DNA of 45,446 nt, taken from assembly GCA_029974925.1 (NCBI GenBank), contig JARKQH010000123.1:1-45446 (forward strand), written 5' to 3'. The translations under genes were made by a program, and so were the position numbers. This stretch comes from Verrucomicrobiota bacterium. Its GTDB lineage: Bacteria; Verrucomicrobiota; Verrucomicrobiia; Limisphaerales; UBA8199. Below, in pieces: positions 1 through 45,446 of this stretch (positions are counted from its first letter, which is position 1; every line of letters begins with the position of its first letter). The notes under the pieces were generated by a model that made no database searches, was not told the DNA's origin, and was given only the letters and a program-made list of their open reading frames with translations.

Positions 1-43
1 CCCCTGTCTCGCTTTTGATTTGCGAGGGGGGCGGGGAATTTGG

Positions 44-853
44 ATGATGGAAGGGATGAGTGGATATCATATTGTGGTGTGCGGGAGCATTGTGCCGGAC
101 CCGCTCCAGACTTTGGAGCCGGTGGCGGGGCCCGCGCTAAAGAACGAAGCCATGCTGCCGGCGGTGCTGGACCCCTGGGCGAGCCATGCCCTGTACGAGG
201 CGGCCCATCTGGCGAAGCAGGCCGCGGGAAGCAAAGTCTGGCTGGTGAGTCTGGGACCCAAAGCCAGGCTTCAGCAGGTGATGATGACTGTGGCGCAGAA
301 GGTGCCTTTCGAGCTGGTGGCGCTCGACGGTCCGGCCGGCGGGTTCACGGATGCCGCCGAAACGGCGGCGGCGCTGGCGGAAGCCGTGCAGGCGATTGCC
401 GGTTTGGACCGGGCGAAGCTTCTGTTATTTGGCGGGTGGGAGTCCGCGTCGCGCGGGGCGGGAGTCACACTGCAGTTGGTGGGCGAACGGCTGGGCATCC
501 TGGACCAATTTCAGGGCGTGGACGAACTGAAGGTTAACGGGGACGGGTCGCTGGAAATTCTGGAGCGAATCGAGGGGGGGAAGCACCAGGTTTCACGCTG
601 CGCGGGACCGCCGGCGGTGCTGGGCTGGGCGACGGGGAATCTTCCCGAGCCGAAGAACAATCCGCAGATTGGGATGGCGAACATGCGGGGGGTGATGCCG
701 GCGCTGCAAAAAGCCCGGCCGGTGAAACTGCCCGGCGACGGCTTGAGCTTCACCAGCGTGACCTTGCCAAAACAGTTGCGCGAAACCCGGATCGTCAAAG
801 ACAAATCTCCGGACGAAATCGCCCGGGAAATCGTGCAGTGGATCACCCAGTAA
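44..853 (+). CDS. etfB: Electron transfer flavoprotein, beta subunit
   Basis: Small subunit of the ETF heterodimer, which passes electrons from flavin dehydrogenases to a membrane quinone oxidoreductase; cytoplasmic. The N-terminus reads as a Rossmann-like first strand (YHIVVCGSIVPDP) followed by the family's NP..D-type segment here written as LDPWASHALYEAA. The central part (VALDGPAGGFTDAAETAAAL) and the basic tail match EtfB, and about 270 residues is close to family length. I chose ATG 44 because a purine-rich stretch (GAGGGGGGCGGGG) lies about 8 nt upstream; ATG 47 or 56 are possible and a TTG at 20 is less likely. The alpha subunit follows 36 nt later, so the two are co-transcribed. The direction of electron flow (fatty-acid oxidation or bifurcation) cannot be told from this window because no acyl-CoA dehydrogenase is present. 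Confidence 0.9.
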   Translation: MMEGMSGYHIVVCGSIVPDPLQTLEPVAGPALKNEAMLPAVLDPWASHALYEAAHLAKQAAGSKVWLVSLGPKARLQQVMMTVAQKVPFELVALDGPAGGFTDAAETAAALAEAVQAIAGLDRAKLLLFGGWESASRGAGVTLQLVGERLGILDQFQGVDELKVNGDGSLEILERIEGGKHQVSRCAGPPAVLGWATGNLPEPKNNPQIGMANMRGVMPALQKARPVKLPGDGLSFTSVTLPKQLRETRIVKDKSPDEIAREIVQWITQ

Positions 854-889
854 TTTTTCGACGTCATTCTTTGCTTCCGAGGATCAATC

Positions 890-1924
890 ATGCGAAACGT
901 TTTATTTTTGGCACATACCGAGGCTGACGGCACGCTGGCCAGGCCGGCGCTGGAAGCTCTCGGGACGGCAGCGAATGTGGCGGCAGGCCTGGGCGCGTCA
1001 GTGGTGACCGGCTTGATCGGCGAGAACGTGAATGCCGCCGCCGGGCAAATTGGCGGTTGCGGCGCGGTGAAGTTTCTGGCCGTGGCCGGGCCGGATTTTG
1101 CGCAGTCCCGGTACGGGAGTGACGCGGCGGCGGCGGAAGCCATTTGCCGGACGGCCGAGGCGGAGGTGGTGGTTGCCGCGGGGACGTCGCGTTTCAGCCG
1201 GGTATTGCCCGGCGTGGCGCAGCGGCTGGGCGGCCGCGCCGATACCCACGTTACCGCCGTCTCGGCAACGAACGGCGGACTTGCCGCGGCACGGTGGTTT
1301 TACCGCCAGCGCATGGAAGGGGTGTTCCAGCGCAGCCAGCGCCCATGGTTTCTGCTCCTGGACCCCGGCAGCCAGCCCCCCTGGCAGGGCAGCGGCGCTC
1401 CCGCGACCGTCGAGCCCGTCGCCGTCACCTTGACCGAGGCCCACCGGCGCACGAGTGTGGTGGGACAACGGGCCCCGGCGGCGGATGCGCAAACGATCCG
1501 TCCGGACGCGGCCCTGTTGTTTGTGGCCGGGGCGGGCTGGACCAAGAAGCAAGCCGACGGCCAGGCTCATGTCCAGGAGGCCGAAAAGCTGATCCTCGAT
1601 TTCCTGCGGCTGACCCGCGCCTCGCTGGGCAGCACCAAGTCGCTGGTGGACCTGGGCGGCGAGGGACAGGCGGTGCTGTCGTTTCTGACGCATCTGAACC
1701 AGGTGGGGCAAACCGGCTCCACGCCGCGGCATCCCAAGGGCTTGGCGGCTTGTTGTCACGGCGAGGAGCCGCACACCGTCGGCTGGCGGTTCATTAACGA
1801 ACGGCGCGCCATCAACCTGGACCCCAATTGCGGATGGGCGCGCGGAAAGGCCGATGTGCTGTACGTGGCCGACGCCTTCGCGGTGATGGCGAAGGTCAAT
1901 GCCCTGCTGGCGGCGAAATCCTAG
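890..1924 (+). CDS. etfA: Electron transfer flavoprotein, alpha subunit (divergent FAD site)
   Basis: Large ETF subunit that holds the catalytic FAD and pairs with the EtfB encoded just upstream. The start has GAGGA about 6 nt before ATG 890. The C-terminal FAD domain is recognisable by QVGQTG and AINLDP, with VADAF where VADLF-type sequence is usual. It departs from textbook EtfA: the usual GASRAAVD is GSTKSLVD, so the FAD-contacting arginine appears to be lysine, the SGAIQH loop is replaced by CHGEEPH, and DPxAPIF is replaced by DPNCGWARGK. Family membership is firm; the changes are read by eye and need an alignment. The stop codon shares the bases CTAG with the stop of the convergent heparinase-like gene, so no terminator separates them. 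Confidence 0.87.
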   Translation: MRNVLFLAHTEADGTLARPALEALGTAANVAAGLGASVVTGLIGENVNAAAGQIGGCGAVKFLAVAGPDFAQSRYGSDAAAAEAICRTAEAEVVVAAGTSRFSRVLPGVAQRLGGRADTHVTAVSATNGGLAAARWFYRQRMEGVFQRSQRPWFLLLDPGSQPPWQGSGAPATVEPVAVTLTEAHRRTSVVGQRAPAADAQTIRPDAALLFVAGAGWTKKQADGQAHVQEAEKLILDFLRLTRASLGSTKSLVDLGGEGQAVLSFLTHLNQVGQTGSTPRHPKGLAACCHGEEPHTVGWRFINERRAINLDPNCGWARGKADVLYVADAFAVMAKVNALLAAKS

Positions 1925-3942
1925 GGTTTCGCGGGCAGCGGTTTGAGTTTCAAGCGGCGGGGAGCTCCGTCCGTGAATCGGACGGTTAGCTCGTCGCCCG
2001 CCAGTTCGAGACTGGCGAGGCGGGAAGGTTGCTCCGGCCGCAGCGGGGACAGACCGAAGAGCAGGGTGGTTTTGCCCGGGGCGGTGGTGCGGAAAATTGC
2101 CGTGGGGACGGGCCGGACGCCGCCGTAGCCGGCCGACGAGTCGGGCGACCAGCCCTGCACGACGGGCTCGGTCTGGCCTTGGACAATCCGGACGTCGCCG
2201 ACGCCGAACGCTCTCACTTCCAGGTTGGGTCCGCGGTTGACGGTTGTGACGCGGAGGCCTTCGATTTTCGCCAAACTGCTGTTGAGATGGAAGAGGGCTT
2301 CGTAGGTGTGAGGGCGATCATCGGCGGGCTCGAGTTGGTCCACGATGACAAAGCAGTCGGGTTTCAGAAAGAACACGTGCCGGGTGTGGATGGCGATCGG
2401 GGCGCCGTTTTTTCCCCAGCCTTCGTCGTAGCGGCCGGCGGCATAATCGGTGTCGGCGCTGGATTCCCAAAGGTGCGGAAGGGGGGATTGGACGACGAAG
2501 GTTTCGCGGGGAAGCCGTCGCCGGTTCTGTTCGAGGCCGTCCACCAGCACGAGGTTGTGAGCGTGGCTGCCGAGGACATAGCGTCGCCATTGGCTGGCGT
2601 CGTAAGTGTAAACGCCGCCTTCAATGAGAAGGGGCATGCCATAGGCGGTGAGGATGACGCTGAGTTTGTCCTCGTGCTGATGGCCCAAGCCGAAAGGGCC
2701 GGCTTCGAAGCCCAGCCAGACGGCATCCGGGTCCCAACCGGAACGCATGAAGAACTGGCCGGCGCAGGGGAAGGCGCACGAGGTTGGCGTGGGCGGACGG
2801 CCGCGGTTGCCGCCACTGGCCGCCCACTGGAAGTCTTCGCGGGCGGGAAACAAGGCGGCGGCTTCGTCCATGTAACTGGTGATGCTGCCGCTTCCCGAAT
2901 CATTGAGCGGTGGCATGTGGAAGCCGGGCTGCATGGACAGGAGGAGATAGTCGAACATTTTCTCGAGCTTGGGCACGTAGGCGGCGGGCAGCTCGAAGCC
3001 GGTGCGGGCGATCAGGCGGACGGGGCCGAGGAAGTTCCGCAGCGCCACGGCGTGATAGCCGGGCGCAAGCTCCATCTGGGCGCCATCGGGATAGACCTGG
3101 GCGTCCAATTCGCGGAGCAGCCGGTCTGCGGCCGTCTCACGCCAGCGGGCGGAGTCTTTGAATTCCGGGAACAAAGCGCCAATGTGATAGAGGCCATTGG
3201 CTTCCATGGTCAGCCAGTTGCCGTGGGTGTGAAACTTCATCAGGTAATCGGCGTGTTCGACAAAGCTGCGAAGCATCAGGACCAGGCTCTCGTCGTCGAA
3301 GGACCTGGCCGCCAGCACCCGCGGAAAAATCTCCGGCCAGACCGAGCCGGTGCGAATGCCGGCTTCGATGGTGCGCCAGCGGGAGAAGGCCCGGTTGTTG
3401 GCGCTTGCCTCGGGGACGGGGCAGGAGGAGACCCAGCTTCGAAGCTGGGCGGCAAACTCGCGGGCGTATCGTTCCTCTCCCGTGGCGTGGAAGGCGCGCG
3501 CCAGGGCGAGCCAGTGGGCATGGCGGTTGAGCTGCCAGGTCCATTCATGATTGACGGGCCATTTCGAGTCCGGCTGGGTGGTGGGGTTGAACCCCCAGTC
3601 AATGTTCGTGCCAAACTGCCATTCGATTCCAATGCTGCTCAAGCGATGCGCCAGGGCCTTTTCGGCCGCCGGGTCCCGGTATTGCGGCTCCCGGCCGATG
3701 GCCTGGGGCTCCACCTCCCAGCGCGGCCGGGCGCGGCGCCGGAAATACGCGGCCAGCTCGTGGCGGGCCGCCGGCCAATCGCTGTGCGTGACGGCCGCCT
3801 TGACGGCGGACAGTTCGGCCCGATCGAGGTCGAGCCGGTTGAAGAATTCGGGCTCAGCCAGCCGGGGACCGGTTTCTGCCGCGGCGGCGGGGTGGAGGAA
3901 GGCGGGCAAAAGCACCAGCAGAAGGCGGAGACGATTTGACAT
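1921..3942 (-). CDS. Secreted heparinase II/III family protein (polysaccharide lyase-like)
   Basis: A 673-residue exported protein predicted to cleave uronic-acid-containing polysaccharide. A signal peptide (MSNRLRLLLVLLPAFLHPAAAAE) is followed by an alpha/alpha-toroid region (about residues 40-370) with WPVNHEWTWQLNRHAHW and HTHGNWLTMEANGLYHI, then a C-terminal beta-sandwich opening with FFMRSGW and FGLGHQHEDKLSV. The latter is the heparinase II/III C-terminal signature with a conserved His and Asp. Family knowledge puts catalytic Tyr/His in these segments; the substrate (heparin, alginate, ulvan or other) cannot be read from sequence. It stands alone: convergent with etfA on one side and about 57 nt downstream of rlmN on the same strand. 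ATG 3942 was chosen because it directly precedes the signal peptide; no clear ribosome site precedes it. Confidence 0.85.
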   Translation of the reverse strand: MSNRLRLLLVLLPAFLHPAAAAETGPRLAEPEFFNRLDLDRAELSAVKAAVTHSDWPAARHELAAYFRRRARPRWEVEPQAIGREPQYRDPAAEKALAHRLSSIGIEWQFGTNIDWGFNPTTQPDSKWPVNHEWTWQLNRHAHWLALARAFHATGEERYAREFAAQLRSWVSSCPVPEASANNRAFSRWRTIEAGIRTGSVWPEIFPRVLAARSFDDESLVLMLRSFVEHADYLMKFHTHGNWLTMEANGLYHIGALFPEFKDSARWRETAADRLLRELDAQVYPDGAQMELAPGYHAVALRNFLGPVRLIARTGFELPAAYVPKLEKMFDYLLLSMQPGFHMPPLNDSGSGSITSYMDEAAALFPAREDFQWAASGGNRGRPPTPTSCAFPCAGQFFMRSGWDPDAVWLGFEAGPFGLGHQHEDKLSVILTAYGMPLLIEGGVYTYDASQWRRYVLGSHAHNLVLVDGLEQNRRRLPRETFVVQSPLPHLWESSADTDYAAGRYDEGWGKNGAPIAIHTRHVFFLKPDCFVIVDQLEPADDRPHTYEALFHLNSSLAKIEGLRVTTVNRGPNLEVRAFGVGDVRIVQGQTEPVVQGWSPDSSAGYGGVRPVPTAIFRTTAPGKTTLLFGLSPLRPEQPSRLASLELAGDELTVRFTDGAPRRLKLKPLPAKP

Positions 3943-3999
3943 GCGGGAACGCTAACGGGTGGAGGCCGCTTGAGGCAAGTCCGGGCCGATTTCGACGGT

Positions 4000-5181
4000 T
4001 CAGGCGGACGGCGGACGGCGCGTTGCCGGCCGGGAGGCGGCTGCGTGCGCGGCGAGCTCGCGTTCGGTTTTGAGGCGCAACTGGCCGCACGCCGCGTCAA
4101 TGTCGTGGCCTTTTTCCTGACGAAGGGTGACGGGAACCTTTTGTTTTTGCAGCGCGGCGAGGAAGGCGCGCTGAACCGGTTCGGGAGGCCGGCGCCAGGG
4201 GAGGCCTTCGACGTGGTTGTAGGGGATGAGATTAATTTTGGCGTGGAGCCGGCGCGCGAGTTCAGCCAGGGGGCGGACCTGGTCCAAGCCATCGTTGACG
4301 CCTTCGATGAGGATGTACTCGAAGGTGATCATGCGGCCGTTCTTTTGGAGGTAGTACTCACACGCGGCCGCCAGCTCCGCCAGCGGATACTTGCGGTTGA
4401 CGGGCATCAGCCGGTTGCGGGTTTGATCGGTGGCGCCGTGGAGCGAGATGGCCAGGCGGAACTGCAGCGGTTCGTCGGCCAGGCGGCGGATTTGCGGCAC
4501 CAACCCGCTGGTGGAGATGGTGATCTTCCGGGCCCCAATGGCCGCTCCCCAAGGCGCATTGAGAATCTTCAAGGCTTTCAGCAAGTTCTCGTAGTTGGCG
4601 AGGGGTTCCCCCATGCCCATGATGACGAGGTTGGACACGAGCCGGCTGGAAGCGAGCCGGGCAGCATCCGCGTCCTGCGGCGCGCCCTCGCCGGAAGGGG
4701 TTCCGGAGGGATGCCACGGGTTTTCCTCCCGTTCAACACCCAGCACCTGGCCGACGATTTCCTCGACCGCCAGATTTCGTTTCCAGCCCTTGAGACCGCT
4801 GGCGCAGAATTTGCATCCGTAAGCGCAGCCGACCTGGGTCGAAACGCACAGCGTGTGGCGGTCGCTGGGGTCCCCGTAAAGCGCCGGATTGGCGGGGATG
4901 AGAACGCTTTCCACGAAGGAAGAGTCTTGAAGCCGCCAGAGATATTTTCGGGTGGTGTCGCGCGCGCCCTGGCGGCGCTCGAGCCGCAGCGGGTCGCAGG
5001 TGAATTCGGCGCGCAATCGCTCGCGAAGGGTCAGGGGCAGATTGCTCATGACCTCCCAGGAGCCGGCCTGGCGCCGGTAAATCCACTCCAGCAACTGCCG
5101 GGCCCGGTAAGCCGGCTGGTTCCACGACTTCAGGCGGTCCTGGATTTCCTCCAGGGTCAACGATCGAATATCGGTCAACAC
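4000..5181 (-). CDS. rlmN: Dual-specificity RNA methyltransferase RlmN (23S rRNA A2503)
   Basis: Radical-SAM enzyme that methylates C2 of A2503 in 23S rRNA and of A37 in some tRNAs. The iron-sulfur motif is CAYGCKFC (Cys119, Cys123, Cys126) preceded by LCVSTQVG. VIMGMGEPLANYENLLKAL and ITISTSGLVPQIRRLA are SAM-binding segments, EYILIEGVND and NLIPYNHVEG follow as expected, and the second catalytic cysteine is in DIDAACGQL (Cys365). Translation starts at GTG 5181. An insertion of about 25 residues (roughly 153-178, REENPWHPSG onwards) sits between the GQVLGV helix and SNLVIMGMGEP and looks low-complexity; it is in frame and does not break the motifs. The tail after Cys365 carries a short Ala/Arg-rich extension. 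It is on the same strand as the phosphorylase upstream, 77 nt away. Confidence 0.95.
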   Translation of the reverse strand: MLTDIRSLTLEEIQDRLKSWNQPAYRARQLLEWIYRRQAGSWEVMSNLPLTLRERLRAEFTCDPLRLERRQGARDTTRKYLWRLQDSSFVESVLIPANPALYGDPSDRHTLCVSTQVGCAYGCKFCASGLKGWKRNLAVEEIVGQVLGVEREENPWHPSGTPSGEGAPQDADAARLASSRLVSNLVIMGMGEPLANYENLLKALKILNAPWGAAIGARKITISTSGLVPQIRRLADEPLQFRLAISLHGATDQTRNRLMPVNRKYPLAELAAACEYYLQKNGRMITFEYILIEGVNDGLDQVRPLAELARRLHAKINLIPYNHVEGLPWRRPPEPVQRAFLAALQKQKVPVTLRQEKGHDIDAACGQLRLKTERELAAHAAASRPATRRPPSA

Positions 5182-5258
5182 ACCGTCAATGCGTGAATGG
5201 CCCCGCGGGCAGGTCGCTCCCTCCGGGCCGGGTGCGGCCCCGCGGTTCCGGCGTCAGG

Positions 5259-7442
5259 CTAACCTGCGGGTGGCAGGTAGTATTTCTGCACATACTCGCG
5301 CACCATGCGGTCCGTGGTAAAGGCCGGCACGAGCGTGACCATGGCGCGGCGGATGCGCTGAATCCACTTGCGCGGAATGCCGCGCTCGTCGCGGTCATAG
5401 AACAGGGGGATGACCTCATGAGTGAGCACCTTGTAGAGGTTCGCGCTGTCCACGCGGTCCTGTTCCTCGACGGATTCGGGGTGGGAATCTTCGCCGATGG
5501 CGAAGCCGTTGGTGCCGTCGTAACCTTCCCGCCACCAGCCGTCGAGAATGCTGAGATTGAGGCAGCCATGGACCCCGCATTTCATGCCGCTGGTGCCGGA
5601 GGCCTCGAGGGGGCGGCGGGGGTTGTTGAGCCAGACGTCGCAGCCGCTGACCATCTGCCGGGCGACATGCATGTCGTAGTTTTCGAGGAACACCAGGTGC
5701 CCCTGCAAGTCGCTGAACTTGCTCAGGTGAATGATGTGCTGGATGTAGCGTTTGCCGTCGTCATCGCGCGGGTGGGCCTTGCCGGCGAAGATGAATTGAA
5801 TGGGCCGTTCCCGATCCCGTGTCAGTTTCACGATGTTTTCGAACTGCTGGAAGATGAGCGGGGCGCGTTTGTAGGTGGCAAACCGGCGGGCGAAGCCGAT
5901 GGTGAGCGCGTCCGGGTTCAAGAGCTGGTCGAAGGCAATGAAATCGCCGTGGCGGAGACGCTGGCCTTGGAGGAGGAGGCGGCGCCGGGCAAACTCGATG
6001 AGCTCCCGGCGGAGGTGGTAGCGCAAGGCCCAGATTTCCTCGTCCGAGATGAAGGCCGGGTCGGCCATGCGGGCCCAGAATTCGGGGCGGGTGAGCTGCT
6101 TGTCCCAGCCGGCCAGCGGCACGCGCTGTTCGGGGGGCACGGCGTTGAGGGACTGGCCGGTGAGTTTGCGCCGCCAGAAGTTGCGGACGGTGCCTTTGGT
6201 CCAGCCCAGCAAATGCACGCCGTTGGTAATGTGGCCGATGGGCACCTGCTCGACGGGGCGGTCGGGATAGAGGGAGTGCCACATGTGGCGGCTGACGCGG
6301 CCGTGGAGTTCGGAAACGGCGTTGGCGTGGCGGCTGAGCTTCAGAGCCAGCACGGTCATGCAAAAGGGTTCCTGGGCATTGTCCGGCTTGACACGGCCCA
6401 GCTTGAGGAGCTCATCGAGCGGGATTCCCAGGGCCGCCCGGTACCGGTGCATGGCGTAATCCATCAAATCGCGGCTGAACCGGTCATGTCCGGCCTCGAC
6501 GGGAGTGTGGGTGGTGAAGATGCACTCGGCGCGGGTTTGGGCAATGGCATCCGGCAGGTTCAATCCGGCCTGCAGTCGCTCCCGGATCAGCTCGAGGGTC
6601 AGGAACGCCGCGTGCCCCTCGTTCATGTGGAAGACGGAGGGCTGAATTTTCAACGTGCGCAACAGGCGCACGCCGCCGATGCCCAGCAGCATTTCCTGCA
6701 GGATGCGGGTGGTGCTGTCTCCGCCATAAACGCGGAGGCTCAGGTCGCGGAGGAGCTGCTCGTTTTGGGGAAGGTTGGTATCCAGGAGGAAGACCGGGAC
6801 GCGGCCGACATTAACGCGCCAGGCCTGGAACGACACCAGGTTCATGCCAATCTCGACCTGGCAAATGAGCGGCTGGCCCTTTTCGTCCAAAACGGGCTCG
6901 AGGGGCAGGTTCTTTGGGTTGAGCAGCGTGTAGTACTCCGTCTGCCAGTTGTTGTTATCTATGGCCTGCTGGAAATAGCCCTCGCGATAGAACAGGCTTA
7001 CGCCGACCATCCCGAGGTCAAGATCGCTGGCGGATTTGGTGTGGTCGCCCGCCAGCATGCCCAGGCCGCCGGCGGCGATGGGCAGGGTTTCGTGGAACCC
7101 GAACTCGGCGCAGAAGTAGGCGACCGGCCGGGAGCGCAGCGCCGGCGCGTGCTGTTGGCCCCAGGTCTGCGACTCGGCCAGATACGCGTCGAAGGATTTG
7201 AGCAAGTCCCGCACCCGCTGGGCAAAATCCGGATTGAGCAGCCGCATCCGGAGTTCGTAGTCCGAGACCTCATGGAGAATGGCCACGGCATTGTGGTAGA
7301 GATTCTGCCAGCCGCGCGGGGAGAGCTCCTGAAAAATCTCCTGCGCCTCCTGGTTCCAGGTCCACCACAAGTTGCGAGCCAGCCGGTGCAGGCCCGCGGT
7401 CAGTTCGTTCAGTTCGCCCGTTGTCAAAGTTTGGTTCGTCAT
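5259..7442 (-). CDS. glgP: Alpha-glucan (glycogen/maltodextrin) phosphorylase, short bacterial form
   Basis: Releases glucose-1-phosphate from alpha-1,4-glucans using pyridoxal phosphate. The PLP lysine lies in EASGTSGMKCGVHG (Lys621 with the chosen start), followed by the usual LSILDGWWREGYDGTNGFAIG. EGHAAFLTLELIRERL and FTTHTPVEAGHDRF are the active-site segments typical of the short alpha-glucan phosphorylases rather than the 800-residue GlgP/MalP type; 727 residues fits. The frame stays open upstream, but ATG 7442 is chosen because it has a GGTGAGGAG ribosome site about 9 nt away and gives the family N-terminus (ELTAGLHRLARNLWWTWN). A 458-nt divergent spacer separates it from the next gene. 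Enzyme class is certain; glycogen against maltodextrin as substrate is not. Confidence 0.93.
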   Translation of the reverse strand: MTNQTLTTGELNELTAGLHRLARNLWWTWNQEAQEIFQELSPRGWQNLYHNAVAILHEVSDYELRMRLLNPDFAQRVRDLLKSFDAYLAESQTWGQQHAPALRSRPVAYFCAEFGFHETLPIAAGGLGMLAGDHTKSASDLDLGMVGVSLFYREGYFQQAIDNNNWQTEYYTLLNPKNLPLEPVLDEKGQPLICQVEIGMNLVSFQAWRVNVGRVPVFLLDTNLPQNEQLLRDLSLRVYGGDSTTRILQEMLLGIGGVRLLRTLKIQPSVFHMNEGHAAFLTLELIRERLQAGLNLPDAIAQTRAECIFTTHTPVEAGHDRFSRDLMDYAMHRYRAALGIPLDELLKLGRVKPDNAQEPFCMTVLALKLSRHANAVSELHGRVSRHMWHSLYPDRPVEQVPIGHITNGVHLLGWTKGTVRNFWRRKLTGQSLNAVPPEQRVPLAGWDKQLTRPEFWARMADPAFISDEEIWALRYHLRRELIEFARRRLLLQGQRLRHGDFIAFDQLLNPDALTIGFARRFATYKRAPLIFQQFENIVKLTRDRERPIQFIFAGKAHPRDDDGKRYIQHIIHLSKFSDLQGHLVFLENYDMHVARQMVSGCDVWLNNPRRPLEASGTSGMKCGVHGCLNLSILDGWWREGYDGTNGFAIGEDSHPESVEEQDRVDSANLYKVLTHEVIPLFYDRDERGIPRKWIQRIRRAMVTLVPAFTTDRMVREYVQKYYLPPAG

Positions 7443-7900
7443 AGCTTGCCGCTCCTCACCGTCGGGAGCCCAAATTGCCGCCTTCACCGTAGTGGCGTGG
7501 TGGATTCTTCGCAAACGAAAACTCCCGGACCTCGAGGTGCGGGTGAGGAAGTTTTGAGCAATTTTTTCTTGTGCGGGCGGGCGGGAAATTGCATAGTAAC
7601 AGCAGTAGCGCGCCGCATCAACGGAGCGCGGTTCTTTGCCAAAGCTGACAGGGCAAATTCAAGATTTTACCCTGCCCATGCGCGTGATTAGAAACTATGT
7701 CCTTGAACCGTAGTAAATAAATCAAGGGACCTCAGTTGCGCCTGCGGCCGACAGGCCTTAACTGGAAGTCGAAAGCAGGCGGGCGGGTCCCATCTGTTTC
7801 TAATAAGTTCAAAGGAACTGTTACACACGGCACGGGTGGGGTCTTTTTTTTGGCGAGTTCCGGGTTGAGTTCGGCGGGCGGACCGGTTATCACTCGCGGT
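7443..7900. other. Divergent intergenic region between glgP and the envelope gene pair
   Basis: This 458-nt spacer separates two divergent genes, so it should hold promoters for both. It contains an AT-rich block around 7555-7600 and an imperfect hairpin near 7650-7676 with arms CAGGG and CCCTG. A frame open to the right-hand gene runs through part of it, but its codons do not read like protein before ATG 7901. I see no convincing -35/-10 pair and no RNA gene. Confidence 0.4.
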
Positions 7901-8365
7901 ATGCGCGGAATCGGAATTGTTCTGCTGTTGGGCGGGGTGTTCTTCGGCATGCCCTCGCCGGCGGCGACGGGCCGGGTCCTGAAGGTGCTTCCCCATTACC
8001 TGGACGCCAGCGGGAAGCACACGGTCTCGCCCAGTTTGTATGACCGGGACGCCTACCAGTACCAGTTGCGCGAACAGCCCCAGCGACGGGGCGGCATGCG
8101 GTTCGATATTCATTGGAAAACCAAGGGCGCGGCGTATGCGCCCCTCCGGTTGATTCTCGAGTTGCGGGGAGTGGCCCAGGGGAGCCTGCCGAAACAATTG
8201 GTGCTGGCCAGCCCGGCCGAAGGGGGCCGGGGATGGTTCGGGCGCTGGACTCCGATCACGCTGACGGCTGCGGAGTACAAGCACATCGGAGAGGTCACAG
8301 CCTGGCGGGTGACCTTGTGGGAAGGGAACGAACTGCTTTCGGAACAAAAATCCTTTTTGTGGTAG
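7901..8365 (+). CDS. Small exported protein of unknown function
   Basis: A 154-residue product with an N-terminal signal peptide (MRGIGIVLLLGGVFFGMPSPAA). I do not recognise a named family. The mature part has alternating beta-type segments (FDIHWKTKG, LRLILELRG, VTAWRVTLWEG), suggesting a small all-beta periplasmic or envelope domain. ATG 7901 is preferred because everything upstream in this frame lacks protein character and the signal peptide begins here. It is followed after only 14 nt by the HDED-like membrane protein, so the two probably form an operon and may work together at the envelope. Confidence 0.6.
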   Translation: MRGIGIVLLLGGVFFGMPSPAATGRVLKVLPHYLDASGKHTVSPSLYDRDAYQYQLREQPQRRGGMRFDIHWKTKGAAYAPLRLILELRGVAQGSLPKQLVLASPAEGGRGWFGRWTPITLTAAEYKHIGEVTAWRVTLWEGNELLSEQKSFLW

Positions 8366-8379
8366 CCTTACGGACCTGC

Positions 8380-9843
8380 ATGGCTTGGAGCCGCGCTGCC
8401 GGATGCGTTCGGGGCGCACTGGCGGCGGGCCTGCTTGCTGTGGGCGGGTCGGGGGGGGCAGCGGCCGGCGTCGTGCCGGATTACCGGGTGGGAGAGGTGG
8501 CCACCCAGGCGGTGGTGACGCCGTTTCCGCTGGTGGTGGTAGATCCCGAGAAGACGGCTGTCCTCAGGGCGAAGGAGGCGGGCAAGGTCCAGGTGCTGTG
8601 CCGGTATTACACCAACGCGCCCGATATGGCCGAGGCGGATTTGCGCGAGCTGTTTTTGCAGACGCGCACGAACTTCCTGCAACGCATGCAAGGGAGTTTC
8701 AAACGGGCCCGGCTTGACGAGGCGACGGTCGCCTCGCCCCGCTTCGCGCGGTTTGTCGAGAATTTTCAACGGCAGAACCGTTTGCTGCCGGTTACCACGA
8801 ACCTGGCCGCGCTGTGGGCGCAGCGACAATCCGACCGGGTGTTGCAGGCGTCGCTGGCGGCCGCGCTTCGGGAAACCACTTCGCGGCCGATTCGAGCCCA
8901 GGCGGTTCCGGCCGAGTTGAAATTGGGGCCGACGCTTCGGCTGGTGCCGGTGGGGGCTGGGGAGGAGTCGCTTTCGCTGGAACTGGCCAGGCAGCGCGCT
9001 TATCCGGTGGCGCGCAGCAATGTGGTGCTCCTGGCCCAGGCGCGGGCGGACTTTGTGGCGGGGCTGCCGGAAGAGGCAAGGGGCTTGGGGCAGTTCCTCG
9101 CCGGACGCATCCAGGCGAATTGCATCCCGGACGCGGTGCTGACGCGGCAGGCGCGCGCGGAGCAAACGGAACACTTGCTGGCCGCGGACCGCTACCAGGC
9201 GGGGCAGGTGCTGGTCAGGGAGGGCGAAATTGTCACGGCCCGCGTCCGTGCCGCCTTGGACTTGTTGCGCGAAAAAAGCGCGCTGGCCGAGTGGAGTCAG
9301 GCGCGCCAGGCACTGCCACCCCGGCAAATCCGGCGCGAGTGGATTGTCCTGGGCGGCGGCGGGGCCCTGGGACTGGCGGGGGTCGCGGCCTGGCTGATTT
9401 CGAGGCGCCGGAGCGGGATGCGCCTGTTGCCCGCGCGGTTGGCTGGCGATGGAAGCCGGGCCACCATCGTTTCCTGTCCTGCGTGTTCCCAGACCATTGT
9501 CGTGCCCGGGCCAGGGGAGGAAGTGGCCGGGGTGCCGGAGTCCTGGATTCCCCACGTGATGCGGCTGTTGAAGGACCGGCTGCTGCAGCGGTTGCTGGCC
9601 CAGCGGGCGGGCTTGATGGATACCCAACAACTGGCGGCGGCGGAGCTGGCGGAGTTGGAGGCCCGGCTGCAGAAAATGCAGGCGCCCTTGCAGGAACGCC
9701 TGCGAGCCTATGAGGCCCGAATCATCGAGTTGGAGCGGGAGCTGGCCCGGAAGGGAGAGGAGAATCGCGAGCTGATCCGGGCGAGAATCCAGGTCATGCG
9801 GACCCAGATGGCGGCGGTTCGAAACCGGCTGGAGGTCAACTGA
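8380..9843 (+). CDS. Membrane protein with 7TMR-HDED-like extracytoplasmic domain, one TM helix and cytoplasmic coiled coil
   Basis: A 487-residue membrane protein. Residues 1-30 form a signal or anchor segment. Residues about 44-305 resemble the extracellular 7TMR-HDED domain of PgpH-type c-di-AMP phosphodiesterases: the start (VVVDPEKTAVLRAKEAGKV) and the end (DRYQAGQVLVREGEIVTARV) both show the family pattern. A single TM helix follows (about 321-341, WIVLGGGGALGLAGVAAWLI). The cytoplasmic part has a lone CPAC pair (366-369) and a long coiled coil rich in Glu, Leu and Arg (about 390-485). The seven-TM bundle and HD phosphodiesterase domain that normally follow HDED are absent. ATG 8380 gives the signal segment. 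Function unknown; an envelope sensor is an inference. The next gene downstream before the IS arrived was the Ser/Thr kinase. Confidence 0.65.
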   Translation: MAWSRAAGCVRGALAAGLLAVGGSGGAAAGVVPDYRVGEVATQAVVTPFPLVVVDPEKTAVLRAKEAGKVQVLCRYYTNAPDMAEADLRELFLQTRTNFLQRMQGSFKRARLDEATVASPRFARFVENFQRQNRLLPVTTNLAALWAQRQSDRVLQASLAAALRETTSRPIRAQAVPAELKLGPTLRLVPVGAGEESLSLELARQRAYPVARSNVVLLAQARADFVAGLPEEARGLGQFLAGRIQANCIPDAVLTRQARAEQTEHLLAADRYQAGQVLVREGEIVTARVRAALDLLREKSALAEWSQARQALPPRQIRREWIVLGGGGALGLAGVAAWLISRRRSGMRLLPARLAGDGSRATIVSCPACSQTIVVPGPGEEVAGVPESWIPHVMRLLKDRLLQRLLAQRAGLMDTQQLAAAELAELEARLQKMQAPLQERLRAYEARIIELERELARKGEENRELIRARIQVMRTQMAAVRNRLEVN

Positions 9844-9885
9844 ACGTTGGCGGCCTCGAGGGGGCTGGCGCAAAGGTCCGACCCC

Positions 9886-9912
9886 GCCAAAGGCAGCGAC
9901 AGCCAAAGGCAG
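9886..9912. repeat. Short tandem repeat (11-nt unit, 16-nt period) at the IS insertion point
   Basis: GCCAAAGGCAG occurs at 9886-9896 and again at 9902-9912, a 16-nt period in the short spacer after the HDED gene. The IS entered inside the second copy, so part of this repeat became the target duplication. Confidence 0.7.
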
Positions 9913-9915
9913 TGA
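9907..9915. repeat. Target-site duplication, left copy
   Basis: AGGCAGTGA lies immediately outside the left terminal repeat and is repeated exactly at 11686-11694 outside the right one. A 9-bp direct repeat flanking perfect inverted ends is the mark of transposition. Confidence 0.9.
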
Positions 9916-9937
9916 GGGTGGACGAGATAAAAGTGGG
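9916..9937 (+). repeat. IS left terminal inverted repeat (22 bp)
   Basis: Starts GGGTGGACGAG and ends AAAAGTGGG. It is the exact reverse complement of 11664-11685. Pairing stops at the base just outside (9915/11686) and just inside (9938/11663), which fixes the element ends. Confidence 0.95.
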
Positions 9938-9939
9938 GG

Positions 9940-11346
9940 CTAAGGGGCGCGAGAGGCCCAGAAGTCTTCAAAGCGGCCGGACATAATGCAGCAGCGCAGG
10001 GCAATGATCGCATTGGCTCCGCGGACCGACCAACGCATTCCCGACTGCTTGAGGCGCTCCCCGATGACCGTACGGCAGCCCGCCTCGACCACGCCGGATC
10101 CGATGAAGAACTTCTTTTTCCGATACTCGGCGTAGTGCATGTGTGAGGCATTGTTCTCGAAGTAGCCCAGTTCTTGACGCAGGGCCTTTCTCCTTTTGGC
10201 CGAACTGGGCAACCGTTTGCCGGCTTGGTGGATGAGCCGCCCGATGTTGCCGTCCTCCAGCAAGTCGCGCCAGGCTGGTGGAGACTCTGCCTGTGGTCCC
10301 CAGAAGATCCGGGCGATGAGCGTCAGGTGCTCGAAGGCGTGGAACAGATCCACGATATGCACGGCGTCTGGAAAATGGGTTTGAGCGATGGTGTGGTTGT
10401 AACGCTGGCCATCGGTGAGCACGATGACGGTTTGGGCTTGCTCCAGGCCCCGCCGCAAGGCCTCAGCATACATCCGCCAGCCAAAGAGCGTGCTCGACTC
10501 AATCGCCCCGACGTAGGTGGTCGAATCGGGATCGCGCTGGGGACGGCCCTCCCTGTCCAGGCCAACCTGGGTGAACACGCAGCCCAGCTTGACCTCGCGG
10601 GTCCGAGCCGACCCGTCAGCCTGTTTGCCGGGACGTCCGACCAGCTCGTTTTTTCGTACGGGAACGCCGGTGCCGTCGAAGCTCACATAAAACTTGGTCC
10701 CGGTTTGCAGTTTGGGGGGAGCGTGGATGCCGTGCTGCACGAGGTGCGCCTGTTCTTCGGAGAGCCATTGTTCGACCTGCCGCCCCACCTCTTCGGCGAC
10801 GCGCTCGATTTCCCGGGGCTCAATCCTCAAACCGCCGTAACAGAGCAGATCTTCGGCGGCCTGCTCGAACTGGGTTTGGCTGCCCGCCCGTGCCATGAGG
10901 CGTCGGACCCCGGGCGAATAGGTGGTGTTAACGATGTCCAAACGCTCGTCATCGGGGAAACGGCTCTGATGGCATTGGTCGCACTGGTAAAAGGAGCGGG
11001 CAAACGGCACCGATCCAAGCGTGGTTAACAGTCCCTTGGCCCGGCGCCCCCGGCTGGTCATGCGCTGGCCGCATTGGCACCGGATGACTGGCCGGGGATC
11101 ATGCGCTTGCCAGTGGGTGAGCAAGCTGCCCAGCACTCCCGCTCCGCCCTGGCGAGCCGCTTGGAGCATGAGCGTCTCCCACGCCTCGAAATCAGGGCTC
11201 TGCCGGCTCGCCAGGGCCGTGGCCAGACCCCGCACCTCAGCGCTTTGTTCCAGTTCGACCAGGAGTTTTTTTTTGCACGACCTCCGCCACCGCCAACGCG
11301 CCCAGTTCTTCGCCCACGCGCACCAACTGATCGACCACCCGTTCAA
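9940..11346 (-). CDS. ISKra4-family transposase (downstream frame, probably made by frameshift)
   Basis: DDE-type transposase with a zinc-binding N-terminal region (CQCGQRM and YQCDQCHQSRFPDD), a first catalytic Asp in VSFDGTGVPV, a second in VIVLTDGQRYNHT or HIVDLFHAFEHL, and a catalytic Glu in GSGVVEAGCRTVIGERLK followed by the family hallmark SGMRWSVRGAN. The only start codon in this frame is a TTG at 11346; between it and the A9 run at 11266-11274 the frame reads as Trp-rich shadow sequence that overlaps the real DUF6788 frame. Protein-like sequence begins at the A run (KKKLLVELEQ). I therefore infer expression as a fusion to the upstream ORF through a +1 shift or transcriptional slippage. 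The catalytic domain is full length and shows no stop. Confidence 0.88.
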   Translation of the reverse strand: MNGWSISWCAWAKNWARWRWRRSCKKKLLVELEQSAEVRGLATALASRQSPDFEAWETLMLQAARQGGAGVLGSLLTHWQAHDPRPVIRCQCGQRMTSRGRRAKGLLTTLGSVPFARSFYQCDQCHQSRFPDDERLDIVNTTYSPGVRRLMARAGSQTQFEQAAEDLLCYGGLRIEPREIERVAEEVGRQVEQWLSEEQAHLVQHGIHAPPKLQTGTKFYVSFDGTGVPVRKNELVGRPGKQADGSARTREVKLGCVFTQVGLDREGRPQRDPDSTTYVGAIESSTLFGWRMYAEALRRGLEQAQTVIVLTDGQRYNHTIAQTHFPDAVHIVDLFHAFEHLTLIARIFWGPQAESPPAWRDLLEDGNIGRLIHQAGKRLPSSAKRRKALRQELGYFENNASHMHYAEYRKKKFFIGSGVVEAGCRTVIGERLKQSGMRWSVRGANAIIALRCCIMSGRFEDFWASRAP

Positions 11347-11608
11347 ATTCGCGCATCGTTTGAATCTGTCGGCGGTAGAGCGGGACCAGGGCGGGATCGG
11401 TCAGTCGCACCGAGACCGTCTTCTGGGCCTCTTTGCGGGTCAGCAACGGATAGGGGCCGCGTTTGACCGTGGAGCCGTCGGCGTGTTTGACGGTCAGGAA
11501 CTGTTCGGTCAGCGAACCGCGGCGCAATTCGCGCAAGTCGGCCAGTTGCCGCAGGAGACCCTGACGCTGTTGTTCGAGGGGGGAGTAACTGGCAGCAGGA
11601 GTTTTCAT
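11237..11608 (-). CDS. DUF6788-like first ORF of the ISKra4 element
   Basis: A 123-residue ORF of the kind that precedes ISKra4-family transposases. It has a helical N-terminus (SPLEQQRQGLLRQLADLRE), the family-like core GSLTEQF then KRGPYPLLTRKEA, and a helical end (YRRQIQTMREFERVVDQLVR). The CGNPxCxC cluster seen in many DUF6788 proteins is not present; HADGSTVKRGPY occupies that place. The last 13 or so residues (TPGRTGTKR) lie after the A9 run and look like frame read-out rather than protein. It starts at ATG 11608, which sits inside the left edge of a perfect inverted repeat. The likely role is the N-terminal, possibly DNA-binding, part of the transposase; that is inference. Confidence 0.75.
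   Translation of the reverse strand: MKTPAASYSPLEQQRQGLLRQLADLRELRRGSLTEQFLTVKHADGSTVKRGPYPLLTRKEAQKTVSVRLTDPALVPLYRRQIQTMREFERVVDQLVRVGEELGALAVAEVVQKKTPGRTGTKR
11266..11274 (-). promoter_or_regulatory. A9 slippage site joining the two IS frames
   Basis: On the minus strand the sequence reads GTGC-A9-CTCC. The upstream ORF reads CAA AAA AAA ACT across it; the transposase reads AAA AAA AAA CTC, one base later, so a +1 shift (or loss of one A, or gain of two, during transcription) joins them. Confidence 0.7.
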
Positions 11609-11632
11609 ATTGTAGTCATCATACTACAATAT
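11607..11632. promoter_or_regulatory. Perfect inverted repeat over the first IS start codon
   Basis: Arms ATATTGTAGT (11607-11616) and ACTACAATAT (11623-11632) are exact reverse complements around a 6-nt centre. The repeat covers the start codon of the DUF6788-like ORF (11606-11608) and a candidate -10 box. It could be an operator, or an RNA hairpin that hides the start when transcripts enter from outside, as known for IS10 and IS50. Confidence 0.6.
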
Positions 11633-11647
11633 ACCGGGCAAAAACAA
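11618..11647 (-). promoter_or_regulatory. Candidate promoter of the IS
   Basis: Minus-strand TTGTTT (11642-11647) and TATGAT (11618-11623) are 18 nt apart, a fair match to a housekeeping -35/-10 pair. Transcription would begin only a few bases before the ATG at 11608. Prediction by eye. Confidence 0.4.
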
Positions 11648-11663
11648 GGAAAAAACTCCAAAA

Positions 11664-11685
11664 CCCACTTTTATCTCGTCCACCC
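11664..11685 (-). repeat. IS right terminal inverted repeat (22 bp)
   Basis: Exact reverse complement of 9916-9937; read on the minus strand it begins GGGTGGACGAG. Confidence 0.95.
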
Positions 11686-11694
11686 AGGCAGTGA
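11686..11694. repeat. Target-site duplication, right copy
   Basis: AGGCAGTGA, identical to 9907-9915, directly outside the right inverted repeat and 18 nt before the kinase start codon. Confidence 0.9.
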
Positions 11695-11712
11695 GCTTGA
11701 CTTGGTGGCGGG

Positions 11713-12747
11713 ATGCCGCAACATCAGTTTGTGGGCCTGTTTACAATTCAGAGCGAGTTCCACTACGACATCGTCCGCAAGCTTTACGAGGGCGGGATGG
11801 GGATCGTGTACGAGGCGGAGCAGCATGGGGCCCGCGGTTTCATCAAGCGAGTGGCCATCAAGGTCATCCGCCAGAATTACGCGGATCAAAAGCAGTTCAT
11901 CGAGAATTTTATCGGGGAGGCCAAGCTGGTGGCGGACCTGATCCACACCAACATTGTTCAGACCTACCACCTGGGCCAGACCCAGAATGTTTATTTCATT
12001 GCGATGGAACTGATTCGGGGGGTGAATCTCGAGCAGTTCTCCCAGCAACTGGCCGCGAAGCGGACCTTGCTTCCGGTCGAACTGGCCGTGTTCATTGTCA
12101 GCCGGGTGGCCCGGGGCCTGGCGTACGCGCATGCCAAAACCGACAGCCAGGGCCGTCCCCTGGGGATTGTGCACCGGGATGTGAGCTTCAAGAACATCAT
12201 GATTGCCTTCGAGGGGGACGTCAAACTGACGGATTTCGGGATCGCCAAGGCCCGTGGCTTTCTGGTGGACAATGAAGGGGAGGTGGTGGCGGGGAAGGCG
12301 GATTACATGAGTCCCGAGCAGGCGAATTTCAAGATTACGGACAAGCGGTCGGACCTGTTTTCGGCCGGGGTGGTGCTGGCGCACCTGCTGCTGGGGCGCA
12401 ACCTGTTCAAGGGGGCGACGGCGGAGGAATCGCGCAAGCGGATGATTGAAATGCCGATTCCCGATTTTCGGGCGCTGGACCCGCGGGTGGACGATCGGTT
12501 GAACGAAATACTGCACCGGGCGCTGGCGCGCAACCTGGATCAACGGTATCCGAACGCCGACGAAATGCTCTACGATCTCGAGCACTATATTTACCACTCG
12601 GGCTATGGTCCGACCAACGAGACCATGGGGCGGTTCATGCGCGAGCTGTTCGACCAGCAGGTGCCGGCCGCTCCCGCGCAGCGCACCCGCGGCACGACGG
12701 AACTGCTCGAACCCGCCAACATTTACGCTTCCAAGAAAACGAAATGA
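11713..12747 (+). CDS. Soluble serine/threonine protein kinase (Hanks type)
   Basis: A 344-residue kinase. The Gly loop is LYEGGMGIVYEAE (about 24-36), the ATP lysine is in VAIKVI (Lys50) with its partner Glu69, the catalytic loop is HRDVSFKN (Asp156), the metal-binding DFG is at 174-176, and SPEQ follows as the P+1 element. The residue two after the catalytic Asp is Ser instead of Lys, as in the HRDVSPxN-type kinases of myxobacteria. The domain ends near residue 293; the remaining 50 residues are polar with no TM helix, so the protein should be cytoplasmic. ATG 11713 is 18 nt from the IS duplication, so its original upstream control has probably been lost or replaced. It overlaps the next gene by ATGA. 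Confidence 0.9.
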   Translation: MPQHQFVGLFTIQSEFHYDIVRKLYEGGMGIVYEAEQHGARGFIKRVAIKVIRQNYADQKQFIENFIGEAKLVADLIHTNIVQTYHLGQTQNVYFIAMELIRGVNLEQFSQQLAAKRTLLPVELAVFIVSRVARGLAYAHAKTDSQGRPLGIVHRDVSFKNIMIAFEGDVKLTDFGIAKARGFLVDNEGEVVAGKADYMSPEQANFKITDKRSDLFSAGVVLAHLLLGRNLFKGATAEESRKRMIEMPIPDFRALDPRVDDRLNEILHRALARNLDQRYPNADEMLYDLEHYIYHSGYGPTNETMGRFMRELFDQQVPAAPAQRTRGTTELLEPANIYASKKTK

Positions 12748-13634
12748 CGTCCCCCACTCGCGACCCGGTTACGGTCGGCCTGATTCAAACCTCGTGCTCG
12801 GCGCATCCGGCGGAAAACGTTGAAAGGACGCGGTCGCTGGCGGACCGCGCGGCGCGCGAGGGCGCGCAGATCGTCTGCACGCAGGAGTTGTTTCGCTCGC
12901 AGTATTTTTGCCAGTCGGAAGATCATCAGTATTTTGCGCTGGCCGAGCCCATTCCGGGGCCGACGACGGAGGTTTTTCAGCACCTGGCGCGGGAGCGTCA
13001 GGTGGTGATGGTTGTATCGCTTTTCGAGCGCCGGGCGCCGGGAGTCTATCATAACACGGCGGTGGTGATTGACGCGGATGGAACGTTGCTGGGCCGCTAC
13101 CGCAAGATGCACATTCCCGATGACCCGTTGTTTTATGAGAAGTTCTATTTCACGCCTGGGGACTTGGGCTTCAAAGCCTGGACCACGCGTTATGGACGGA
13201 TTGGCGTGCTGGTCTGCTGGGATCAATGGTATCCGGAAGCGGCGCGGCTGACGGCGCTGCAAGGGGCCGAAATCCTGTTTTATCCCACCGCCATCGGGTG
13301 GCATCCGGCGGAGAAAGCGGAACACGGCGTGGCGCAGCATTCCGCGTGGGAAACCATCCAGCGGGGGCATGCAATTGCCAACGGCTGTTATGTTGCGGCG
13401 GTGAACCGGATTGGACACGAGAAGCTGGCGGGAGAGGGCATCGAATTCTGGGGCCAGAGTTTTGTGGCGGGCCCCTCGGGGCAGATTCTGGCCAAGGCCA
13501 GCGCCGACCGGGAAGAGATTCTGATGACGACCGTGGATTTGCGGCGGGTGGAGGAGACGCGCACGCATTGGCCGTTCCTGCGCGACCGCCGCATTGACGC
13601 GTACGGGGACATCACCCGGCGCCTGCTGGATTGA
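12744..13634 (+). CDS. aguB: N-carbamoylputrescine amidase
   Basis: Nitrilase-superfamily enzyme of the agmatine route to putrescine, hydrolysing N-carbamoylputrescine to putrescine, CO2 and ammonia. The catalytic triad is visible: Glu48 in TQELFRSQYF, Lys121 in YRKMHIPDD and Cys158 in VLVCWDQWYPEAAR. The AguB-specific segment CQSEDHQYFALAEPIPGP favours this substrate over other carbon-nitrogen hydrolases, and 296 residues is the normal length. It overlaps the kinase stop by 4 nt (ATGA), and the next gene starts at a TTG overlapping its own stop, so it is translationally coupled on both sides. Agmatine deiminase (AguA), the preceding enzyme, is not in the window. Confidence 0.9.
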   Translation: MTSPTRDPVTVGLIQTSCSAHPAENVERTRSLADRAAREGAQIVCTQELFRSQYFCQSEDHQYFALAEPIPGPTTEVFQHLARERQVVMVVSLFERRAPGVYHNTAVVIDADGTLLGRYRKMHIPDDPLFYEKFYFTPGDLGFKAWTTRYGRIGVLVCWDQWYPEAARLTALQGAEILFYPTAIGWHPAEKAEHGVAQHSAWETIQRGHAIANGCYVAAVNRIGHEKLAGEGIEFWGQSFVAGPSGQILAKASADREEILMTTVDLRRVEETRTHWPFLRDRRIDAYGDITRRLLD

Positions 13635-14479
13635 ACACGATCTGGATCACCGGAGCAGGGGGGCTGATCGGGCACTGGCTGGTGCAAACGGCACCCGAGT
13701 TTATGCCTGGCACGGCGGTCGTGCCGCTCACGCGGGAGGATTTGGACCTCACGGACTTTCGCGAGGTGCGGGACCGTTTCCGGCGGGAATCACCCGCCAT
13801 GGTGATTCATTGCGCGGCCCTGAGCCGCAGTCCGGAATGCCAGCAGAACCCGGGGCGGGCCCGGGCGATCAACGTGGGCGCGACCGTGCTGCTGGCGGAG
13901 CTGGCGGCGGACCGGCCGTTTTTCTTTTTCTCGTCGGACCTGGTGTTTGACGGGCGGACCGGCAATTATGATGAATCGGCGGCGGTCAATCCCCTCACCG
14001 TGTATGCCGAGACGAAGGTTGAGGCGGAGGCGTTCGTGCTGTCCAACCCGCGTCACACGGTCATCCGCACGTCGCTCAACGGGGGCTGTTCGCCCACGGG
14101 GGACCGGGGGTTTGATGAGCAGATGCTGCGTGCCTGGCAGGCCGGCCAAACGCTGCGACTCTTCACCGACGAGTTTCGCTGCCCGATTTTCGCGAGTGTC
14201 ACCGCGCGCGCGACGTGGGAACTGGCGCGCCGGTCGGCGGCCGGCTTGTATCACGTTGCGGGGGCGGAGCGGGTGTCGCGTTGGGAATTGGGCCGCCTGG
14301 TGGCGGCCTGTCATCCGGAGGCCGAGGCGCGGTTCGAGCCCGCGTCGTTGGCGGACTATGAGGGGGCGCCGCGCTCGCCGGACACGTCGTTGAACTGCGG
14401 CAAGGCCCAGCAGTTGCTTTCGTTTGCGTTGCCGCGGATCAGCGACTGGTTGCGCCCCCCGGGTGGCGGATGCCGTTAG
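13631..14479 (+). CDS. RmlD-like NAD(P)-dependent sugar/epimerase-family reductase
   Basis: A 282-residue extended short-chain dehydrogenase of the dTDP-4-dehydrorhamnose reductase (RmlD) type. The nucleotide motif is TGAGGLIG (7-14), the strand before the active site reads FFFFSSDLVFDG, and the catalytic pair is in YAETKVEAE. The segment REDLDLTDFREVRDRF is typical of RmlD-like proteins. The TTG at 13631 overlaps the aguB stop (TTGA), giving the correct N-terminus MNTIWITGAGG; no later start keeps the Rossmann strand. The other rhamnose genes (rmlA, B, C) are absent nearby, so the substrate is open: rhamnose, another nucleotide sugar, or a non-sugar compound. Confidence 0.8.
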   Translation: MNTIWITGAGGLIGHWLVQTAPEFMPGTAVVPLTREDLDLTDFREVRDRFRRESPAMVIHCAALSRSPECQQNPGRARAINVGATVLLAELAADRPFFFFSSDLVFDGRTGNYDESAAVNPLTVYAETKVEAEAFVLSNPRHTVIRTSLNGGCSPTGDRGFDEQMLRAWQAGQTLRLFTDEFRCPIFASVTARATWELARRSAAGLYHVAGAERVSRWELGRLVAACHPEAEARFEPASLADYEGAPRSPDTSLNCGKAQQLLSFALPRISDWLRPPGGGCR

Positions 14480-14482
14480 CCT

Positions 14483-15364
14483 ATGGAATTTCAGACCCAG
14501 CCTCCCAGCGGGTATCGCGGACGGTTGGCGCCTTCTCCCACCGGCTGGCTTCACCTTGGACATGCGCGAACCTTTTGGATTGCCCAGCAACGCGCGCGGG
14601 AGCAGGGGGGCATTCTGATCTTGCGGGTGGAAGACCTGGATCGGGATCGCTGCAAGCCGGCGTACGAGGCGGGGCTGATCGAGGATTTGCGTTGGTTTGG
14701 GTTCAGATGGCAGGAAGGGCCGGACTGCGGCGGCCCGGCGGGGCCGTATTGTCAAAGTCAGCGAATGGGCCTTTACCGGGCGGTGTTAACCCGGTTGCAC
14801 GAGGGCGGGTTCATTTATCCGTGCGCGTGCTCGCGGCAGGACGTCCTGCGCGCGCTGCAGGCGCCGCATGCCGGCGAGGACGAACCCATTTACCCCGGGA
14901 CCTGCCGCGCCCGAGCCGGCGGACACCCGCCGCCGGCCGCGGCGGAGACCCAGGGACCGACCCGGCGATGCAACTGGCGATTTCGCGTGCCCGACGGCGA
15001 GGTCATTGCTTTTGTGGACCAGAACCGGGGGCCGCAGCGGTTCGTGGCTGGCAAGGACTTTGGGGATTTTGTGGTGTGGCGGCATGACGGGGTTCCGGCC
15101 TATCAGTTGGCCGTGGTGGTGGATGATGCGGCAATGGGGGTGACGGAGGTGGTGAGAGGTGAGGACCTGCTGAAATCAACCGCCCGGCAGTTGTTGTTGT
15201 ATCGGGCGCTGGGATGGCCGGCGCCCCGTTTTTATCACTGCCCGCTGATGACGGACGCGGCCGGGGTTCGTCTGGCCAAGCGCCACGACGCGCTCAGTCT
15301 CCGGGCTCTCCGCGCGGCGGGCCACAGTCCGGCCGGCCTCCGTCGCGCATGGGATGGCGGATAG
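14483..15364 (+). CDS. gluQ: Glutamyl-queuosine tRNA(Asp) synthetase
   Basis: A truncated glutamyl-tRNA synthetase lacking the anticodon-binding domain; it attaches glutamate to the queuosine at position 34 of tRNA-Asp. The class I signature is HLGHA (24-28) after GRLAPSPTG, RVEDLDRDRC is the amino-acid site, and the KMSKS equivalent is LAKRHDA. Cysteines in YPCACSR and YPGTCRAR form the zinc site typical of GluQ. Length 293 fits GluQ and excludes a full GltX. It follows the RmlD-like gene by 3 nt. No other queuosine genes are in the window. Confidence 0.92.
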   Translation: MEFQTQPPSGYRGRLAPSPTGWLHLGHARTFWIAQQRAREQGGILILRVEDLDRDRCKPAYEAGLIEDLRWFGFRWQEGPDCGGPAGPYCQSQRMGLYRAVLTRLHEGGFIYPCACSRQDVLRALQAPHAGEDEPIYPGTCRARAGGHPPPAAAETQGPTRRCNWRFRVPDGEVIAFVDQNRGPQRFVAGKDFGDFVVWRHDGVPAYQLAVVVDDAAMGVTEVVRGEDLLKSTARQLLLYRALGWPAPRFYHCPLMTDAAGVRLAKRHDALSLRALRAAGHSPAGLRRAWDGG

Positions 15365-15421
15365 GAGGACCCGGCGCGTGGAAGTTTGCAATTGGGGGCA
15401 ATCGCTTTATGCTTTCTGCCC

Positions 15422-15967
15422 ATGGCGAACCTGAATACCGCTGGCAAAGAGCCACTGAACCTGATTTTTGGCCGTCGCAGCGTGCGAGTTTATGCTCCGG
15501 GTGAGGTTACCCCCGGGCAAATCCAGGTGCTGCTTGAGGCCGCGATGGCTGCGCCGTCCGCGATGACCAAGGACCCCTGGCGTTTCGTCGTGGTGCGCGA
15601 CCGGCAGACGCTGGGGCGCCTGCCGGCGATTCTGCCGGGGGGAGGCATGCTGCCGGCGGCGGCGGCGGCGATTGTGGTGTGTGGTGACTTGGATGCCGCC
15701 TTCGAATGTCAGCTCAGCTACCTGTTGCAGGACTGTTCGGCGGCGATTGAGAATCTGCTCCTGGCGGCGCACGCGTTGGGGTTGGGCGCATGCTGGGTGG
15801 GGATACACCCCAGCGAAAAGTCCATTGGAGGGGTGCGGGAGCTGCTGGGGTTGCCGCCGCGAATCGTGCCGGTTGCGGCCATCAGCCTCGGCCACCCGGG
15901 CGAAGAGTTGGACCCGCGCACGCGGTTTGACGCCCGTTACGTGCATCAGGAACGCTGGCAGGGCTGA
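15422..15967 (+). CDS. Nitroreductase-family FMN protein
   Basis: A 181-residue NAD(P)H- and FMN-dependent oxidoreductase. The FMN phosphate site is GRRSVRVYAPGEV, the next helix carries AMAAPSAMTKDPWRFVV, and the C-terminal FMN segment is LGLGACWVGI, as in the small nitroreductases. These proteins are dimers acting on quinones, nitro compounds or flavins; the natural substrate is unknown. ATG 15422 is chosen because the family begins a few residues before the RRS motif; an upstream TTG at 15386 would add 12 hydrophobic residues with no counterpart. Last gene of the plus-strand block; it converges on the anti-sigma-like gene with only 8 nt between stops. Confidence 0.85.
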   Translation: MANLNTAGKEPLNLIFGRRSVRVYAPGEVTPGQIQVLLEAAMAAPSAMTKDPWRFVVVRDRQTLGRLPAILPGGGMLPAAAAAIVVCGDLDAAFECQLSYLLQDCSAAIENLLLAAHALGLGACWVGIHPSEKSIGGVRELLGLPPRIVPVAAISLGHPGEELDPRTRFDARYVHQERWQG

Positions 15968-15975
15968 GGCCTGGC

Positions 15976-17235
15976 TCACCGGGTTCCGCCGGGCGCGGCG
16001 TTGATGGGGATCACTTTGCCGTTCTCGAGAATCACGAGGCCGGAGATTCGCAGAGGCGCCCCGGGACTGCCGCCTTCCGGTTGGCGTTGGACCTCGGCTG
16101 CCGGAGTCGCCGGCGCCCGGGTGGCGCGGAGTGTCGGAATCGCATTGGTGACAAAATTCCAGGAGAACACGACGGATTGCTTCAGCGTCAGGTTGGTGCC
16201 GGCCACCCGGAAATGCCAGACCGACTCGGGAGTTTGGGCGGGCGCATAGCCCGTGGAGCCGCGCCGGGCGCCGGGAGCCGGCGAGGCTTCCGCCGCGCCC
16301 AACCGTTTATCCCGCGAGATCGCATCAGCCAACACGGGGCCGGTCGCTGGCTCGCTGAGCGACCCCACGTAAACCGAGCCGTCGTGATCCACGACGCGGA
16401 TTTCATTGCCAGATTGTTCCACAGAGAATGAGGACAAAATCGCCAGGGAGTCGGCGGCGGTCCGGCCAGCGGCCTTGGGGTCCGCTTCCGCCTTGGGGCG
16501 AACCCAGATGGTTTTTGCGGGTTGGGTCTGGGGTTTGAGCGCGACGCCGAATGAAGGGGCAACGGACTTCTCCGGGACTGAAGCCGTCGGGGCCGGGGAG
16601 GGGGGCGGCAGAGCGGCAGCTTTTCCCATGCTGCGCGCATCCGTCGCCAATGCGTCAGCATAAGAACTGCGGCGGGGGAGGGGGGTTGGAGGCGCCGCCG
16701 CCAACGCTTCGCCTTCTCTGCGGGCAAAATACGCCTCGGCAGGCGCCGCTGACTTTGGCGATTCAGACGTCACCTCGGGGGCTGCGAGCGGCGGGTGAGG
16801 CTCATCGGCCTGAGATGGCTTTGCCGCCGCGCGTTCAGGGGTCTCCCGGGATTTGGCCAGCATGGCGGCCGGTGGGCCGGAAGCGACAGAGGAGGGCGGT
16901 GGAACGGTGGGGGGAGGGGCGAGTCGTTCCGGTTCGCGCAACGGGGCCTGCGCCAGAGTCAGGTCTGCCTCTTGGGGAGAGCGATTTGGCAAAATACCCC
17001 AAACGATGATTCCAAGCACCGCCAAGAGCCCCACGGCCCAAACGAGCCTCGGCCAGAGGGGAAGCCAGGCTGGCCAGCCGGCGGTTCTGGCTGGCGGTGC
17101 GGCGTATTGGCGGGCCACCTCGTCCTGCAGCGCGCGGCGGTCGGCCGGGTGCAGTTCAAAACGTTCGCCGGCCTGGGCTTGGCGGCGATGCGCTGTCTGA
17201 CGCAGCAACTGTTCGATTGGCCGTTCCGGTTCCAT
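15976..17235 (-). CDS. Single-pass membrane protein, probable anti-sigma partner of the ECF factor
   Basis: A 419-residue protein encoded 6 nt after the ECF sigma gene. Residues 1-60 are cytoplasmic, charged and helical (PIEQLLRQTAHRRQ, DRRALQDEVARQYA), TM about 63-82 (LVWAVGLLAVLGIIVWGIL), then a long Pro/Ala-rich extracytoplasmic stretch (about 90-230) and a compact C-terminal region with beta-type segments (NEIRVVDHDGSVYVGSL, VWHFRVAGTNLTLKQSVVF). No zinc-binding HxxxCxxC anti-sigma motif is visible in the N-terminal part. Position directly behind a sigma gene plus this topology make it a likely anti-sigma or signal-receiving protein; that is inference. The C-terminal region could instead be an envelope sensor or effector of unknown type. 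Confidence 0.6.
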   Translation of the reverse strand: MEPERPIEQLLRQTAHRRQAQAGERFELHPADRRALQDEVARQYAAPPARTAGWPAWLPLWPRLVWAVGLLAVLGIIVWGILPNRSPQEADLTLAQAPLREPERLAPPPTVPPPSSVASGPPAAMLAKSRETPERAAAKPSQADEPHPPLAAPEVTSESPKSAAPAEAYFARREGEALAAAPPTPLPRRSSYADALATDARSMGKAAALPPPSPAPTASVPEKSVAPSFGVALKPQTQPAKTIWVRPKAEADPKAAGRTAADSLAILSSFSVEQSGNEIRVVDHDGSVYVGSLSEPATGPVLADAISRDKRLGAAEASPAPGARRGSTGYAPAQTPESVWHFRVAGTNLTLKQSVVFSWNFVTNAIPTLRATRAPATPAAEVQRQPEGGSPGAPLRISGLVILENGKVIPINAAPGGTR

Positions 17236-17241
17236 CTTACG

Positions 17242-17871
17242 CTACTGAAGATTAGACGGGAAAACAGGGGATTGCTCCCCGGCAACCATTCGGCGGAGGA
17301 TTTCCTCGAGGCGGTCCAGGCATTTGCTGAGCCTCGAGCTGACGGTTTTGACGTTCAGGCCGAGCGAGCGGCTGATTTCTTCATAGCTCAAATTGCCAAA
17401 GTAGCGCAGGTCAATGACTTGGCGGCAGGGTTCGCCGAGTTGTTCGAGTCCTTGGTAAACCAGCTCGGCCCGCTCGGAGGCTAAAAGAGCCGAGTCGGGG
17501 CCGGGTGTGGCGGCGGGCGGGTCCAAAGTCAGGCCGGTGTCAGGGTCCTCGTGCTGGAGGGAGATTGGTTGCTGGCCGCCGCCGCGTTTGGCCGCGTGCA
17601 GCTTTTCCCGGTAATCGCGGGCCTTGTTGGCCGCGATTCGAAACAGCCAGGTCTGAAACCGGCTTTGGCGATTGAAGGACTTGAGATTGCGGATGACCGA
17701 GAGGAAGGTTTCCTGGCAGATTTCCTGGGCATCCTCCCGGCTAAAGTCGTAGGACAGTTGCCAGATGAAGCGGCAAGTCGCATCGTAGTGCTGACTAAAC
17801 AGCTCATCCCACGCCGCCGGGTCGCCCTGGACACAGCGGGCAAGCAAACGGGATTCAACATCGGCGTCCAT
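17242..17871 (-). CDS. ECF-type RNA polymerase sigma factor
   Basis: A 209-residue sigma-70 family factor with only regions 2 and 4. Region 2 shows DAQEICQETFLSVIRNLKSF and FQTWLFRIAANKARDYREK; region 4 shows LGEPCRQVIDLRYFGNLSYEEISRSLGLNVKTV, the helix-turn-helix for the -35 element. The frame is open for about 480 further codons upstream, but that stretch is only the antisense of the oxidoreductase gene; ATG 17871 gives the normal N-terminus. It would direct polymerase to a stress or envelope regulon, probably held inactive by the membrane protein just downstream. No obvious ECF promoter (GGAAC with GTC) was found by eye in front of it. Confidence 0.9.
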   Translation of the reverse strand: MDADVESRLLARCVQGDPAAWDELFSQHYDATCRFIWQLSYDFSREDAQEICQETFLSVIRNLKSFNRQSRFQTWLFRIAANKARDYREKLHAAKRGGGQQPISLQHEDPDTGLTLDPPAATPGPDSALLASERAELVYQGLEQLGEPCRQVIDLRYFGNLSYEEISRSLGLNVKTVSSRLSKCLDRLEEILRRMVAGEQSPVFPSNLQ

Positions 17872-18138
17872 GCCGGTAATAACACTAGGCCATCGGCGTG
17901 GTTTTGAACAGACCCTATCGAACCACTCACGAACGCCTCGGAAGCGCCGGGCGGGGGATTGCCGCGGCAATCCTCGTTCTGACCGTGGGAGACGGGGATG
18001 CTGCCCGAGTTGGTTGGGATTGGTATCCTGGCCGTGTTGGCGGGAGGGGCATCGTGCTCGTGCAGCCCACGGGGCGGGAGGTGAATGAATCATTGGAGGG
18101 GGCCTCGGCTGCGTTCCCGAAGCCGGTCGCGGGATGCC
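17872..18138. other. Divergent spacer between sigma factor and Gfo/Idh gene
   Basis: The 312-nt space between the two divergent starts should carry promoters in both directions. Several short open frames cross it (for example GTG 17898 to 18191) but none has protein-like composition, and no RNA gene is evident. The part next to the oxidoreductase holds a candidate promoter, listed separately. Confidence 0.4.
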
Positions 18139-18168
18139 TTGACTGCGGTTGGGGCATTCGGCTATCAC
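18139..18168 (+). promoter_or_regulatory. Candidate housekeeping promoter of the Gfo/Idh gene
   Basis: TTGACT (18139-18144) and TATCAC (18163-18168) are 18 nt apart. The predicted transcript would start about 9 nt before ATG 18184, so the mRNA would be nearly leaderless, consistent with the lack of a ribosome site there. Confidence 0.45.
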
Positions 18169-18183
18169 TCCCAACAACGAAAT

Positions 18184-19485
18184 ATGAATGACTCGAATAC
18201 CTCCCTCCCTTCGCGCCGCGATTTCCTGAAGACCTCCGCCCTGATCGGCGGGGCGCTGGCTGCTCCCGGCATTTTGCCGCAACCGTTGTTGGGCGCGACG
18301 TCCCCCGGCACGCTGCGGGTGGGCTTGATCGGGTGTGGAGGCCGCGGGACCGGCGCCGCCAACCAGGCGCTGCGGGCGGACCCGAACGTGGTGCTGACCG
18401 CGTTGGGTGATGTGTTCGAGGAACAGGTGCAAAAAAGCTTGCAAAGCCTGCAGCGCGAGCTGCCGGACAAGGTGAAAGTGACGCCGGACAAATGCTTTGT
18501 GGGGCTCGACGCTTACCAGAAGGTGATTGATAGCGGCGTGGACGTGGTTCTGTTGGCGGCGCCGCCGGGATTCCGGCCGGAGCATCTCAAGGCGGCCGTT
18601 GCGGCCGGCAAGCATGTTTTCTGCGAGAAACCGGTTGCGACGGACGCGGCCGGGATTCGGTCGGTGCTCGAGACCGTGAAGGCGGCGCGGGAGAAGAGCC
18701 TGGCTTTGGTGGCGGGCTTTTGCTGGCGTTACGAAGCGGCGCGGCGTGAGTTTTACCAGCGCATTCATGAAGGCGCGATTGGCGCCATTCGGGCGATTTA
18801 CGCCACCTACTATGCCGGGCCGGTCAAACCCATGCCCCCTGCCAGCCAGCGGACGGCCGGCATGACCGACTTGGAGTGGCAGCTTCGGCACTGGTACAAC
18901 TTTGTGTGGTTGTCCGGCGATGGGTACGTGGAGCAAGCGTGCCACAGCGTGGACAAAGTCGCCTGGGCGATGAAAGACCAGCCGCCGCTCAAAGCCGTCG
19001 CGGTGGGGGGACGCCAGACGCCGAACAACCAGGGGAATATCTTCGACCACATGTTCGTCGTTTATGAATATCCCGACGACGTGCGGGCTTTTGTGGGCCA
19101 GCGCCAGATCGGCAACACCTACACGGACAACTCGGACTACCTCATGGGGTCGGAGGGTTTTGGCAAGATCGCGGGCTGGCAGGCGCCGTTCATCCGGGGC
19201 AAGGAAAACTGGCGCTATCGGGGTCCGAAAACGGACATGTACCAGCAGGAGCATAATGAGCTGTTTGCGAGCATCCGCAGCGGCAAGCCCATCAACGACG
19301 GCCTCTGGATGACCCACAGCACGTTAATGGGTATCATGGGCCGGATGGCCGCTTACAGCGGACAGGAGATTACTTGGGAGCAGGCGCTCAACGCCGACGA
19401 GCGGCTGGTTCCCGAGAAGCTGGACTGGAACATGAAGCTCGACATTGCGCCCATGGCGATGCCGGGGGTCACCCGCTACACCTAA
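18184..19485 (+). CDS. Tat-exported Gfo/Idh/MocA-family oxidoreductase
   Basis: A 433-residue NAD(P)-dependent sugar oxidoreductase. The twin-arginine signal is SRRDFLKTSALIGGALAAPG (Arg11-Arg12), so the enzyme folds with its cofactor before export. The Rossmann motif is VGLIGCGGRG (46-55), and EKPVATDAAG (Lys149) is the family's catalytic or binding lysine segment. The C-terminal alpha/beta domain contains LEWQLRHWYNFVWLSGD and QACHSVDKVAWAM with the conserved His. ATG 18184 starts just before the Tat signal. Tat-exported members are common in Planctomycetes and Verrucomicrobia and are thought to act on glycans or keto-sugars; the exact substrate is unknown. Next gene is convergent, with a hairpin between. 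Confidence 0.9.
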   Translation: MNDSNTSLPSRRDFLKTSALIGGALAAPGILPQPLLGATSPGTLRVGLIGCGGRGTGAANQALRADPNVVLTALGDVFEEQVQKSLQSLQRELPDKVKVTPDKCFVGLDAYQKVIDSGVDVVLLAAPPGFRPEHLKAAVAAGKHVFCEKPVATDAAGIRSVLETVKAAREKSLALVAGFCWRYEAARREFYQRIHEGAIGAIRAIYATYYAGPVKPMPPASQRTAGMTDLEWQLRHWYNFVWLSGDGYVEQACHSVDKVAWAMKDQPPLKAVAVGGRQTPNNQGNIFDHMFVVYEYPDDVRAFVGQRQIGNTYTDNSDYLMGSEGFGKIAGWQAPFIRGKENWRYRGPKTDMYQQEHNELFASIRSGKPINDGLWMTHSTLMGIMGRMAAYSGQEITWEQALNADERLVPEKLDWNMKLDIAPMAMPGVTRYT

Positions 19486-19515
19486 CACCGGAATTTCGCT
19501 TTATCCCAAGCGTCC

Positions 19516-19532
19516 CCGGCGGCCCCCGCCGG
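19516..19532. terminator. Candidate bidirectional terminator hairpin
   Basis: CCGGCGG, a CCC loop, and CCGCCGG form a perfect 7-bp stem between two convergent genes, 30 nt after one stop and 3 nt after the other. The following sequence is only moderately T-rich, so efficiency is uncertain. Confidence 0.4.
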
Positions 19533-19535
19533 CCC

Positions 19536-21047
19536 TTACTCTTTCTTGAGTTGCTTAAGCTGTGCCGCTTCCGGCCGGAGCGAATAATACCGGTCCAGCG
19601 GATAGCAACCGCTGATGAGGCCCTTGCGCGGGGCCGTGGTGCAGTCGCTGAACGTGCGGCAGATTACCTTGCTGTTGAGAACGCCTTTTTCCAGGGCGTC
19701 CGCCAGCATTTCGGGGTAGGAGAGCACGGCGCGTCCGATGCCAACGAAATCGGCCCAGCCGTGACGCAGGACGTATTGCGCGACCAGCGGAAGGTATTCC
19801 TGCAAGTAACTGTAGGCGGTGCCCACGAGCCGCAATTCGGCGGGGGCTTGGGCGCGGAGCTGGCGCACGGCCTGGATTTGCCGGGCGACCCCCACCAAGG
19901 GGTCTTCCGGCGGCTGGTAGCCATCTGAGGGCGGATAAGCGGCGGGACGCTGGATATGAGGGTTGTAGTAAGGCGAGCCGGCGGTGAGATTGACAATTTT
20001 GATGCCCAAGCGGGCGCAAAGCCGCAGGAACTCGAGCGGTTCGGTCAAGTCCCATTCCAGCGGGTTATGCGGATTGAGGCCAAACGCGTAGCGATAGGGG
20101 AGGCAATGTTCGAAGGGTTCGGGCACCCCCACGCCGGGCTTGCCCGGCCGCGATGAAACCGGGTCGGGCCGAAACGGCACGGTGTCGAAGGCGCTGAGCC
20201 TGACGCCGATTTCGATGCGGTTGCCGCTGGCGCGGATGGCCTCGACCATTTCCCGCAGGATGCGGGTTCGATTTTCAAACGAACCGCCGTATTTTCCGGG
20301 TCGGGTGTGCGCCCCGAGAAACTCGTGGAGCAGGTAGCCGTGGCAATGCTTGATGTCCACAAAGTCCGCCCCGACGTCCCAGGCGATGCGCGCGGCACGG
20401 ACGTAATCTTCGATCAGCCGCTCGATTTCGTCGTCGCGGAAGACCTGTTCATCGCTTGACACTTGGAACTTGCGGTCGAGGATGGGGTGACGAAAAGCGA
20501 CACGGGGTTCCATGCGGAATTTGTCCACGGGCTTGCAGAATCGGCCCGAGTGAGTCAGTTGGAAGCCGATGACCAGGTCGTCGGCGGAACCAAACCGCTC
20601 GCGGTGGGCCTGGACGAGGGTGTCGCGAAGGCGGGCGAGGCCGGCTTTGTTCTGTTCGTTGATGACAAGCTGGTTCGGGTTGGCGCGTCCGTCCGGCCGC
20701 ACGGCCATGGCTTCGCCGCCGAAGATGAGTTTTGCCCCGCTCAAGCCGAAGCGTTGCCAGCGGCGCAGGACTTCCGGAGTGATGCCGCCGGTCGGGGTCC
20801 CGTCCCAGCCCTCCATGGGTTGAACCGCGTAACGGTTGCCGGGTTGTTTGCCGTTGAGGGTCCAGCCGGTGACGGGTTGGGCCAGGGGTGAGGCCGAGCC
20901 GGTCAGAATCTGGTCTTCGCACGGAAGCTCGATGCCGAGGGCGGCGACGTGGTTGCGAAAATCCGCAACGGTTTTCAAGGAGGGAATGCGAGTGGTTTTG
21001 ACACCGGAATTATTCATGAACAGCCGTCGGGCATGATTTGCTTCCAT
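19536..21047 (-). CDS. NADH:flavin oxidoreductase, Old Yellow Enzyme family
   Basis: A 503-residue FMN-dependent TIM-barrel oxidoreductase. Typical OYE segments are GNRYAVQPMEGWDG at the first strand, GAKLIFGGEAMAV, QLTHSGRFCKP with the flavin-side His, and DFVDIKHCHGYLLHEFLG where the substrate-binding HxxH pattern shows as HCHGY. SFENRTRILREMVEAIR and the C-terminal WADFVGIGRAVLSYPEM also fit. It is longer than classical OYE (about 370), with inserted blocks such as QRPAAYPPSDGYQPPEDP, but has no iron-sulfur cysteine cluster typical of 2,4-dienoyl-CoA reductase. ATG 21047 is the longest start; ATG 21017 (MNNSGVKTTRIPSLKT) is equally plausible. No export signal, so cytoplasmic. Confidence 0.87.
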   Translation of the reverse strand: MEANHARRLFMNNSGVKTTRIPSLKTVADFRNHVAALGIELPCEDQILTGSASPLAQPVTGWTLNGKQPGNRYAVQPMEGWDGTPTGGITPEVLRRWQRFGLSGAKLIFGGEAMAVRPDGRANPNQLVINEQNKAGLARLRDTLVQAHRERFGSADDLVIGFQLTHSGRFCKPVDKFRMEPRVAFRHPILDRKFQVSSDEQVFRDDEIERLIEDYVRAARIAWDVGADFVDIKHCHGYLLHEFLGAHTRPGKYGGSFENRTRILREMVEAIRASGNRIEIGVRLSAFDTVPFRPDPVSSRPGKPGVGVPEPFEHCLPYRYAFGLNPHNPLEWDLTEPLEFLRLCARLGIKIVNLTAGSPYYNPHIQRPAAYPPSDGYQPPEDPLVGVARQIQAVRQLRAQAPAELRLVGTAYSYLQEYLPLVAQYVLRHGWADFVGIGRAVLSYPEMLADALEKGVLNSKVICRTFSDCTTAPRKGLISGCYPLDRYYSLRPEAAQLKQLKKE

Positions 21048-21124
21048 TCACCGAACCGCAGCCAAGGCTATGGGCAGAGGGGACGGCCGGTCAAGCAGGG
21101 CGGGGGCCAACTTGCACGACGGGG

Positions 21125-24100
21125 TCACTGCCGGGTGCGATAGAACCTTTGGGGCGAATTCACAGCCTCATCATCCACGAAATCAAACCAGCCGTTCGAG
21201 CCGCTGATGGGGCCGCGGTCCCACCAGTCCAGGAAGTCCGCGTTGGTGGTTGTTTGGAGCGTGTAGCTCCAACCGGGCTCGCCGCTCCAGAGCAGTTGAA
21301 TCCGGCCGTCCGGCAGGGCTTTGATTTCTTCGAAGCGCACCGGTTGCGGGGGGAGGACGGTGAGCATCGCAGGCTGGCTGGTGACTGCTCCCGCCACATT
21401 GGTGATTTGAACCTGGTAAGGGCCGGCATCGGAGTATTGCGCGTTGGGGCGGGTGTAACTGCTGGCGGTTGCGCCGGGGATGCTTGTGCTGTTGAACTGC
21501 CACTGGTAGGCGAGGGGCTCTGTGCCCGAAGCCACCACTGTAAAGGTGGCATTGCTGGTCCACTTGACCGTCTGGGGCTCCGGTTGGAACAGGATCACGG
21601 GTGCAACCTGCGCCGGCGTGGCGGGAATGATCTGCATGGCGATGATCCCGTTGCCGGAGCCCAGCGCATACACGCGGTCTCCGCCGAAATCCACGGCCCC
21701 CGTCCCGCTGTAAGTGTTGTCGTTATCCGTGGCGAAGTTGGTCGAGGCGATGAACTGAGGGGTGCTGCCATCCAAGGTGAGGTCAAAGAGGCGGAAATCG
21801 TTGCCCGTGACCCCCACATTGATGCCTCCCAAGAGATTGAACGCTGTGCTGACGCCGATGGGGGCGACGGTGGCGGGGAAGTCGGGAGCGGGATGGTTTC
21901 GCACCGTGACCCCTGTGCCCGACGCGAGATCGAAGGCGACTTGTCTCAAGTTCTGAGAGGTTGCCTTTCCCCAGAAGGTGTTGCCCGCGCCGAAGGCGGT
22001 GCCCAGGCCGAACGCCCCGGCCGGGGCATCGGCCACGACAACCAGTTTTGAGGTGAACGTCAGCCCATCGGAGGTGGTCAGGATGGCGACGGTGTTTCCG
22101 GCGCGGGAGCTGAGGATGATCTGGGTGTAGGGCCCCGAGCCTCGCACGTCGAGGGTGTCGCCCCACCGGTAGGCCGTACCGTTCCCGGGATCTCCCGCAT
22201 AGGCCACGGTCGGAGCCGTGGCCGGGTTGTCATTGGCCCAGCGATACAATTTGAAAGGGGTGGTGGTGCCGTTGAGGGTCAGATTGCCCGCATACACCAC
22301 CCCGTCGTCGGCCACCCCGACCATGAGGAGGTAATAGCTTGAGCTGTATCCGCCGCTGATGCCGCTCGTGTTGAGGGTCCACAGGTCAGCGCCGGTGTCC
22401 GCGTCCAGCACATGGACGCTGGGGGCGGTGCGGTTGACCAGGATCAAATGGCGGTTGAGGGGGTTGTAGGCCAGACCGCGTTCATTTGGCGGGGAGGAAA
22501 AGGTCAGGTAGCTTCGCGAGCCGGGGGCGAGGCTCCAGAGCTGCTTGAGGCCAATCGCGACAAAGGCGGGTGTGACGGTCAACTGGGCCGTGCGGCTGGT
22601 GACTGCCCCGTAAGCGTTGGTAATCAAGACGCTGTAGCCGCCAGCCTGATTGGTTTGAATGCCCGGCAGCAAGAGTTGGTTCGCCGTGGCGCCGGGGAGG
22701 TCGGCCTGATTCAAGCGCCATTGATAAGCCAGCGGCTGCGCTCCACTGGCCGTTACGCTGAAAAGGACCGTCTGGCCCGCCGCCGCCACCACATCCAGCG
22801 GTTCGCTCAGAATCGAGGGGGGCACCGGCGCGGGATGCACGGTCAGAGCTGCATTGGCGCTGGTGGCGGTGCCGGCAAAATTGGAGACAATCACCGAGTA
22901 ATTGCCGGCGTCCGACGGCTGGACATTGGTGATGGTGAAAGCGCTTTGGGTTGCCCCGGCGATGGGGTTGCCGTTGAGGCGCCATAGGTAACCGAACGGG
23001 GCAGTGCCCGAAGCCGCAACGCTGAAGGCAACATTCATTCCCTGGGTAACCGTCTGGCTTTGCGGATGCGTGGTGATGGCCGGCGGAACAATGACCGTCA
23101 AAGTGGCCACGGCGCTGGTGACACTGCCCACGGGGTTGGTGATGACGACGGTGTAGTCCCCCTCGTGCGCAGGTTGAACGTTGGACCGGGTGAAGCTGCT
23201 GGCGGTTGCGCCCGCGAGGTCCGCGCCATTGAAGCGCCATTGGTAACCAAAGGGCGGGGTCCCGTTGGCCGAAACGCTGAACGTTACATTGCTGCCCTGG
23301 GCGACGGTCAGGCTCTGGGGTTGCGCGGTAATCACCGGGGGTCCGCCGGCGCTCAAGGCGAAATTCTGCTCGTACATATTGCCGGTGACGGCGCCGACCG
23401 CGACGGTCACGGTTGCGGTCGCGGGGCTGTAACCGTTCAGACTTGCGGTGACGTTGTAAGTGCCGGGGGGCAGGTCAATAAACGCATAAAATCCGGTCCC
23501 ATCCACGTACGTGCTGCGATTGACAGGGCCGGCGAGAGTGACGACGGCATGATCAGCCCAGGCGCCCGTGGCCCCAATCGCTACGCTTCCCATCACGTGC
23601 CCCTTGGTGGGGGAGGTTTTCCAGGGCATGGACGGAATGTCAGCCCAGTTGGTGGTGACCTGCGCGACGAGGGACGGACTGAACCCGGCCCAGGTTCCGC
23701 CGCTGTAGGGCACGCGATACGAATAGCCGCTGAAACCGTCGGCGTAATTGCCGGCCGGGGATGCGCTGCGTGTCATCTGCAACTCCAGAATCGCGTTGTT
23801 CAATGAGTTGAGATAAGTGCCCGGGCCGATGATCATGTGGCGGTTGAAGCGCCGGTCCTTCTCGAAGTTGATCCAGCGGGTGTAATCATTCGGCAGACTC
23901 GCCCAGTTGTAATAGGTCATGGGAACTGCCATATCCACGATGCCTTCCTCCACCCAACTGTCCCAATCCGAATAGACGTCGTAATAAGGACGGGTGGCGC
24001 GGAAGGCCGCGCGCGTCGAAGCGGTGGGCGAGGGGTTCCACGTGACAAACGCGCCCGATTGCTTGATCCACGGTTTGGTCTTCTGAATCCGGGCGTACAT

Positions 24101-24925
24101 CTGGCGCACAAAGGCGGTCACCTGGTCCCGCCGCCATTGTTTGAATTGCTCGTCCGAGGCCAGCGGTTCGCCAGTCAGGCCATAGCGGGCATTGTAGCGG
24201 GCCACGCTGGTGGGATTGAATCCTTCGGTGTTGCCTTCGAACCGGATGTAATCGTAATGGATGCCGTCAATGTGGCCATCCGTCCCGTCGGGCCCGGCGG
24301 TGGTCTGGAAATTGACCAGGTCCATGTGCGCGTTGACAAGGTACTCGAGGACTTTGGGATGGCCCGGATCGAACGCGCCGTCGGCGTTTTCCTCCCCGGT
24401 GGTTGAACCCAGGCGGGTCGGCCAGTAGTTGTCCGGGTTGTTCGGGTCGCTGTGCTGGGTATAAACCAAACCCTTCGCCGTCTTGAACACCACCGACCAG
24501 CAATGGACTTCGATGCGCTTTTTGCCCCCGGTCGTGTCATGAGCGGCCTTGATCATGGCGGCCAGGGCGTTGAAGTTGGCGGGGGAGAGTCCGGACATGT
24601 AGGGTTCGCCCACCCCGGACGGGTAACAGGTATCAAAGCGCCGCCGCACCTGGACGATGACTGCGTTGCAGTTGGCCTGACGGATGGTGCCGAGGTTGGT
24701 GGCATTCCCCGGCACCCCCAGAAGCGTGTCCACCTGGCTCTGGTTCAGAAACCCGGCTCCCCATCCGTCCACCCACCAGGCGCGGTATTCTTGTCCCCCC
24801 AACGGCTCCGGCGCCGCCCACAGGAGCATGGCGGCGGCCAGCCCGGCCGCCGCGTCGCGCCAGCGCGGGCGGTTATGGCGCAGTGAGCCGGGGGAATTCG
24901 CTGGGGTTTGATGGGAGGGGGTCAT
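21125..24925 (-). CDS. Secreted GHL10-type glycoside hydrolase with Ig-like domains
   Basis: A large secreted protein of about 1266 residues. After an export region come: a glycosyl-hydrolase-like 10 (DUF187/YngK type) TIM barrel, about 45-440 (YRAWWVDGWGAGFLNQSQ, NAVIVQVRRRFDTCYPS, IDGIHYDYIRFEGN); a carboxypeptidase-regulatory-like beta domain, about 470-550 (TGFYAFIDLPPGTYNVTASL); three consecutive Ig-like domains, about 560-820, each with YQWR/YLWRLNG and GxYxVxxxN; a DUF4623-like beta-propeller region, about 830-1110 (RGLAYNPLNRHLILVNR, GAVDFGGDRVYALGSGNGI); a fourth Ig domain; and a C-terminal module ending RFYRTRQ. The start is uncertain: ATG 24925 is used, ATG 24970 is possible. It probably degrades or binds an extracellular glycan; no substrate can be named. 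Confidence 0.82.
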   Translation of the reverse strand: MTPSHQTPANSPGSLRHNRPRWRDAAAGLAAAMLLWAAPEPLGGQEYRAWWVDGWGAGFLNQSQVDTLLGVPGNATNLGTIRQANCNAVIVQVRRRFDTCYPSGVGEPYMSGLSPANFNALAAMIKAAHDTTGGKKRIEVHCWSVVFKTAKGLVYTQHSDPNNPDNYWPTRLGSTTGEENADGAFDPGHPKVLEYLVNAHMDLVNFQTTAGPDGTDGHIDGIHYDYIRFEGNTEGFNPTSVARYNARYGLTGEPLASDEQFKQWRRDQVTAFVRQMYARIQKTKPWIKQSGAFVTWNPSPTASTRAAFRATRPYYDVYSDWDSWVEEGIVDMAVPMTYYNWASLPNDYTRWINFEKDRRFNRHMIIGPGTYLNSLNNAILELQMTRSASPAGNYADGFSGYSYRVPYSGGTWAGFSPSLVAQVTTNWADIPSMPWKTSPTKGHVMGSVAIGATGAWADHAVVTLAGPVNRSTYVDGTGFYAFIDLPPGTYNVTASLNGYSPATATVTVAVGAVTGNMYEQNFALSAGGPPVITAQPQSLTVAQGSNVTFSVSANGTPPFGYQWRFNGADLAGATASSFTRSNVQPAHEGDYTVVITNPVGSVTSAVATLTVIVPPAITTHPQSQTVTQGMNVAFSVAASGTAPFGYLWRLNGNPIAGATQSAFTITNVQPSDAGNYSVIVSNFAGTATSANAALTVHPAPVPPSILSEPLDVVAAAGQTVLFSVTASGAQPLAYQWRLNQADLPGATANQLLLPGIQTNQAGGYSVLITNAYGAVTSRTAQLTVTPAFVAIGLKQLWSLAPGSRSYLTFSSPPNERGLAYNPLNRHLILVNRTAPSVHVLDADTGADLWTLNTSGISGGYSSSYYLLMVGVADDGVVYAGNLTLNGTTTPFKLYRWANDNPATAPTVAYAGDPGNGTAYRWGDTLDVRGSGPYTQIILSSRAGNTVAILTTSDGLTFTSKLVVVADAPAGAFGLGTAFGAGNTFWGKATSQNLRQVAFDLASGTGVTVRNHPAPDFPATVAPIGVSTAFNLLGGINVGVTGNDFRLFDLTLDGSTPQFIASTNFATDNDNTYSGTGAVDFGGDRVYALGSGNGIIAMQIIPATPAQVAPVILFQPEPQTVKWTSNATFTVVASGTEPLAYQWQFNSTSIPGATASSYTRPNAQYSDAGPYQVQITNVAGAVTSQPAMLTVLPPQPVRFEEIKALPDGRIQLLWSGEPGWSYTLQTTTNADFLDWWDRGPISGSNGWFDFVDDEAVNSPQRFYRTRQ

Positions 24926-25247
24926 CGGGGAGGTCACGGCTTTGAACTTGATTGTGAAATGGTACTGCATATCCGGACGCGCACCCGGCTGTCCGCGCCG
25001 TTCGCCCGGTTTCCTCCATAATAAACCGCATTGAGTCCCCTCCAATCAAGCAAAAAGGATGGAAAAAAGGACCCCGGGCGCGCCCAGGCGCGGCTGCCAG
25101 CCGAAATCCATTCCCGTGGAGCACCGGCACAGGGTAAAAGCCCCGCCGCAGTCTGGGAAGGTGGCTGGAGGGGCCGCCGACAACAACGCGGGCGAATTTG
25201 ACTTTCAAACCGCGCTGCTTTTGGTTCAATCGCCGAAAGCGAAAATT
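24926..25247. other. Divergent spacer between the GHL10 gene and the secreted hydrolase gene
   Basis: This 322-nt region separates two divergent secreted-protein genes. A TTGACT box at 25198-25203 could be a -35 element for the rightward gene, but the matching -10 position (TTGGTT) is poor. Part of the frame of each flanking gene stays open into it without signal-peptide character. Nothing else seen. Confidence 0.35.
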
Positions 25248-26147
25248 ATGAAAAGGATGCTTTTTTGCGCGCTCACCGCCGTCTTGGCCCTGGGCGCCTG
25301 GGCGCAAACCAACGTGGTGTTTCACCGGACGGAGGACGTCATCTACGGGCGGAAGTTTGGCACCGCGCTGACGCTGGACGTGTTCCAGCCCGCCAATACC
25401 AACGGTGTCGGAATCATCCTGATGGTCAGCGGGGGGTGGTTTTCCGCTCACGAATCCATCAATCCGGCTTTTTTCCGCCCGCTGCTGAACCGGGGATACA
25501 CGGTTTTTGCCGTGGTGCATGGGTCGCAGCCCAAATTCGTCATCAGCGAAATCGAGCAGGACATCCACCGCGCCGTCCGGTTCATCCGCCACCATGCCGC
25601 GCGCTACGGGGTGGACCCGGGCAAGCTGGGCATCATGGGCGGGAGCGCCGGGGGGCATCTTTCCCTCATGATGGCCACCAAGGGCGGGCCGGGGAAACCC
25701 GACGCCAAGGATGCGGTGGACCGCGAAACCAGCGCTGTGCAGTGCGTCGCCTGTTTCTTTCCGCCGACCGATTTCCTCAACTACAGCCAGCCGGGCGAGG
25801 ACGCGGTGGGGGTGGGCACCTTGGAAGCATTCAAGCCGGCATTCGGCCCCCGCGCCGACTCGGCTGAGGAGCGGCAGAAACTGGGCCGCGAGATTTCGCC
25901 GATCTACTTCGTGCACTCCAACATGCCGCCGGTGCTGATTGTGCATGGCGACGCGGACAAATTGGTGCCGATTTATCAGGCCCGGCAGTTTGTCAAGCGT
26001 TGCGAGGAACTCGGCGCCAAAGCCAAACTGGTTGTTCGCGAGGGCAAGGTGCACGGCTGGCCCGACATGGGAAAGGACCTCGAACTGTTCGCGGATTGGT
26101 TCGATGAGCACCTGCGCGGACTTCCGTCCAGGCCCGCGGGTTCGTGA
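25248..26147 (+). CDS. Secreted alpha/beta hydrolase (esterase/peptidase-like)
   Basis: A 299-residue exported serine hydrolase. The signal peptide is MKRMLFCALTAVLALGAWAQ. The nucleophile elbow is GGSAGGH (Ser133), the oxyanion region is MVSGGWFSAHES, the acid is in VLIVHGDADKLVP and the histidine in GKVHGWPDM. The arrangement matches the BD-FAE/carboxylesterase group often found in polysaccharide-use loci, where such enzymes remove acetyl or other esters. ATG 25248 is chosen because the signal peptide starts there; an upstream ATG at 25059 would add 63 residues with no export character. It is followed after 33 nt by the Tat-exported glycosidase-like gene, probably one transcript. Confidence 0.85.
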   Translation: MKRMLFCALTAVLALGAWAQTNVVFHRTEDVIYGRKFGTALTLDVFQPANTNGVGIILMVSGGWFSAHESINPAFFRPLLNRGYTVFAVVHGSQPKFVISEIEQDIHRAVRFIRHHAARYGVDPGKLGIMGGSAGGHLSLMMATKGGPGKPDAKDAVDRETSAVQCVACFFPPTDFLNYSQPGEDAVGVGTLEAFKPAFGPRADSAEERQKLGREISPIYFVHSNMPPVLIVHGDADKLVPIYQARQFVKRCEELGAKAKLVVREGKVHGWPDMGKDLELFADWFDEHLRGLPSRPAGS

Positions 26148-26180
26148 ACGGCGCCTTTGAATGAAAAACTCCCGGAACCC

Positions 26181-27326
26181 ATGAGCGACCCATTCCACAC
26201 TCGAAGCGCAGACCTTGCCAGCCGCCGGCAGTTCCTCTTGCAGGCGGGGACGGCGGTTCTGGCCGCGGCGGTTGCTCCAGCGGCGGCTCTTCCGGACGCG
26301 CGGCCGGCGGCCGCGTCGGGGACGACCATTTTGGATTTCGAACGCAAGCTCAAGCGGATGCGGTTCGAGCACTACCGCCGCCCGCCGGTGGACATTCTTA
26401 AGGAAGGTTTCCGGCCTGTGGGCGGCAAAATTGCCGACTTCGCCACGGCGCGGCACCGGGGGCGCGACCATTTCTTTTACATTGAGCGCCGCCTGCAGGA
26501 AGGCACCCCGTTTTATCCGGGGCATGAAATCTACTTTGGCCACGCGTCCACTGCGGATTTCTTCGAGTGGGAAGTGCATGACCCGGTGATGCTGGTCCGG
26601 CCGGGCACGTGGGAGGAAGCGCACGTATGGGCCCCCTGCATTTTGGCGGAGAAGGCTGAGTTTATCATGGCCTACACCGGCCTGAACCGGCACTTGTCGC
26701 AGAACATTGGGCTGGCTTCCAGCCGGGACCTTTTCGGATGGAAACGCTGGCCCGGGAATCCGCTTTCGCCCTGTCGCAACGCGGTTTGGGCGGCGTGGTG
26801 GGACGACGACATTGCCAGTTGCCGCGACCCGCACTTGTTTCGCCACGACGGCCGGGTGTGGATGGTTTACACCGCCAACACGCGCGAAGGGGCGGCCTGT
26901 CTGGCGCTGGCAAGCAGCCGGGATTTCAAGCGCTGGAAGGACCACGGGCCGATTATCACCGGGCCGACCTCGGGGTATGAACCGAACCTGGGAGGCGGCC
27001 ATCTTCAAGGCAGCTTCGAATCGGCCAACCTGTCCTTCCGCGAAGGCCGCTGGCTGCTGCTAACCAAGGCGCCGATCCGGGACGCGACGGTACGGACCTG
27101 GGCGGCTGCGAGCGACCGCTTCGAGAGCTTCCGCCTCGACCAGATGTGGCCCTTTTGGAGGGACGCCATTGGCATTGAGGTGGTCCGCGACCGGGGGACG
27201 CGCTCCTTGCTGGCGGGAATGGTGGGCGGCTACCTCCGCTTCGCCGAGGTGGACTGGGCCGAGACTCGTCCCTCAGCCCGGGAGATCAAGGACCGCGAAA
27301 CCTTGGCCCGGTGGAACTCGGTTTGA
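26181..27326 (+). CDS. Tat-exported five-bladed beta-propeller glycosidase-like protein (GH32/43/117 type)
   Basis: A 381-residue exported protein. Twin-arginine signal ASRRQFLLQAGTAVLAAAVA (Arg15-Arg16). The mature part repeats the propeller-blade pattern seen in GH43, GH32 and GH117: STADFFEWEVHDPVML, HVWAPCILAEKAEFIMAYTG, SSRDLFGWKRWPGNPL, CRDPHLFRHDGRVWMVYTAN, SSRDFKRWKDHGPII. The Asp in CRDPHLF is the usual position of a catalytic acid in these families; a general acid Glu could be that in GTWEEAHVWAP. I cannot place it in one GH family by eye. ATG 26181 starts just before the Tat motif; a TTG at 26157 would add 8 residues. It would act on oligosaccharides in the periplasm alongside the esterase upstream. 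Confidence 0.72.
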   Translation: MSDPFHTRSADLASRRQFLLQAGTAVLAAAVAPAAALPDARPAAASGTTILDFERKLKRMRFEHYRRPPVDILKEGFRPVGGKIADFATARHRGRDHFFYIERRLQEGTPFYPGHEIYFGHASTADFFEWEVHDPVMLVRPGTWEEAHVWAPCILAEKAEFIMAYTGLNRHLSQNIGLASSRDLFGWKRWPGNPLSPCRNAVWAAWWDDDIASCRDPHLFRHDGRVWMVYTANTREGAACLALASSRDFKRWKDHGPIITGPTSGYEPNLGGGHLQGSFESANLSFREGRWLLLTKAPIRDATVRTWAAASDRFESFRLDQMWPFWRDAIGIEVVRDRGTRSLLAGMVGGYLRFAEVDWAETRPSAREIKDRETLARWNSV

Positions 27327-27355
27327 GGGCACGAAAAAAGGGGTGGAAAAGCAAA

Positions 27356-27434
<79 letters not shown>

Positions 27435-27596
27435 CAAATCCATGGTTAAACTACAAGCTGGGGTCCGGGCGCGCAAGCGGTATTTCCACGCGTCTTTCCG
27501 GGCGGTTTGGAGCGGAATCAGGAGTTGGGATTGGAGTTTTGAAGGAGGGTTTATTGGGTCGCGCGTTAGGGGGGTCCGGGACGGCTGACGATTTTA

Positions 27597-28532
27597 TTAC
27601 CGCAGCCAGCCGCGCAGGGTGGCTTGGTCCTGGCTCAGGGCCTTCAACAAGGTGGCGCGGTTGCGCGAGGCGCCGCCTTGGTGCCAGTCGTACTCCACAT
27701 GCAGCGAAAAAGGGCCGGAATAGGGCATTTGGGGCAGCAGTCCGAAGAAGCCGGTTTGGAAAATCCCGCCGCGGCCCAGCGGGAGCCAGGTGCCGGCGGG
27801 GGTGACATCCTTGACATAAACGACGCGGATGTGCGGGCGCAGGGGGTCGAAGTGTTGGCGCCAGGCGTCTCCGTGCACCACCAGGGCGTGGCCAATGTCG
27901 AAGGCCACGGCCACCTGCGCGGGGTCCAGGTCGGCGACGAGCTCCCTCAGTTCGGTCAAATCGCCGCCCAGATACTTCCGGCCGGAGGGCGAATGGTTTT
28001 GGAAGATGGCGCCGATGCCGATTTCGCGGTTTAGAGCCGCCAAGTCCTTCAATTCGGCTTTGGCCTCGCGGATTTGCCTGGCCAAGGGCACGTCCCGGGC
28101 ATGGTGCCGCGGGCCGAGGCGGTAGTATTGCACGCCAAGTTTGCGGGCCGTCCGCAGCACCCGCTCCGTGTGGGCGGTAGCGGGGCTGGTAATGGCGGTG
28201 GTCAGCAGCGGCAGCGAGAGCTTTCGCTTTCGCAGCGCCTCCAAGTAACGCGGTAATTCCTCCGCCGCCCGCTCGGGCTCGATTTCGCCTTGGGGGCGCA
28301 CGGGACAATCCACACCATCCAGTCCGGCTTCGGCGGTGAGTTCGGCCGCCTCGTCATAGTTCAGTTTCAGTTCCTGGTAAATTTTGCTGAACACCACAAT
28401 GGGAAGGGGGGCAACGCTTCGGGTTTCAGCAGCGAACGTGGCGCCGGGTCCCAGCGCGGCGGCTGCGGACGCCGCAACGGTCGCCAGGAGGAAGTCGCGG
28501 CGCGAAAGTCCGGAGTGTTCGATCCCGGTCAT
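27597..28532 (-). CDS. Tat-exported sugar phosphate isomerase/epimerase-type TIM-barrel protein
   Basis: A 311-residue xylose-isomerase-like TIM barrel. Twin-arginine signal LSRRDFLLATVAASAAAALG (Arg11-Arg12). Barrel segments include EAGLDGVDCPVRPQGE, TARKLGVQYYRLGP, GIGAIFQNHSP, VAVAFDIGHALVVHG, IRVVYVKDV and FSLHVEYDW; the Glu, Asp and His residues in these are the usual metal ligands. Its start overlaps the GH172 stop by ATGA, so translation is coupled. Exported members of this family accompany Gfo/Idh/MocA oxidoreductases in Bacteroidota and PVC sugar loci and are proposed to act on keto-glycosides; that link is inferred here. Last gene of the operon. Confidence 0.87.
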   Translation of the reverse strand: MTGIEHSGLSRRDFLLATVAASAAAALGPGATFAAETRSVAPLPIVVFSKIYQELKLNYDEAAELTAEAGLDGVDCPVRPQGEIEPERAAEELPRYLEALRKRKLSLPLLTTAITSPATAHTERVLRTARKLGVQYYRLGPRHHARDVPLARQIREAKAELKDLAALNREIGIGAIFQNHSPSGRKYLGGDLTELRELVADLDPAQVAVAFDIGHALVVHGDAWRQHFDPLRPHIRVVYVKDVTPAGTWLPLGRGGIFQTGFFGLLPQMPYSGPFSLHVEYDWHQGGASRNRATLLKALSQDQATLRGWLR

Positions 28533-30556
28533 GGGGCTTGGGGTGCGGGTTCGAGCTTCAGGTAGTCCAGCCCGAACATGTAGCTCTTGATGGCTTTGGG
28601 ATTGGCTCCCACGATTTCCACCTTGAGCGTGTGCTCGCCGGCGGTGAGGTCATGGACGCCCGCGCGGATCGGTCCGCTGGGAATCACCTGGGGATTGAAC
28701 AGGTCAATGGGGCCACCGAGTTTCTTGCCATCGAGGTAGAGCTGGACAATGCCATAATCGCGGGCCTTGGTGAGGTGAAGGGAGAGCGCGTAGCGGCCGG
28801 ATTGGGCGACCGGAACGGCGAGCTCGAGGGTGTGGCCCGGCCGGGCCTGGGTCCACCACAGGTGCGCGTCGTTGCTCCATTGGCCCTCAAAGCCCGTCAA
28901 ATCCTGTTCCTCGGTTCCGCCGCCGGTTTTCGAGAGCACCTTGAGACTTTCGCCTTCGATGGCGCCGGGCACCCGGGTGGGTTGCACGGGGACGAAGTAC
29001 CCAATGCGCTCGTTCAGCGGCACAGGCTGGTAAGGGTCCTTGCCGCCGGAGGAGAGATACCAATACGCCGTGGCGGCGTAGAGGGTTGGCCGCTGGTTGG
29101 GATAGTATTTTTCGATGCAGCCCTCAAAAGACTTCTGAAAGGGGATATTGTCGGCGATGTGCCAGCGGTTGACGGAGACGTGGCCACGGTTGTTGCCGTC
29201 GTTGCGCGTCTGGTTGTGATAGGCGTTTTGGAACAGTCCGGGGTTGCACCACGCGTAGCCGAAGTAATCCTCCGACCCCGTGCCGATGGTGGAGGGGAAC
29301 TTCTCGCCATCCACAAAGAATTTCTCGTCGCCCTCGCCCCACCAGCCGCCGCGCGGGTTCCAAACGTGCAGCATCACGCCCAGGAACCGGCCGGCGCCTT
29401 CGGTCTTGACGATTGGCCAGTCAATCCAGCGTTCCGGCTCGGGGGGCAGGAAGACATCGCGATGCCACTTGGCGTGGAAGCGGCCGTAGCGCGAGATTTC
29501 GCCGCGGAGCGGGCGGGAGGCGATTTCGTATTCCAGCTTCAGGGGGTGGGGTCCTTCCTTCTTGAACGTGATTTCCGCGCTCCTGGCAAAGGGCATGAAC
29601 CACTTGCAGTACCACCAGCCGTCATCGGCCAGGCCCAGCGGCAGCGAGCGGTAAGGATTCTTCCCCGGGGCGGTGCCGAAGAAATCGCCCAGCGGCGACC
29701 AGACGCTCGGTTCGGCCTCGCCATCCCAGCAAATCTGAATCGTGGCGCTGCGCAGCGGCTCAGGGTCACGCGGCGAGCCGCCGGTCTCGGTGCGAAGGCG
29801 AATCGCAGTGATGGCCGCCGGCCCCTCCAGCCGGACCACTTCGGTGAACTCCTCGGTCATCGCCCGCGAGCTCTTCCCCCGGATGGCATCACGAAAGTCT
29901 TCGTCCCTTGCGCCGCAGCTTTCCAGGGTCCGGTTGGCCAGATCGAGCGCGGCCATGTCGGCCGGGCTCAGATTGAGTTGGAAGGTGGGCACCTGGGTGC
30001 CTTTGGGGAAGGTGGAGTAGGTGAATTGGAAATAGTCCCCCCAGCCCGGCTCGGCCACGATTTTGCACGACTTCTGGTAGGGAATCGGTGTGTAATTGTT
30101 CCAACCCTTGGCTACGGTGTGCACCAGCGCCGGGCGGGTGAAGGGCGCCGCGCTCTGGTCGAAGTACTGGATGAAGGGCAAGTCCACCGCCGGTTGAGCC
30201 TTGCCGTCGAGATAAATCCGGACGCGGCCCTGTTTTGGCGTGGCGGACCAGATGCGCCAGATACAGCCCGGCCCCTCCATCTCGGCAAGCACCTGCTGGT
30301 CGCCCTCTTTTCGGATGATGCCGTGGCCGTCGCCATTGGCGTCCCATCCAACATACTTGCCGGTGGCCTGGTCGTAGCGGCTTTTGCGGTCGTAACTGGA
30401 CCACTGCGCGCATTGCTCGCCCGGGACGGGGAGGGTGGCCAGCGCCTCGAGGTCGGTGAGCCGTTTGACGAGGTCGGGGTAGGTGAGTTTCAGCTCCGCC
30501 GAGCGCAGCGAGGCGGTGGCGGCGGCAATCAGCAGGCAGGCAAGAGTTTTTTTCAT
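28529..30556 (-). CDS. Secreted GH172/DUF2961 glycosidase-like enzyme
   Basis: A 675-residue exported protein with signal peptide MKKTLACLLIAAATASLRSA. The first domain (about 25-400) is DUF2961: GPGCIWRIWSATPKQGRVRIY, QYFDQSAAPFTRPAL, TIGTGSEDYFGYAWCNPG and YHNQTRNDGNNRGHVSVNRWH. The GSEDYF signature and the following conserved segment mark glycoside hydrolase family 172, known for alpha-D-fructofuranosidase, alpha-D-arabinofuranosidase and difructose-anhydride-forming activity. A C-terminal domain (about 530-670) is a carbohydrate-binding-like beta sandwich (RYALSLHLTKARDYGIVQLYL). It lies 19 nt after the binding-protein gene and is coupled to the isomerase. The fructose/arabinose specificity is from the family, not from residues seen here. 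Confidence 0.88.
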   Translation of the reverse strand: MKKTLACLLIAAATASLRSAELKLTYPDLVKRLTDLEALATLPVPGEQCAQWSSYDRKSRYDQATGKYVGWDANGDGHGIIRKEGDQQVLAEMEGPGCIWRIWSATPKQGRVRIYLDGKAQPAVDLPFIQYFDQSAAPFTRPALVHTVAKGWNNYTPIPYQKSCKIVAEPGWGDYFQFTYSTFPKGTQVPTFQLNLSPADMAALDLANRTLESCGARDEDFRDAIRGKSSRAMTEEFTEVVRLEGPAAITAIRLRTETGGSPRDPEPLRSATIQICWDGEAEPSVWSPLGDFFGTAPGKNPYRSLPLGLADDGWWYCKWFMPFARSAEITFKKEGPHPLKLEYEIASRPLRGEISRYGRFHAKWHRDVFLPPEPERWIDWPIVKTEGAGRFLGVMLHVWNPRGGWWGEGDEKFFVDGEKFPSTIGTGSEDYFGYAWCNPGLFQNAYHNQTRNDGNNRGHVSVNRWHIADNIPFQKSFEGCIEKYYPNQRPTLYAATAYWYLSSGGKDPYQPVPLNERIGYFVPVQPTRVPGAIEGESLKVLSKTGGGTEEQDLTGFEGQWSNDAHLWWTQARPGHTLELAVPVAQSGRYALSLHLTKARDYGIVQLYLDGKKLGGPIDLFNPQVIPSGPIRAGVHDLTAGEHTLKVEIVGANPKAIKSYMFGLDYLKLEPAPQAP

Positions 30557-30575
30557 GGCAATGAAACGGGTGGGA

Positions 30576-31559
30576 CTATTTCAGTTCGCGGCCGCCCTGG
30601 CCGACGGATTCCTTGTCGAAGACCCGGGACCCCAATGTGACTTCCTTGGGCACCTGCTCACCGGCGAGGATTTTTAGGGCGATGTCTATGGCCTCGGCGC
30701 CGCCGGTGGGATACTGGAAGGAGGCGTCGAGAATGCCTTGCTGGACGTAGGCCACGCCTTCATGGGGCAGCGCGTCAATCCCAACAAACAACATCTCCTT
30801 CTCGCGGCCGGCCTGCTTGGCGGCCAGCCACGCGCCGTGCGCCCCGGGGTCGTTGTGGGCGTAAACGCAATCTATCTTGCTGAAGCGCGCCAGGGCGGAC
30901 TCCATTTCCTTCCGCGCATCGGGCTCGAGCCATTTCATGTCAGCTTCGAAAATGACCTCGATGCCGGTGCCCTTGATGGCCTCGCGGAAACCGGCGTTGC
31001 GGTCCTGGCCGGGGGTGGAGGTCATCAGGCCCTTGAGTTCGACGACCTTGCCTTTGCCCCCGAGTTTTTGGACGATCCAATCGCCGGCCGCGCGGCCAAT
31101 CTTCCGGTTGTCAGCGCCGATAAAACAAGTGTACTTGTCGCCCAGGAGCCGGCGGTCCAGCACGATCACGGGGATGCCGGCATCCATCGCCCGCGCGACC
31201 GGCTCGGTCAGAGGCTGGGCCTCTTTGGGGCTGATGATGATTAGGTCCACCTTGGCGCTGACGAACTCCTCGACATGCGCGCGCTGTTTGAGGGTGTCAT
31301 TTTGCGCGTCCTTGAACACCACCTTGAGCTGCGGGTGCTTCGCGGCCGCCGCCCGGATTTGCGCGTTCATTTCCACGCGCCACGGTTCTCCCAGATTGCA
31401 CTGGCTCATTCCAATCACGTACCCGCTTTTCTTGCCCCCCTCAGTTGGGCTGCCCGAGGGTGAGCCGGCATCGGGCTTGCCGCAGCCGGTCAGGAGCAAG
31501 GTCAAGGCAAGAGCAGGCAACGCAAGCATTGCGAGGAAGTGACGGCGTTCGTTTGACAT
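30576..31559 (-). CDS. Sugar-binding lipoprotein of an RbsB-type ABC transporter
   Basis: A 327-residue periplasmic binding protein (Peripla_BP_4 type) that would deliver a monosaccharide to an ABC permease. Lipobox LLLTGC (Cys26) ends the signal peptide, so it is membrane-anchored. GYVIGMSQCNLGEPWRVEM, VDLIIISPKEAQPLTEPVA, IPVIVLDRRLLGD, IDCVYAHNDPGAHGAW and LFVGIDALPHEG are the ribose/xylose/galactose-binding landmarks. First gene of a minus-strand operon with the GH172 enzyme and the isomerase, suggesting that its ligand is the sugar these enzymes release. The permease of this type lies about 10 kb away and no ATPase is seen. Confidence 0.88.
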   Translation of the reverse strand: MSNERRHFLAMLALPALALTLLLTGCGKPDAGSPSGSPTEGGKKSGYVIGMSQCNLGEPWRVEMNAQIRAAAAKHPQLKVVFKDAQNDTLKQRAHVEEFVSAKVDLIIISPKEAQPLTEPVARAMDAGIPVIVLDRRLLGDKYTCFIGADNRKIGRAAGDWIVQKLGGKGKVVELKGLMTSTPGQDRNAGFREAIKGTGIEVIFEADMKWLEPDARKEMESALARFSKIDCVYAHNDPGAHGAWLAAKQAGREKEMLFVGIDALPHEGVAYVQQGILDASFQYPTGGAEAIDIALKILAGEQVPKEVTLGSRVFDKESVGQGGRELK

Positions 31560-31598
31560 GCGCCTTTCAATACCGCTGCGAAGCCAAAAAGCAACAAT

Positions 31599-31621
31599 CT
31601 TTTGACTGGAACCTTTTGACT
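31599..31621. repeat. Direct repeat CTTTTGACT x2 in the divergent region before the rbsB-like gene
   Basis: CTTTTGACT occurs at 31599-31607 and 31613-31621, with GGAAC between (14-nt period). It lies 40 to 62 nt upstream of the rbsB-like start and within 130 nt of the divergent secreted-protein gene, a fitting place for an operator or tandem -35 boxes. Confidence 0.55.
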
Positions 31622-31647
31622 TCCTTTTCGCATCCCACGCGCGGCCT

Positions 31648-31673
31648 GGACAAAATCGAAGTTATTCCCGGAC
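31648..31673 (+). promoter_or_regulatory. Shared 26-nt upstream element, copy 1
   Basis: GGACAAAATCGAAGTT followed by 6 nt and GGAC, ending 55 nt before ATG 31729. It matches 36503-36528, upstream of the paralogous secreted gene, at 20 of 26 positions without gaps. Likely regulatory; the factor is unknown. Confidence 0.5.
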
Positions 31674-31728
31674 TCCTGCGGCTTGCCGGGGCTTGCCATT
31701 TTGTCTATACATCACTGTGCGAACTCGC

Positions 31729-34700
31729 ATGTGTAAAGTCTTCAAAGCCCCGCCCGATCCCCTGTTGGTCCCCCGCCGCCCGGATGATGGTCGTCAGGCT
31801 GCCGCAGGCTCCCACGGCAGGGGCGTTTTGTTTTGGGTGGGATTGATCGTGGGGGGATGGCTGGCCGGCCCGGAGCTGAACGGGGCGGTTCTGTTCCAGG
31901 ACGATTTCAACGCCGGCATACCGGGGTGGACGGCGGTGCAGCCGCCCGGGGCTTACCTGGACGGGCCGCTGCAGTGGCAGTACGATATTGTTTCCGAAGC
32001 GTTCGTCGAACAGAGCAATGTCTATACGGACAATGCCACTTACTCCCCCACGGCGGTGGCCCCCATGCTCATCAACGACACGCTGGCCACGCCGCCCTTT
32101 ACGTTTAGCGCCCGGCTGACGGCCGGGGATGATGACGGGTTTGGCCTCATCTTTGGCTATCAAAACGAGACGACGTTCTACCGCGTCACCTTTGCGCGGC
32201 AGGCGCGGACGGGGTTTCCATGGACGGGATGGAGCGTGGACCGGAAAGCGGGGGGAGTCACCAGCAATTTATTTGGCGCGGGCACACCGGGCTATGTTCA
32301 AACCTTTGTGAATACCGCCGGCCGGCCGTTCGATGTCACCCTTGCGGTGGATGCCCTGAACCGTTTGACGTTGGGGGTGGTGGATAACCCGACGGGGACC
32401 CCGACCGTTTATGCGCTGGTGACCGACCAGCCGCTGCCCGGGCCGGCAAGCGGGCGGGTGGGGCTGATGACTTGGGGCATGGCCGGGGGCACCCCGAAAG
32501 GGTTCCGGATTCAAAATGTCAACCTGACGCCCGTCCCCCTGGCCGGGAATCCCAACGCATTGACAAACTGGACCCCGGTTGTGCCTCCGCGCGCCAACGG
32601 CAGCACGGCGCTGACTGGCGGCACCGGCCAGCCGTTCTGGTCGCTGGGACTGGGCCCCGGCGGGGGGACCGGAGTGTTGCTCGAGAACGGCGATTGTTTT
32701 GGGGGCAATGATGCCGCCGGGCAGGTGGACTTCACCGGCCCGACCCTTGTGGCCGGCAACGAATCCTGGTCGGATTATGTCGTGGCGGCGCGCATCCTGC
32801 CCCTGGACGATGACGGCCACGGCCTTATCTTGCGCTACCTGAACTCGACGAATTTCTACCGCGTGGCCCTGAGGTCGCAGGCGTCCACCATTGGCGCCCC
32901 GCGGGGCCTTTCGGTCCAGAAGAACGTCAACCGCACCTACACCGAGATTTTCCGTGAGAGTGCGGTGCAGTACGACCCCGTGGCCGGCGTGCCGTATGAC
33001 CTGGTGGCGGCGATTTCGGGCGATACCTTGCAGGTCTTGCTGGTTGCGGACCCGGAGGGCGCGGCGCAGGCGTATAGTTACGGTCCTTGGACGGTGTCCG
33101 GCGTGCCGAACGGGAGGGTCGGGGTGTTCAGTTGGGCCATGTCGCAGACCGAGTTCGACTGGGTGACCGTCCAGGATGGCACCCCGCTTTACGTGAGCTC
33201 GGCGCACGCTTCCTGCAGTCCAGGGCGGGGTTTGAACGGCTTCACACCGGGCGCCCAAGTGACGGCGACCGCCTTTCCGCCAGCCAGCCCGCCCGGCGTT
33301 CGGATAACTCCGGCAGGTTGGGTCGGCTCCGGGTCGGTGCCCGCCAGCGGCACGGGCTCAACGCTCAGCTTCAGGCTGGCGACTTTTTCACGGCTGCATT
33401 GGCTTTGGCGAACCGAGTATCAACTGATGGTGACCAACGGACCGGGTGGCAGCATTGTCGTCCCGACGAAAGAGTGGTTTGAGGCGGGGGAGCAAGTCAC
33501 ACTGTCCGCGCAACCTGAACCCGGATTCGCTTTTGACGGCTGGCGCGGAACGGCATTTTCTTCGGCCCTGACTCTGAGCCTGACCATGGACCAACCGCAC
33601 CAGCTCACGGCAACTTTCACTGCCGACACCGACGGGGACGGTCTGCCTGACGCGTGGGAGATGGCCTGTTTTGGCTCGCTTGACGAGTTGCCGGGGGGCG
33701 ATCCGGACCAGGATGGCCGCAGCAACGCGCAGGAGCATGCCAACGGCACCCATCCGCTGGCGGCGGACATTTTCCGCATCGAGAACCTCACGCTGAGCAA
33801 CGGCATGGCGGTCCTGGCGATTTCCAACAGCAGTGGGACGCGGTTCAACCTCGAGCGCGCGACCGGGCTGAGCAACGGTTGGTCAACCGCCGTCACCGCC
33901 CTGGCGACCAACCGTGTGGTTTTGCCCGTGCCCTCCGAAGCCAGCAGCTACTGGCGGTTGCAGCAGCCCGCGCGGCCGCCGGAGGCGCTGCCTTTTGTTC
34001 CGGGTTCCTGGACGTTGGTGTTGTTGCCCGACACCCAGGTGTATGCCCAGAGCTATCCCGACCTGTTCATGGATCAGACGCGATGGATCCTTGAGAACCG
34101 GGTGCGGCACAACATCAAGTACGTGCTGCACCTGGGCGACATCACCAACAACAACCTCACCAACCAATGGGCCAACGCTCAAGCCGCATTGTCGCTGCTT
34201 GACGGGGTGGTTCCCTACGCGCTGGTGCCCGGCAACCATGATTACGGCCCCAACGGGGGGACGGCCGACCGCACCACCTTTCTGAATGACTATTTCCCCG
34301 TTTCCAATTTCGAGTCCTGGCCCACCTTCGGCGGGGTTAAGGAGGCGGGCCGGATGGATAATTCCTATCACTTATTCTCCGCCGGCGGCGTGGATTGGAT
34401 CATTCTCTGCTTTGAATTTGGCCCCCGGAACAGCGTCATCTCCTGGGCGCAATCCGTGTTGGACGCCCATCCCAACCGGCGCGTCATCCTGGACACCCAC
34501 GCCTACGTGTACTACGACGACACGCGGTACGATTGGGCGTCCAAAGGCGCCACCCAGCGCTGGAGTCCTTACGCCTACGGCACGGCCACGGATGCCGACG
34601 GGACCAATGACGCTGAAGATCTGTGGCGCAAACTGATCAAGGGCCGCCCCAATTTTGTTTTGGTCGTCAGCGGCCACGTGTTGGAGGATGGTTTGGGCCG

Positions 34701-34914
34701 GCTTTCGAGCACCAATGATTTCGGCCAGGTGGTGCATCAGATGCTCGTGAATTACCAAATGAAAACGCTGGGAGGAGAGGGCTTTCTGCGTCTGGTCGAA
34801 TTTCTTCCGGACGGCAGGACGGTTCAGGTTAAAGCCTATTCCCCCTTCCGCGGCACGTACAAGACCGACCCGGAAAACCAGTTCACCCTTACGCTGGATC
34901 CGCCGCTGAACTGA
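31729..34914 (+). CDS. Giant secreted lectin-like protein with C-terminal metallophosphoesterase domain
   Basis: About 1061 residues. A hydrophobic export segment (GVLFWVGLIVGGWLAG) is followed by two LamG/concanavalin-like domains (about 55-480; FQDDFNAGIPGW, GFGLIFGYQNETTFYRV, HGLILRYLNSTNFYRV), an InlB-B-like repeat (about 555-630; GFAFDGWRG), a calcium-binding DTDGDGLPDAWE stretch, a beta module ending SSYWRLQQP, and a metallophosphoesterase (about 760-1040) with LLPDTQVY, HLGDITNNN, PGNHDYG, DTHAYVYYDD and SGHVLEDG as metal ligands. The phosphatase domain is complete. The first 600 or so residues are paralogous to the protein at 36595. Probably exported by a general pathway; its target could be an extracellular phosphoester. 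ATG 31729 is preferred over an earlier TTG. Confidence 0.8.
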   Translation: MCKVFKAPPDPLLVPRRPDDGRQAAAGSHGRGVLFWVGLIVGGWLAGPELNGAVLFQDDFNAGIPGWTAVQPPGAYLDGPLQWQYDIVSEAFVEQSNVYTDNATYSPTAVAPMLINDTLATPPFTFSARLTAGDDDGFGLIFGYQNETTFYRVTFARQARTGFPWTGWSVDRKAGGVTSNLFGAGTPGYVQTFVNTAGRPFDVTLAVDALNRLTLGVVDNPTGTPTVYALVTDQPLPGPASGRVGLMTWGMAGGTPKGFRIQNVNLTPVPLAGNPNALTNWTPVVPPRANGSTALTGGTGQPFWSLGLGPGGGTGVLLENGDCFGGNDAAGQVDFTGPTLVAGNESWSDYVVAARILPLDDDGHGLILRYLNSTNFYRVALRSQASTIGAPRGLSVQKNVNRTYTEIFRESAVQYDPVAGVPYDLVAAISGDTLQVLLVADPEGAAQAYSYGPWTVSGVPNGRVGVFSWAMSQTEFDWVTVQDGTPLYVSSAHASCSPGRGLNGFTPGAQVTATAFPPASPPGVRITPAGWVGSGSVPASGTGSTLSFRLATFSRLHWLWRTEYQLMVTNGPGGSIVVPTKEWFEAGEQVTLSAQPEPGFAFDGWRGTAFSSALTLSLTMDQPHQLTATFTADTDGDGLPDAWEMACFGSLDELPGGDPDQDGRSNAQEHANGTHPLAADIFRIENLTLSNGMAVLAISNSSGTRFNLERATGLSNGWSTAVTALATNRVVLPVPSEASSYWRLQQPARPPEALPFVPGSWTLVLLPDTQVYAQSYPDLFMDQTRWILENRVRHNIKYVLHLGDITNNNLTNQWANAQAALSLLDGVVPYALVPGNHDYGPNGGTADRTTFLNDYFPVSNFESWPTFGGVKEAGRMDNSYHLFSAGGVDWIILCFEFGPRNSVISWAQSVLDAHPNRRVILDTHAYVYYDDTRYDWASKGATQRWSPYAYGTATDADGTNDAEDLWRKLIKGRPNFVLVVSGHVLEDGLGRLSSTNDFGQVVHQMLVNYQMKTLGGEGFLRLVEFLPDGRTVQVKAYSPFRGTYKTDPENQFTLTLDPPLN

Positions 34915-34924
34915 GCGCTGACGT

Positions 34925-36106
34925 TCACTCGCCGTTGGGGTGGCGGTGGTAATCCCCCGGGGTCATGCCGGTTTCCCGCTTGAAGACCACGCTGAGGTAA
35001 TTGGGGCTGTGAAACCCGGCCATTTCGGAAATGGTTTTCAAGGGCAGGTTCGTCTGCCGCAGCAGATTCTTCGCGCGGGCCAGTTGGGCGCGGAGGATTT
35101 CGGCGTGGGGCGAACTGCCCAGGACCGAGTGAAAACGCTGGTAGAAGACGCTGCGCGAAATATGAAGGGCGGACAGGAGTTGCTCCACGGTCAAGCCTTC
35201 GCAGGCCCGCTCGCGGATAAGCCGCAACGCCTGGGCCACCAGGGGGTCCGCAATGGCGCTGGCTTCCGTTGAGCGCCGCGTCGCCACGCCCAACGGCGGA
35301 ATCAAAACCCTGCTCCGATCCGCCCGCCCGCGCCGGCCCCGCAACAGGGTGTCGAGCAGGGCGGCGCCCTCGTAGCCCACTTGCTCCCCATCCAGGATGA
35401 CGCTGCTCAAAGGCGGATTGGACAAGCGGCAGAGTTCCTCGTCGTTGTCCACGCCAATGACCGCCACCTCCTCCGGCACCACCAAACCGGCCCGCTGGCA
35501 GGCGTCGAGAATCCGCTGGGCGTGATGGTCGCTGCAGGCCATCAGGCCCACGGGTTTGGGCAGGGCTTTGACCCAATCGGTCAATTGTTGTTGCACTCGT
35601 TCCCAGGCCACCAGCGTGCTCGGCCGCTCGACCGGCAGGCAGTGCGTCGTTTCACACCCCGACGATACCGCCGTTTCCGCAAACCCTTGATACCGCCGCT
35701 CCGACCACAGCGTCTGCGCGTAACCGGAAAAGGCGAAGTGGCGGTAGTGCCGCTCCACAAAATGCAGGGCCGCCACCCGTCCGACTGCCAGGTCGTCGTG
35801 GGCGACCAGCGGCAACAGGTTGTCCTGCCGGTAGGCAAACAACTCGACCGTCGGAATCCGGCTTTGGCGAAGCCGCTCGGCCCGCTCCCGGCTTTCGATG
35901 TAAGTCAGGATGCCATCCCCATGCCAGTTTTCGGAGCGGCCTTTGGGATAATTGCTGTCCGCCAGCGGGTCAATAAACAGCGACCAAGGCCCGTAGGTCT
36001 CGACATATCGGGCGATGCCCCGGAGCACTCCGCGTCCATGCGCGCGGAATTGGTCCACACAAATCGCCACGTGCGGATATCTCGCCGGCCGAATCGGTCG
36101 TTTCAT
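34925..36106 (-). CDS. XylR-like transcriptional regulator (sugar-sensing domain plus AraC HTH)
   Basis: A 393-residue regulator, the length of Escherichia coli XylR. The N-terminal part (about 10-270) is a LacI/periplasmic-binding-like sugar sensor (VAICVDQFRAHGRGVLRGIARY, VAHDDLAVGRVAALHF, VGLMACSDHHAQRILDAC, VAVIGVDNDEELCRLS). The C-terminal part (about 285-390) is an AraC double helix-turn-helix (VEQLLSALHISRSVFYQRFH, LKTISEMAGFHSPNYLSVVF). ATG 36106 begins with MKRPIRPARYPHVAI, matching the family start; a longer frame upstream is not credible. It sits between the two giant secreted genes and is divergent from the second, so it is the natural candidate regulator of this sugar region. Ligand unknown. 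Confidence 0.9.
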   Translation of the reverse strand: MKRPIRPARYPHVAICVDQFRAHGRGVLRGIARYVETYGPWSLFIDPLADSNYPKGRSENWHGDGILTYIESRERAERLRQSRIPTVELFAYRQDNLLPLVAHDDLAVGRVAALHFVERHYRHFAFSGYAQTLWSERRYQGFAETAVSSGCETTHCLPVERPSTLVAWERVQQQLTDWVKALPKPVGLMACSDHHAQRILDACQRAGLVVPEEVAVIGVDNDEELCRLSNPPLSSVILDGEQVGYEGAALLDTLLRGRRGRADRSRVLIPPLGVATRRSTEASAIADPLVAQALRLIRERACEGLTVEQLLSALHISRSVFYQRFHSVLGSSPHAEILRAQLARAKNLLRQTNLPLKTISEMAGFHSPNYLSVVFKRETGMTPGDYHRHPNGE

Positions 36107-36594
36107 GGGTAATGGTTTACGACACAGTAAAGTAGTCAATAGGCGCCGCGGGTCAAGCAAGGACCCGCCGGGTCCGGCAATCCTGGCAGGCCTCGAAATC
36201 CAAAACCCCGGAGGCCCGGCGCGGAACAACAGGCGGGGGCTGTTTCGAGCGCGGAGGAAGGGTGTGCCAGTGTCAGGCCGTCCTTTGTCACAGAAAGGTC
36301 ACCCCGCCGACGTCCAGCCGTCACAGCCCCCGGCTTTACTTGGGGGGGGTATGTGGGTGTCGAAACAGTTCAGGCTCCGGTTCGTGAGGGACGCCGATGG
36401 CCGTTGTCGGTCTGGCCGTGGCCGGAGGGCGGGCAGTGAACCGGATGTTGGGGTGCCATGCGGCCGCCTAGCGGGCCGCGGGTTTTGGCGGTTCGAAGGT
36501 CAGGACAAAATTGAAGTTTATTTAGGACATCCGTCAATTGCCCTTCCGTCCCCTGGTTTTACACTACCACCAGCCCAAAAAATGAATTTACCTT
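36107..36594. other. 488-nt divergent regulatory region between xylR-like gene and giant secreted gene
   Basis: Longest non-coding stretch in the window. It holds the second copy of the shared 26-nt element (36503-36528) and a GC hairpin at 36460-36479 (GCGGCC, 8-nt loop, GGCCGC) followed by GGGTTTT, which could be a weak attenuator or terminator in the leader of the rightward gene. A TTGACT box on the minus strand near 36135 may serve the regulator, with no good -10. Open frames crossing it have no protein character. Confidence 0.45.
36503..36528 (+). promoter_or_regulatory. Shared 26-nt upstream element, copy 2
   Basis: GGACAAAATTGAAGTT followed by 6 nt and GGAC, ending 66 nt before ATG 36595. 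See the copy at 31648-31673; 20 of 26 bases agree in the same orientation and at a similar distance from a paralogous gene. Confidence 0.5.
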
Positions 36595-39500
36595 ATGAAA
36601 AGGAAAGCCTTTCTTCCCCCCATCCCACCCCGCAATTGTCTGCCTCTCCTGGCCGTGCTGGCGCTCGTTTGTGCTTGTCCGCGCAGCCAGGCGGTGCCGG
36701 CTGAACTCCTCTTCGAGGATGATTTCGACCAGGGGATTCCCGGTTGGACCTCGGTTCTGCCGTCCGGGGCGCTCTCGTGGAACAACGGCCCGCTGCTCTG
36801 GCAGTATGATATCGAAACCACCTGGATTTGGGAGAACAGCAACATTTATTCCGACAACGCCACGTATTCGCCCAGTCGGCGCGCGGCGATGCTGATCAAT
36901 GACACGGTGACTTCGGCGTCCAACTACACCTTTACCGTCCGGATTCGGGCTGCCGATGACGATGCGTGCGGTTTAATCTGGGGATACCAGGATGAAAACA
37001 ACTTTTACCGGGTGTCGTTTACGCGGCAGGCGGGGCGGTTGGGCTGGCCGTTCAGCGGCTGGAATGTGGACCGCATGGCCAACGGCGAGTTCAGCGACCT
37101 CTTCGGCCGGGGCAACACCAACCTTGCCTATACGGATTTCCTTTACGGCGCCAACCGTTTCTTCGACGTGATCGTCGGCATGACCAACGGTTTGTTCAGT
37201 TTGACGGTGGTGGATGACCCCACCAATGATTTCCCGGTCATCTATAACCTGGTCACCAGTTCCCCCCTCCCGGCGGCGGTTCCGGGAAAGGTCGGGCTCT
37301 TCACCTGGGGCCAATCAGCAACGGTGGGGGATGGGCTTCCCAGCGTGGGGGTCAGGTTCCACAGCGTCCTGCTGGAGCCGACGCCGCTGACCGGCACGAC
37401 CAATCCGCTGGCCCCGACCTGGACCACGCTGATTACGCCGCGGGGCGACGGAACGGCTGATGTTGGCGCCTCTCCCCCAATTTGGGCGTTGATGATGGAT
37501 GCCAACGGTTCCACGAGCCGCCTCCGGGAAACCAGCGGACGCTTCGCGGGCGGCGATAATGTGGCGGCCGGCTCGACCAATTTCTGCGCGGCCACCATCG
37601 TGGCCGGTGATGCGGAAAACTGGTCCAATTATGTTTTTTCCGCGCGGTGCATTCCTGCGGATGACGATGGCTGGGGACTCATGGTTCGGTATCAGAATCC
37701 GAGCAATTGGTACCGGATTGCCTTCCGGCGCCAGAACAGCGCCAGCGGCTGCAAAGGCGGATTGTCCATTCAGAAGTGTGTGGACGGGGTGTTCGACCAG
37801 ATCATGTACGATGCGAACGCATTTCCGCGGACGTTCCCGACGGTCAACACGCCGGCAGACGTGCATGTGGCTGCGATTGACAACCAGTTCCAGGTGCTGG
37901 TGGTCGCCAACCCGACCAGCGCCAGCCCCACCTTTTACAGCTACGGCCCTTTCACCGACAGCAGTTTGACCAAGGGCAAGATCGGTTTGTTCAGTTGGGC
38001 GCAACTGTATCAGGAATATGATTATGCCAGGGTCGAGAAGATCGCCGGCCAAGGCTTGCTGGTCGCTTCGGCATTCGGTAGCCCTGATCCGCCGGTGGGG
38101 CTCAACGATCTAACCCCCGGTTCGAGTGTCACGGCTTCGGTGGCCACTCCGGTTTATGACGCGCCGGGTGTGCGTCGGGTTTTGACCGGCTGGCAAGGCG
38201 GCGGTTCTGTCCCCGCCAGTGGCACCACCAACAGCGTGACCTTCACGCTCAGCAGTTTGTCGCTCATCAACTGGACGTGGCGCACGGAATATCAACTTAG
38301 CGTGGCGGCCAGTGGAGAGGGGCAGGTCACGACCTCGGCCGGTCCCTGGGTGGAAGCGGGGGTTGCTGTGACTGTTACTGCCCAACCCAATCCGGGACAT
38401 ATCTTCCTCGGCTGGTCCGGCGCTTCTGCGTCCACGGTCGCCACCCAGGTGTTTGCGATGGCCGGTCCGCGCAGCTTGACCGCACACTTTGCGGCCGACG
38501 CGGACGCCGATGGCCTGGCGGACAACTGGGAGCTCCAATACTTTGGGAGTCTGGCGCAGGATGGTGCGGGTAATCCGGATGGCGATGATGCGTCCAACCT
38601 GGCCGAATTCCAGCGTGGGACCAATCCGAATTTTGCGGAACCCTTGGTGGTGACCGACGGCCTGGGTTCGCAGTGGGTCAACACGGGGCGTGACGGTTTT
38701 GGTGGGGGAGGGGCTCCGTTGGCCGGTCAAGTCTATGTTGTGAACCTGGGACCCGGTTATCGGGGGGCGTGGGATACTTCCAACGATTACCGCTACGGCA
38801 ACGACAGCACCTTTGTGCCAGCCAATAATCTCTCGACCAACTACGACAGCTTCCAAACTCCGATTGTGGTGGTCCGCCCCGAGGTCTGGACCAACGAGGC
38901 TTGGGGCACGAACTTCAGTGCCACCTGGGAACTGTCGGTGGGGGACAACGACGGCAGTTGCTTCTACTTCCGCTACAACAACGAGTCCAACTGGTACCGC
39001 GTGACCCTGTGCGGTGAAGTCGAAGGCGCCTCGACCTGGCGGCCCCGACTCGGCGTAAGCGTGCAGGGCCGTATCAACGGGTTGTTTACCAATATCCCGC
39101 TGACGGAACTGGCCGGCCCGGGCTTCGCGTTCAGTGCTGACCCCTTTGATGGAACCTTGAATCCACCGCTGGCCAACACGCCGGCCGGCTTCAAGAAGTC
39201 GCGCATCACGGTGAGTGCGACCAACGAGAGCTTTGAAGTGCGTGTGATGGGATGGGACTATTTTACCAGCGCCTTCAACCCCGCCTGGGAATGGGTCTAT
39301 TCCTTCACCGACACCAGTTTGGTCAACGGCCGGATTGGATTTGGCATGTGGGGGCAGGGGACCTTCAGCACCGAATACGCAGACCTTTCGCTCAACGGGA
39401 TTCCGGTTCCGACGGGCGGGTTTGTGGACAACATTGTGGTGAAGTCTCCCGCAGACGGCCCGACGGTGTTCAGCGAGGATTGGGAAACCGCTCCCCTGTT

Positions 39501-40320
39501 GACCGAGTTTCCTGCCGGCTGGGTCAACCCCTGGCAAACCAACGATATCCAGGCGGGCGAATGGTACGTCACCGCCCACGGCACCATTGCCCAGCAAAGC
39601 AACTCCGGCGGCGCCACCCCCGGAACGGCCTTGGCGCCGAGCGGCGGCACCGATTGTCCCATTCTGCTGGCGCCTCCGCCCCCCACCAACAACTATTATC
39701 TCAAAATCGGGTTCCACCCGTTCGACAACGACGGCATTGGCTTCGTTTACGACTTCCAGGACACCAACAACTATTCCCTGGTGCTATTCCGGCAGGAAGC
39801 GACCTATGCCGGTGCCGTCCCGCCCGGCTTAAGCGTGAGCCGCAAGTCGGCGGGGGTCTGGACCGACATCGTGGCCGGGGACCCGGGCTTCCTCTACACG
39901 CCGGGCACGCCTTTCGAGATCGAGTTCGCCAACAACAACGGCAGCTATCGCCTCTTGGCCCGCGATCTGGACGACCCGTCCAAGACCGGTCAATGGACCT
40001 GGACCAGCGCGCCGGCCGCGGTCGGCAACCGTTTTGGTCTGGCCACCTGGGCGGAGACGGACGCTCACTTCCTTTACGCCCGGGCCTATGCTCTGGCAAC
40101 CGTGGAGCCTTTCGCCCCCTTTGCCATTACCAATATCTCCCTCGCCGGGGGGAATGTGGTCCTCAACATTTCGAAACCCGCAAGTTGGAACTACGACGTG
40201 TTGAGCGCCGCCACGGTGCTCGGCCCCTGGACAACCAATGCGGTAAACCAGTCTGCGGCGCAGTATAGCGAGCCGGCGCCCGGCAGCGGCCGGTTCTATC
40301 GGTTGCAAAAATCTCCCTAG
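36595..40320 (+). CDS. Giant secreted multi-LamG protein with C-terminal RFYR module
   Basis: A 1241-residue exported protein. Signal peptide to about residue 33 (LPLLAVLALVCACPRSQA). Then LamG/concanavalin-like beta-sandwiches 1 and 2 (about 38-480; FEDDFDQGIPGW, CGLIWGYQDENNFYRV, GLMVRYQNPSNWYRI), an InlB-B-like segment (HIFLGWSG), a calcium-binding stretch (DADADGLADNWELQYFG), two further beta-sandwiches (about 690-1170; CFYFRYNNESNWYRV and GIGFVYDFQDTNNYSLV) and a C-terminal module (about 1175-1241) ending GRFYRLQKSP. No catalytic domain recognised. The N-terminal half parallels the phosphoesterase-bearing protein at 31729. Likely a surface or extracellular glycan-binding protein. A pseudopilin gene follows 27 nt later, hinting at type II-like export. 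Confidence 0.8.
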   Translation: MKRKAFLPPIPPRNCLPLLAVLALVCACPRSQAVPAELLFEDDFDQGIPGWTSVLPSGALSWNNGPLLWQYDIETTWIWENSNIYSDNATYSPSRRAAMLINDTVTSASNYTFTVRIRAADDDACGLIWGYQDENNFYRVSFTRQAGRLGWPFSGWNVDRMANGEFSDLFGRGNTNLAYTDFLYGANRFFDVIVGMTNGLFSLTVVDDPTNDFPVIYNLVTSSPLPAAVPGKVGLFTWGQSATVGDGLPSVGVRFHSVLLEPTPLTGTTNPLAPTWTTLITPRGDGTADVGASPPIWALMMDANGSTSRLRETSGRFAGGDNVAAGSTNFCAATIVAGDAENWSNYVFSARCIPADDDGWGLMVRYQNPSNWYRIAFRRQNSASGCKGGLSIQKCVDGVFDQIMYDANAFPRTFPTVNTPADVHVAAIDNQFQVLVVANPTSASPTFYSYGPFTDSSLTKGKIGLFSWAQLYQEYDYARVEKIAGQGLLVASAFGSPDPPVGLNDLTPGSSVTASVATPVYDAPGVRRVLTGWQGGGSVPASGTTNSVTFTLSSLSLINWTWRTEYQLSVAASGEGQVTTSAGPWVEAGVAVTVTAQPNPGHIFLGWSGASASTVATQVFAMAGPRSLTAHFAADADADGLADNWELQYFGSLAQDGAGNPDGDDASNLAEFQRGTNPNFAEPLVVTDGLGSQWVNTGRDGFGGGGAPLAGQVYVVNLGPGYRGAWDTSNDYRYGNDSTFVPANNLSTNYDSFQTPIVVVRPEVWTNEAWGTNFSATWELSVGDNDGSCFYFRYNNESNWYRVTLCGEVEGASTWRPRLGVSVQGRINGLFTNIPLTELAGPGFAFSADPFDGTLNPPLANTPAGFKKSRITVSATNESFEVRVMGWDYFTSAFNPAWEWVYSFTDTSLVNGRIGFGMWGQGTFSTEYADLSLNGIPVPTGGFVDNIVVKSPADGPTVFSEDWETAPLLTEFPAGWVNPWQTNDIQAGEWYVTAHGTIAQQSNSGGATPGTALAPSGGTDCPILLAPPPPTNNYYLKIGFHPFDNDGIGFVYDFQDTNNYSLVLFRQEATYAGAVPPGLSVSRKSAGVWTDIVAGDPGFLYTPGTPFEIEFANNNGSYRLLARDLDDPSKTGQWTWTSAPAAVGNRFGLATWAETDAHFLYARAYALATVEPFAPFAITNISLAGGNVVLNISKPASWNYDVLSAATVLGPWTTNAVNQSAAQYSEPAPGSGRFYRLQKSP

Positions 40321-40347
40321 ATGCGGATATTCGGATAGACACACGCT

Positions 40348-41085
40348 ATGACTCTGTATTCCTACTCAAGGCGGGGGGCGTGGGCGGGGCGCCGCTCCCG
40401 GTGGGGGGCCTTTACTCTGATCGAGCTTTTGGTGGTGATTGCCATCATTGCCATTTTGGCGGCGATGCTCCTGCCGGCGCTCTCGAAGGCCAAGGAGCGA
40501 GCCCACCGCATCGCCTGCTTCAACAATGAGCGGCAGATCATGATCTCCGCGATCATGTACTCCGAGGAGTGGCCCAACTATTACTACTACACGACCAGCA
40601 TCGGCGACGACTCCGCCCCGTGGTCCTTTTATCCCCAGTTTATCCGGCAAACCAAGACGTTCACGTGTCCCAGCACGCGCAACACCATTCGCACCGACAA
40701 CGCGGACCGCAACGGTCGGTTGCCCGATTTGGGCGTGACCTGCCATGGCGACCGGCTGTCCACCGTCTTCAAGTACGGCACCAGTTACGAGTTCTTCGGC
40801 AAGTTCCAAAAGGAACCCTACGCCGACGTTTACAAGAATCCCAAGACGGTCATGCCCATTGGGGCCGTCCGCGTCGTGATCGTGGTGGACGCCGATGACA
40901 CCGCCACGGGATTCCCGGAGAACAAGCGCAACAACCGGCCCGACCCACCCAACAACCATGGCGAAACCGGGTGGAACTGGGGCTTTGCCGATGGCCACGC
41001 GGAATGGGTTACCGCCCGGCAGACCTACCAGAAGCTGATTGACAGTTATATGACCAGCGGAACGGAATACGGCGATGGGCCGTAA
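40348..41085 (+). CDS. Type II secretion pseudopilin-like protein
   Basis: A 245-residue prepilin-type protein. A basic leader ([21 protein letters not shown]) precedes [18 protein letters not shown]; cleavage falls between residues 21 and 22, with Ala rather than Gly at -1 and Glu at +5. The rest is the globular DUF1559-like form found in PVC bacteria, with two cysteines (CFNNERQIM and TFTCPSTRN) and the C-terminal HX(9-10)DG element ([19 protein letters not shown], here with 10 residues between). Such genes occur in large numbers in PVC genomes, often beside large secreted proteins, and are not themselves core secretion parts. It is 27 nt downstream of the giant LamG gene and probably co-transcribed. 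Confidence 0.92.
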
Positions 41086-41162
41086 ATCCCCGCGGTTTGA
41101 TGGAACGGCCTTTTTCGGGTCCTGGGGCCGCAAGCAAAGGCAGCACAGCCCAGACATTTCGG

Positions 41163-42215
41163 TCAGCGACGACGTCGCTGAGCCAGCACGGCCGCTACAA
41201 TGATTCCTCCCGTCAGCATCAGGCGGCTGGCTTCCGGCACGGCGTTGATGCTTAGGATTTTTTCCAAGTATCCGATTGTCAAGGTGCCGAGCAGAGTCAG
41301 GCCGATGCCCCCCCGCCCGCCGGTGAGGGGGGTGCCGCCAATCACCACAATCGCGATGGCGGTCAATTCGTAACCGGCGCCGGCCTCGGGGTCGCCCTGC
41401 TGTTCCTGCGCCGCCTGGCACAAGCCGGCCACGGCTGCGAACAGGCCGCTGGCCGCGTATGCCGCGAATTTCGACATCCGGACGGGAACGGCGGAAAGCC
41501 GGGCCGCTTCCTCGTTGCCGCCAATAGCGTAAAGGTACCGGCCCCAGTAATGCTTGGACAACGCCAGCCAGGCCAACAGCGCGCACGCCAGGAAGATCAA
41601 AGTTACCACCGCCACGTTGCTCCCCAGCACGCGGCTGTCCAGCGCTCGAAAAATCGAAGGCACGTCCACGTATTGATAGGTCCCATCGGCGTTCTTGACG
41701 GCCGTCGAGACTTTCATGCCTCCCGACACCGTCTTGGCCAGTCCCCGGGCAAAGACCATCATGGCCAGGGTGGCAATAAATGGCTGCAACCCGAGGCGGG
41801 CCGCCAGCACGCCGGAAACCCCGCCGCAACTCAGGCCGAGCAACAGCGACAGCGGAATCGAAATCCAGCCCGGCCAGCCCCAATGGATGGACATGAGGGA
41901 AAAACTGACCGCCACCACCGCCAGCACACTGCCGACCGCGAGGTCAATGCCGCCGCTGATGATCACCAGCGTCAGCCCGCAGGCCAGAATCCCAAACACC
42001 GAAGCCTGGCGCAGCGCGTCCCGATGCGTGCCCAGTTTGAAAAAGGCGCCCTCGGCGTGAAACAGGCAACCCAGCACCAGCACCAGACAGAGCGCCACCA
42101 GCGCTCGGGCGGCGGGGATTGCCCAGAATTCCGCCAGCCATTGCCTCAACCGGGCCGGGCTTCTCGCGGCGGCGGGTTCCAACGTCCCGTGGTGACCTGA
42201 CGAGCCTGCTTTCAC
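41163..42215 (-). CDS. RbsC-type sugar ABC transporter permease
   Basis: A 350-residue inner-membrane permease of the ribose/xylose/galactose class (BPD_transp_2). Family segments: CGLTLVIISGGIDLAVGSVLA, QPFIATLAMMVFARGLA, YAIGGNEEAARLSAVPV, ELTAIAIVVIGGTPLTGGRG and a last helix with LMLTGGIIVAAVLA; about nine to ten TM helices. An odd hydrophilic loop (MKVSTAVKNADGTYQYVDV) follows the EEA-type helix, common in the family. Translation starts at GTG 42215, next to a GACCGG/CCGGTC palindrome. No ATPase or binding-protein gene adjoins it; a matching binding lipoprotein lies 10 kb away. It is 39 nt downstream of the CbiX-like gene on the same strand. Confidence 0.9.
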   Translation of the reverse strand: MKAGSSGHHGTLEPAAARSPARLRQWLAEFWAIPAARALVALCLVLVLGCLFHAEGAFFKLGTHRDALRQASVFGILACGLTLVIISGGIDLAVGSVLAVVAVSFSLMSIHWGWPGWISIPLSLLLGLSCGGVSGVLAARLGLQPFIATLAMMVFARGLAKTVSGGMKVSTAVKNADGTYQYVDVPSIFRALDSRVLGSNVAVVTLIFLACALLAWLALSKHYWGRYLYAIGGNEEAARLSAVPVRMSKFAAYAASGLFAAVAGLCQAAQEQQGDPEAGAGYELTAIAIVVIGGTPLTGGRGGIGLTLLGTLTIGYLEKILSINAVPEASRLMLTGGIIVAAVLAQRRRR

Positions 42216-42217
42216 AG

Positions 42218-42239
42218 GACCGGAGCATAATAACCGGTC
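42218..42239. promoter_or_regulatory. Inverted repeat GACCGG/CCGGTC before the permease start codon
   Basis: Two 6-nt arms around a 10-nt AT-rich centre that contains TATTAT on the minus strand, directly upstream of GTG 42215. It could be an operator over a -10 box. No -35 is evident. Confidence 0.35.
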
Positions 42240-42254
42240 TGCCGGGCGTCGAGA

Positions 42255-43133
42255 TTAATGGCTGGCCAGCGGCTGCGCCTGCGGTTCGTCCTCCAACCAG
42301 CGGGCGGCTTCCTGAACCCGCTGGAGAATCACCTCCGCCAGCAGCGGCTCGCTGCCGACGCTGCGTGCGCACCAGATGCGTTTGCCCCAGCGCTCGGTCG
42401 GGTTCCGCCAGGTTGGCCGGCCGTTTTTCAACTGTTCCCGAACCCGGTCGGCAGGTTCTCCCAGCAACACCGGGATGTCTTCCCGCACGTGAAGGCCGTC
42501 ACTGGTGAAAAACGGCACCAGCACCACGGACCGGGTCTGGGCCAACTGGTAACAGCCACTGATGAGCGGAGCTTCCTCGATGAAGCAGGGATGCACTGCT
42601 GCGTAGAGTTGAAGCGAGGCAATGAGGTTGACCTGCCGTTCGATCGCCTTGCGCGAATTCTCGTTTTGGCCGGTGCCGTGCCCGGCAATGAACAACGTGG
42701 TTTCGCGCGGGCTGGGTGCGCGGGGGAACGGAGCCTCTTCGACCGCCTGCCGGGCCCGGGCCAGCAGCACGTGGGTCATGCTTTCGTGCGTGCCGACCGC
42801 GCGGCAGTACACCCAGGTCTGGCCCTTCTCGGACCGCGTCCGCCGCCAGTCCGGTCCCGGTTCGAAGCCCAAGGCTCGCGGGATGACTTCCTCGCTGAAA
42901 TAGCCCTCGCTGATGAAAAACGGCAGAATGAAAACCCGCGGGGCGGTTATGCGCGTCCGCACCCCGGTGACGAACGGTTCCTGCCTCCAGAAGGCCTCGT
43001 GAACCGAACGAAAAAGCCCCCGCTGGCGCAACCGCGCCGCGTGCTCGCGAACCGGCGCGGCCGAGTCGGAGTTGGCGCTCGAGCCATGTCCCACAATCAA
43101 CAGCGCCGCATCTGGGAACCCAGGGCAATCCAT
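42255..43133 (-). CDS. Two-domain CbiX/SirB-like chelatase-family protein
   Basis: A 292-residue protein made of two sirohydrochlorin-chelatase-like halves. Half 1 starts ALLIVGHGSSANSDSAAPVREHA and contains VFILPFFISEGYF; half 2 starts TTLFIAGHGTGQNENSRKAI and contains VVLVPFFTSDGLHVREDIP. Both keep the metal-binding His of GHG and the PFF-S/T-xG strand, and the C-terminal part adds WGKRIWCARSVG. Known members insert Co or Ni/Fe into sirohydrochlorin or bind metals. No tetrapyrrole genes are near, so the function is open. ATG 43133 gives the direct start of the first strand; a longer frame to 43304 looks spurious and would run into the mnmA start region. Confidence 0.82.
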   Translation of the reverse strand: MDCPGFPDAALLIVGHGSSANSDSAAPVREHAARLRQRGLFRSVHEAFWRQEPFVTGVRTRITAPRVFILPFFISEGYFSEEVIPRALGFEPGPDWRRTRSEKGQTWVYCRAVGTHESMTHVLLARARQAVEEAPFPRAPSPRETTLFIAGHGTGQNENSRKAIERQVNLIASLQLYAAVHPCFIEEAPLISGCYQLAQTRSVVLVPFFTSDGLHVREDIPVLLGEPADRVREQLKNGRPTWRNPTERWGKRIWCARSVGSEPLLAEVILQRVQEAARWLEDEPQAQPLASH

Positions 43134-43266
43134 GATGCACCCATAACCCAGGAACCGGCCGGCGGCAAGTGGCCCCGGCCACCGTTTATCAAGCCTGGCT
43201 GTTAGTTGAGGGGCCAAGCGCGAAGCGATTTTACACCCGGGCCGAGGTGCGATACGGTGGCAGGGA

Positions 43267-44361
43267 GTGACAGTCAAACCCAGAATTCGAGTGGTGGCCG
43301 GCATGAGCGGTGGAGTGGATTCCTCCGCCGCGGCCGCCTTGTTGTTGGAACAGGGCTACGAGGTGATTGGCGTCACCCTCAAGCTTTGGCCGCAGGACTG
43401 CGTGTCCCGGGCGGAGGATAAGTGCTGCGGGCCGCAGGCGGTAAGCGATGCGCGCGCGGTGTGCCAGAAGCTGGGCATCCCCTACTACCTGGTGGATGAA
43501 TCCGCCGAGTTTCGGTCCCGTGTGATTGAGTATTTTGCCCGTGAATACCAAGCGGGCCGGACGCCCAATCCTTGCGTCGTCTGCAACCAGACGCTCAAGT
43601 TCGGCCGGCTGCTCCAGCGGGCCGATCAATTGGGCGCCCAGTATGTCGCCACCGGCCATTTCGCACGACTGGAGCCAAGCCCGGACGGCAGGCGGATGCT
43701 GCTCAAACGTGGGCGGGATCGGCGCAAGGATCAGAGCTATTTTCTTTTCTCGCTGAGCCAGGGGCAGTTGCGTCGGGCTCTGTTTCCGCTGGGGGAAAAA
43801 ACCAAGGCGGACACGCGCGAGGTGGCCCGGGGCTGCCGACTCAAGACGGCCGAGAAGGAGGAGAGCATGGAAATCTGTTTCGTGCCGGACAATGACTATG
43901 GGCGGTTCTTGGAGCAAAGCCGGCTGGTGCAGCGTCATCGGGGGGAGATCGTGGACCGGCAGGGGCGGGTCCTGGGTTACCACGACGGAATCGAGTTCTT
44001 CACGATTGGCCAGCGCAAGGGCCTCCGCATTGCCGCCGCCAAGCCGCTTTATGTGTTGGACTTGGATGCGGCAACCAACCGTGTCATCGTTGGGGGCTCC
44101 GAGGGGCTCGAGCGGCAGGAATTCCTGGTCGAGCGCTGCAACTGGATCGCGGAGGAAAACCCCGTCGCGAGCTTTCAGGCCATGGTGAAAATCCGCTACA
44201 ATCATCCCGGCGCCGAGGCAATTGTGACTCCCCTTGAAGGCGGACGGGCACGGGTAAGACTCGAAGTGCCGCAGCGTGCGGTCACTCCCGGTCAGGCAGC
44301 GGTGTTCTATCAGGAGGACCTGGTGTTGGGCGGCGGGTGGATCGCCGGCCGGGCGGCGTAG
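43267..44361 (+). CDS. mnmA: tRNA-specific 2-thiouridylase MnmA
   Basis: Puts sulfur on U34 of tRNA-Lys, -Glu and -Gln. The PP-loop is SGGVDSS (14-20). Catalytic cysteines are Cys103 in TPNPCVVCNQ and Cys204 in SMEICFVPDND, with KDQSYFLFSL and FTIGQRKGLRI as further signatures. Length 364 is normal. GTG 43267 is the only start that keeps the first strand (RVVAGMSGG), with AGGGA immediately before it. The gene is divergent from the CbiX-like gene by about 130 nt and convergent with the PLD-family gene; a hairpin follows the stop by 2 nt. Confidence 0.96.
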   Translation: MTVKPRIRVVAGMSGGVDSSAAAALLLEQGYEVIGVTLKLWPQDCVSRAEDKCCGPQAVSDARAVCQKLGIPYYLVDESAEFRSRVIEYFAREYQAGRTPNPCVVCNQTLKFGRLLQRADQLGAQYVATGHFARLEPSPDGRRMLLKRGRDRRKDQSYFLFSLSQGQLRRALFPLGEKTKADTREVARGCRLKTAEKEESMEICFVPDNDYGRFLEQSRLVQRHRGEIVDRQGRVLGYHDGIEFFTIGQRKGLRIAAAKPLYVLDLDAATNRVIVGGSEGLERQEFLVERCNWIAEENPVASFQAMVKIRYNHPGAEAIVTPLEGGRARVRLEVPQRAVTPGQAAVFYQEDLVLGGGWIAGRAA

Positions 44362-44363
44362 TC

Positions 44364-44382
44364 CCGGCGGTCAGTGCGCCGG
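44364..44382. terminator. Candidate terminator hairpin after mnmA
   Basis: CCGGCG (44364-44369) and CGCCGG (44377-44382) form a perfect 6-bp stem with a 7-nt loop in the 44-nt space between convergent genes. The trailing bases are only weakly T-rich. Confidence 0.4.
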
Positions 44383-44405
44383 CCTTGCTGGCTGCGCCCT
44401 TGCGC

Positions 44406-45446
44406 TCAATCCGGCAGCGCTCGCCATTGCCAGCGGGCAATGTACGAGTCCAGCCGGACCAGGATCAGGTAGGCCCAATGTTGCTTGAGACGCTGCCAGA
44501 AGGATACCGAGCTGCGCCAGGATTCGCGGGTGACCGGCTTGGAATGCTGCAAAGCCTGTTCAAACAATTCGCTCGCTTCGCGGGCCATGCCGGGCCGCTC
44601 GAAACGAAGCATGAGCTCATAGTTGATGTTCAGGCTGCGGTGGTCCAGGTTCGCCGACCCAACATATACAGCGTCGTCAATGATCAGCAGCTTGGCATGA
44701 AGAATCTGAGGCTGGTACTCGTAAATCTCGACTCCGGCGCGCAAGAAGCGGCCGTAGAGACTTTGCCCTGCCAGTTGAGAGACGCGCACGTCGGACTTGC
44801 CGGCTAACAACAACTGCACCCGGCCCCCGGAGCGGGCAACGCGGAAAAGATGGCGTCGCAGCCGCCAGGTGGGCAGGAAGTAGGCGACCATGATCCGGAC
44901 CGAGCGTGCCGCCGCCAAATCGCGCCTGAGGGCGGCCTTGATGGGTGACCCGCCGCGGGCCGGCCCGCTCAGGAGAAGCTGTTCCCCGGTCCCTTGAATC
45001 GTCCGCCGGGCATTGGACTTTCGCAACAGGACAAATCGCTTGTGGCGGAATTCCGCCCGCTCGAACATTTCGTCAAACGAGGCGGCCAGTTGGGGCACCA
45101 GCGGACCTTTCAGCCGCAGACCCACGTCGCGCCAGCCGGAGTGCACCCCGTCACCTTCATACTCCGGGGCAATGTTAAAACCGCCGACGAACGCCACCTC
45201 GTTGTCGCACACCAGCAGCTTGCGATGGTCCCGAATCCCCAACCGTTCCAACGACAAGGGGTTGAAGTAGCGGACCTGTCCGCCAGCCGCTTGCAAGGAA
45301 TCCCAAAACGAGGCGGGCAGTGAGTGCGACCCCAGCCCGTCCAGCAGCACCCGCACCCGAACACCCCGGCGACAGCTTCGCACCAGCGCCTCTCGAAACC
45401 GGTCGCCGGGCGCCCCGGCCTTGAAGATGTAGGTTTCAAGCGCGAC
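44406..45446 (-). CDS. Cardiolipin synthase-like phospholipase D family protein, 5' part missing
   Basis: Partial gene running off the right edge; the reading frame is open to the last base of the window (VALETYIFKAGAPGDRFREAL before residue Val-Arg-Ser-Cys at 45383), so the start lies outside. Two HKD motifs of the PLD superfamily are present: DHRKLLVCDNEVAFVGGFN and HAKLLIIDDAVYVGSANLD, the latter followed by HRSLNINYELML. These form one active site that joins two phospholipids into cardiolipin, or cleaves phosphodiesters. The C-terminal tail (SFWQRLKQHWAYLILVRLDSY) is amphipathic. No TM segment is seen in the visible part; bacterial Cls usually has its two TM helices at the N-terminus, which is missing here. 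Confidence 0.88.
   Translation of the reverse strand, partial: VALETYIFKAGAPGDRFREALVRSCRRGVRVRVLLDGLGSHSLPASFWDSLQAAGGQVRYFNPLSLERLGIRDHRKLLVCDNEVAFVGGFNIAPEYEGDGVHSGWRDVGLRLKGPLVPQLAASFDEMFERAEFRHKRFVLLRKSNARRTIQGTGEQLLLSGPARGGSPIKAALRRDLAAARSVRIMVAYFLPTWRLRRHLFRVARSGGRVQLLLAGKSDVRVSQLAGQSLYGRFLRAGVEIYEYQPQILHAKLLIIDDAVYVGSANLDHRSLNINYELMLRFERPGMAREASELFEQALQHSKPVTRESWRSSVSFWQRLKQHWAYLILVRLDSYIARWQWRALPD

Follow-up and report, generated by a model that had tools for sequence, protein, structure and literature searches.

The gene at 8380-9843 of the window (the whole stretch of DNA analysed, 45,446 nucleotides) encodes an HDED ectodomain that is separated from the 7TM-HD enzyme of PgpH-type phosphodiesterases and is carried on a single transmembrane (TM) helix followed by a coiled coil; the C-terminal part, the CC module, is shared with proteins in which other, exchangeable front ends take the place of the HDED. 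In our estimate there is about an even chance that the gene encodes an inner-membrane HDED receptor or adaptor, which would couple an extracytoplasmic input to a cytoplasmic complex of the CC module with a TPR protein. Somewhat more tentatively, we propose that it belongs to a so far undescribed system for transmembrane signalling or scaffolding in the Limisphaerales, an order known mostly from metagenome-assembled genomes, in which a small exported protein (SML), the CC module and the TPR partner would be constant and the input would be swapped between lineages, HDED being one of at least six inputs. If this is true, SML, CC and TPR with their exchangeable front ends form a new modular membrane system in this order. 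To our knowledge, HDED has been described only in PgpH, where it forms the ectodomain, and no ligand or role has been established for it. A natural HDED that stands apart from the enzyme and beside a conserved exported partner offers a handle on what the domain binds, and, being so separated, its sensing could be studied alone. A literature search, whose coverage left out most subscription papers, yielded no account of HDED in proteins other than PgpH, nor any of the SML/CC/TPR set.

The 8380-9843 frame (plus strand) is open over 487 codons. A Pfam search showed that residues 36-296 of its product match 7TMR-HDED (PF07697) with an E value of 7.1e-16, over positions 1-220 of the 224 of the profile and with a score of 59.3 bits (curated cut-off 27.6), while the E value was 2.1e-16 when the whole genome was scanned. 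This nearly full-length match confirmed the HDED-type ectodomain claimed in the preliminary description, and the segment that it had taken to close the domain, DRYQAGQVLVREGEIVTARV (residues 270-289), indeed lies at the end of the match. The AlphaFold2 model of this region was confident (block pLDDT about 84-96 over residues 31-300) and gave one long helix at the C terminus (residues 387-486). Hydropathy and sequence placed an N-terminal hydrophobic segment before the HDED, and hydropathy placed one TM helix after it, followed by a CPAC motif and a coiled coil (residues 386-485). The Pfam search gave no match of the protein to 7TM-7TMR_HD (PF07698) or HD and, beyond the HDED, only weak coiled-coil matches. 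From the profile match, the model and the single TM helix taken together, we conclude that the HDED is genuine and that the 7TM bundle and the HD domain are absent, as the preliminary description had proposed. No solved relative of the HDED model was found by sequence or by fold, and searching by fold with the complete model yielded nothing useful. The predicted topology, drawn from hydropathy and positive charges, has the HDED outward and the CC module in the cytoplasm. The coordinates of all features are collected in the table.

Features of the locus in the window (positions are those of the window; a strand given as "." is unassigned)
Feature	Position	Strand	Description
SML, small exported protein	7901..8365	+	154 aa, signal sequence; directly upstream of the HDED-TM-CC gene
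HDED-TM-CC gene	8359..9843	+	likely start GTG 8359; open frame and starts of relatives
HDED ectodomain	8485..9267	+	residues 36-296; PF07697 match and confident model
Predicted transmembrane helix	9334..9414	+	residues 319-345, hydrophobic stretch about 322-340; hydropathy peak 1.92; Arg-rich flank, predicted cytoplasmic
CPAC pair in linker	9475..9486	+	residues 366-369
CC module	9535..9837	+	common to proteins with other N-terminal domains
ISKra4-family insertion sequence	9916..11685	.	transposase 9940-11346 on the minus strand, E 1.6e-85
Ser/Thr protein kinase	11713..12747	+	Pkinase, E 4.9e-36

Two details of the preliminary description were altered. It had the gene start at ATG 8380, 14 nt after the small exported protein. 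Most HDED relatives begin with MV or VV and overlap the stop of SML by 7 nt; because GTG 8359 reproduces this arrangement exactly, it is probably the true start, and the 14-nt gap is therefore likely an overlap, the position of SML directly upstream being itself conserved. The lone CPAC pair is present, but only 4 of 42 HDED ORFs have a CxxC in their linker, and its reading as a zinc hook, or as a hallmark of the family, was rejected.

The genome that holds the window (G000; 5.7 Mb, 97.6% complete) contains a single HDED. Across 293 Limisphaerales genomes, an HDED match was found in 38 and exceeded the cut-off in 35. Among the 42 distinct HDED ORFs of the fetched loci, 35 carried the CC module, two carried a TPR tail and none carried 7TM or HD, the other five being located at contig ends or having interrupted frames or, in one instance, a divergent tail. 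HDED in the Limisphaerales is thus found almost only as HDED-TM-CC, and none of the 293 genomes showed HDED and 7TM-HD joined in a single chain. Since most of these ORFs end in the CC module and none ends in 7TM-HD, the HDED protein is not a PgpH. We give practically no credence to its being a decaying, functionless remnant of PgpH: in one relative the two domains are separated by an in-frame stop, but the frame is intact in the window, the HDED is kept full-length at 30-40% identity over many families, and the neighbours recur. In that relative (L113:4724-6988, from a Baikal Pedosphaera assembly), the HDED-CC frame is broken by a TAA, which represents either a pseudogene or an assembly error. 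Beyond the order the CC module was rare: in a sample of 240 genomes of the phylum, it was carried only by G000 and G380. The latter genome, a single contig, belongs to a different order of the same class and has an HDED-CC gene with a convergent TPR gene (L169:2539-5518); SML was not found upstream of this HDED-CC gene.

Only 4 of the 293 genomes had a 7TM-7TMR_HD match over the cut-off; the frames were 487-508 residues long, and the two that we read, those of G000 and G156, had no HDED. The protein of G000 (G000:C338:21415-22875; L102:1366-2826) is a phosphodiesterase-like protein of 487 aa, 66% identical to one in G006. Cyclases of the DAC family were found in 263 of the 293 genomes, including G000, and c-di-AMP is therefore probably made in these bacteria. 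Alternatively, the HDED protein could act in trans, as a detached sensor that serves a 7TM-HD c-di-AMP phosphodiesterase encoded separately, and G000 does have both the HDED-less 7TM-HD protein, on another contig, and the cyclase. We consider this very unlikely: a 7TM-HD protein over the cut-off was missing from 34 of 36 HDED genomes, HDED was missing from two of the four genomes with 7TM-HD (Fisher p 0.075), and the two genes were unlinked. Because of the 34 genomes, the HDED protein appears not to depend on a 7TM-HD protein, and co-occurrence gave no support to HDED as its obligate trans partner.

Half of the first relatives of the 8380-9843 protein matched it by the C terminus alone and differed in their N termini. 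The CC module, searched with a profile (A1) whose E value of 4.2e-37 on the window is so by construction, the window sequence being in the alignment, was found in 86 of the 293 Limisphaerales genomes; against solved structures, the profile matched generic coiled coils only. The 100 distinct CC sequences carried an HDED (35), a zinc ribbon (24), an Exo_endo_phos-like domain (17), an OB-like domain (4) or others, FHA included (20). The Exo_endo_phos-like and GH5-like front ends were assigned by Pfam (E 4e-10 and 3e-10, respectively) and the OB-like one by eye, and most of the 24 zinc-ribbon proteins had no evident TM helix, also by eye. The exchange is visible at short range, the nearest relative of the window CC being that of G002, a member of the same family, in which SML is 57% and CC 58% identical, a TPR gene is adjacent, and an OB-like domain is located where the window has the HDED. 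On the CC tree, the front-end labels needed at least 17 changes; the tree (104 columns) was poorly resolved, and its starred branches forced just three changes for HDED, few because the module is short. At one locus (L182:683-1453), an FHA domain precedes the CC module, with no HDED, between SML and a convergent TPR gene. At another (L048:6091-8319), a GH5/cellulase-like exported domain sits on the same TM-CC tail, and similar long forms occur at L158, L159, L162 and L164.

Two neighbours of the CC gene were conserved. One is SML, which lies immediately upstream in the same orientation; the other is a convergent gene, whose TPR protein has about three TPRs, a signal sequence and a single TM helix. 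Neither this partner nor the exchangeable front ends are in the preliminary description. Comparison of the 293 genomes showed that 79 had both CC and TPR, one CC only, seven TPR only and 206 neither, counts that are uncorrected for phylogeny. Within a single genus of 35 genomes, the corresponding numbers were 25, 0, 2 and 8, and this pattern argues for a link between CC and TPR. Fusions were also found, as HDED-TM-TPR (L240 and L243) and as CC-zinc ribbon-TPR (L209 and L238). No linked TPR gene was seen in the window, and the two TPR homologues of G000 are both on other contigs.

SML gave no match in the Pfam search, and its orthologues in the Limisphaerales were 41-57% identical and nearly all in the same place. 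A scan of named genomes anchored on SML returned 80 loci, all of them in genomes assigned to Verrucomicrobiota or labelled simply as bacterium. A CC/HDED gene was next to SML at 42 of them, with the convergent TPR gene as well at 31 of these 42, and about half of the loci (38/80) had no CC gene. A second context also recurred upstream of SML, consisting of ABC_transp_aux, DUF4340 and AsmA/YhdP-like genes (L193:441-6922; also L184, L185, L190, L212 and L218).

The third gene that the preliminary description had assigned to the module, the Ser/Thr kinase, gave a different result. The ISKra4 element that now separates it from the HDED-TM-CC gene has perfect 22-bp inverted repeats at its ends and is flanked by a 9-bp target duplication (9907-9915 and 11686-11694); it is an unrelated intruder that left both genes unbroken. 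Once it is subtracted, the kinase ATG falls 90 nt after the HDED-TM-CC stop, so that the spacing of about 90 nt claimed for the time before the insertion agrees with these boundaries and with the duplication. This spacing on a common strand, together with the FHA-CC relative at L182, would suit the proposal that the HDED-CC protein and the downstream kinase are an envelope-sensing pair. However, a search with the window kinase found no relative of it beside any other fetched locus of the HDED/CC type, the sole match being a weak one at an SML locus without CC. The kinase also overlaps a CN_hydrolase gene by 4 nt (window 11713-13634) and therefore looks like part of a translationally coupled pair of its own. 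The sensing pair is thus extremely unlikely, and we rejected the kinase as a partner on the neighbours in relatives, in which SML is kept upstream of the HDED/CC gene and the kinase is absent beside it.

The main rival to the receptor or adaptor comes from other neighbours. It holds that SML, the X-CC protein (X being any front end) and the TPR protein serve as accessory or assembly components of a pseudopilin machine of the type II secretion or type IV pilus-like kind, and that the HDED is a structural periplasmic domain and no sensor. A gspK-like gene was directly upstream of SML at 29 of the 80 loci, mostly within gspF-H-I-J-K, and six of these 29 had HDED; it was more frequent with a CC gene (23/37) than without (5/36). 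The operon of L240 was confirmed by T2SSF (E 5.7e-62) and T2SSK_1st (E 3.9e-17). The AlphaFold2 model of SML, a beta-sandwich with helices (pLDDT 87), aligned with Akkermansia Amuc_1102 (Z 8.6, 118 residues, rmsd 4.3), encoded in the pili-associated cluster Amuc_1098-1102 (PMC5332112). It is the gspF-K linkage and this fold match that make a secretion or pilus role the main rival. The linkage, however, was seen within the genome sample in genus g52 alone and was absent from the window and from most other HDED loci, the gspK of G000 being on another contig than the HDED locus. The Amuc_1102 alignment was tied with Ig-like beta-sandwich domains of GH2 enzymes and had no counterpart in a sequence match. 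The 8380-9843 protein had no Pfam or NCBIfam match to GspL, GspM or GspC, and the CC proteins tested had no Pfam match to them. On this balance, a secretion or pilus part is possible but rather unlikely, although the locus of one genus, after the pseudopilin genes, may point to a machine part over a sensor.

The reading as a receptor or adaptor builds on what the analysis establishes, namely the HDED match and the protein architecture, the linkage and co-occurrence of the genes, the fusions and the swap of front ends; the membrane topology, the binding of SML, the contact of CC with TPR and signalling itself are inferred. For the receptor or adaptor, we propose the following mechanism. The exported HDED, held by one TM helix and joined to the cytoplasmic coiled coil, would bind a partner or ligand outside the cytoplasm, SML being a possible one, and the CC module would dock to the cytoplasmic portion of the TPR protein and so relay or localise the state of the HDED. 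The modular series would run from exported SML through X-(TM)-CC to the convergent membrane TPR protein, with HDED, Exo_endo_phos-like, OB-like, GH5-like, zinc ribbon, FHA or no domain as X in different lineages. No output enzyme or regulator is known for the CC-TPR set, and the unlinked TPR homologues of G000, the poor resolution of the CC tree and the SML loci without CC also weigh against the receptor or adaptor.

Comparison with known systems showed likenesses and differences in each instance. Amuc_1102 of Akkermansia muciniphila resembles SML as an exported beta-sandwich from a pili-associated cluster of a Verrucomicrobiota member and differs from it in sequence, its fold match being shared with the unrelated GH2 domains. 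The X-CC gene that in one genus comes after gspF-H-I-J-K is near the usual place of gspL and gspM; apart from the missing family match, HDED-TM-CC has the opposite predicted orientation to GspL, GspM and GspC, with its N terminus exported and its C terminus in the cytoplasm. PgpH, a 7TM-HD c-di-AMP phosphodiesterase, shares the HDED (PF07697), extracytoplasmic in PgpH and predicted to be so here, with the 8380-9843 protein, which has one TM helix rather than seven and a coiled-coil tail without HD. Histidine kinases and chemoreceptors of the one-helix type match the predicted layout of HDED-TM-CC, with an exported N-terminal domain, a TM helix and a helical cytoplasmic part, and likewise place exchangeable inputs on a constant output module, whereas HDED-TM-CC carries no kinase, cyclase, chemoreceptor or DNA-binding output and has a coiled coil that is linked to a separate TPR protein.
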